In this document: piece by piece, positions 1 to 64,000 of the stretch
How the letters are laid out: every line of letters begins with the position of its first letter
Position numbering within the stretch: the stretch's first letter is position 1
Source: Phymorhynchus buccinoides
Lineage: Eukaryota; Mollusca; Gastropoda; Neogastropoda; Raphitomidae
NCBI GenBank assembly: GCA_017654935.2
Contig: CM065710.1
Span: 28,864,334 to 28,928,333, forward strand
Direction: 5' to 3'
Length of the DNA stretch: 64,000 bases
The notes under the pieces: model-generated
Databases searched by the model: none
Seen by the model: the letters and a program-made list of their open reading frames with translations, nothing else
Told to the model about the DNA's origin: nothing
Made by a program: the position numbers and the translations under genes

Positions 1-40
1 CGACTTCAGAGTTTGCTGTTATGTGTTCTTATGTATAGTA

Positions 41-216
41 CAGTGGAACCTCCCTTATAAGACCTTCAAAAATCATCCAAAATGAGGTCTTATAAGGTAG
101 GGGTCTTATAAGGGAGGTAATTGTAATACTTACAAAGAAGGGCAATGTCTCAGCGAAGTAGGTCTTATGTGGGAGGGAGTCTTATAATGGGAGGTCTTAT
201 AAGGGAGGTTCCACTG
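41..216. mobile_element. TA-flanked TIR element (MITE), family 1 copy 1
   Basis: Short non-autonomous DNA transposon with no coding capacity. It begins CAGTGGAACCTCCC and ends with the inverted complement GGGAGGTTCCACTG, and TA stands directly outside both ends. The interior is full of the words TTATAAG and GGTCTTAT in both orientations, so the whole unit is nearly palindromic. Other copies lie at 3611-4585, 7899-8043 and 8517-8912. The TA duplication and CAGTGG terminus fit the Tc1/mariner-pogo superfamily; that placement is inference. Confidence 0.85.
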
Positions 217-221
217 TATTT

Positions 222-575
222 TTTAGTCACAAAAACTCATCTCTATAAAATTTGGGTTGCTCCCACCAGGAGAGCGTGTCGCTCAAAGTACAGAGCCACC
301 CACTTTTTTGCATACTACGTGAGTTTGTGTCATCCATACCACAGCACAACACGCCCTACTCCGACCGAATAGTGGAATGGGCTTTAACGTGTGCGCAAGA
401 TCTTGTGCCTGCATTCGCACACGGGGACTTCGGTTTAAGGTCTCATCCAGGAAGGACCAGGCAATAGGAGTAAAGTATCTTTCCCAAGGACACAACACCG
501 TGATCGGAGCTGGGTTTGAACCAGCGCACTCTCGCAAACCCGCTGGATTACGAGCGGCGACTTCAGAGTTTGTTG
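222..575 (-). mobile_element. tRNA-derived SINE, V-SINE-like, minus strand
   Basis: Read on the minus strand it has a tRNA-like B box (GGTTCAAACCC) near 520-505, then a conserved central block (GGATGAGACCTTAAACCG), then a 3' part with GCTCTCCTGGTGGGAGCAAC. The same blocks in the same order recur at 1870-2545 and 10133-10508. Central blocks of this kind are known from V-SINE families widespread in molluscs; the exact family name is not determined here. Confidence 0.75.
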
Positions 576-594
576 TTATATGATTACGATATTA

Positions 595-795
595 GGCCGG
601 CTTCAAGTTAGACACGTAAGTTCCGTACGGAAAACCCTAAATAAGTGGAAGAAAGAAGGATGAAAGTTTACGCATATAGGGGAAATTCGGACACGTGCAC
701 AAATCTTTTCCCTTCTTTGTTTCACTTATTTATGGATTGCGCACGGGTTTCCGCATGGAATATCCGCTTATGTGTGTGTACACGGCCTCATGGTC
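595..795. mobile_element. Short TIR repeat, family 2 copy 1
   Basis: A roughly 190-bp palindrome-like unit containing CACGTAAGTTCCGTACGG at the left and TATGTGTGTGTACACGGCC at the right, with TTTCCCTTCTTTG in the middle. Diverged copies are at 2083-2273 (opposite orientation, inside a SINE) and 11930-12143. Non-coding. Confidence 0.6.
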
Positions 796-1283
796 AGCAA
801 CCAAAACAAATCTGCATTTCCGCTGAAAGAGTGCGAAAAAAAGAAGAAAAAGAACTCAAATTGAAGGTGTAGCGTTTTAACCGTACTCAGCACTGTCGTT
901 AGCTATCAAAGCTAGTGATGTTCCTTGAATCGTACTGTACTTCCGGTGGGTTTGCTTCCGGTTTACAGCCCCATATCGCCAATTCAGAATTGAAGATGCC
1001 GAGAAAAAACACAAACACATGCACATGATTATCTGCCCCCACCCCCACCCCCCGCCTCCTGCGCTCATAAAAATTTCAACAGGTGTTGGGCTTGGACGGG
1101 AAGTTGCAGCATGTGTGTGTAAGCGCGCTGCCCCCCCCCCCCCCCCCCAATCCCCCCACCCCCTCCCCTGTTATCAAAAGTTTCGACAGTAGCCGAAAAT
1201 CCAGGCAGAAGGATTGATTTCTCGGCAGGCAAACATCCTTTTTCTTTTTTAACATATTCATCTCGATCGGGAAATTACTGAGA
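796..1283. other. No gene seen
   Basis: Nothing coding is visible. The stretch contains an 18-base poly-C run at 1131-1148 inside a C-rich tract. It ends where the SINE at 1284 begins. Confidence 0.6.
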
Positions 1284-1770
1284 GATGCCTGGCAGAGTGG
1301 TTAAGACGTTCGCCTGCCAAATGTAATATGTGACTGCAGCGTGAGTGACCCGGGTTCGAATCCCGGCCTCGATGGTGATGAGATTAGCATCCAATCGGTC
1401 AGAGACCCTTATGAACGGTGTTCCTCAAACCCCGGCCTCCTCGCCCTTTCTTTCTAGTTTGACAGGAAAATCGAACTGAACGTCGAGTCCTTCGGATGGG
1501 GACTTAAAGCTAGTCTGACCTGTGCGCTTTACGCACGTAAAAATCCCACAGCAGTTGAAATTCGGTAAGAGCAGGGAGAAATCCCGCTGCCTGGTATGGC
1601 CAAATTGATAGCTAGGTTTTCCAAGTGTACCCACACCCCCTCCTCACCCTTAATGGGTATGCGCTGCACTTGCGGTGACGCGCTCTCCAGGAGAGAGCAG
1701 CCCGAATCTCACAGAGATAATTCTCTGTGACTAGAACATACCAAATACCATAATGCCAAATAAACAGGTC
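1284..1770 (+). mobile_element. tRNA-derived SINE
   Basis: The head (1284-1375) resembles a tRNA gene with an A box (TGGCAGAGTGG) and a B box (GGTTCGAATCC). It is followed by a central block (CTTCGGATGGGGACTTAAAG) and a 3' segment (GCGCTCTCCAGGAGAGAGCA) shared with the other SINEs here. The distance between the boxes is long and the downstream SINE body is present, so this is a SINE head and not a functional tRNA gene. Confidence 0.7.
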
Positions 1771-1869
1771 TGCTTTACTGTGTGTGTTGCAGGTGCACCG
1801 ATACAAAGACCCTGAGGTGACAGCGAGGCTGGAGGAGGTGCACCTGCCGTCTTTACTGCTGGGAAACAT

Positions 1870-1961
1870 GAATGCTTAGCTCACTGTGAACCCGAGTTCG
1901 AACCTGGGTCCAGCGGAGTTTTCCTCTCACACTGCACTAGGCCTTACGGTCTGAACATGGA

Positions 1962-1992
<31 letters not shown>

Positions 1993-2545
1993 CGTGTGCC
2001 CATGCATTTAGCTCACTGTGAGACCCGAGTTCAAACCTGGGTACAGCAGAGTTTTCCTCTCACTCTGAAACTAGGCCTAAGGCCATGTACACACATAAGC
2101 AGATATTCCATGCGGAAACCCGTGCACAATCCATAAATAAGTCAAACAAAGAAGGGAAAAGATTTGCGCATGTGTCCGAATTTCCCCTATGTGCGTAAAC
2201 TTTTATCCTTCTTTCTTCCACTTATTTAAGATTTTCTGTACGGAACTTAACGTGTTTAATGTGAACTCGGCCTTATGGTCTGAACGTGGAGTCTTTCGGA
2301 TGAGACCAAGGTCCCGTGTGCCCATGCATTTAGCACACGTTAAACCCAGTGGCAACGAAGAAGTTGTCATTAGGTCAAAATTGACCACCCTTTCCTTCCT
2401 CATCAGTCACACAAAAATCGTATGCAAAAAAAAAAGTGCGGCGCGCCTCTGGCTGCGACGTGCTTTCCAGGTGGGAGCAACCCAAATTTCACAGAGATGC
2501 CTCCGTGACTGTAAAGAACCAAATACTGAATACCACTCAGCACTG
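1870..2545 (+). mobile_element. V-SINE-like element, interrupted by a short TIR element
   Basis: It contains two partial tRNA-like heads (GAGTTCGAACCTGGGT and GAGTTCAAACCTGGGT), the central block TCTTTCGGATGAGACGATAA, and the common 3' end TTTCCAGGTGGGAGCAACC with CAGAGATGCCTCCGTGAC. The body is split at 2083-2273 by the family-2 TIR repeat; the words ACTAGGCC and TGGTCTGAAC, adjacent in the intact copy at 10133, lie on either side of it. The duplicated head suggests two overlapping insertions. Confidence 0.7.
2083..2273. mobile_element. Short TIR repeat, family 2 copy 2, nested in a SINE
   Basis: It begins AAGGCCATGTACACACAT and ends with GAACTCGGCCTT, roughly inverted. The interior (CATGCGGAAACCCGTG, AAAGAAGGGAAAAG) is the inverse complement of the copy at 595-795. 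Non-coding. Confidence 0.6.
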
Positions 2546-3608
2546 GCTGGTTGCGTCCCCTTACAGCCGTTAGGTTCGAAAACACATCACCACAACTGTC
2601 CAACAGATGCCATAGCCCTTCATTGGATGTAAAAAGCATCATTGTAGAGCTTAAAATGCCATAATTCTACTAGTTTTCGCGAAGAAAAGTCCAAACACAA
2701 CAACTGGAAGTCGCAAAAACGGAAGTTCGATTATTTTAGAAGGGAGCCAACTCTCGTTTATGACAGCAGTAATGGCAGTCGGTAAGTGTTTACAAGACAT
2801 GTACGGGCTTCAAACTTCGACTTTCTTTTGCAAGGTGTGTATCGCCTTAAAAACGAGGGCGCCCTTTACTTTAATTTTTCAGATTTTTCTTGAAAATTGC
2901 CCTTTTTACCAAAAGCGGTGCCTAATGATCCGAAAAATATGGTATGTAAAGTTAGGGACCAACATTTTCAGAGAAGATTACCAACACCTTGAACTAAACG
3001 ATGGTAAAATATCAGATTCCATACTTCCGTCGTTTGTTTCCCATTGACGAAAACAGCTTACACATAGAGAGAAGGACATTTTCACATTCTTATCTTTGAA
3101 CCCCACCCCCACCCCCTTCCCTCCCTCACAGCCAAAACTGAAAGCAAAGTCTGCAATGATTGGTTGATTTCAAGAAGAAAGGTCAAAGCAAACTAAAAAT
3201 AGATTACGACGTGGCTCTTGAAAGCCGGTTGCATGCAGGAAATCGAAACCTCTTAAAAACTCTGATGAGCTGAATCCGGCTGAGAGAACTTGCAAAATGT
3301 GACGTAAAAATATAAATGACATCAATTTGTAGAATGACACACAGTGACGTAAGTCTACTCAAACACACGAGGCGGGAGTTGGGGATCTACCTGAAGGTAG
3401 AGTAACTTCCCCTGTTTGAGCGATTGAACTAGGCTAGATCACTCCCACACACCGTGAAATTACTTCCCTTGATTATTTCCGAACAATTCTTTTTAGGAAA
3501 ATATCAACATCTTTCAACCGTTCTTTCCACACTATACAACCACTCACTCGCATTCATTTTTTTCACACTCGTAATCATGTTCGTAATGTTTATAGTGTTT
3601 AACTCTAC
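2546..3608. other. No gene seen; one dispersed repeat block
   Basis: No convincing coding sequence. The segment around 3371-3450 (GATCTACCTGAAGGTAGAGT, CTTCCCCTGTTTGA) recurs in inverted orientation at 22421-22500, so at least that part is a dispersed repeat. Confidence 0.55.
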
Positions 3609-3610
3609 TA

Positions 3611-4585
3611 CAGTGGAACCTCCCTTATAAGACCTCCCATTATAAGACTCCCTCCCACATAAGACCTACTTCTCTGAGACATTGCCCTTCTTTGTAAGTA
3701 TTAATGTATTGGTGCATTCCTTCCTGTTACTTGATTACATTTTCATTAGTTTCTGCGAGGGTGAGGTGTTATCAGAGAGTGACAGTGCTGGTGAACGAGG
3801 GTGGATGTCTTTGTGAGTGAGAATCATGTTATTTTTGTTACTTTATTTCTTTGCATTGGAATGTTAGTAGTATGACTATCTTGTTGATTTTAATGCATGT
3901 TTTTTTCATCTTTCATTGTTGCTTTTGTAAAGCGCATCGAGCATACTAGTGTATGGATTTTAGCGCTACAGTGGAATCCGCTTAATCGGCCACTTTTGGG
4001 ACCAGGAAAAATATGGCCGATAAAGCGAATCGGCCGATAAAACGAACATCAAGATACTGTATGACGCAATTATGCAAGTCAAAAGCAATGACGTCAAAAT
4101 TAAATGTTGCAGTTCAAATTCAAATTCTTTCCCTTTTTGTGATGTGTGTGTGTGTGTGTTTATTAATCCTACAACTTGACAGAAGCACGAGTAAAAGACA
4201 ATGATTTTGTTTTCTTGAGTGATTTTAACGCCATGCAGGGTCTTTCAATTGACAACAGCTCACCTTCCAACTTCACACTCAACCATGTAAACGTCAGTTT
4301 GTCTGCCTCTGTTGTTCTCCCTCTTAAAAAGGGGTAAAGAGGAAAAATTAGAGAGAAAAAGTGGCCAATAAAGCGAAATTGAAGATTTCAGCTTTGGCCG
4401 TAAAATCGAACAAAATAACATGCTTAAGAAGAAAAAATTCCGTTCCAGAGGAAATTGGCCGATTAAGCGGCTTTGGACGATTATCCGATGGCCAATTAAA
4501 CGAATTCCACTGTATATTAAATAAAATTCTTATAAGAGCTCATTTTGGATGATTTTTGAAGGTCTTATAAGGGAATGTTCCTCTG
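3611..4585. mobile_element. MITE family 1 copy 2, split by later insertion
   Basis: The left half (3611-3702) and right half (about 4522-4585) match the intact copy at 41-216 in reverse orientation, each ending in the CAGTGG-type terminus with a flanking TA. About 820 bases of other DNA separate them, including the complete TIR element 3969-4512. Confidence 0.7.
3969..4512. mobile_element. TA-flanked TIR element, family 3, nested
   Basis: Begins CAGTGGAATCCGCTTAATCG and ends with the near inverted complement TTAAACGAATTCCACTG, with TA outside each end. Internal motifs GGCCGATAAAGCGAA and GGCCGATTAAGCGG are sub-terminal repeats. At 544 bp with no transposase reading frame, it is a non-autonomous Tc1/mariner-pogo-like element sitting inside the family-1 element. 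Confidence 0.8.
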
Positions 4586-4834
4586 TAAGTTGGTGCACAC
4601 AACACAAATCTTGTTCTTACCTTTCCTTTATGTTCTCCCACGTGCATTTATGATGTCTGCAGATTATTTTGGTACACCCTTTCCTCTAACCCTCTTGCAT
4701 TTGCATTTGTTACAGGAAACCCCCCCAACTTTTTCTAGTGTTCAGATTCTTTCACACATCATTTTCGAGAAAATCTGTCTTTTGAAGCACACAGAGCGCC
4801 ATACGGTTTACTATCACATCATGTTGCAAGCGAG

Positions 4835-5328
4835 TATGGAAGGCGAGACGGCTCATTCATTCGACCAAAACTGTCGACCAAAATGATCGACCATTTTCCA
4901 AATTGGTCGACGGATTTCTGGTCGACAAATTCCGATTTTTACCGGAGAGTGGTTGAACAAAAACTGGAATCGGGCACAAGAACAGTGCCAGAATCCAGTC
5001 TGTGGCGGGAAGTTTTCAAAGATGGATGCTGAGGGCCTTCTAACAAGTTTTTTCTCAACCACTCATTAAAACTCAGAAAGACGCGATGAATAATTCATGG
5101 CGTGATTTTGATGCATCAGTTTTTCTCGTGCACAGTTTTGGTCGACCAGTTTCGAAAACGTGGCATTTTGATGGACCATTCCGAAATTGGTCGATAGTTT
5201 TCGTCGAGAACGAGGCATTTTGGTCGACCGTTTCGAAAACGAGGCATTTTGATCCACAAATTTGGAAAATGGTTGATAATTTTGGTCGACGGTTTTGGTC
5301 GAATGAATGAGCCGTCTCGCCTTCCATA
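4835..5328. mobile_element. Foldback/MITE element rich in GTCGAC words
   Basis: The ends are long inverted repeats: TATGGAAGGCGAGACGGCTC at the left and its complement at the right, continuing through ATTCATTCGACCAAAAC. AGCGAG stands immediately outside both ends (4829-4834 and 5329-5334), a 6-bp target duplication. The interior repeats TTTTGGTCGAC in both orientations. Non-coding; superfamily not recognised. Confidence 0.8.
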
Positions 5329-5370
5329 AGCGAGAAGCTTTTTCCCAGTGTGTGTACAACAGGCCAGGAC

Positions 5371-5500
5371 TTAAAGACCCTCCATGTCACATGTCACATT
5401 CCCTCTGATGCTTGGAAGATTTCTTCAGATTTCTTACCAGCTATAAGAGGGAAAACACATGAAAACCATGACTTTAACACGTGACGTGGTGGGTCTTTAA
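5371..5500. mobile_element. TTAA-flanked short TIR element, family 4 copy 1
   Basis: Bounded by TTAAAGACCCTCCATGTCAC and GACGTGGTGGGTCTTTAA. The terminal TTAA at both ends is the piggyBac-type target. A longer relative with the same ends is at 21058-21280. Confidence 0.65.
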
Positions 5501-5679
5501 ATGCGTGATGGAAATGCCATCAGAGGGGGTCTTAGAGTTGAGGGGGGGAAGCTACGGGCGACTTGAATACACAGAGGCAACTTCCGGCTGGTCGGGTTTG
5601 GCCGAAATAAATTTATATCCAAGAGGGCTAGACAACAGATTTGCACTATTGTGGCAATGTTACCAGTGCGTGGATGCAA

Positions 5680-5890
5680 CTTTTTCCTGGTATACAAGGA
5701 TTTCCTGTTTTTGAATTTGACCAGACAAGGAATTTCCTGTTTTTAGAACTTGTCAAAACAAGGTCTTTGTGTGTCTACTGTATTTTTCAGACACTTTAAA
5801 ATAAGCATTTGTATAAATTGTGGGAAAAGCAAACTGAAATACTTTCATAAATCAGTTGGTCCAGCCTGGATACTACAAAAAGCCTATGGC
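5680..5890. repeat. Dispersed repeat with uninterrupted TTAA site
   Basis: Shares ATACAAGGATTTCCTGTTTT, AGGTCTTTGTGTGT, and ATAAGCATTTGTATAAATTG with the copy at 19010-19440. In this copy CACTTTAAAATAAGC is continuous (TTAA at 5796-5799), while in the other copy a 255-bp element sits exactly at that TTAA. Confidence 0.75.
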
Positions 5891-6055
5891 CAACTGTAAT
5901 ATATTGTCAATACATGTACCACCAGACATTTTTTGTGTGTAGTTGCACCAATGGATGCAAGTGATTATATGTGCCATATTTTATGAGTGAGTGGGTGTTG
6001 GGTGTGGGTGCATGTGTGGGTGTTGGGGGGGTATGGTGGCAATATTACAACTACA

Positions 6056-6700
6056 AGTGTGAATATTTTGTACCAAATGATTGTGTACATGGGCATGTTT
6101 TGCTTGCTATATAAAAGTGTGAATATTTTGTACCAAATGATTGTGAACATGGGCATGTTTTGCTTGCTATGTAAAAGTGAATATTTTGTACCAAATTATT
6201 GTGTACATGGGCATGTTTTGCTTGCTATATAAAAGTGAATATTTTGTACCAAATGATTGTGTACATGGGCATGTTTTGCTTGCTATATAAAAGTGAATAT
6301 TTTGTACCAAATGATTGTGTACATGGGCATGTTTTGCTTGCTATATAAAAGTGTGAATATTTTGTACCAAATGATTGTGTACATGGGCATGTTTTGCTTG
6401 CTATATAAAAGTGTGAATATTTTGTACCAAATGATTGTGTACATGGGCATGTTTTGCTTGCTATATAAAAGTGTGAATATTTTGTACCAAATGATTGTGT
6501 ACATGGGCATGTTTTGCTTGCTATATAAAAGTGAATATTTTGTACCAAATGATTGTGAACATGGGCATGTTTTGCTTGCTATGTAAAAGTGAATATTTTG
6601 TACCAAATTATTGTGTACATGGGCATGTTTTGCTTGCTATGTAAAAGTGAATATTTTGTACCAAATTATTGTGTACATGGGCATGTTTTGCTTGCTAAAG
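6056..6700 (+). repeat. 58/60-bp minisatellite, about 11 units
   Basis: Tandem units each containing GAATATTTTGTACCAAATGA, TTGTGTACATGGGCATG and TTTTGCTTGCTATATAAAA. Units of 58 and 60 bp alternate by presence or absence of one TG. The array ends in a decayed unit near 6700. The 60-bp period is divisible by three, so reading frames cross it by chance; I do not call a protein. Confidence 0.95.
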
Positions 6701-7502
6701 TGTGAACATTTGTACATAATGTCTTGTGTATGTGTGTTGTGATGTTTAAAACATTGCAAATTTTATGGTACATGTCACATATCAATTACAAATTAATTGT
6801 CTGCGACGAATGTGCTTCAGTTGCAATATTCCAAGCATAAATGATTGTAAAATGACCATGCATGAATGAGGTTTTGTTGCAAAAATACAACAATAAATGC
6901 ATAGATGATGATAGATCTACAAGAGAGGATGTGCACAAATGCTGCTTTAGTTGCAACATTACTTGCATGAACATTACAGTAGCATGGTTTTACACTGATT
7001 TCAGTATTTTTAATTTTTACCAGAAACTGAACTTCAGGTGTGTTTTTTAATTCATCAACAAAACCAAAAAAACATAAAAATGACCACAAGCGATTTGGTG
7101 GCGTTTTGAACTTGGTTGTTCAATCTTGGAAGTGTACAAAGGACAATGTAATCATTTTACAAGGCTTATCGCACTCAAACTGTCTCTGTCTACCATTTTA
7201 ACAGTCTGTCTGGCGCATTATCTCTCTCTCTTAAGTTGCCCCTCTGAATTGTCCGACGGGGCTCTGCCCATGTACCCTGCCGGGGCCATGGGTCCTTGGA
7301 CCCCTGCCTTTCAGGTTTTTTTCATTTTGGGGAGTTGCATCCGTGCAGTAGTTTTCGGACTAATAAGACCCCCCCCCCCCAATTTTATACAATATTTGAT
7401 TTTGTTGCTATACTTTCTTACTATTTCATCAGTCATATTATAAGGCGCAGGGTCTCTGTCGGGGGGTGGGGGAGTATCACCTTATAGTCCAAAAAATGTG
7501 GT
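6701..7502. other. No gene seen; repeat remnants
   Basis: 6700-7100 shows nothing recognisable. 7255-7500 contains GGACCCCTGCCTTTCAGGTT, which recurs near 19470, and a segment ending GGGGGAGTATCACCTTATAG that recurs at 21840-21870 and, diverged, near 8210-8275 (ATAAGGCGCAGGG). These are dispersed non-coding repeats. Confidence 0.55.
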
Positions 7503-7845
7503 ATATTGTTTGTCAGAGTATCTTCCTCTTCTGCGTTCCCAGGCCATATGGCCATAATGGGTGAGGTACGTATGTGTCTGATTTTCAGTTTTCACTGGTC
7601 TCCCCACTGCGTACAGTCGACACCTTCCGATTTTGGAGGAGCTCTAAGATTGGAAGATGTTTTTTTGAAAAAAGGCAGGAGAATGGGCCAATAAGTCAGA
7701 AAGATAGATGATAGAAAGCAAAGGGAAAAGGCAGAGTCAAAGAGAGTGACAGATTAGAGGAAGTTACAAGCACAGAACTTCCAGAAGGTGGGGGAACTAT
7801 TTTTACGAAAGACCCCCCTGTATCCCCACGGGGAGATACTCATTG
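7503..7845 (-). mobile_element. SINE with (GAA)n tail, minus strand
   Basis: On the minus strand it reads from CCCCGTGGGGATACAG through CTTCTGGAAGTTCTGTGC, AGGAGCTCCTCCAAAATCG and GGGAGACCAGTGAAAACTG to a tail of GAACGCAGAAGAGGAAG. The same order is at 17325-17640 and, in part, at 18537-18765, 19683-19800 and 39895-40110. The AAG/GAA-rich tail and multiple copies point to a retroposon; no tRNA head was recognised. Confidence 0.7.
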
Positions 7846-7898
7846 AGTAGGGAGCGCAACTCTGTCAGTGTCTGGACGACGCCTCGCAACTTCGTGTA

Positions 7899-8043
7899 CA
7901 GTGGAACCTCCCTTATAAGACCTTCAAAAAACATCCAAAATGAGGTCTTATAAGGGAGGTAATTTTAATTCTTACAAAGAAGGGCAATGTCTCAGAGAAG
8001 CAGGTCTCATGTGGGAGGGAGTCTTTTAAGGGAGGTTCCACTG
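7899..8043. mobile_element. MITE family 1 copy 3
   Basis: Begins CAGTGGAACCTCCC and ends GGGAGGTTCCACTG with TA on each side. At 145 bp it is a shorter, internally deleted relative of the copy at 41-216. The following stretch near 8086-8140 (GACAATAAAGTTTTTTTT, TTGAATTGAA) looks like the worn 3' tail of a LINE. Confidence 0.85.
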
Positions 8044-8327
8044 TATTCTTTTTAATCTGCTGCACATGCTGGAAAAGAAAATCTTCCATTTTAAAATTGT
8101 CTTTTAATGGACAATAAAGTTTTTTTTAATTGAATTGAATGGAGGGGGTGGGGTTGTCCAGCTCCCCGTATGGAGGCACGAGGCATCCACCCACTGCCCC
8201 ATGTCAGAGTATAAGGCGCAGGGGTCTGAGTCTAGGGAAGAAAAGTATCGCTTTTATAGTCGGTAAGATACGGTACATGTTACAAGATGATGTTTGGGCA
8301 TGGATGGAATACGTTTTGTATGCAATA

Positions 8328-9023
8328 TTAACCTCTTCACTGCCCTGTCCCGGATACTTCCGTCAACTTCCGGTAACCTATAAACTGTCCCATCACGGAA
8401 ATATCCTTCAGGGTTATTCTAAGAGTTTCCCTTTTTCTATACATATGCTTTTCGCAGCATGTGAGAGTGTTCTCAAATGATAGTATATTCAATTTCTTTA
8501 AAATAAACAAAAAGTACAATGGAATCTCCCTTACAAGACCTTCAAAAAATCATCCAAATGAGGTCTTATAGGCCTCTGCAACTAGGGTTATTAACGCCCT
8601 TGACAGTGAGAGTGATGCTCTTGATGGTCAGTACTGACAAGGGCATTCACTTGCGAAAGGCAGCCATTTAGTGGCATCAAATAGGGTTATTGGCAAGAGT
8701 TATCACCCTGTTTGGTCAGTACTGAACCGTCTTCCCCCACCCACCAAGGGCATTCACTCTTGCAAAAGGTGTTCGTTGCAGACCCCAATAAGGGAGGGGT
8801 CTTATAAGAGAGGTAATTTTAATACTTTAAAATAAGGGCTATGTCTCAGAGAAATAGGTCTTATATGGGAGGGAGTCTTATAATGGGAGGTCTTATAAGG
8901 GAGGTTCCACTGTATAGGTTATATGCACTTATTTAGAAATGTTTGCGATAACTCCGCAACCTAAAATGGCTTGGCAAATAGTTGCCTCAGAACCGGAAAT
9001 GGCCTTGGCAGTGAAGGGGTTAT
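8328..9023. mobile_element. TTAA-type TIR element, family 5, split by a nested MITE
   Basis: The left end reads TTAACCTCTTCACTGCCCTG and the right end CTTGGCAGTGAAGGGGTTA, inverted complements with TTAA (left) and a decayed TTAT (right). The two halves, 8328-8514 and 8915-9023, are separated by the complete TA-flanked element 8517-8912. Confidence 0.7.
8517..8912. mobile_element. MITE family 1 copy 4, nested and itself enlarged
   Basis: Starts CAATGGAATCTCCC (worn) and ends GGGAGGTTCCACTG, with TA outside each end. Compared with 41-216 it carries an extra ~210 bp (about 8575-8787) containing AGGGTTATTAACGCCCTTG and two copies of AAGGGCATTCACT, probably a third-level insertion. Confidence 0.75.
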
Positions 9024-9116
9024 ATCATAATATGCTTGAATGTGTGTACAAAATGATCTGTGTGTGAATGAGTTTTCTTTTGCATTTGTACAAGCGGAAA
9101 AAGTATGTGTACAAAG

Positions 9117-9649
9117 TTAAAGGGGCACCCTGACGGATGAGTTTTTGTAAGAAACACGTAGAGATCGCCAGGAAAACACCCTTTATAGAGATTGCAACAC
9201 TCGCTTTGCTCTGGTTTCTTAAAGAAACAAACCGTCGAATCGGTGATTCCTCCTTGGCGGCGGTGCTGGAAGTCAAATTCTTTCACCCAAAGAGAACGTG
9301 TTTGCCAGCAAATTGTTTGCACAAACTTTTCGCAATACAAGCCTTTTTATTTTTTATTTTATTTATTTTATACAGTTTATCTAAAGGAGTTTCGCTCACA
9401 ACAAAGGAAATAGCTCCTTTTTTTTTTTACTCCACTACAAAAAAAGAAAACGCTTCAACCACAATGAGTGACCTCCACCCACCCCATCCAAAATGGGTAC
9501 TCTCTCCGGCATCTCCGCCAAGGAGAAATCGCAGTTTTGACGGTTTGATTTATAGGAAACCAGAGTGTTCCTATCCTTGAAAAGGCTGTCTTTCTGATGA
9601 TCTCCATGTGTTTCTTGCAAAAAACTCATCCGTCAGGGTCCACCTTTAA
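9117..9649. mobile_element. TTAA-flanked TIR element, family 6
   Basis: The left end is TTAAAGGGGCACCCTGACGG and the right end is the inverse of TTAAAGGTGGACCCTGACGG. The inverted arms continue for about 60 bp (GATGAGTTTTTGTAAGAAAC). The TTAA ends suggest piggyBac-type mobilisation. No transposase is visible. Confidence 0.75.
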
Positions 9650-10132
9650 GGAATGAGTGGGGGGAAAAGTTGTCAAAATTAAAATTTAAAAAAAGTGTTT
9701 GATCTGACATCTATCTGATGTGGTTGTTCTAAGTTTATGTTGAAGTTTATGTGAGAAAGGGGGTGGTGGTGATGATGATCGTTAAGAAACACACACACAC
9801 ATGCATGCGTGCGCTGCACACGCATACACACGCACACAACATGCCTACTTTATTGTTCATCTATGAAATAGAAACACCCGGAGGTGCTAATGGGACCCAG
9901 AGAAACCAAACGAAACAAAAAATAATAAAACTGTTTTAACAACCTGGTTGAAACCCCCTTTCCCAATTGCATAATCCGCCCCTTCAAACCCACACAAGCG
10001 CGCACATAAACAAAAAGCATACACACATGTACATGAAAATAGCAGCATCTAGCCTAGGCCATTTGCACACATTCCATCGTACAATCACGCACGCACAAAC
10101 GTACATGGTGCACATGTGTAGAGTGTAGGTGT
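9650..10132. other. No gene seen
   Basis: Low-complexity A-rich and CA/CG-rich DNA (CACACACACACATGCATGCG near 9791). No coding sequence or known element recognised. Confidence 0.55.
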
Positions 10133-10508
10133 AGAGTGGCACAGTGGTATCGCGTTCGCTTCGTGTCAAGTAAACCCGAGTTCGAACCTGGGTACAGGGG
10201 ATTTTTTCCTCTCATTCTGCACTAGGCCTTAACGGTCTGAACGTGGAGTTTTTCGGATGAGACGATAAACCGAGGTCCCGTGTGCCCATGCACTTAGCAT
10301 ACGTTAAACCCAGTGGCAACGAAAAAGTTGTCATTTGGTCAAAATTTACCCCCCCCCCCTCCCCCTCCCTCATCAGTGATAAAAAAATGCAAAAAAAAAC
10401 AAAAATTGGGTGGCGCGTCTCTGGCTGCGACGCGCTCTCCAGGTGGGAGCAACCCGAATTTCACAGAGACGCCTCTGTGACTATAAAGTACCTAATACCT
10501 AATACCAC
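10133..10508 (+). mobile_element. V-SINE-like element, most intact copy
   Basis: tRNA-like head with A box (GTGGCACAGTGGTATCGCG) and B box (GAGTTCGAACCTGGGT), the central block GTTTTTCGGATGAGACGATA followed by AACCGAGGTCCCG, and the 3' segment GCGCTCTCCAGGTGGGAGCA with CACAGAGACGCCTCTGTGAC. Best reference copy in this window for the fragments at 222-575, 1284-1770 and 1870-2545. Confidence 0.8.
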
Positions 10509-10685
10509 ATAGAAAATCTGTTAGCTTGCACAGCATATGAGATGTGCATATGTGCACAAACTCGCGTGCATTTGCACACGCATTTAGACCTAGGGCTTAC
10601 ACGCATGGTCCCTATATGCACATTCTCTCTCTTGATCTCGATTTCTCTCTCTCTCTCTCTCTTGATCTCCATCTCTCTCTTTGTT

Positions 10686-10925
10686 TAAAACCCTTTCATC
10701 GCCACTGTCGCCTCTTGGCACCACAATGATTTAACACCCATGAGGCATCAAATGAGGGTCTGTTATCCAGTGAACTTATGTTCTTAATTTTGGGAGGCAA
10801 GAATAGGCCCTATTCTATGCATGTCACAAAGGAATCCCCAATATTGCAGGCGAAATCTTTTCTCTACCCAGGTAAGTTCAATGGAAAGTTTTGTCTAAAA
10901 AATGGCTGGCATTGAAAGGGTTGAA
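10686..10925. mobile_element. TTAA-type TIR element, family 7 copy 1 (degenerate)
   Basis: Ends resemble AAACCCTTTCATCGCC and GGCATTGAAAGGGTT; the interior has ACCACAATGATTTAACACC and CCCCAATATTGCAGGC. Related copies are at 16180-16346, 16735-16958 and, best preserved, 19131-19385. Confidence 0.6.
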
Positions 10926-11156
10926 CTTACTATGCAACCATCTGAAAACAAGTCTGTGGTTTGGGGTTTGGCTGTGCTTTTAGACAAAACATTCAAGGTT
11001 TGTTATTTGAATATGCTTGTATGAAATTGTGTATATGTCCATGTGCTAAACAGCTTTGTTGAACTTGTTTGTGCGCATCCACGCAGTGTGAAATCATATT
11101 TGTCCTAAAATATTCTGTAATCACTCCAAATGAAAACAATTGTTCAGTGTTCAGTG

Positions 11157-11174
11157 CTCTCTCTCTTTCTCTCA

Positions 11175-11269
<95 letters not shown>

Positions 11270-11274
11270 CAATT
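11157..11274. repeat. (CT)n microsatellite
   Basis: Almost uninterrupted CT dinucleotides. Apparent Leu/Ser-only reading frames across it are repeat artefacts. 10926-11156 and 11275-11827 hold no gene that I can see. Confidence 0.95.
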
Positions 11275-11827
11275 TTCTTACCCTGGTTTTCGCCTTTAGA
11301 ACCTTCGATGTATGTGGGGGAGGCTCTCTACTTGATTACTTTAAGATCGGAATACACGTTAGCATTTTTCACTCTTCCCCCATGGCAGCACAGCGATACA
11401 CTTTTCATAAAAATCACTTGCATAATGCATATCACTGTGTTGTCATGGGGAAACAGTGAAAAATGTTAACTTGTATTGAGACCATTATTTAGCATCTTTC
11501 AGTCACACAAAAATAAAAATCCTTCCATTTTTCAATTCTTCCCTTTGATCTTGATCTTGATGAGGTTCGTCGCCGGGCAGGATCCAATTCTGGATATAAA
11601 CGCCAACGTGGGGAAAAACTGGGGAGAGCACCTAAACCTATTGATCCCTAACTAAAAAAAAAAAATTTAATATTAAAAAAAAACAAAGGGGGGGAGGGGG
11701 GTTATGATCGCGGGCAGGCTACAACGTTTCACTTTTCATCCAGCTGAAAAATAATTTTGTGTTCTGTTCTTTTTTTCCCTTCAGTCCTTTCTTTAGGCTA
11801 CTTTCTTTTGTTTGTGTGTGTGGGTGT

Positions 11828-12002
11828 GGGGGGGGGGGGGGGGGGGGGGGGGGAGGGGGCCCGCAAATGCCGGCCATGGCCGGACCGCTTGCTACGTCCT
11901 TGAAGGATGACTACCGTGCGGAAATACCATGCGCACTCCGTAAATAGTGGAAAAACGAAAGATACAAATTTAAGGGGAATTCGAACACGTGCGCAAATCC
12001 TT

Positions 12003-12035
<33 letters not shown>

Positions 12036-12193
12036 AGGGACTGGCTTCTGCCTAAGCCTCATGGCTTATAATATGTCCCATCCTTTCCCTTCTTTCTTTG
12101 ACTTATTTGCGGATTATCCGCATATGTGTGTACACGGTCTTAGTCTGAAAAGAACGTGTATTTTAGTAAGAGTTTTGTTTCGTTTGTTTGTGT

Positions 12194-12244
<51 letters not shown>
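11828..12244. repeat. Poly-G runs and (AGT)n ahead of COX7C
   Basis: A 26-base G run at 11828-11853, an AGT trinucleotide run at 12003-12036 inside a family-2 TIR repeat (about 11930-12143), and a 49-base uninterrupted G run at 12196-12244. The last lies about 140 bp upstream of the COX7C start codon. Such runs can form G-quadruplexes and are also prone to assembly error. Confidence 0.9.
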
Positions 12245-12381
12245 CTTTTTTTCTTTTCTTTTCCAGACAGTTTTTAGTAGACTGCGGGGTGTATACAGCG
12301 GTGGACTGGGACCATCATAAAAAATAAAAGTCCGTCGAACGTGACTTCCGTTATACCCTCGTCTGCCATTTATCCAACAAC

Positions 12382-12477
12382 ATGGTGTTCGGACAAGTAG
12401 CCCGTTTGTCGAGAAACTTCAGCACTTCTGCTGTCGTCAGGAGTCAAGGATGGCAGCAGTATGGCATCCCAGGAGCA
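12382..12477 (+). CDS. COX7C: COX7C exon 1
   Basis: Encodes the presequence and the first mature residues, from MVFGQVARLSRN to YGIPGA. It ends in phase 0 at a good donor, gtatgt, at 12478. Confidence 0.88.
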
Positions 12478-15400
12478 GTATGTATTGTTGCTTATTTATT
12501 GCCCATTAATGATTGCTTTACTTTGAAATTTGGCTGAACAGTTGACAAAAAAATAGCAACGAACTCGATAAAATGCGTGAAGGTCATGACAATTTTGAAT
12601 TTGACATTCGTAATCGATGATCGACGATTCCAGTGATTTCTAGTATATTCTACCCTTTCAACGGTCAAGCTTTAAAATAAATCACTTGTCCGTTTACTGA
12701 TTTAGCTCTCTTTATTGTCAAATCGTAAGCCATGCTACATTCTAGACAGATGTAGAACAGTTCTGAGTTTTAGGGAAAATGTTTGGTAGGCCTAAACTAA
12801 GATGCAGATGAGATTTGAGATCAACACTCACTGACGGACCATCACTGACACTGTGTGACAGTGTCACAGTCTTGGTTCATTTCGTTCTTTTTGTCTTGCC
12901 TTTATGATTTATCTTCAAGTATTATTGAAAACAGTGACGTACCGAGGATAAAAAAATGATAGGATAAACAATCCTGAAACAAGAGAAACCAAATGACAAT
13001 GAAACCTTGAAAAGGTCAAGGTCACGGTTCAACTTCAAGATGGAGACTGCTAATTTTTGTCTGTGAAGTTTCGGTTTAGTTTTTCTGAGAAAGAAAGCGT
13101 TTCCGGTTTCAGAAAAATTCTACCTGTGGCTTATTTAATTTAAGTTATTATTGGCCCTGCAGTAGCCAAAGGAGCATATCCTATGGAATTGTTAAGAATT
13201 ATTTCCAAACGAAGTTTGAAATATTCCTGGGTTGAGACAGTTTTTCTAGACGACGGTCGCCGCACACATTTATAACTGTTACGCCAAAAGGGGTCTAAGA
13301 AACACTTTAGAAAACGTTTTCGAAAGAATATTGCAAGCTCTTGTCTGATTGGTCCCCCAAAAGTATTATTTTAACCAAACTTTAATGGACCAATCAACAA
13401 CAAGAAATGTATTCACCCCATGCAAGTCACATGATAATTCGCCAAGAAATACTTTGGGAGTAGCCACAAAACGTTTTTGGCAAAAGAGGTGTTTCTTATA
13501 ACCGTTTTTGCCGATTTGCGCTTAGGCTACGTAACGTTATCCCTTGAGAAACGACCCCCTGGTTTGAACTCAGACAACTGAGTTAGTGAGTACTCTCTCT
13601 CTCTCACTTTTCAGTGTATTCATTTTCCGACCGGCAACCTTCGCAGTTTCGGTCTGCAGCACTTTTGACATTTTTTTGTTTGACTTTCTTTTCTACATGC
13701 ACCGTAACTGATCTCCATTGCACTAAGTTCTGGCGTTCTGCTAACATTGGTTAACCCAAGGCATTTATTTTCTTCTAATTGTTTGTGGTCTGTTCAGGTA
13801 AGTGAAATTGAATGCAGAAATGTTTGACTGAGTATCTACATCTACTGGTCTACAGCCAGTACAGGGCTCCCAGGGACCCCCATTTGGGGGTCTATGAAGT
13901 ACTAAAATTCTAAAAGACCCTCTAATTCTAAAAGAATGCAGGGGGTCCCAGGGAATGAGATGCACTAGAAAAAAATCTGTTTAGCATTCGCAGTGCCACT
14001 GGGACCCTCTATCCCGCCTCTAGGACCCTCTATACTGTAAGTGAAGGAGTCCCTGGGACCCCTTGTTTTGCGGGATGATTGGGAGCCCTGAGTAGTTTAC
14101 TTTTGATTTGATGTGAATCACATTCACAATGTCAGGTAGCAGGAGCAGGCAAAACAAATTCCACCCAAAACGAGTCTCCAAAACCTACAAAGGGTAATGA
14201 CAAAAAAGAGAACTACAAAGGAATTGAGTGTTACATGTGTAAACCCTGGTTTCACCGTGGCTGCTGTGATCTCACATGATCAGTTTACATGTCCGGGTCA
14301 AGGGGTTAATTACATGGTGTGGCTGTGTTTCAAATGGTGAGTCTGGTAGATCTGAGGTTTCCACACGCATGGAAATCAAGCTGGATACCAGGATAGTGTG
14401 TTGAGAGAGATCAAGGGCTTAACTCTTCTACTACCAAGTATTACTTAGACTGTTTACTGTTGAGCACCAAGTAATTTTTGCAGCTGCACTGATTTTCGCA
14501 CACACTCACTTTAAAAATTCATTAAAAATACTTGCTCGAATCATCACTAAAAATTCCCTGTCGATCTGCTGCTGCAAACCCAAGATCATTCAGCAGCTCT
14601 TTTTTTATTCGCCTAAGTTCAGATTCTGCCACTTCTTCCACAGTAAATCCAGTGAATGCTTCGTCATCACTGTCGCCATCTTGTAGAAGTTCACGCCAAA
14701 AGTCATCGTCAGTTTCCATCGTCGAAAACGCGACGAAAATCGATTGAAAATTGCAAAATTTAGCCTACAAATGCAGATGGCGGAAGATTGTGCTTTCCCT
14801 GAGCGAACTGCGCATGTCACGGAAGTAAAGGATGTGATGTCACTTCATATAAATAGCGCAAAGGGGGACACCGGAGTTTCCCTAGTATCTGGCAGTCAAA
14901 CCCGCCCATGGCTAGCAACGGTAAACAGTAAACCGGGCGGTTCAACCCACCGACGGCAGCAGAAGAGTTAAGAGAAAGGTTGGATTCTTTTAAAAAGAAA
15001 CATTCAGCATGCAGTGTTGATATAATCGAAAAAAAAATAATTGAGACAGTTAAAATCAAACTCAAAAGTAGATGAATACAAATAGACAGATGGCTGAAAC
15101 TAGTGGAAAAGAAAGCTTAAGATTATTGTGGCTAATCTGCCTGAAAGCGAACTGGAGACAGCTGAGAAAAGAAAGCAGGATGATAGGGACAGGGTTAGAA
15201 AACTCATTGGGAGGATAAGTGATGAAGTGAAGGTGGAGGAGGTGGATGACCCAGTCAGACTGGGAGCTGTTCGAATCGGCAAAGAGGCAAAACCCAGGTT
15301 GCTCAGACTGACTGTCAAACGTGAGGACACCAAGAAGAAAATGAGAAATGTAGGCAGTCTCAACAGAGACGTCCCTCCTAAAAACTGTGCATGAATGATG

Positions 15401-17253
15401 GATCAGATGCCAAAGGAAAGGGAGAACATAAAGAGACTAAAAGAAGAATTGAAACTCAGAAAAGAACGGGGAGGGGACCAACATCTCATAAACTACAGAG
15501 AAGGGAAAATTGTGGTCAGGCAGGCGAAATCAGACAGAAACACAGTAGACTGAAGACAAAACGCCCTCTTGTGCATCAGCTCAGGCTGCAGCCGAGAAAG
15601 GGGCTGACAAGACCGACCAACATTGACCCAAGGAAGGGACACACACTGTACATAATGTCAATAATCCTGTTTGTCGTGAAAGTGTTTCTAGTTCATTTTC
15701 TAATTCTTCTTGTGCTTTTGAAGATTGTTGCAAAGTTATGTACAGTAATGTTGATAGCTTATTAAATAAAAAAGATGAATTACTTGTAAGATTATCTGAT
15801 GTAACAGTAAATCCAAATTTAATCTGTTTGACAGAAATTCTTCCTAAAAACCAAGTCTATTCGATTATTTTCGTCAGAATCAAAGATTTATGATTTAAGA
15901 AACAAAACAACTGCTTGAAGCGCTACGAACTTGGCATTAAACGGTCGCCATTTTTACGGGAATTCCCCATGGTTTACGGCAACACTGATCGGCGACGCTG
16001 AATTTAGAGGGTTTACGTTTGTTTTTCCTTGCTGATTATTTTTATTTTTTCTAACGTTTTGTGGCATGAAAATAATCCTAAGCTGATTCTAACCCTATCC
16101 CTTACCCAATGAAGTACAAAAGTTGAGCGGAAAAAAGCTGCAATTTTGGATACGCTCGTGGGATTTAACACACACACAAAATCAAGAAAACATAAAAATT
16201 GAAGAAATCTAGACTCTAATTTTTGGGAGGTAAGGATAGGCCCTATTTTATGCATGTCACAGAAGAATCCCCAATATTGCAGACAGAATGTTTTCTCTAC
16301 CAGATGGAAAGTTTTTAGCTGAAAAATGGCTGGCGTTGAAAGGGTAAAAGTTAAAACAGCAGATCCCCACTGAGTTTTAAAACCCTGTTAAGTGTTATGC
16401 TGTATTTCTCTCTTATCTGTCATCTCTTTTCCTGCTTTCATTCATGTTTCTTCTCGGGTTTACTAGCCTAGTTACTCCCAGTCCCAGCATATATTATATG
16501 TGGTTGAACCTCCCCGGTTCCAAGACATAATAATCAGCCGTGGATTGTGGCCACGCATCAAGAAGAAGAAGAAGACCAGGCGTATGAAAAAGATAGTGAG
16601 CTTTATATGAATTTATCGTTTGTTTCTTCAGAAGTGACAGATTTCTCAACCCCCAAAGAAATGATCATGAGGCGCATTTTCACACATTTAATATTGAATT
16701 TGTCAGCACTTAACCGTGCCAACACTTAATCTTTGCACCACGATGATTTAACACCCCATGTCACTAAAAAGCATCAAACCAGGTTCTGTTATCCAAAGAC
16801 CCTATTCTCTTCATTTTCGGAGGTGGGGATATAAGGCCTTACTTTAAATATGACATAGAGGAATCCCCAATATTACAGACAGATTTTTTTCTCTGCCCAG
16901 GTACGTAAGCTTAATGGATTTTTTTTGATGAAAAACGGCTGGCGGCGAAAGGGTTAAACAGGTTCAAAAGGTGATGTCACTCGTGTCATTGCGTAACAAA
17001 TATTTGTGTGTGTGTGTGTGTTTCAGAACCTGCCGTTTGACATCAGCAACCAGTACAAGCTGACCCTGTACTTCGCCCTGTTCTTCTCCAGCGGCTTTAT
17101 ATGTCCTGTGTATCAACATGTGTGTGTGTGTTTCAGAACCTGCCGTTTGACATCAGCAACAGGTACAAGCTGACCCTGTACTTCGCCCTGTTCTTCTCCA
17201 GCGGCTTTACGGCGCCCTTTTTGCTGGTGCGACACCAGATCCTGAAGAAGTGA
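12382..17253 (+). CDS. COX7C: Cytochrome c oxidase subunit 7C, mitochondrial (spliced)
   Basis: Small nuclear-encoded, single-helix subunit of respiratory complex IV in the inner mitochondrial membrane. Coding exons are 12382-12477 (32 codons) and 17137-17253 (38 codons plus TGA), joined in phase 0, giving 70 residues; animal COX7C precursors are typically a little over 60. The N-terminus is an Arg/Ser-rich, acid-poor presequence (RLSRNFSTSAVVRS). The mature part starts near GIPGANLPFDISNRYK and contains the hydrophobic helix LTLYFALFFSSGFTAPFLL and the family-typical ending LVRHQILKK. The donor is GCA|gtatgt and the acceptor gtttcag|AAC. A third, non-coding exon is at 19905 onward, with AATAAA at 20090-20095. 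The start is the first ATG, preceded by a plausible short 5' UTR from about 12330. Odd feature: a partial duplicate of exon 2 lies directly upstream of the real one. Confidence 0.9.
12478..13229. other. COX7C intron 1, first part: nothing recognised
   Basis: Intronic DNA with no coding signal and no repeat that I can match elsewhere in the window. Confidence 0.5.
13230..13560 (-). repeat. Dispersed repeat, copy 1
   Basis: Contains GACGGTCGCCGC, TAACTGTTACGCCAAAAGG, GCTCTTGTCTGATTGGT and ACCGTTTTTGCCGATTTG. The same words appear in inverse order and strand at 39125-39440, where the unit sits inside another TIR element. It has inverted-repeat character; no coding capacity seen. Confidence 0.65.
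13561..14418. other. COX7C intron 1, second part: no gene
   Basis: Contains GGGACCCCC-rich stretches at 13865-14080 repeated imperfectly (CCCAGGGACCCC, TGGGACCCTCTA). No coding sequence recognised. Confidence 0.5.
14419..14971 (-). mobile_element. piggyBac-like element, internally deleted
   Basis: Bounded by TTAACTCTTCTACTACC (left) and the inverse of TTAACTCTTCTGCTGCC (right), so TTAA duplicates flank inverted terminal repeats, the piggyBac signature. At 553 bp it is far shorter than an autonomous element. It still contains the start of a transposase reading frame on the minus strand (14719 to 14522), so its 5' end is at 14971. Confidence 0.8.
14522..14719 (-). pseudogene. N-terminal remnant of a piggyBac-like transposase
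   Basis: 65-codon frame starting METDDDFWRELLQDG, followed by DDEAFTGFTVEEV. Acidic N-termini with an FxGF motif are usual in piggyBac-type (PGBD) transposases, whose DDD catalytic core follows later; that core is missing here. The placement inside TTAA-flanked terminal repeats supports the call. It cannot be an active transposase. Confidence 0.6.
15060..15870 (+). pseudogene. CR1-like LINE fragment: ORF1 region and start of endonuclease
   Basis: 15128-15392 reads ANLPESELETAEKRK, then DDPVRLGAVRIGKEAKPRLL and LTVKREDTKKKMRNV, the style of LINE ORF1 RNA-binding proteins. A shifted frame continues with KLRKERGGDQHLINYREGK. Around 15735-15845 SNVDSLLNKKDELLVRLSD followed by NLICLTEIL matches the N-terminal part of an APE-type endonuclease, as does the copy near 23070. 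Several frameshifts and stops are present and the rest is missing. Confidence 0.65.
15871..16979. other. COX7C intron 1, last part: TTAA-element relics
   Basis: Two degenerate copies of the family-7 element: 16180-16346 (CCCCAATATTGCAGACAG, ending GGCGTTGAAAGGGT) and 16735-16958 (ACCACGATGATTTAACACC, ending GGCGGCGAAAGGGTTAA). Around 16530-16575 is GATTGTGGCCACGCATC with an AAG tail, also seen near 42010. No gene. Confidence 0.55.
17009..17118 (+). pseudogene. COX7C: Tandem partial duplicate of COX7C exon 2 with its acceptor
   Basis: The TG-rich tract, tttcag acceptor and first 73 bases of the exon (17027-17099, to GGCTTTA) are repeated 110 bp further on at 17137-17209. Only one codon differs (CAG here, AGG there). 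This copy lacks the exon's end and has no good donor; 110 is not a multiple of three, so reading through it hits TGA at 17171-17173. The downstream copy must be the functional exon. Confidence 0.85.
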
Positions 17254-17282
17254 GCCGCCACAGCATGCTCCACGCCTAGGGG
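17137..17282 (+). CDS. COX7C: COX7C exon 2 (coding to 17253, then 3' UTR)
   Basis: Encodes NLPFDISNRYKLTL to VRHQILKK and a TGA at 17251-17253. The exon appears to continue to a donor GG|gtgagt at 17283. The stop is only 29 nt before that junction, short enough that nonsense-mediated decay would not be expected. Confidence 0.85.
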
Positions 17283-17324
17283 GTGAGTTGGCATCCCAGC
17301 CAGAGTTTAGTTATAGATTCTCCC

Positions 17325-17640
17325 CCATGGGGATACTGGGGGGTGTTTCATAAAAATAGTTCCTCCACCTTCTGGAAGTTCTGTGCTTGAAACTTCCTCT
17401 AATCTGCCACTCTCTTTGACTCTGCCTTTTCCCTTTGCTTTCTATCTACTGTCTTTCTGACTCATTCTCCTGCCTTTTTTGAAAAACATCTTCCAAATAA
17501 TGTTTCTTCTTTGAGCTCCTCCAAAATCGGAATGTGTCGGCTGTACGCAGCGGGGAGACCAGTGAAAACTGAAAATCAGACACATACGTACCTTACCCAT
17601 TGTGGCCATTTGGCCTGGGAACGCAGAAGAAGAAGAAGTT
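17325..17640 (+). mobile_element. SINE with (GAA)n tail, plus strand
   Basis: From TCCCCCATGGGGATACTG through CTTCTGGAAGTTCTGTGC, GAGCTCCTCCAAAATCGG and GGGAGACCAGTGAAAACTG to a GAAGAAGAAGAAG tail. The longest plus-strand copy of this family here. Confidence 0.7.
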
Positions 17641-18145
17641 ATAGATTTCAGATGCTAGTTCTCTTAATCATACTTCCAGCTTTCGCTTCGATTATCACAT
17701 TTTTGCCTGGCACAGATTCTTGTTTACACTTCTACAGCACCAGGTTGAAGACATAAGTCGAAAATGTGTGCTCTCAAAGGGGGTGTTTGGCGAATTATTG
17801 ACCAAATTTCAGATGTGTGTCTCTTCCCCCCAAAGTCGGAGTGTGGCTGCGCACATGGCGGGGTAATAATTATAAAAAAACGTTCACACGCGTAATGTTC
17901 TCATCCGTAGCTGATGCACTTGTACCATAGTGTTTCAAGTGCTTCTGCGATTGGGATGATCCCTGGAGTCTTTTAGCCAGGGTACGACAACAACGGATGT
18001 GTGTCTCTTGAGTCCAAGGTTCAAACCTCTCAAAATGAGTCTCATTGGAGGTTAAGGGTTTTAGACCATTTCGCCACTAAATGTATCAAATTTGTACCTG
18101 GCGCGCAGTAAAAGTTATAAAATAAGACTTTATATAAAAAAAACT

Positions 18146-18345
18146 CTCTATACCGATTGGTTCCCCCACAACGAACCACTACAAAAGCAAAGTCAGGGGA
18201 AAAATTGTGGTCTAAGGGAGCGAAGCGAGTTTAGAAGTGACCAAGGTATGGTGTGCACACAGATTTACTTCCCTTGAAGTTGAAGCAAATGCATCAAATT
18301 GACTGCTATCTATTAAGTCCGGACATATATGTCTGGAACGACTTG
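18146..18345. repeat. Dispersed repeat shared with 24768-24940
   Basis: Shares CCGATTGGTT, CACTACAAAAGCAAAGTCA, AAATGCATCAAATTG and GGAACGACTTGAATGAGTTA with the later copy. Non-coding. Confidence 0.65.
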
Positions 18346-18536
18346 AATGAGTTAAACATACATTACATGGGTTTGTCAATTGACTTGTCAGTGTACTGGT
18401 GGTAAAAAAATGAAAGGTCCCATAGCCTATCGGCTGTAGGGGCAGTGAACTGTTGGATGTTCACCGTGTCAAGGGCACAGCATTGGGGCATGTGGGTGGA
18501 TGCCTCGTGCCTCCATCCGGGGAGCTGGACGACCCC

Positions 18537-18765
18537 ACCCCCTCCACAAGTCTCTTTTCCCTTTGCTTTCTATCATCTACTATCTTTCTGACTTACTGGC
18601 CCATTCTCCTGCCTTTAAAAAAAAAAAATCTTCCAAATAATTTTCTCTCTAGTTTGAGCTCCTCTGAAATTGGAATGTGTCAGCTGTACGCAGCGGGGAG
18701 ACCAGTGAAAACTGAAAACCGGACACATGGCCATATGGCCTGGGAACGCAGAAGAAGAAGAAGAA
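18537..18765 (+). mobile_element. SINE with (GAA)n tail, 5'-truncated
   Basis: Contains TCTTTTCCCTTTGCTTTCTA, a poly-A interruption, GGAATGTGTCAGCTGTACGC, GGGAGACCAGTGAAAACTG and a GAAGAAGAAGAAG tail, in the same order as 17325-17640. Confidence 0.65.
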
Positions 18766-19009
18766 TGTGCACTACATCATGGAAGGCAGAGCCCATCCCT
18801 CTCCTTCCACCACCTTTAATCTTCCCTGAACGAATCAGGTACCCAATTCACTGCTGGGTACCGGCAGTTGTACAATGTCATGTAGATGTGTGGGTTTTTT
18901 TACCACTTCCTGCTTCATTTAAGCAACAATTTATTTCATTCAGTTTCAAACATTCAACCATAAGATAAATGGCACTCTCTTCCGTGGTCTGGTCACACTC
19001 TCATAGGTG

Positions 19010-19440
19010 CAACTTTTCCTGCTATACAAGGATTTCCTGTTTTTCAATTTTACCAGAAAAGGACACTCCTTTTTTTAAAATTTGTCAAACAAGATCTTTG
19101 TGTGTTTACTGCATTTTTCAAGCACTTTAACCCTTTCACCGCCAGCCATATTTCAGCCAAATATTTCTGTTAAATTTACAGAGAGATTGAGAGAGAGATT
19201 GAGAACAAAATCCATCTGCAGAATTGGGGATTCTTTTGTGACATATTATATAAAATAAGGTCTGTCCTTACTTCCCAAAACTAAGACAAATGGGTCTTTG
19301 GATAATAGACCCCAATTTGATGCCTTTTAGTGACACAGGTGTTAAATCACTGTGGTGCTAAAATGCGACTTTGGCGGTGAAAGGGTTAAAATAAGCATTT
19401 GTATAAATTGGAAAAAGCAAACTAAAATACCTTCATAAAT
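19010..19440. repeat. Dispersed repeat interrupted by a TTAA element
   Basis: Copy of the repeat at 5680-5890. It is continuous except for 19131-19385, which is the inserted family-7 element. Confidence 0.75.
19127..19389. mobile_element. TTAA-flanked TIR element, family 7, with demonstrated insertion site
   Basis: TTAACCCTTTCACCGCCAGC at the left; GGCGGTGAAAGGGTTAA at the right. TTAA is duplicated at 19127-19130 and 19386-19389, and the paralogous empty site at 5796-5799 has one TTAA. Non-coding, about 255 bp. The TTAA duplication indicates piggyBac-type mobilisation. Confidence 0.85.
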
Positions 19441-19682
19441 CAATTCTTGCTTCAGCTGCAGGGGGACATTACCCCTGGACCCCAGCCTTTCAGGTTTTTT
19501 CATTTTGTGTCGTTGCACCCATGCACTTTAGTGGACCAGCATACTGAAGAACAGGTACGTGTACCACCAAAAACAAAGGATAATTCGCAATAATTTTTAT
19601 TGTCCCAGTTTCATAATCCTTTTTCAGTTTTTGCGAAACTTTTTGAACTCTCAAAAATATTTCATCATATAAATTTTCAGTC

Positions 19683-19800
19683 CTTTCTTCTTCTTCTGCG
19701 TTCCCAGGCCATATAACCATAATGGGTATGTGTCCAGTTTTTCAGTTTTCACTGGTCTCCCCGCTGCATACAGTCGACACATTCCAATTTCGGAGGAGGG
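19683..19800 (-). mobile_element. SINE with (GAA)n tail, short minus-strand piece
   Basis: TTCTTCTTCTGCGTTCCCAG followed by GTTTTCACTGGTCTCCCCGC, the inverse of the 3' half of 17325-17640. Confidence 0.6.
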
Positions 19801-19904
19801 GGTCCTTTCAATTTTGACTAACTAGATTTATATTGTATTTTATGAGACATTTAATCATTGAAGATTGAATAATCATTTGTGTGTATGCATGTGTGTTTAT
19901 GCAG

Positions 19905-20112
19905 GTAAAAGCCACAGCGGCAGACAGCAGCGCAAAGAAAATGAGACAAAGGATCGCCGTGGAAACCATCCCATAATGCACTTGTTGTCCTCAACATCAT
20001 GGCGCTAGCAGTCCGGCGCTGTGGCTGGTTTTTGTTTTTTTAGTTCACGGAGTTAATGTTTTCGTCTGTTAGTTTTGTAGTATTTTAACAATAAACTCAA
20101 GTATGTGGAAAA
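19905..20112 (+). other. COX7C: COX7C 3' UTR exon and poly(A) signal
   Basis: Acceptor tttatgcag at 19896-19904. The exon has no reading frame of note. AATAAA at 20090-20095 is followed by a GT-rich stretch (GTATGTGTGTTGAG), the usual order for cleavage and polyadenylation. The 3' end is placed near 20112. Confidence 0.6.
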
Positions 20113-20436
20113 CATCTAAAGTGTATGTGTGTTGAGTTTTTGAAAGTCAGTTTGTCCAGTTTCATGCATACATATTATAATGTCAGGGGAGTTTTTGGAA
20201 TCCGAGAAAATTCCGGATTTTACTGGAAATATAGAATTCCGAATTTTCCCAACCTCCAAATTCAGACATTTTCCAAACAAGTGGCTGCATGTTGTACTAA
20301 TGAAAATCATGACAGAGAGATTGAGAGAGAGAGAACACTTGAACACTTGTATGCTTTTCTTTATTCATTATTCATTAGGTCTGTCTGTGCTCCACTGTAA
20401 GCCCTGTCTCATTTACATCTCTCTCTAAATACATTT

Positions 20437-20492
<56 letters not shown>
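20437..20492. repeat. (CT)n microsatellite
   Basis: Uninterrupted CT repeats. The flanks to 21057 carry no gene that I can see; 20590-20660 has a short tandem repeat of TGTCACATAATCCAGTCATC. Confidence 0.9.
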
Positions 20493-20496
<4 letters not shown>

Positions 20497-21057
20497 GGTA
20501 TCAACAATGACCTCTTTGTATATTAATTTTGGAATTTTCCCAATCTCGGGAAGATTCCGAATTGTCCTGGTAAAATTGCAAATTGTCCTTGATTCCCAAT
20601 TTTCCTGTCACATAATCCAGTCATCAGAATCCTGTCACATAATCCAGTCATCAGAATTATCAGAGGATTAAGATTTTCTGACAGAGGATTGGCTTCTCTT
20701 ATCACAGGTTTTGTCTTTTTATTGAGTGTTATCTTTTCTGTTAAATAGCATTTTAAAGTGATTTCTGACCATTCCTTTTTGGTCATGTTGGGAACTGATT
20801 TCAGTGTTGTCCCTTAACAGTCTGGGGCCTTGATGCCCCTTTTACCGCGGTTTTCAGAGGATTGGACTTCAGACTATTCTGATGCCTGACAAACATTTGC
20901 TGACACACAATTCTACCCATTCACTGTTGTTGTGTTTTCGTAATCTGTGTGAAGGAGAGAGAGAGAGGGGAATGAGTTATGTGAATCATTGTTTACCTCT
21001 GGCAAGACTGTTGTTGTTGCATTGGCTGATTTGTTGGTGAACAACTTCACCAAGTTA

Positions 21058-21280
21058 TTAAAGACCCACCAGATCATGTGACAAAATCACGGGTTTCACG
21101 TGCTTTCCCTCCCTCTTACAGCTGGTAAGAAATCTTGTTTTGACCAGGTTTGACAAATACACCCAAATTCAAAACGAAACATCATTTTAAAGAGCAGTCT
21201 CAATTTGAAATTGGGAATTTGTATGTGGGTCACAGCTACCCAGACAAAATCCAAAGGACTTAATCATGGTGGGTCTTTAA
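21058..21280. mobile_element. TTAA-flanked TIR element, family 4 copy 2
   Basis: TTAAAGACCCACCAGATCAT at the left, CATGGTGGGTCTTTAA at the right. Same termini as 5371-5500. Confidence 0.75.
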
Positions 21281-21489
21281 TAATAATGATTTATAGTATT
21301 TATATAGTATTTCTTGCTACGCAACTCAATGTGCTTGCATCCACCATTCATACTAACTCATTCCCCCAACAGTACACTATTTATAAAAGCACCAAAATGT
21401 GAATAAATAGATCAATACCAACACATAAACACACACACATGCGCAAATCCACAAGGACACACTATACACAACCATAGTTGTGGGGTGGA

Positions 21490-21690
21490 AGGAAATTACT
21501 GACAGTGTTAGCAAGAGATCTACAGAAGAGAATATGCTTTTTTTGAAGAGGCAGGTCTTGAGTTGAGATTTAAAAAGAAGAAAGAGTAGGCCGATTTCGG
21601 AGGTCTTCAGGGAGGGAGTTCCAGATGGCAGGTGCTCTGAAACTGAAGGCTCTCTCACCAACAGATTCCAGAGATCGTTTGGATCACTTA
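21490..21690 (-). pseudogene. LINE reverse transcriptase C-terminal scrap
   Basis: On the minus strand one frame gives WNSLPEDLRNRPTLSS and another FKSQLKTCLFKKS, the usual C-terminal end of CR1/RTE-like LINE proteins (a WNSLP motif followed by FKxxLKTxLF). A frameshift separates the two. The rest of the element is absent. Confidence 0.6.
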
Positions 21691-21809
21691 TTACCATTTT
21701 TGTTTTGTTTTACTATAAATAAAATCTTGCACAAAATTCAGATTTTATTATTTATAGTTTCTTACTACCATAATATTATTAGTCATAATTTTAGTCGCTG
21801 GGGTCTCGT

Positions 21810-21848
<39 letters not shown>

Positions 21849-21921
21849 GTATCGCCTTATAGTAAAAAAATAATATGGTACTAATTGTAAAAAACTAACA
21901 AACAACCCAAACAGTTTTCAC

Positions 21922-21976
<55 letters not shown>
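21810..21976. repeat. Poly-G run and (CT)n tract
   Basis: 38-base G run at 21810-21847 within a dispersed repeat (GGGGAGTATCGCCTTATAG), then CT repeats at 21924-21976. 21977-22684 holds no gene; 22421-22500 is the inverted copy of the repeat at 3371-3450. Confidence 0.9.
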
Positions 21977-21981
<5 letters not shown>

Positions 21982-22684
21982 TTTGTGGTGTGTGTTGTGT
22001 GAATCCTGAGTCATAGATCACCGAGCTTCGATCTTCTACTCTTGTGCTGCAAAACCAACGCCACGATAGATAATAAATCATTGTGTTAAAAGCTATTTTC
22101 ACACACACACACGCGCACACACACATGAAATAAATCATTATTTTTTTAAAGCTATTTTCACATACACACATGAGAGAGAGATGTTCTCAATTTCCAATCA
22201 ATAGGGCCTACTTCTCTGCCTGCTGCAACCGTAGATCAAAATGGCAGCTAGACAGCAAAGGCACAACCTACTATATATTGTCTGCAAGGCGTCTTCTGAT
22301 AAATAGGTCTGTACAGTAACAAAGCCATCGAACAGTTCTTATTATCTTCTTTGTTGCAGGCAACGAGACACACAATCAACAATAGGAATTGTTCAGAAAT
22401 AATGAAGGAGTAATCTTATGGTGTATGGGAGTGATCTTGCCTAATTCAATCAGTCAAACAGGGGAAGTTACTCTACAATCAGGTAGATCCCCAAAATAGG
22501 GATGATTACCATTACCATCTGGGGGGAGGGGGCAATTGCTATCGTGTATATTTTTGACATCTGTAGAGTCGCCCCTTTCCAACAAGTAATGCACGATAGC
22601 AATCTGAAAGTAATAACTTTCTGTCTGTTTCCTCAGAAATTCTCCACAACTAAACAAAGGGGTAAAGAAGCCAGAAGACAGGGT

Positions 22685-24765
22685 TTATATAAACCCTGAT
22701 TTGACGCCTCTTGAAAGGAGACAGAACAAGGCTCTGAGAGACGAACTGAAGTCCCGTAGGAGTGGAGGGGAACCTGATCTTGTGATCAGGAATGGGGCAA
22801 TAGTTCAGAAAGCGCCCAGTCAAGAACAGGGAGACAAAAAATGACCGAACAAAAAGACTTGTGTACATAGTTTTAGCAGTACATGTAAAGAAAATAAACC
22901 AGGTTTTAAAGCTCTTAACTCTAATGTAAATTTAAGGGTGAATGTTGATCCAGGTAGCATTTTTACTAGCGACTGTTCTAATGATTCTATTTGTTCTAGC
23001 AATGTACATATTTCTAACTGTTTTAGCAAGGACATGGAGCCAGGTCTAACGGTTTTAGACACAAATGCTGATGGTCTGTTAAATAAGAAAGACGAACTTC
23101 TCTTACTAATTGATGAAGTTAAACCAAAAATCATTGCTGTTACAGAAACTGCCCAAAAAAGTAAGTGATTTTGTACTGTCAGAATATGGGCTGGACACCT
23201 TTGAAATGTTTCACAACGAAAATCCCAATAGGGGGGTGGCTTTGTTTTTTGACAGAACATTGCATGCACAGGAATGTACCACTTTGAATAAAAGCAAATT
23301 TAAAGAGGCAATATGGTGCCATTTTCAAACAAAGGAAAAAGATAAGATGTTAGTGGGTTGTGTGTACAAAAGTCCTAACACGACGGACGAGAATTTACTG
23401 GAACTAAACAACTTAATTCAAGATAATGAGATACAGAAATATGATAAGGTTTGTATCATGGGGGATTTTAATTTTCCAGATATAAAGTGGGATGGCCAGT
23501 GGACATCACAAAGAGAAAATGACTTATTGAAGCCACAAGAGACGCATATTTATTTCAAATGGTTAATAAACCAACACGAACAAGGGAAGGTCAAAAGTCA
23601 AACATATTAGATTTGATCTTAGTAAATGATGACCAATTAATATCCGACATTACTCACTCATGTCCCCTAGGCAAAAGTGACCATCAAGTGCTTATGTTTC
23701 ATATGTATGGCAACTTAAGCAATACAGATCAAAGTCTTAAATTCAATTTGAATAAAGCGAACTTTGCACAAATGAAAGACGAGATTGGTTCACAGACATG
23801 GGAGCACTTATACAGCTTGAGTGTTGACGACTGTCGGCAAAACATTAGAGATAAAATACATAACTCAATGGATAATCACATTCGGATTCCTAAGGCAAAA
23901 GCAAATGTTTCTCAGAAACACAAGAAGCATAAACCTTATTGGATGTCACTGGGGTTGAGGAAGAGTGTCAAGAGGAAATCCAAACTCTATAGAAGACATT
24001 TAGAAAATGGCAAGTCAAAAGCGAGTAAACGCTATAAAAAATATGTGGAAACAAGGGATAATTGTTCAAAACAACTAAAGAAAGAAAGAAAAATTCATGA
24101 GAAAAATATTGCCGATAATTGTAAATTTAACCCAAAAATGTTTTGGAAATATATAAATTCACCGCTAAAAACGAATACAGGTATTGGTATGGAGCCCAGC
24201 AAAGGTGCAACTGAACGGACTATAGCCTATGAGATATGAGACAGAAAAAGACCATTGAACATTTTCTTCTTATTGCAGGCTGCAGGACGGCAACTGTAAC
24301 AGACAGCAGCGAAGGAGGGATAACCACAGGCAGACCTCCCAGCACTGGAGAGAGAGAGAGAGATAATGCATGCAAAGGTCAATGTAAAGGAGAGGAAGTG
24401 AATGAAAATAGGAAACAAGACTCCCCCAAAAAAAGTTTCCGACACTAAAGGAAACATACAGCTCTGATCTCCGGCTTTAAAAAATACAAAAAAAAATACA
24501 GGTATTGGTCCACTAAGGGATCAACATGGAAATCTTGTTACAACTGATGAAGACAAAGCAAATGTTCTTAATGACTTTTTTGCTAGCGTTTTTACTAAAG
24601 AGGATACAGAGTCACTACCAAAACTAACTAATGAGCCACCTGCTTACTGTACAGATGTGAGAGTTACCGTTGAAGCGGTTAAAAAAAAAGTTGAAAGAAT
24701 TGGACGTTAACAAGGCCCAGGGGCCTGACAAGGTACCAGCCAGAGTTCTAAAACTTTGCATAGAA
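22685..24765 (+). pseudogene. CR1-like LINE: ORF1 end, APE endonuclease, start of RT; broken
   Basis: 22685-22844 encodes the end of ORF1 (VYINPDLTPLERRQNKALRD, then RSGGEPDLVIRNGAIVQK, TGA at 22842). Endonuclease sequence follows: NADGLLNKKDELLLLIDE, IIAVTET, GVALFFDRTLHA, MLVGCVYKSPNT, and the core KVCIMGDFNFPDIKWDG, then NILDLILVND and GKSDHQVLMF. The frame shifts near 23165 and 23570. After a nested insertion (24189-24494) it resumes with DKANVLNDFFASVFTKED and the first RT block near 24700 (NKAQGPDKVPARVLKLC, in shifted frames). It is cut off at 24765 by an unrelated repeat, so the RT core is missing. Confidence 0.85.
24189..24494 (+). mobile_element. Nested retroposed insertion with poly-A tail and 15-bp target duplication
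   Basis: AATACAGGTATTGGT stands at 24174-24188 and again at 24495-24509. The 306 bases between end in an A-rich tail (CTTTAAAAAATACAAAAAAA). Removing the insert joins the LINE frame (NTGIG to PLRDQ). It carries GGCTGCAGGACGGCAACTG and GGAGAGAGAGAGAGATAATG, and no gene I recognise. The poly-A and long duplication mean LINE-type retroposition, perhaps of a 5'-truncated RNA. Confidence 0.8.
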
Positions 24766-24767
24766 AA

Positions 24768-24940
24768 ACTCTCTACACCGATTGGTTTTCCCCACAACAA
24801 GCCACTACAAAAGCAAAGTCAATGGCAAATTTGTGATCTAAGGTAGCGATTTACTTCCCTTGAAACAAATGCATCAAATTGCCAGCTATCTATTAATTCC
24901 TGACATATATGGCCGGAACGACTTGAATGAGTTAACAAAG
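24768..24940. repeat. Dispersed repeat shared with 18146-18345
   Basis: AAAACTCTCTACACCGATTG onward matches the earlier copy; it abuts the broken end of the LINE. Confidence 0.65.
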
Positions 24941-25009
24941 TCGCAAGTTTTATGTTTTGTGTGTGACTGTGTAACACAATCCTCTCTGATGCGTGTGAAA
25001 ATTCACTTA

Positions 25010-25238
25010 TTAACCCCTTGACTGCCAGAGAATATTAAAGAAAAAATCATTGGACATTTCATGACTTGAAAACGACAACTGATAGAGCCAAACTGGCAAA
25101 ATGGTCTGGGGATATAACTCTCTTGACTGTGTTAAAGCAAAAACCAGAATATCGGAGTTATGCCTCTTCATCTGATGATGGCATCAGTGATGTCATCAAG
25201 TCAGTACGTAATACGTTATATGGCAGTCAAGGGGTTAA
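25010..25238. mobile_element. TTAA-flanked TIR element, family 8
   Basis: TTAACCCCTTGACTGCCA at the left and TGGCAGTCAAGGGGTTAA at the right, an exact 18-bp inverted pair including the TTAA. 229 bp, non-coding. Confidence 0.85.
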
Positions 25239-25263
25239 GCTTCACTATAAAATATAATCGGTA

Positions 25264-25477
25264 GGGGAAGACGGGGTAAAAAGCGCATGGGCGGGTAAGA
25301 AGCCCACCCCAATTATCTCATGAAATAAAGAAAATTTCAGTCAAATTTGCCCATGAGACGAATGCTAGACAGTAACGCTCGTCTCATGGGCAAAATGAGA
25401 CTGAAATTTGCTTCATTTCATGAGATAATTGGGGTGGGCTTCTTACCCGCCCATGCGCTTTTTACCCCGTCTTCCCC
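25264..25477. mobile_element. Near-perfect palindromic TA-flanked element
   Basis: Arms of about 100 bp run from GGGGAAGACGGGGTAAAAAG to the exact inverse at the right. TA is outside both ends (25262-25263, 25478-25479). The loop is a short AT/CG-mixed spacer around ATGCTAGACAGTAACG. The whole unit can fold into one hairpin. Non-autonomous element of unknown superfamily. Confidence 0.85.
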
Positions 25478-25484
25478 TACTGTG

Positions 25485-25807
25485 TTGTTGTTTTTATGGG
25501 TGGATCCTGCTATTACAAACGACTGAAGACACTAAGTTAATGGTCCAATATTAAAATGATATAGGTACAATTTTACAACCAGAGTCTTGATATTGGATCA
25601 TTTCTTGCATTTTGATTTTCAAGCAATATGTTCTTTCGTAAATAGAAGTTAATGGTTGCAACAGGTTATACAGATCTGTGAGTTTCTGAACCAACCTAGT
25701 TCATTCGACTAAGTTTAACTTAGAGTTTATAATAAATTATAGACATTTGTTTTTTAGGGGGTAAATGTTAAAGCCTTTATACCTAATTGGTTATAAAGAA
25801 ATTTATG

Positions 25808-25808
<1 letters not shown>
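25485..25808. other. No gene seen
   Basis: AT-rich sequence with no coding signal and no repeat matched elsewhere in the window. Confidence 0.5.

Positions 25809-25809
<1 letters not shown>

Positions 25810-25876
<67 letters not shown>
25810..25876. repeat. (CT)n microsatellite
   Basis: Uninterrupted CT repeats. The following 25877-26750 is AT-rich; I see no gene in it. CAAGACCCACCATAATACGT at 26261 resembles one end of the family-4 element. Confidence 0.9.
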
Positions 25877-25881
<5 letters not shown>

Positions 25882-26749
25882 CATTTGGTATTAAACGTCT
25901 ATTTAACGTAAGCATTAAAACACCAACCACGTTGATATATTGTGAAACAGGAAGGTATCCACTATGCATAACTACGTATACAAAATTGTGTAAAATATTG
26001 GTTAAAAATAACTAGAATGCTTGAACATCGTATTCCTTTAAAAGCCTACAAAATGTTATATGATTTCCTTTGTAGAAATAAAACTAATTCACGCATTTGT
26101 TTTACTTTATACAGATATGGTTTTGGTTATGTTGGCGAAAACCAGGGAGTTGAAAATGTTAAGAAATTCTTATATACTTTTAAAAGGAGATTGTTTGATT
26201 GTCATTTGCAAGGTCATAACTCATGAACGATATTCATTGTAATCTACATTTATGCAGTTACAAGACCCACCATAATACGTGAACTTAATTAAAATTCTTT
26301 CATACGAAATTTTTTCACGAGAATTAGATTGGGTGTATCTCCTTTAAAACCACATCGATTAAGATATTCAAACGTTCAAAATGATTTATCCTGTATTTTT
26401 TCCCAGGTATAGAAGAATTGGAATTGCATTTTATTTCAATATGTCCTGATTATAAAACTTTTAGAGAGCAACTAATTCCCCCAAATACTACAATCATCCC
26501 AATGCTTTTAAATTAGTTGTATTATTTACTGATATTAAAGCATGCTCATCTCTTTCTCTTTTTCTATCTAAGACGTTTGCTTTTAGAAGTCAATCGATTG
26601 CTTGTCTCTGGATAAATTCTTGTTCTCAAATTATTTCTCCCAATTTATGGATTAAATGTATGTACATGATTCTTTTGTTCTAGTTTACATTTATTTATTG
26701 ATAAAAAGTATTGATACGGGCAGAGAGGCCTAATCAATAAAAACTTCAG

Positions 26750-26964
<215 letters not shown>

Positions 26965-27879
26965 ACACACACAAACGCACTTGCTTAAGCACCAAACAAA
27001 TTTACAGCTAGTAAAGGGCTGATGACCAGATACAAAAATAACATTCAACTTTAATTTCAATAGAGCCAGAATAGCAAATTCAACAGCTTCTTGAATTGGT
27101 CGACTTTTGTTTGTGTGCAGAGAGCTCTTAAAACAAACTAATTCCCCACGTGATATTGTCATGACAGACCAAACAGCGTACAGATGCCTGTTTAAATTGA
27201 CACCAATCTGCACAAAACAAAAATATTGTCCCTAGGGACCTGGATTTGGATCAACATCGACACACGTCACAGACCAAGGCCGATTCTTACTGAGGGGCAC
27301 TCCATATATTTTGCAATGTGGAAAACTGGCAGTGTGCATCCCCCTTCTGGCTAGTCCAACTTTTAGAAGAGTCTCTCACTAGAACACATGCACGTGAATA
27401 TCCTTTCAAACCGAACGGTTATTGCACCAGACCAGCTCAACTGAAGTATGTCAAAAATGGTGCCCTCGACGAATGCTCAAGCATCTTCAACAATCTATAA
27501 TTGCTTGCTCCTTCACCAGTGCTTCACATACGATAGTAAGAACAAGAAACAAGGGACTAAGTAAAAACAATTAAATGGGTGGGAGACTGGACAAACTCTG
27601 CAAAAGTCTGTTTTCTTGCAAAATGTCTAAAGTAGCTGCAGCAGTGTGGTCACTTGCGCCACACAAATACACAAATACCAACATGTTCTTGTGAATTACT
27701 ACATTTATAGTCCTTCAAATCTCAAATCTTCAAATGTTTTTAGTCACACCGTCTAAAAAGACTATAAGTGACTTGAGGTTGCGCAATGCTTCCTAATTTG
27801 TATTAGGGGGAAAAAAAGTCTGTTTACTCCTATCTCCAATTGTGTGTGTGTGTGTAAAGATGCATATTTATAGACCATA
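26965..27879. other. No gene seen
   Basis: No convincing coding sequence. 27293-27321 is an exact inverse of a stretch just upstream of receptor gene A (30374-30402). Confidence 0.5.
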
Positions 27880-28015
27880 GACCTTTGTTTCGCGGTATCC
27901 AGGCAAGACCAATCCGGCTACCATAGAGGTCCCCGGGGCAAGCCCCGACCGGCACAGCTCCTGCTCTTCATTTACCACTACTTTGATCTATGGCCCCCTA
28001 ACCCTATCTTGAATT

Positions 28016-28660
28016 TTAAAATGACATGTTGTTGAGCTCCCTCTTGAATGATACCAAAGAGGGAGCCTCAACTACTACAGCCGGGAGAGAATTCCACACA
28101 GGAATGGTCCTAGGGAAAAAAATGTACTTGAGTGTGTTTGTCCTTGTTGATATTTGTTGGAATTTAAGGGAGTGGTTTGATTTTGTGCGGGTGTTTCCTG
28201 GAAGGAGGTATTTCTTGGCTTGGATGTCAACAAGGGCGTTCACAATCTTATACATCATGATGGTCTGATGTTTGGTACGCCTTGATTCTAGGGATTCCCA
28301 CTGAAGGTTTGTGATCATAGCTGTGACGCTGCTGGTGTAGTCATAGCAGCCAGCTACATATATTGCTGCTCTTCGCTGCACAGCTTCAACTTTCTTAGTA
28401 ATTTCTTTGGTGTGGGGATTCCATATTATAGAACAATGCTTGAGATGGGGACGCACAAGAGAGTTATATGCGTTTGATTTTGTTGTTCTGTTTGATGTTT
28501 TTAGATTTCTTTGAAGGAATCCCACCATGCTGTTAGCCTTCTTCGTGATTGTATTTGCGCAGGCTTTCCAGCTAAGATCAAAAGAAATCTCCACTCCAAG
28601 ATACTTGGTGCTGGCGTTTTTCTCTAAGCAGTGACCTTTTAGGTGGTAGTCAAAGGTCAC
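28016..28660 (-). pseudogene. LINE reverse transcriptase, thumb and C-terminal part
   Basis: 214 codons to the natural stop. It reads STKYLGVEISFDLSWKACAN, VGFLQRNLKTSNRTTKSNAY, LVRPHLKHCSIIWNPHTKE, VEAVQRRAAIYV and the C-terminal WNSLPAVVVEAPSLVSFKRE. The YLGV and WNSLP motifs are standard in CR1-like elements. It is out of frame with the upstream RT piece at 28698-29138. Confidence 0.85.
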
Positions 28661-28697
28661 TGGCTTGCGGGCCCTGTGGATGGAATTCCATGCCCCA

Positions 28698-29138
28698 TCA
28701 TTTATCCCAAGTAGCTAAGGTGCTTAGATCTTCTTGGAGGGTTCTACAGTCGTCTTTGCCATTGATCTCTCTGTATGCGATACAATCATCAGCGAAAAGG
28801 CGTGTTCTGGATTTCAGCTGGTCGGGTAGATCATTGATGAACATCAGGAATAATAGAGGGCCGAGGACTGTTCCTTGTGGGACACCACTGAAAACTGCTG
28901 TTATGTCTGATTTGGCGCTGTAGATGATGACCTGCTGGGTGCGACTTGACAGGACTGCCCTGATCCACATGAACGCGGTTCCCTGGATACCATAGTGATG
29001 GATCTTATGGAGTAGGCACTCATGGGGGACTTTGTCAAAGGCCTTCGAGAAGTCCAGAACGATCATATCAGTTTGGGTGCCTTTGTTCAGATTGGAAGCA
29101 ATTTCATGTACCATAACCATACGCCTGTTCTTTGACAC
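28698..29138 (-). pseudogene. LINE reverse transcriptase, palm domain
   Basis: 146 codons with DMIVLDFSKAFDKVPHECLL (RT block A), SGVPQGTVLGPLLFLMFIND (block B) and RTRLFADDCIAYRE (block C, FADD catalytic pair). It ends in the frameshift before 28660. N-terminal RT blocks and the endonuclease are missing. Confidence 0.9.
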
Positions 29139-29184
29139 ATAAACACCATGGAAGGTGGGGCTGCTGTCAGAAGCGCTTTTCAGT

Positions 29185-30181
29185 CAGCTGTGACGGTCAG
29201 CCCTACACTCTTGAAGTGAAATGCGTCCAAGCATAGGATATATTTAAGATTTTCGTTGGATTTAAATTATGTAATGTGTATATTTGAAAAATCATAGTAT
29301 TTGTTGGTTGCGATTACATTATTAAGCTAATTAATTCTTTACCAATTACGTCTATGATTATGCATTCGTGCAAACATGCTGTCAATGTCAGAATCTAATT
29401 ATTGTATGCACCTACAAAGTTATTTTTTATGTTAACTATGGGTTGCTATGCAACAGAAATTAACATTGTTTTTCATATAAATAATATTATAATTTATATT
29501 GGCACTTTAATAAAGTTGCCCATTCTCACTCAAACTATTGAGTTGAAGCCTAGTTTCTCTTGGACACTCTAATAATAGCAGGACACATAGCGTCACCATT
29601 GCACTGGTCAATATAAAGCGGAAATGACCAAGAGTATCACATCCACTCTATGCAAGGGAAATGACTCTCGCGTCCTGAGACGCTTTTATCACAACACTCT
29701 TTGACTTTGATCAAAAAGGGGATTTGTGTCTCTTGCATCCACATAAAACCTTTTTTGTCAAAGGTTAAAAACCCCCACAAGATTTAGAGAGAGAATGGGC
29801 AACTTTATTAAAGTGCCAAATAAAGTGTTATTTTTATGATGCATAACATTATTTTCTATTGCATGACAGCCAAGAATCAGCATACAATAAATTGGTTATA
29901 ACACTCACAAGAAAATTATAATACTTGTAATCACGTAAGTTTGTATGTGCATAACAATCATTAGATTATAATCATAGACAGAGTGTTTAATTCAATGCAT
30001 AATAGTAGACTTATTTGGTAGAGAATCAGCTTAACAATGTAATTGCAACAAGCAATAACACTGATGATTTTACAGAAACATATTGGTATAAATTACATAA
30101 TGCAGAATCCAAGACAATTTGAAATGTTACTGTACCTGTAAGCATTTTGCTTTAAGATTGTGGGGCTGACCGCCACAGCTG
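29185..30181. mobile_element. 1-kb foldback element with ~350-bp inverted arms
   Basis: The left arm starts CAGCTGTGACGGTCAGCCC and reads inward to GGCACTTTAATAAAGTTGCC; the right arm is its diverged inverse, ending GGGCTGACCGCCACAGCTG. The centre (about 29540-29790) has AGTTTCTCTTGGACACTCTA and AAGGGAAATGACTCTCGCG and recurs inverted at 47429-47645. A single arm recurs at 54375-54865. No transposase seen. It ends less than 300 bp before the gene A start codon. Confidence 0.75.
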
Positions 30182-30468
30182 GTAAAACTTCAGGTCAGCC
30201 ACAGCTGAATGACGAAGCCCATTGTCTCTAAGAAAAGGGAAATGACTCTCACGGAACGAGACCAATTCGAATGACATGACAAAACATAGCAACAAACTTC
30301 TTCGACTTGATACGAAAAAGGGGATATCTCATGACACTATTCATTTTTTTGTGTGATGTTTACAGAATCTTCACATTGCAAAATATATGGAGTGCCCCTC
30401 GTGTAGTTGCAACCTAAAATGGAAATCCTTTCTTTGAGGCTGGTGAAGTAAATAGCAAAGCTGGTACA
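30182..30468 (+). promoter_or_regulatory. Region upstream of receptor gene A
   Basis: Short stretch between the foldback element and the gene A start codon. AAGGGAAATGACTCTC and AAAAAGGGGATAT resemble words in the foldback centre (AAGGGAAATGACTCTCGCG, AAAAAGGGGATTT), so the proximal upstream region may be element-derived. No TATA box can be assigned with confidence. Confidence 0.35.
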
Positions 30469-46523
<16,055 letters not shown>

Positions 46524-46700
46524 AAGACAAAATCTACGTTTTCAAGAAACAAGTGCGAAATCTTTCAGTATCCATGTCAATTAACTGTCTAAAAAAGATT
46601 GAGTGTCTCTTCCATAGATTGAGATGTATTTCGAGAGAAACTATCGCACACCTGAGACAGACAGACCGAAAAACATACAAGAATTCTCCATGGCGGAGAT

Positions 46701-46706
46701 AATAAA
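46701..46706 (+). terminator. Probable poly(A) signal of gene A
   Basis: AATAAA 178 bp downstream of the stop codon, followed by GT-containing sequence. Cleavage is probably within the next 10-30 bp. Confidence 0.5.
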
Positions 46707-46964
46707 ACAGGTTTCGCAGCTCTGGGCAAATGGCGTCTGTTTTTGCGTTTAACAATCAATTATCATGTCAGCTGAAGAGATGGATTTTGTACATGTGTTA
46801 GTTTTTTCTGTTTTTGTGTGAATTTGTGAAAACGTTATAAGAAATCGATGAAAGGATTTTGGATAGAGGGGAGGGGTGGGGCTATAGTTTCACCCAAAAG
46901 AACCCATTCCATTCAACTAAGAAATGTATCCACATTGTCAACGACTCAGGGGCGACCTATGACA

Positions 46965-47165
46965 AATGTAAATGAATTTAAATTTGCTTAAAGCCAGTCA
47001 GCCACTCGGTCTAAAGATAAACGAATGCAACATTCGGGATGTTTGAATAATAATCCAGATTTAAATGTAAATGAATTTAATTTTGCTTAAAGCCAGTCAG
47101 CCACTCAGTCTAAAGATAAACGAATGGAACATTAGGGATTTTGAATAATAATCCAGATTCAAATA
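46965..47165 (+). repeat. Two-copy tandem duplication, period about 100 bp
   Basis: AATGTAAATGAATTTAA, AAGCCAGTCAGCCACTC and TAATAATCCAGATT occur twice in the same order. Non-coding. Confidence 0.8.
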
Positions 47166-47428
47166 ATTCCCAAATCCAGAGATACAAATGCAGGCAGAGT
47201 GTTATCATGGAAACGTATTTTGTGGAGCTCTCCAAGGTATCTTGGAAAAACACAATCTGTTGTAACATTTCTCACATTGAATCTTCTTCAGAAACATGAA
47301 AAATCAATGTTACATTGAAAAGTTATAATAGTGGTCACATTTTTAAAGTCACCCTTTATAATCACCCCCCCCCCCCCCCCCTTATGCCTACCGCTTAGTC
47401 CCACTCTTACCCCTCTGACAGCCCTTTG

Positions 47429-47645
47429 AGCCAAACATATATCCCCTTTTTGATCAAAGTCAAAGAGTGTTGTGATAAAAACCGGCGGGTTTCCTGACGC
47501 AAGAGTTGTTTCCCTTGCATAGAGTGGATGTGATACACTTGATCTTTTCCGCTTCAAATTGACCAGTGCAATGTTGCAGCTATGTCCTGCTATTATTAGA
47601 GTTTCCAAGAGAAACTAGGCTTCAACTCAACAGTTTACCCGCCTT
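47429..47645 (-). repeat. Inverted copy of the foldback-element centre
   Basis: GATCAAAGTCAAAGAGTGTT, CCTTGCATAGAGTGGATGTG and AAGAGAAACTAGGCTTCAAC are the inverse of words at 29553-29745. 47646-48547 shows no gene. Confidence 0.7.
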
Positions 47646-48547
47646 CCACCCCCAGTCTCCTTCTCATAATTTTGGTTGGGTGCGTCTGACTAGAAGGGTT
47701 TTTTCTCCGGGCACTCCGGTTTTCCTTCTCACCCCTTGGTGTCAGGTGTGGGGAAACCCCCCTGGGGTCAGACATGTGTTGGTTGCATTAGGCATCAACC
47801 CACCCAACACCCTCTCCAAGTTTCACATAATTATGCTTACACTTCCTATCAATATTTTTTATTTAGAATCGTTCACTACAAATTGTGTGATGCATTCTAC
47901 CATATTTACATTGTTGGCATTTCCTTATTCAGAACAAAATAAAAATGTGATGGGGTGGTAAGGGTTAGGGATAGGGATAAGGAGGAGTTGATGAGGGATA
48001 AGGATCAGGATAAGGATTGGAGGGTGTTGATCAGCACACACACGCAGGCCAGGAACATATAGAGGAAACCAGACAGTTGTTTGATTTTGTTTATTTATTG
48101 GGAAAGATAGCTAGGAAAGACTAAGGAAGACAGTGCAGCAAAATACATCAGTAGTCACTGTAGTGACATGGTAGATTCACATCAACAGCATGAATGGGCA
48201 GGCACATCAGTCAGTCGTGGCAATAGACATCAATGTTCACAGGCTAGGCCTAACATCGGTTCCGCAGTAAAAGTTCATGCCGTTTACCGTTAGAGTTCAT
48301 GCACAGCATCGATAGTCAGGGCGAAAGCCGCACACACACAAAAATGAACCCTAACTACTAAGAAACACATGTTATGAGAATAACACAATTAGCCTAGCCT
48401 ACGTCACTAATAGGCCTATGTCACAAGAAGGCAGGCCAAGATCGAGCAGCCGATAGTGAGTGAGCCAAAGTGGAGCTTCACTGAAAAAAGTTACTAACCC
48501 TGATACTAAAATAATAACTATTGACTAAAAAAGTGTGAACCCAAATT

Positions 48548-48623
<76 letters not shown>
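48548..48623. repeat. (GA)n microsatellite
   Basis: Uninterrupted GA repeats leading into TTTAACGCCTTCTGGGCC, the start of a larger repeat. Confidence 0.95.
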
Positions 48624-48629
<6 letters not shown>

Positions 48630-49339
48630 GCCTTCTGGGCCAAAGGGCCATTTGTGGCACTTGAAATTATAAAGATCCTGGAAAAAAGAAGATTTTGATC
48701 AAAAATACAGATAGTTTTAGTTTTGTTTTTTTAAATTGTAAAGATTTGGTAGAGAAAAATTCAAAGTAGAAATTGTTTTTATTTGTAGAGTTTTTTGAGA
48801 AACTTTAATAGAAACAAGTTGAGTTTTTGTGTAAAATCTAAATTTATAGTGATAAAAGTGTTTATTTAAAAGATATTTAGCAGTTTGCTATTTACATGTC
48901 TGGCAGGCAGAGGAAATCTATGATTAAAACCCCCCAGGGCTACAGTTAAAATTTTTTATATTGTGCTCAAGGAGCTTTATTTATAAAAAATTAAAAAAGG
49001 AGGCAAAGGCCTTCGTAACTTTTTATACAATATTTACATTTAAGTTAATGGTTAAGGTCCGCTATACAAGTTAAGTGACCAGAGGGTCACAGGACATAAT
49101 GTTTAAAAACAGTTTTTTATTGTTAAAAACCTTTAACTTAATACAGAGCAGCACTAGACTGCTATAGGGTTACTCTAAACATTACATGATCAAGTGATCA
49201 CGGAGTACCCTAGTTTAAAAGAACTATTAAAAAGTTTGTATGTGCAAAAATATATACATCGGAGTTTTGTACATATGTTCGTGACTTTATCAGGTTTAAT
49301 TAGGGTTTTATTTTTAGTGACAAGTAAAAATGGTTTCTT

Positions 49340-49600
49340 TTGGTTAGATTTGCCCCTAGCTACATCTCTGACATGCTTTCTGTCTATACTCCATCAAGGC
49401 AACTGCGGTCATCTTCAGATTCCAAAATTCTCTGTGTTCCTAGTACACGAACAAAAATGTTTGGTGAGCGCTCCTTTTCCTTTTCGGCCCCATCAGTTTG
49501 GAACTCCTTACCACGCGAAATTCGCCATATCCAGTCCTTGCAATGTTTCAAATCAGCTCTCAAGACCCACCTATTCAAGCTACATCACAACCTTTAGGCC
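49340..49600 (+). pseudogene. CR1-like LINE reverse transcriptase C-terminus
   Basis: APSYISDMLSVYTPSRQLRS, KMFGERSFSFSAPSVWNSLP and LQCFKSALKTHLFKLHHNL end at a natural stop. This is the highly characteristic C-terminal tail of many animal LINEs; nothing upstream of it is left. It is followed by a C-rich stretch and GA/GT repeats (49707-50010), probably a 3' UTR and later expansion. Confidence 0.8.
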
Positions 49601-49706
49601 ACATTACTTCTGGACTCTATTCTCACCCCCACCCCCCTCCCCTCCCCCCCTCCCCCCCATATTAGTTTCACTGTGTGTTGACTGCAATGTCTACGTCAGC
49701 TTTGTT

Positions 49707-49752
<46 letters not shown>

Positions 49753-50010
49753 AGAGAAGATGGAGAGAGAGAGAGAGAGTGAGAGAGAGAGGGAGAGAGA
49801 GAGGAGAGAGAGAGTGTGTGTGTGTTGATGCTTTATTCAACTGATTGTATTTTGTATTGTGTTTTTGGGTGGGGTGAGTGGTGGTGATGGTAACGGTGTG
49901 TGTGTGTGTGTGTGTGTGAGTGCCGTGTGTGTGTGTGTGTGTGTGTGTGCGTGTGCGTGTGCGTGTGCGTGTGTGCGTGTGCGTGCGTACGTGCGTGTAT
50001 GTGTGGGTGG
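49707..50010. repeat. (GA)n and (GT)n microsatellites
   Basis: GA repeats with interruptions at 49707-49813, then GT/GC repeats at 49898-50003. Confidence 0.9.
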
Positions 50011-52440
50011 GGTATGTGTATGCCTATTATTAACTTTATTATTATTTCAACAAATAGAGCACCCAAGGGCTCAATATTATCTGAAAATTTACAAGATTAG
50101 TCTCGATTTTAAATGTGAAAATTTTATTCAACTACGTATTTATCTCAAAAGTTTTAGATGTCTTATAATATTAAATTTTAGTGTCTTTCTACTAAATACA
50201 ATTTAATTTAAATTTTATTATCTATCAAGTCTTTATTTTAATAAAATTTTACATTGTCTCTGAGGAGGAAAAGGTTTCACCAATATGATAGAAGTTCCTA
50301 ATTTCCTAAATTTTTAGAGTCTTACACTAGGCTAGTTTAGTTGTTAGGCTTGCACACAAAATCCCCCAACAATTTAGGGGGCTGGCAAGAACAAAACAAC
50401 CCTAAAGAAGAAGGAACTACCCTACAGAACCTACTCTTTGATGACCGAGCCCACTGGCAAAAAGCCTACGAATGGGGGGTTTGGACAAACAAAAGATAAA
50501 AAAAAGATAGTGAGGAAAGATTCAAAAGTGAAAAAAACAGTGAAAGCTAACTTGCTAAGGTCCTAGTCCCTAACCCCGGGAGTTCTGCTGTGCAAGGGCT
50601 CGGGTGGCCAGCGCAGTCCTCCCAGGGATACCACTTTTGTGGTATGTCCTAATACCGCAGCAACTAGGCAGCCGAATAAAACATCGTACTGCAGAAAATA
50701 AATGAAAAAACCCAAAACCTTAGTGCCCTATTAATGCTTGCAAGGAAAGTTCCAACGACGTGAAGTGAGGAGCAGAAGGAGACGTCATTGGTGGAGGCAG
50801 AGGTAGAAGATAGTCGTGAGGGAAGGTGGTCCTAGGTCAGCCTCAGATTCCAACGTAGGACAACAACCATGGAATGAGCGTCATGGGATGTCTACTTCTC
50901 GTACGGCGGCGCTGGCAGAAGGGGTCCAAAGTAGATGTGTCCACGCCTCTGTCAGGAAGCCGTCGTACTGTGGTGTAGTATTGCTGTCAAATCAAAAGGC
51001 CAGCGTAGCAAGCATCAGGTCGCACCCTCTCTGTTCGGCAAGTCGATGCTGAATGAAACTGACGTGGAGACTGATGACTGATGATGACGAATGATGAAAA
51101 TGATGAAAACTGACGATGAGGTCTGAATGAATGAACCCAAAAATTAGAGAGAGAGAGAAAGATAGAGATTTTACGCCCTCTGAGTCAAAAGACTATTTGA
51201 GGCATTTTAATTTATAAAGATCCTAGAAAAAAGATGGATTTTAAGTTTTATAAGATGAAATTTTGAAAGAAGAAGTTATTTATTTTATTTTATCAGAGTT
51301 TATAAAGAATTTTTTAATTTATTTTAATAGCGCAAGCTGAAGAATATAAAATTTAAGTTTGTGATAAAATATTTTATTTTTAAAAGATATTTAGCTGTTT
51401 GCTTTTAAGTCTGGCAGATTGGAGGAGGTCTGATTAAAAAAAACCCAGGGCTACAGTTAAAATTCATGCATTTTAGGCTCAACTGAGCAATTGGATAAAA
51501 ACAATCCGTGTTTGTGCTCGGAACGAGCTTTATTATTAAAATTCTTGACAGGCAGAAGCCTGTGTTCAAGCTAATATACAGTTTAAAAAACTTTTCAAAA
51601 AAGTTATGAAAAGTTACAAGTTATTCTTTTATTTCCTTTTTGTATATGTACACATTTTTTTTATTATATAAGGCTATCCTATTAGGTTTTGGTCCCTTGG
51701 GACCAAACACAACCAATAGTTACCTAGGTTTTTAATTATAAATTTATTTGATACAAAGACAACTGTCAAAAAAGTTTTTGGCCATAAGGCTATTAATATT
51801 AATATGTATATTGTTATTATGTACACCACTTTTACAGACAAACTGTTTAAACTTTTTACAAGTGACGTTATTGTTTAGTATTTAAATTATAACTAAGTTG
51901 AATTTTTAAACTATGTTAAAGTTTTAACAAGTGTTTAATTTATTTAATATTGTCCATAGGGCAAAGTATAATGTTATTTTCACGTATGTGAATTTATAAA
52001 ATTTTGTGTTAAAAATTTATGTTCTACTCTAGTCAAGCTACGGGACTAAACCCTATAGCTTTAAAATTGTTTTGTTAAAATCTATGTCTTAAAATTGTTT
52101 AATATGTAAAATAAGTTAAGATTTGATAAAAAGGACAAGTTTATAACTATTAAGGTTCCATAGTTATATTAAAAGTTGCTATTAAAATCTAGTTTGTTTT
52201 ATGTATATTTTGGTCTAACCTGACCATATGTGATTTTAGTTATTTAACTAGATGAAATCTAGTGAGAAGTCATTATTTTATATAAAGTTATTTATGAGTA
52301 GGGGAACATACCGCCAGAGGCCACCATTGTTATAAATAATCTTATGTGATCCATCTGATCCCAGGGGGGGGTAGCTACAAAGACTCCCCCGCCCCTGATG
52401 TCACGGTGGAATGTGAAATAAGTGAGATTAATAAAAGTTG

Positions 52441-52840
52441 TTATTTATGGTTAGATGGTTTTTAAGAGGATGGTATAAGAGTTGAGGGTGGGGATGGTTA
52501 ACGACTCCTGTATGCTCGGGACGGAGGGAGGGAGGGGAAGGGACCCCTCCTCTCCGCCCCGAGCAGTGACAGGACACCGCATGGGCAGTCCCAAAAAAGG
52601 GGGGGGAGCACAAGCGTTAAACGCAACGGCTACGAAAGATACCTCCGTTGTGTGTGCCGGACACCCATCTGCATAGGAGAAGGGTTTTTTAAAAAATAGT
52701 GGGCTCAAAAGAGTCACTTCAGCCCACCGGCACATATTTTAGATAAAAAGGGAAGTGGGGGTAAAGGGGGCGGGAATGCAGACAGGTATATGGCCCACAC
52801 ACCAGGGGGACTCTATTCCCACCAGTAAAAATAGTTAGAT
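52441..52840. other. No gene seen; GC-rich segment
   Basis: Contains GGGAGGGAGGGGAAGGGACC and a short poly-G. No convincing coding sequence; it may be the 3' UTR of the LINE fragment that ends at 52841 on the minus strand. Confidence 0.4.
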
Positions 52841-53218
52841 TTAAACAAGGTGTTTGAATGACACCTGGCCGATTGCCTCAGCGAGCCAAACCATTGGTGA
52901 CCAACCTAATTTATGGTGTTTGTTTAAAATGTTCTTTTCATTATATATTAAGTTGTTTTGTTTGCATTTGTTTATAACAGGTTGTAGTTCCTTTTTTATT
53001 TGACTACAGGGGTCAAACATGTGCTTCAGACTAAATATTTTTCCACATTTACATGGGGTGTCCCTAAATTTACATCGAATAGAGTTAGTATAGAATCTGT
53101 TGATTCTGCCTTGAATTTTATGGGGAACGGGCAGGTGAAGACCACCACTGATAAATTTCCTGTACCGGAGTTGGGCTTCTAAATAGGAATCCAATTCCTC
53201 CGCCCATCTCCGGTACAC
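52841..53218 (-). pseudogene. Possible LINE ORF2 C-terminal fragment
   Basis: 125 codons on the minus strand with RRWAEELDSYLEAQLRYRKF, GRINRFYTNSIRCKFRDTPC and CKCGKIFSLKHMFDPC. The CxCG...HxxxxC arrangement resembles the zinc-like motif that follows the RNase H domain in I/R1-type LINEs. No RT is present in the flanks. An unrelated hypothetical protein is possible. Confidence 0.45.
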
Positions 53219-54374
53219 ACAACGTTTTAAATGGTTTTTAATCTCTAACCCAAAAATTTGAGCACTTTTTTATATATACGCTTGAGAGCCGGACCGCAAG
53301 GACAGCAGTCGCTGGATGCAGCGAGGATGGCTCTGTGGGTGGCGAGAGTGACCAGATTTGTGTTTGTTTGGGTTTAGTCCAACACAGATATCTATGCCAC
53401 TAATCATTAAACCCTGGCATGTTGCATATGAGAAGAAAGAGGATGAACTAAGCTCTATTCTGACTACTAATATAATAATGAAATCTAACTATATATTTAT
53501 AATAATTATGAAAAACCTTGTATTTTAGACCCCACTGAAACAGGTTCAAGCTACTAAATAATTAATTTATCTAAACTCATATCACATTACACCGATCTTT
53601 CATAATGGATTAATACACTAAAATAATACCTTTCTATACATATACTATGTCACTATGTTAGATGACACAGTTAAAATATAATTAGCATTCAATGTCCAGT
53701 AACAAAGATAAGCTAGCCGAAAACCCGGTTTTAGAACTGAGTCGACACCGGTGGTCAGACAAGACTGTGACGTTGACACAGCGTCGGTGTAGCTTTCCTC
53801 AAATGTTCTGTTTTTGACGTCAAATAAAAGTAGCTAATTTGTTTGTAGGACATTGAAAGAGTTGTTTAGTAACAAAATTATGAAAGGATGGCTTTGATAA
53901 AATAGGTTTTATAGAGATAAGAGGTGACATAACTTGGCCGGTTAGACTGCCAGATTTTAGGATATATCAGCCATTCAATGTCTTAATTAGCAAACTAATA
54001 AAGTGATTGGCATAACTACAATAAGATTTTATTATTGGAATGACAATCAAAGAGAAGGAAAAGGCTAAATTATAAGTTTATTATTACTACTAGTTGGCCT
54101 GAGATTTGAGTTTGGAGGCCGTTGGATATTTGAAAAGCCAGGTCGCGTGACACGATTTGAAAAGTGACACGTCTAAAAATAGATATGACGCCATATAGCG
54201 AGGCGCGCGTGACTTGGAAAAAGGGCCTAGGCACACTTGTCGTATGCTAAATAGTATTGCGTGACAGGTAGGCCTTATGAAATACGGCACACTGTCACAA
54301 AAATATATCATTTTTTGGAAGCTAGTGTAAATGTCGTTCTTGTGATTGCACATCCTTTCTGTGCAGTATTTGCA
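53219..54374. other. No gene seen
   Basis: AT-rich; no repeat matched elsewhere in the window and no coding signal. Confidence 0.5.
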
Positions 54375-54865
54375 AGTGTGTGGCGGGGCAGTCAGCCCCA
54401 CAATCTTAAAGTAAAATGCTTACAAGTACAGGAACATTTCAAATTGTCTTGGATTCTGCATTATGTAATCTATAACAATATGTTTCTGTACAATCATCAG
54501 TGTTATTGCTTGTTGCAATTACATTGCTAAGCTGATTGATTCTCTACTAAATAAGTCTACTATTATGCGTTGAATTAAACACTCTGTCTATGATTATAAT
54601 CTAATGATTATTATGCACATACAAACTTACGTGATTACAAGTATTATCATTTTCTGGTGAGTGTTATAACCAATTTATTGTATGCTGATTATTGGCTGTC
54701 ATACAATAGAAAATAATGTTATGCATAATAAAATAATTTATTTGGCACTTTAATAAAGTTGCCCATTCTCTCTCTAAATCTTGTGTTTCTTTGTCTTTTA
54801 ACAAAACAAAGGTTTTGTGTGGATGCAAGAGACACAAAAACGTTTTTTGCTACAAGAAACAAACT
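54375..54865 (-). mobile_element. Single arm and part of the centre of the foldback element
   Basis: GGGGCAGTCAGCCCCACAAT, GCTTACAAGTACAGGAACAT, GGCACTTTAATAAAGTTGCC and GTGTGGATGCAAGAGACACA are the inverse of 30190 down to 29745. The matching second arm is not found downstream; the homology stops before 54870, about 300 bp upstream of gene B. Confidence 0.75.
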
Positions 54866-54902
54866 GTTAAAGTCATACCAGTACACTTTTTATAACCATG
54901 GC

Positions 54903-54995
54903 TGTGAGTTGGCACTCGGAATGAGCGATGCGGGAGCAACGTCACTGTAGGGCACAGAAGATAAGACAGCTAAGAAAAAAACACTTTTGTAGACA
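54903..54995. repeat. Dispersed repeat shared with 61865-61950
   Basis: GCTGTGAGTTGGCACTCGGA and ATGAGCGATGCGGGAGCAAC against GCTGCGAGTTGGGACTCGGA and ATGAGCGGCGTGGGAGCAAC. Confidence 0.7.
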
Positions 54996-55151
54996 CTCTT
55001 TGTACAAAAAACTGGGACTCAAACGTTCGAAATGCCTATCACACCAAGTATCTTTTTTAATACCTCTTTTTCATCTCAACTAATATATGGACCATTTTTC
55101 CAAAACTGTTTTAGGCATATACAAATCCTAATCATACATTTTGAAAGTAAC

Positions 55152-55250
55152 ATGGCTTCTTCTGCTACAAGTCACATTGCTTTCAACATTTTGATTTTGT
55201 GTGGTTTAATCAGATATCTGACAATATGTTGTTATAGCCATAGTGGATAA
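55152..55250 (+). CDS. Gene B putative signal peptide, out of frame with exon body
   Basis: MASSATSHIAFNILILCGL and then IRYLTICCYSHSG before TAA at 55248. The hydrophobic core and position match a signal peptide. The downstream body is open in the next frame from about 55243 and has no good ATG of its own at its start. Confidence 0.45.
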   Translation: MASSATSHIAFNILILCGLIRYLTICCYSHSG

Positions 55251-58200
55251 ACAAACGCACGGTTCACAACAGCCTCGTAAAATAGTGCTGGGTTTCTTCC
55301 ATCAGTCTAATTCAACGAATACTGAGAAAACACATGAGAATTCACAAACGTTCTCTTCAGATACAAACACAACACCACTAAGCACCGTCCAGCAATCGGG
55401 TGAAACATTTGGGACATCAGACTTTCTTCATGCGTTGCAGCCCTCAAAAGTTAATCATGTACCACTGCCAGATAAATACCTGGAGACTCTCCAGAAGACA
55501 TACATCAGACGTAAAAGAGAGCAGTTCAACGGAAAAACCATTGTACAAACGGCCGACATGTTGGACTGTATGTTTTCTGGAAGCAGGAGACTGGAATTTG
55601 CGGTATCTAGCAACATCACAGTTCGTTTTAACACATTACACGTCAACATTAGCCGGGCGATAAAAAAGTTACATTGCCTTCTTGTCTTCTGCTTGGGAAG
55701 GTGGGAGCCAGCCAGCAAAGCCTTGCACGTGCATTTTCACCACCAGACTTGCACATTTACAAACTCCATTCACATCCAAGAGAAATATGACATCCACAGT
55801 TCAACTGTTCCTGGTTCAAAAATAGCCTGCGAGAACCGCGTCACGTGGACAGGATGTGAGCCAGACTATGATCCCCAGCCTGAGTATGTAGTGCGAGAGA
55901 AATCCGTTCATATCAAGTTGCAGGTGAATGACTTCAGTGAAGATTACCGCGTGGCCTTGTCTGTTATTTCGCAAGTTAACAAGCCTCCTAAGCGACAGCT
56001 GGAAGTTGTTTACGTATCACTGACAGGAGGTATGTCTAAATTCTGCGTTTGGGTAGTAATGGACAACTGGTTTTGCTTCTTGAAGTGATAACGGTCTATA
56101 AAAATGTCTTCTGGCATGCCTGTTCACATGTTCCATAATATATAATAATTATTATTTTGTGCTTGATCTTTGAAGGAAGCAAATCTTATTATCTCGGGCC
56201 TGGTTAACGCTGGGATATCATTATGAAAGGAAGCGTAGAATACAGCCCTGTCATGCAGTCTCAGACCGATACGGAACTCCATAGCATCATCATCATCATC
56301 ATAGTCATCCGCCTCATTTCCATCAATCATTAAAAAAAGGACAGAAAAAAGCCTCAAATTCTGTGGCTTTGCGACAACAACAAAAATCTTATTACAGATC
56401 AAGTAAAATGAAAGAGAGAAAAAATCTGTTTAACGTCCTCTGGTCTGTAACAGACACGCATGGGACATTAGTAGATGTAAAGATGGTGGGAACGATCCTG
56501 GAGGCAATGCCCGGAGGCAGTGCAACACCAGTAAAGTCCCGATTTTTTTTTAACAATACAGATAGGTGTAGCAGTAACCACGCCTCGGTTAAACCTCATC
56601 GGCTAGAAGAAGAAAGGTGTTTTACGCCCTCTCGGTCTGGAACAGACACATATGGGACATTTGTAGATACAAAGATGGTGGGAACAATACTGGAGGCAAT
56701 GCCCGGAGGCAGTGCAACACCAGTAAAGTCCCGATTTTTTTTAACAATACAGATAGGTGTAGCAGTAACCACGCCTCGGTTAAACCTCTTCAGCTATTAT
56801 TTTATTTTGCCCAAACGGTAAGCCATATAAATGTTATCTCAGTGAATCAGATTTGAATATTACAAAGACGCTGATAATTTCAAAGATAATAGATGGATGC
56901 AAACCAAAATATGCATGGTGAAAAAGTGTCAGAAATGAAATGTTTATTTTTTATTGTGTACATTTTTTATGTAATTACTCCGATACAGATACAGGATTTA
57001 AAAACAAAAAACAAAAACAGACTCGCAATAACCCAAGAGTAAAAATTATCTCCCTTCACTTTTTTCAGTCACTGGGAGTAGAGTTTATTTACATTATGGC
57101 TCTGCCATCTTGACATGCTGAATGAGGCTTTATACTGAAAATTATTAGCCCCTTTCTCGTGCACCGAGATGCGTGCGCCATCTACATAAGATTATCGTCC
57201 TTGCCTGTCATGAAGTAGTAGTTTATAGCCACAGAAAATTATCTGCTCCTGACTCATCACCAGGTGGCATAGGTAGTTCAGGCCTAAAATTACCGCCCCT
57301 TCGTGTCGGCAAGGAGTAGTACAAAGCCCCATTAAAATGGTGTGTTTTGTTGACTGTATTGTGCTTGCATGAGACCAAGTTTGTAATTTCTCTTAACGAG
57401 CTAATAAAGTATTTTTGACTTTGACTTTGACTTTGTTCCTTTGTGTTTTTAGGGTTCGTCCAGACAGCAGGGTTCAGCCCAGAATCTTTGATCTACAGAA
57501 ACTTTGGAAAAAAGCTCCAGAAAACCCAGCTTTCAGTTCCGCCCTCTCACAGTGTTATACTCAGCGATGTTCACGCTTACACAGACGAAAAAGTGACGCT
57601 CAGCCTTTATAGCTACCACAACTTCACTAAGACAATGATGTGGGCTGTGACGAGATGTCAGTACCCTCCCTTGCCGGACCTTTACAGCCAGATACAGTCA
57701 CTGGGCTTCGAGTTCAGAGACAGGTCTTCAACGAGAAGAAGAACATACTACAAGTCAGAATTTCACGTGAATTATGAAGATGACGGTTGGACTTCTGACT
57801 TCAGAATCATGTTTACCTTCCATTCAGTGAGGAGGGAGTGAGCTACATACTTTTTGTAGTCCCAGTTCTATAAGAACGGGACTACATTATGATGGGGATG
57901 AGGGCTGTGCGTTTCTTTGATGTATGTATGTATGTATGTATGTATGTATGTATGTATGTATGTATGTATGTATGTATGTATGTATGTATGTATGTATGTA
58001 TGTATGTATGTATGTATGTATGTATGTATGTATGTATAGTAAAATCATACTTTCACAACGTTTGGCACCACTCCTTGCAGACGAGCTTTGAGGTAGGACA
58101 CAATACATTCAGGAAATAACAACAAAGTGGATGATGTTGTTTAAAACACTTGTATTAAAAGTTGACAATATTTCGCTGTAGTCTACAGCTTTAACGAGTC

Positions 58201-58784
58201 ACAAAACTTCAACTGACAAACTAAGGAAAAGAAAAACTGGGGGAGCAAATAAAACGTGAGCTCTGATCAGTAGGCAAAGTGACCCATTTCAAGGCGTGAC
58301 CAGTTTAGTGTTCACAAAACAAGCAAGTCTCACACGCACACACTCACACACAATATGTGCGTGTGCGTGTGTGTTAGCATGCACACATGTGTGTGTGCCT
58401 AGTTGTGCGTATGTGTGCATCTGCATAATAGTGTGTGCGTGTATATTGTGTGTGAGTGTGTGCGTGTGAGACTTGCTTGTTTTGTGAACACTAAACTGGT
58501 CACGCCTTGAAATGGGTCACTTTGCCTACTGATCAGAGCTCACGTTTTATTTGCTCCCCCAGTTTTTCTTTTCCTTGGTTTGTCAGTTGAAGTTTTGTGA
58601 CTCGTTAAAGCTGTAGACTACAGCGAAATATTGTCAACTGTTAATACAAGTGTTTTAAACGACATCATCCACTTTGTTGTTATTTCCTGAATGTATGTAT
58701 GTATGTATGTATGTATGTATGTATGTATGTATGTATGTATGTATGTATGTATGTGTATGTGTATGTATGCATGCATGCGCGCGC

Positions 58785-58823
<39 letters not shown>

Positions 58824-61069
58824 CGTGTGCGTGCGCGCGTGCGTGCGTGCGTGCGCGCGCGCGTGCGTGTGTGTGTGCGCGCGCGTGCGTGCGTGCGTGC
58901 GTGCGTGTGTGTGTAAGTGCGTCTGTGTGTGACCAAATATGTTCCCCTTCATAGCGCCTAAAACATTGAACCGATCTGAACGAAACTTGGCAGAATGATT
59001 CCTTAGACCTTGCAGTTGCTGCACATCATGTAAGATTCACAGAACGACAAGGCAATCGCAATGAGAAAAAAAATTGAATATTAAAAACACATTGATTATT
59101 TAAAAGATAATGGGTGGATTTAAGCCAAAGTAAGTATGCAAAACAAGGGTTGCTTAATACTATTTTGTTGTTAAGTATCTTATTTCTAAACAATGCTACA
59201 TTAATACAGGAAATTATTAAACACAAAATATACACAATGACCATAGAGTCCAGAATTAACTCCCCTGAGTTTCATCCGTTGATCGTATTTGATGAAATTC
59301 GAGGGAGATCATTCTAAATTTACAAGTGGCATTTTCCCATTAATATTTGTGTGTGTCTGAAGGGGTAGTATAATGTGTGTGGGTGTTGCTGGTAACTGGG
59401 ACTACGTTTACATGGCGTTGCCATCTTGTTTTGTTATGTAGTATCCCCCATCTCTATGTGTCCACAAGTTAGTTTCTGTGTCCCCGTCTCTAAGTATCCG
59501 TGTCTCAGTGTGTCTCCATCTCTCTCTAAAAGTCCTCGTCTCTTATATGTGTCTTTGTCTCTATGTATTCCCGTCTCAGTGTGTCTCCATCTCTCTCTAA
59601 AAGTCGTCGTCTCTTTTAAAGTCAACTCCAGGGCACAGAAATCCTTCATCCCCAGATCCATCCACCTCCTAAACTCATGATCCTTTTAGGTTTAAATGTG
59701 TGCTCATCGTGTTAAAAGAAACTATGCATACTTATCCTTGTATGTATTCACATATAATGTGTATCTTTAAGTATGTATTATGTGTAACTTTTACTCCTAT
59801 TCATGCATGCTGGATGTCGATGTCTTTGTTATTCTGACACATGAACAAAATTTCTCCTTGGGAGATAATAAAGTGAATTTGATTTGATTTGATTTGATTT
59901 GATGTGTCTTTGTCTCTATATATCCCCGTCTCAGTGTGTCTCCATCTCTCTCTAAAAGTCCTCGTCTCTTATATGTATCTTCGTCTCTATGTATTCCCGT
60001 CTCTGTATGAAATTGGGACCAAAACATTATTATGAATTATTCGATTTGTAATGTGCGCAGTACCCGTTTTTTTGTAGTGAACCAGCTGGTTTCCAATTTT
60101 TTTTAATTTTTCAATCACAGAACCAGTCCAGCCCAGAAAAGCTGGGTGGTGGTAAATTATCCGAATTTTAATGTGTGCGATACCCGTTTTTGGAGTTCAA
60201 CAGCTGGTTTTTATTTTTTATTCAATCACAGAACCAGTCCAGCCCAGAAAAAGCTGGGTGGTGGTAAATTATCCGAATTTTAATGTGTGCGGTAACCGTT
60301 TTCTTTGTAGTTAACCAGTTGGTTTCCATGTTTTATTCCATCACAGAACCAGACCAGCCCAGAAAAAGCTGGGTGGTGGTAAATTATCCGAATTTTAATG
60401 TGTGCGGTAACCGTTTTCTTTGTAGTTAACCAGTTGGTTTCCATGTTTTATTCAATCACAGAACCAGTCCAGCCCAGAAAAAGCTGGGTGGTGGTAAATT
60501 ATCCGAATTTTAATGTGTGCGGTACCCGTTTTCTTTGTAGTTAACCAGTTGGTTTCCATGTTTTATTCAATCACAGAACCAGTCAGCCTGGAAAAACTGG
60601 GTGGTGGTAAATTATCCGAATTGTAATGTGTGCGGTACCCGTTTTTGAGTTAGTTAGCTGGTTGCTTAGACTGTATCTAATCACAGAAGCAGTCCAGCCC
60701 GGAAAAGCTGGCCGGTGGTCAGTGGAACTGCTCGGTACCTCACTGGCCCCAGTTCCAGCCCCACCTTGCCTGCAACCTGAGAGTGCAGTGCTCTGGGGCA
60801 GAGGACGAGCAGCACTGCAGGCATCACGCCTGTGACCTGGGTCCTGGAGGATTCACCATCGATGACCACCGATGCCTGGTGCTGGTCCGACCACAAGGAG
60901 TGATCAGTCACAACCTGGCCAGAAAAAAGTGCCAGAATCTGGGAGGTTACTTAGTCTCCTTGACCTCCGTTGAAGAACTTGACGCTTTGAAAAGCGTGCT
61001 GTGGCCACGCAACCGCAGGTTCAGAGTATACGTAGGGCTCGAGCGTGAGTGGAACAAGGCTAATCCTAT
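55152..61069 (+). CDS. Receptor gene B: paralogue of gene A, 5' part only
   Basis: Exons recognised are 55152/55243-56029, 57453-57826 and 60687-61069, in phases 1, 0 and 2, the same as gene A. They encode a signal peptide-like start, two CUB-like domains, an LDLa module and the first half of a C-type lectin domain. Later exons (rest of lectin, LDLa, LRR, helices) would lie beyond the window. It is on the same strand about 8.6 kb downstream of gene A, so the pair arose by tandem duplication. Odd points: the putative signal peptide frame (from 55152) is one base out of register with the exon body, and both ends of the third exon are flanked by tandem arrays made of its own splice sites. It could be a pseudogene, or the shift could be a sequence error. 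Confidence 0.7.
55243..56029 (+). CDS. Gene B exon 1 body: first CUB-like domain
   Basis: Frame from VDKQTHGSQQPRKIVLGFF to VYVSLTGG, donor GGAG|gtatgt, phase 1. Ser/Thr/Asn-rich spacer, then LDCMFSGSRRLEFAVSSNI, CLLVFCLGRWEPASKALHVH and HHQTCTFTNSIHIQEKY. Cysteine spacing and strand pattern follow gene A exon 1. Confidence 0.75.
56030..57452. other. Gene B intron 1: repeats
   Basis: 56185-56360 (TATCATTATGAAAGGAAGCG, ATAGCATCATCATC) recurs at 61361-61510. 56415-56800 is a two-unit tandem repeat of about 188 bp containing GATGGTGGGAACRATMCTGG and CGGAGGCAGTGCAACACCAG. 57390-57435 is a LINE-type tail, TAATAAAGTATTTTTGACTT with TTTGAC repeats. No coding sequence. Confidence 0.7.
57453..57826 (+). 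CDS. Gene B exon 2: second CUB-like domain
   Basis: Acceptor gtgtttttag|GGT, phase 1 in; donor CATTCA|gtgagg, phase 0 out. FVQTAGFSPESLIYRNFGKK, VILSDVHAYTDEKVTLSLYS and FRIMFTFHS align with gene A exon 2. Confidence 0.85.
57919..58036. repeat. (TATG)n microsatellite
   Basis: Uninterrupted TATG/ATGT repeat beginning about 90 bp after the gene B exon 2 donor. Confidence 0.95.
58103..58696. mobile_element. Near-identical inverted repeat, ~255-bp arms
   Basis: The left arm (from CATTCAGGAAATAACAACAA to AAGTCTCACACGCACACACT) is matched by its inverse at 58440-58696 with only about three or four mismatches. The loop (about 58360-58440) is TG/CA-rich. The right end abuts another TATG tract. No coding capacity; a foldback element or a recent inverted duplication. 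Confidence 0.88.
58691..58920. repeat. (ATGT)n, (GT)n and (GC)n compound microsatellite
   Basis: ATGT repeats to 58757, then GT and GTGC/GCGC stretches to 58915. 58930-59420 shows no gene. Confidence 0.93.
59500..60010 (+). repeat. ~74-bp minisatellite split by a LINE 3' fragment
   Basis: Units contain TCCATCTCTCTCTAAAAGTC, CGTCTCTTATATGT and GTCTCTATGTATTCCCGTCT. Two to three units lie before 59620 and two after 59900. Confidence 0.8.
59620..59902 (+). pseudogene. LINE 3' fragment (C-terminal codons, 3' UTR, TTTGA tail)
   Basis: NSRAQKSFIPRSIHLLNS ends at TGA near 59680, the usual last residues of many LINE reverse transcriptases. The 3' UTR ends AGATAATAAAGTGAATTTG with repeats of ATTTG. 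It is inserted in the surrounding minisatellite. Confidence 0.7.
60030..60686 (+). repeat. ~115-bp tandem repeat carrying copies of the gene B exon 3 acceptor
   Basis: Exon-like starts follow ATCACAG at 60121, 60232, 60347, 60462 and 60577 (spacing 110-115), then the real exon at 60687. Each unit has ATCACAG|AACCAGTCCAGCC followed by CAGAAAAGCTGGGTGGTGGT, corresponding to the true ATCACAG|AAGCAGTCCAGCC and CGGAAAAGCTGGCCGGTGGT, then diverges into AAATTATCCGAATTTTAATG. Confidence 0.9.
60687..61069 (+). CDS. Gene B exon 3: LDLa and first half of the C-type lectin domain
   Basis: Phase 0 in, phase 2 out at CCTAT|gtaagtg. GGQWNCSVPHWPQFQPHLAC to EDEQHC is the LDLa, followed by the lectin start DDHRCLVLVRPQGVISHNLA, KKCQNLGGYLVSLTSVEELD, VYVGLEREWNKANP. 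It aligns to gene A exon 3 over its whole length, including the junction position. Confidence 0.85.
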
Positions 61070-61096
61070 GTAAGTGTTGGGAATAGTCAGGCAACT
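61051..61096 (+). other. Founder unit of the 46-bp satellite at the exon 3 donor
   Basis: GGAACAAGGCTAATCCTAT|gtaagtgttgggaatag, then tcaggcaactggg, spans the exon end and the start of the intron. The satellite units at 62072-64000 read GGAATAAGGCTMATCCTATG then TAAGTGTTGGGAATAGAAAG and RCAACT. Confidence 0.88.
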
Positions 61097-62071
61097 GGGC
61101 AAAGATGCAGATGAACACCCTCCTCTCCACACTTTCTAAGTTTTTTTCCGTTATTTCAATCTTACCTTTGTATTCTGCTATTAGCCAATGCATATTTTTA
61201 ATTGTTTAAATGGATGGACATTAGTGAAATTGAGAAAACTATGGGCTCAATGGGAAGACTGAAACCACGCAGTCGAGCTTCATCCGCTTTTAACGGATGC
61301 GATTCTGAGAGTGTTGCTCTAATTTCATGACCAACACTGCAGTGTCTGTATAATTCTCAGGCCTGGTTAACCCCGTGATATCATTATGAAAGGAAGCGTA
61401 GAATACACGCAGCTCTGTCACATAGTCTCATACCGATACGGAATTCCATAGCATCATCATCATCATCATCCGCCTTATTTCCGTCAATCACAAAAAAAGT
61501 CTCAAATTCTGTGGCCTTGAATGCCCTGCTCTCATGGTGACCTCAGTTTCGATTACCAATCCAGTTTATGCCCTTGGTGCGTTCGGGTCAAAGTCATGGG
61601 GATCAGTATGTTCTGGGGAGCTGTCGTTGGATGGATGTGGTGGCGCCGTCGGAGGAGGACCTCACTCACTCTGGCTCCGCGACTAAGATATTATTGTCGT
61701 CAGTAGGGGACTTAGTAGGTGGTGTCCTGAACAGGTTCAATTGAACTCCACCGAAGTGACTCAGCAGCAGTGCAGTGTCTCCTCAGATGGTTGCTCCTGA
61801 CGGCCTAACATAGATTCGCTCCCCTTGGTCTGCTGGTTTCGGATTCTGCGACCTGAACAAGCCTGGGTGTGGCTGCGAGTTGGGACTCGGAATGAGCGGC
61901 GTGGGAGCAACGCCACTATACAGCCCAGAAATTGGGACAGCAAAAAACAACAACAAACAACGAAATATAGAAAACAATAGAGGTTTAAGTGCTCAATCTG
62001 CAGTAAGAAAGGCAAGACTAAAAAATGGAAAGAACCGAAAAATGGAGGAGGAGGTGTTGATCTTCATCTTA
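61097..62071. other. Gene B intron 3, before the satellite: dispersed repeats
   Basis: 61361-61510 repeats 56185-56360 and 61865-61950 repeats 54903-54995. No coding sequence. Confidence 0.65.
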
Positions 62072-64000
62072 AAAGGCAACTGAAATAAGGATCATCCTAT
62101 GTAAGTGTTGGGATTAGAAAGACAACTGGAATAAGGCTCATCCTATGGAAGTGCTGGGAATAGATAGACAACTGGAATAAGGCTCATCCTATGTAAGTGT
62201 TGGGAATAGAAAGACAACTGGAATAAGGCTCATCCTATGTAAGTGTTGGGAATAGATAGACAACTGGAATAAGGCTCATCCTATGTAAGTGCTGGGAATA
62301 GATAGACAACTGGAATAAGGATCATCCTATGGAAGTGCTGGGAATAGATAGACAACTGGAATAAGGCTCATCCTATGTAAGTGTTGGGAATAGATAGACA
62401 ACTGGAATAAGGCTCATCCTATGTAAGTGTTGGGAATAGAAAGACAACTGGAATAAGGCTCATCCTATGTAAGTGTTGGGAATAGAAAGACAACTGGAAT
62501 AAGGCTCATCCTATGTAAGTGTTGGGAATAGAAAGACAGCTGGAATAAGGATCATCCTATGTAAGTGTTGGGAATAGAAAGACAACTGGAATAAGTATCA
62601 TCCTATGGAAGTGTTGGGAATAGAAAGACAACTGGAATAAGGATCATCCTATGTAAGTGCTGGGAATAGAAAGACAACTGTAATTAGGATCATCCTATGG
62701 AAGTGCTGGGAATAGATAGACAACTGTAATTAGGATCATCCTATGTACGCTTTGGGAATAGAAAGGCAACTGGTATAAGGCTAATCCTATGTAAGTGCTG
62801 GGAATAGAAAAGCAACTGGAATAAGGATCATCCTATGTAAGTGCTGGGAATAGAAAGACAACTGGAATAAGGCTAATCCCATGTAAGTGTTGGGAATAGA
62901 AAGACAGCTGGAATACGGCTAATCCTATGTCAGTGTTGGGAATAGAAAGGCAACTGGAATAAGGATCATCCTATGTAAGTGTTGGGAATAGAAAGGCAAC
63001 TGGAATAAGGCTAATCCTATGTACGTTTTGGGAATAGAAAGGCAACTGGAATAAGGCTAATCCTATGTAAGTGCTGGGAATAGATAGACAACTGGAATAA
63101 GGCTAATCTTATGTAAGTGCTGGGAATAGAAAGACAACTGGAATAAGGATCATCCTATGTAAGTGTTGGGAATAGAAAGACAACTGGAATAAGGCTAATC
63201 CTATGTAAGTGTTGGGAATAGAAAGACAACTGGAATAAGGCTAATCCTATGTAAGTGTTGGGAATAGAAAGGCAACTGGAATAAGGATCATCCTATGTAA
63301 GTGTTGGGAATAGAAAGGCAACTGGAATGAGGCTAATCCTATGTACGTTTTGGGAATAGAAAGGCAACTGGAATAAGGCTAATCCTATGTAAGTGCTGGG
63401 AATAGAAAGGCAACTTGGAATAAGGCTCATCCTATGGAAGTGTTGGGAATAGATAGACAACTGGAATAAGGATCATCCTATGTAAGTGCTGGGAATAGAA
63501 AGACAACTGGAATAAGGCTCATCCTATGTAAGTGCTGGGAATAGAAAGACAACTGGAATACAGATCATCCTATGTAAGTGTTGGGAATAGAAAGACAACT
63601 GGAATAAGGCTCATCCTATGTAAGTGTTGGGAATAGAAAGACAACTGGAATAAGGCTCATCCTATGTAAGTGTTGGGAATAGAAAGACAACTGGAATAAG
63701 GCTCATCCTATGTAAGTGTTGGGAATAGAAAGACAACTGGAATAAGGCTCATCCTATGTAAGTGTTGGGAATAGAAAGACAACTGGAATAAGGCTCATCC
63801 TATGTAAGTGTTGGGAATAGAAAGACAACTGGAATAAGGCTCATCCTATGTAAGTGTTGGGAATAGAAAGACAACTGGAATAAGGCTCATCCTATGTAAG
63901 TGTTGGGAATAGAAAGACAACTGGAATACAGATCATCCTATGTAAGTGTTGGGAATAGAAAGACAACTGGAATAAGGCTCATCCTATGTAAGTGTTGGGA
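62072..64000 (+). repeat. 46-bp satellite array of 5' splice-site units, about 42 copies, open at window end
   Basis: Period 46 bp. Each unit has CTGGAATAAGGCTMATCC, TATGTAAGTGTTGGGAATAG and AAAGRCAA. Most units keep TATGTAAGTG intact; I count about nine with a changed donor (five TATGGAAGTG, three with GTACG, one GTCAGTG). A variant with TATGTACGTTTTGGG recurs 321 bp apart (63022 and 63343), suggesting a seven-unit higher-order repeat. The last ~10 units are almost identical. The array continues past the window. Confidence 0.97.

Follow-up and report, generated by a model that had tools for sequence, protein, structure and literature searches.

A 46-bp tandem array spanning a 5' splice site in a GRL101-like receptor gene family of Phymorhynchus buccinoides

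The last part of the window (the whole 64,000-nucleotide stretch of DNA analysed here) is filled by a 46-bp tandem repeat whose unit joins the end of an exon to its 5' splice site, and this raises the question of how such an array came to lie in the intron of a receptor gene and whether its many donors have any role there. The explanation that we favour, and regard as likely, is that an ancestral splice junction was duplicated and that the resulting array has been inherited and resized as a nearly neutral sequence, with splicing taking place mainly from its first unit. The original prediction had taken as its null a neutral satellite arising by chance at a junction, and it is the reading that fits our results best.

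Anatomy of the array and its host gene

The features to which we refer are listed here with the evidence used to place them:

41531–41907, + strand: gene A paralogous C-type lectin domain (CTLD) exon, with the same phases as gene B exon 3 and donor GTAAGT
55222–56029, + strand: gene B exon 1 (putative start), from frame and junctions
57453–57826, + strand: gene B exon 2, from frame and junctions
60035–60719, + strand: 115-bp array from the exon 3 3' splice junction (TRF, BLAST self-comparison)
60687–61069, + strand: gene B exon 3, encoding the first half of the CTLD (open frame, Pfam Lectin_C)
61050–61095, + strand: unit 1 (the 'founder'), the last 20 exon and first 26 intron bases (BLAST self-comparison)
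61070–61076, + strand: predicted real 5' splice site GTAAGTG, unchanged in all 18 loci that have an intact exon
61102–62070, + strand: element of ~0.97 kb with terminal inverted repeats, separating unit 1 from the remaining array
62072–64000, + strand: 46-bp array (TRF, segmentation), continuing into Ns past the window end

TRF reports a period of 46 bp, 41.9 copies and 93% matches for 62072–64000, and segmentation divides the same stretch into 41 full units and a 42-base partial tail, in agreement with the ~42 copies noted earlier. The last base of the window is directly followed by 5,000 Ns, an assembly gap or a masked stretch, and both this number and the array length are accordingly lower bounds. 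The unit is made up of 20 exon bases, the donor GTAAGTG and 19 further intron bases, and all units are in the sense orientation; GTAAGT is kept in 32 of the 41 full later units and in the partial last one (33/42).

The homology between unit 1 and the array extends over 61050–61098, slightly wider than the 61051–61096 given for the founder in the original prediction, which was right that a single copy exists here. When scored against the array this copy reaches 43/49, compared with 18 for the best of 500 dinucleotide shuffles and 19 for the best of 2,400 other 49-mers taken from window positions 1–60000, so the match is far beyond chance and there is strong support for the derivation of the array from the end of gene B exon 3 and its donor. 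The founder should no longer be thought of as separate from the satellite: unit 2 directly follows unit 1 in 14 of the 20 loci described below, and we therefore read the founder as unit 1 and the gap in the window as a later insertion that severed it from the rest. We had also considered the 46-base TGG–TGG spacing at the founder as a birth mark of the array, and dropped this because, given the inserted element, the next unit begins with the second TGG.

The inserted element has arms at 61102–61129 and 62043–62070 that are 79% complementary, with an alignment score of 46 (the null 99% value is 22, and 1 in 2,000 random pairs scored equally high), and the arms are near perfect in loci L011 and L013. 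It is found at the same position in six loci of one clade (the window, L011, L012, L013, L014 and L024), in which the distance from unit 1 to the main array is about 1.0–1.6 kb (~0.97 kb in the window). A GGCAACTGG-like repeat flanks the element on both sides and is compatible with a target duplication, though a few unmatched bases precede the arms and the register of the array can mimic such a repeat. Two parts of this interval match window positions 54899–54983 and 56192–56371 (79–80%), and a relative lies in L017 in inverted orientation to the exon. In L011, L013 and L014 three copies of a unit joined to the left part of the element lie 3' of exon 3, ahead of the main array, which amounts to a further round of tandem duplication at this position. 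Elsewhere in the window we observed a 58-bp array at 6059–6697 (10.9 copies, 97% matches by TRF), and long open frames on the minus strand at 32436–36517 which by eye resemble a retroelement polyprotein.

Gene B exon 3 is 383 nt long, starts in phase 0, ends in phase 2 and matches Pfam Lectin_C (E=1e-05), and one solved CTLD aligns with it as far as residue 127 of 130, into the end of the exon. Exon 2 has no Pfam match; of the 17 other exon-bearing loci, 15 contain a stretch like it (54–100% identical) and 11 a stretch like exon 1 (67–88% identical). Pfam places the LDLa and LRR domains of gene B beyond the Ns, at L010:118–1881; this stretch aligns with residues 92–702 of the gene A LDLa-to-7TM frame (36%), and no 7tm_1 is reported in it at E 0.001. 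From their order and orientation the gene B exons, including the LDLa/LRR part past the Ns, probably belong to one transcript. A pattern search in six loci for the missing middle CTLD exon gave nothing convincing, and protein searches for outside homologues returned none at E <= 1.

Gene A, the distant paralog in the window, has a CTLD exon that is 33% identical to gene B exon 3, with the same start phase and the same phase-2 end. The open frames that follow it contain LDLa, LRR and 7tm_1 (rhodopsin-type 7TM) by Pfam, and the GRL101-like combination of CTLD, LDLa, LRR and 7TM is present in gene A, the CTLD being assigned by its similarity to that of gene B and the other three domains by Pfam, with the order and orientation of the exons again suggesting one transcript. 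TRF found no 46-bp array in the window at the gene A CTLD exon, which likewise ends in a phase-2 GTAAGT junction. The founder might itself have been a satellite-derived insertion into the exon, and the array-free junction of gene A supports instead an exon end that would be ancestral.

Distribution over the gene family and order of events

A genome-wide search with the 46-bp unit covering 2.12 Gb, in which all counts are lower bounds, gave at least 39 matches that we grouped into 21 arrays (contigs C31, C3279, C3190, C1987, C17 and C14), and we examined sequence from around every one of them. Twenty of these start in a paralogous exon 3 of the GRL101-like receptor family, within its last 20 bases, and 18 of the 20 exons are intact (window included) and 82–100% identical to the window exon at the protein level. 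The other two (L029 and L030 on C3190) are frameshifted and retain their arrays, and are either pseudogenes or poor sequence. The 21st array, the second in L017, is preceded by unrelated sequence and shares its terminal unit and intron with the others, and for this reason we read it as a truncated gene copy. The search of the whole genome, again as lower bounds, thus recovered the unit away from this locus in 19 further arrays with the same exon context and one with the same intron context, and none outside this gene family.

These results bear on the idea that a mobile or pre-existing satellite was inserted beside or into the exon, which would have been expected to appear at unrelated loci; all of the arrays recovered (at least 21) are found in the one family. 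The inverted-repeat element beside unit 1 in six loci could be taken as a trace of such an insertion, but 14 of the 20 arrays have no element between units 1 and 2, the exon end aligns as part of a CTLD, and the same phase-2 junction occurs free of an array in the distant paralog. We consider this origin extremely improbable.

Copy number varies widely among the paralogs, with arrays of about 4 units (L026–L028), 5, 8, 12, 19, 20, at least 42 and about 145 (L015/L016, the latter figure including 500 Ns). It should be noted that the arrays of the window, L012, L015 and L024 touch Ns and that their lengths are minima for this reason. The same terminal unit and intron sequence ends five of the six contiguous arrays examined; for L015 the terminal motif was not found in the stretch examined, which stops inside the array. 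The L012 exon (C3279) is identical to that of the window, and this may be the window locus assembled twice; exons are also identical between L013 and L014 and in other sets, such that the 18 intact exons comprise 12 different sequences. Such identity among loci means that the arrays are not 20 independent events, and the simplest reading is a single amplification that was inherited. Mean identity of units is 0.886 within arrays (0.783 to 0.971) and 0.857 between them, and homogenisation is therefore mild and in some arrays absent.

We constructed a tree of the 18 intact exons without the unit-1 bases, using a midpoint root for drawing, and this consisted of two clades of 6 and 12 exons (support 100/100). 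The 46-bp array is found in both clades, while only the clade containing the window has the 115-bp array and the element that follows unit 1. The 115-bp array repeats the 3' splice junction of exon 3 and provides five extra acceptors (last intron base at 60120, 60231, 60346, 60461 and 60576; the real one is at 60686). Its founder scores 42/79 against the array, compared with 16 for the best of 300 shuffles, and for all five of these acceptors an in-phase reading meets a stop within 11 to 23 codons. A 3'-junction array with a period of 108–115 bp is present in 6 of 6 loci of the window's clade and 0 of 12 of the other, and was also not found in L029 or L030. By parsimony this array would have arisen later than the 46-bp array, the alternative being loss. 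We also note a 110-bp tandem duplication at 17009–17209 of an acceptor and the start of the next exon (acceptors at 17026 and 17136), in a gene whose product resembles cytochrome c oxidase subunit 7C; this is the third splice-junction duplication in one window.

One exon-end variant suggested possible exchange between exon and array. The second-last complete codon of exon 3 (61062) encodes Asn in the window and L012 and His in the other 16 intact exons, and the A at unit position 13 that changes His to Asn occurs in 10 of the 41 later units of the window, so array–exon exchange is possible. Among the exon-end variants of the 18 intact loci, only that of the window (and of the near-identical L012) recurs in its own array, and we set gene conversion between exon and array aside as a weak candidate.

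All family members observed, the distant gene A exon apart, carry the array, and this could also mean retention by selection, though the members were found by an array-based search and are a biased sample. A more far-reaching reading would make receptor-family junctions preferred sites of amplification, both junctions of one exon having been amplified independently, with the donor array kept family-wide as a length-tunable control of mRNA dose; we regard this as improbable. Among the matches listed in our literature search, judged by titles and the beginnings of abstracts, there was no such array in molluscs or in GRL101 genes.

Conservation of the repeated donors and consequences for splicing

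It had been suggested that the array provides 30 or more near-consensus U1 sites and might act as a U1 sink, allow a free choice of donors, or buffer the long intron against early cleavage. The count is borne out by the 33 of 42 later window units with GTAAGT, compared with 15 such hexamers on the + strand of window positions 1–60000, and the uniform sense orientation would also suit a selected U1-binding platform. However, near-consensus is a generous description: the unit donor fails to match U1 at positions −3 and −1, and its duplex is predicted at −7.4 kcal/mol vs −14.1 kcal/mol for a consensus donor (only 2.8% of the 3,809 GTs in window positions 1–60000 reach −7.4 kcal/mol).

We measured variability in a set of 224 later units drawn from ten representative arrays (there are 298 in all 18), and also over the 104 distinct unit types. 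Mean variability among the 224 units is 0.127 for the donor hexamer, 0.067 for the exon part and 0.060 for the rest of the intron part, and among the distinct types the values are 0.077, 0.075 and 0.078, respectively. The hexamer ranks 44th (all units) or 25th (distinct types) in conservation of 46 circular windows, and GTAAGT is retained in 114 of the 224. Moreover, 52 of the 99 later units of L015 carry GTCAATG, for which the predicted U1 duplex is +0.7 kcal/mol with no stable pairing, and some paralogs have only about 4 units. The polyadenylation signal AATAAA occurs in 5 of the 298 later units of the 18 loci. The selective conservation of U1 sites by which a U1 platform or telescripting would be recognised is thus absent; the later donors are under no extra constraint compared with the rest of the unit, and on this ground we rejected a U1 function for them. 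A U1 sink or a buffer against premature cleavage is accordingly a very improbable reason for the array.

The unit-1 donor is GTAAGTG in all 18 loci with an intact exon, and in each of the 18 reading through the exon past unit 1 at once meets an in-frame TAA, which lies within this donor. Later donors therefore cannot give a longer receptor, which also argues against the free donor choice of the original prediction.

Under the reading that we prefer, an inherited and nearly neutral junction duplication, the array would go back to a tandem duplication of a 46-bp segment over the exon 3 5' splice site in an ancestral receptor gene with CTLD, LDLa and LRR domains. Replication slippage or unequal crossing-over may then have resized the arrays independently in the descendant copies, to between about 4 and about 145 units. 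The ancestor of the window's clade would subsequently have acquired a second array, formed from the 3' splice site, and the inverted-repeat element just after unit 1. The unit-1 donor is the one most likely to be spliced, and the remaining array would then be lost as part of the intron. If a later donor were used occasionally, the mRNA would gain a stop codon and be truncated or decayed, and by analogy with human ABCA7 the next exon might be skipped more often where the array is very long.

Comparison with known splice-junction repeats

The array is a splice-donor-spanning minisatellite, with unit 1 (61050–61095) containing the donor at 61070, and among known cases it comes closest to the VNTRs of human ABCA7 and CBS. 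The ABCA7 intron 18 VNTR has a 25-bp unit and alleles of a few hundred bases to 9.7 kb, and greater length goes with more exon 19 skipping and lower expression, an effect linked to disease risk (PMC5954066). Like the window array it is an exon-edge minisatellite that includes the real splice donor, but the ABCA7 unit, as described, opens with the donor GT and has no exon bases, in contrast to the 20 here; it is also a human polymorphism of a single gene with measured effects on RNA (PMC5954066).

This likeness in anatomy suggests that the array might be a splicing rheostat in which copy number sets the fraction of transcripts that skip the next exon, or that use a later donor and meet a stop, and so the dose of receptor. 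The wide copy-number range among paralogs, from about 4 to about 145 units, and the stop predicted from later donors are in keeping with this. However, use of the second donor in ABCA7, which leaves one unit in the transcript and brings a premature stop, was independent of array length, and it was only skipping that rose (PMC5954066); the later donors here also show no sign of maintenance. We think a rheostat unlikely.

The CBS 31-bp VNTR, c.1444_1467+7(16_21), has 24 exon and 7 intron bases by its coordinates and 16–21 copies, and is the nearest structural match as every unit contains the exon end and donor; CBS is a single gene, in contrast to the 46-bp unit found here in about 20 paralogs, in one clade of which arrays flank the exon on both sides (PMC2630376). 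A separate 68-bp duplication of the CBS intron 7/exon 8 junction, 844ins68, favours the distal of two sites (PMC2630376), and by this analogy use of the first site in the window array may not be a given, a point that counts against the reading that we prefer. The human MIR137 VNTR was set aside as a parallel because its alternative donors, as described, sit in the pre-miR-137 sequence, outside the repeat.

Recently duplicated human genes are reported to have internal tandem repeats at exon–intron boundaries with 30-bp units and an average of 4 repeats (PMC2812944). These are likewise variable minisatellites in groups of recent paralogs, but here the unit is 46 bp, there are up to about 145 copies and one homologous junction is involved (PMC2812944). 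The host gene architecture is shared with SudRes2 of Biomphalaria sudanica, a hard-to-assemble GRL101-like cluster of paralogs with CTL, LDLa, LRR and GPCR domains, and the part of the SudRes2 description available to us mentions no splice-site array (PMC12297450).

The family provides a natural series in which one donor-spanning array varies from about 4 to about 145 units over some twenty related genes of one genome, and the ABCA7 question of how donor-array length relates to splicing could be asked across these paralogs from a single set of RNA data. The series also indicates that a splice-site repeat can outlast gene duplication with its first donor intact and many of the others decayed. 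Compared with the ABCA7 and CBS repeats, the window array is unusual both in its spread over a gene family and in the amplification of both junctions of one exon.
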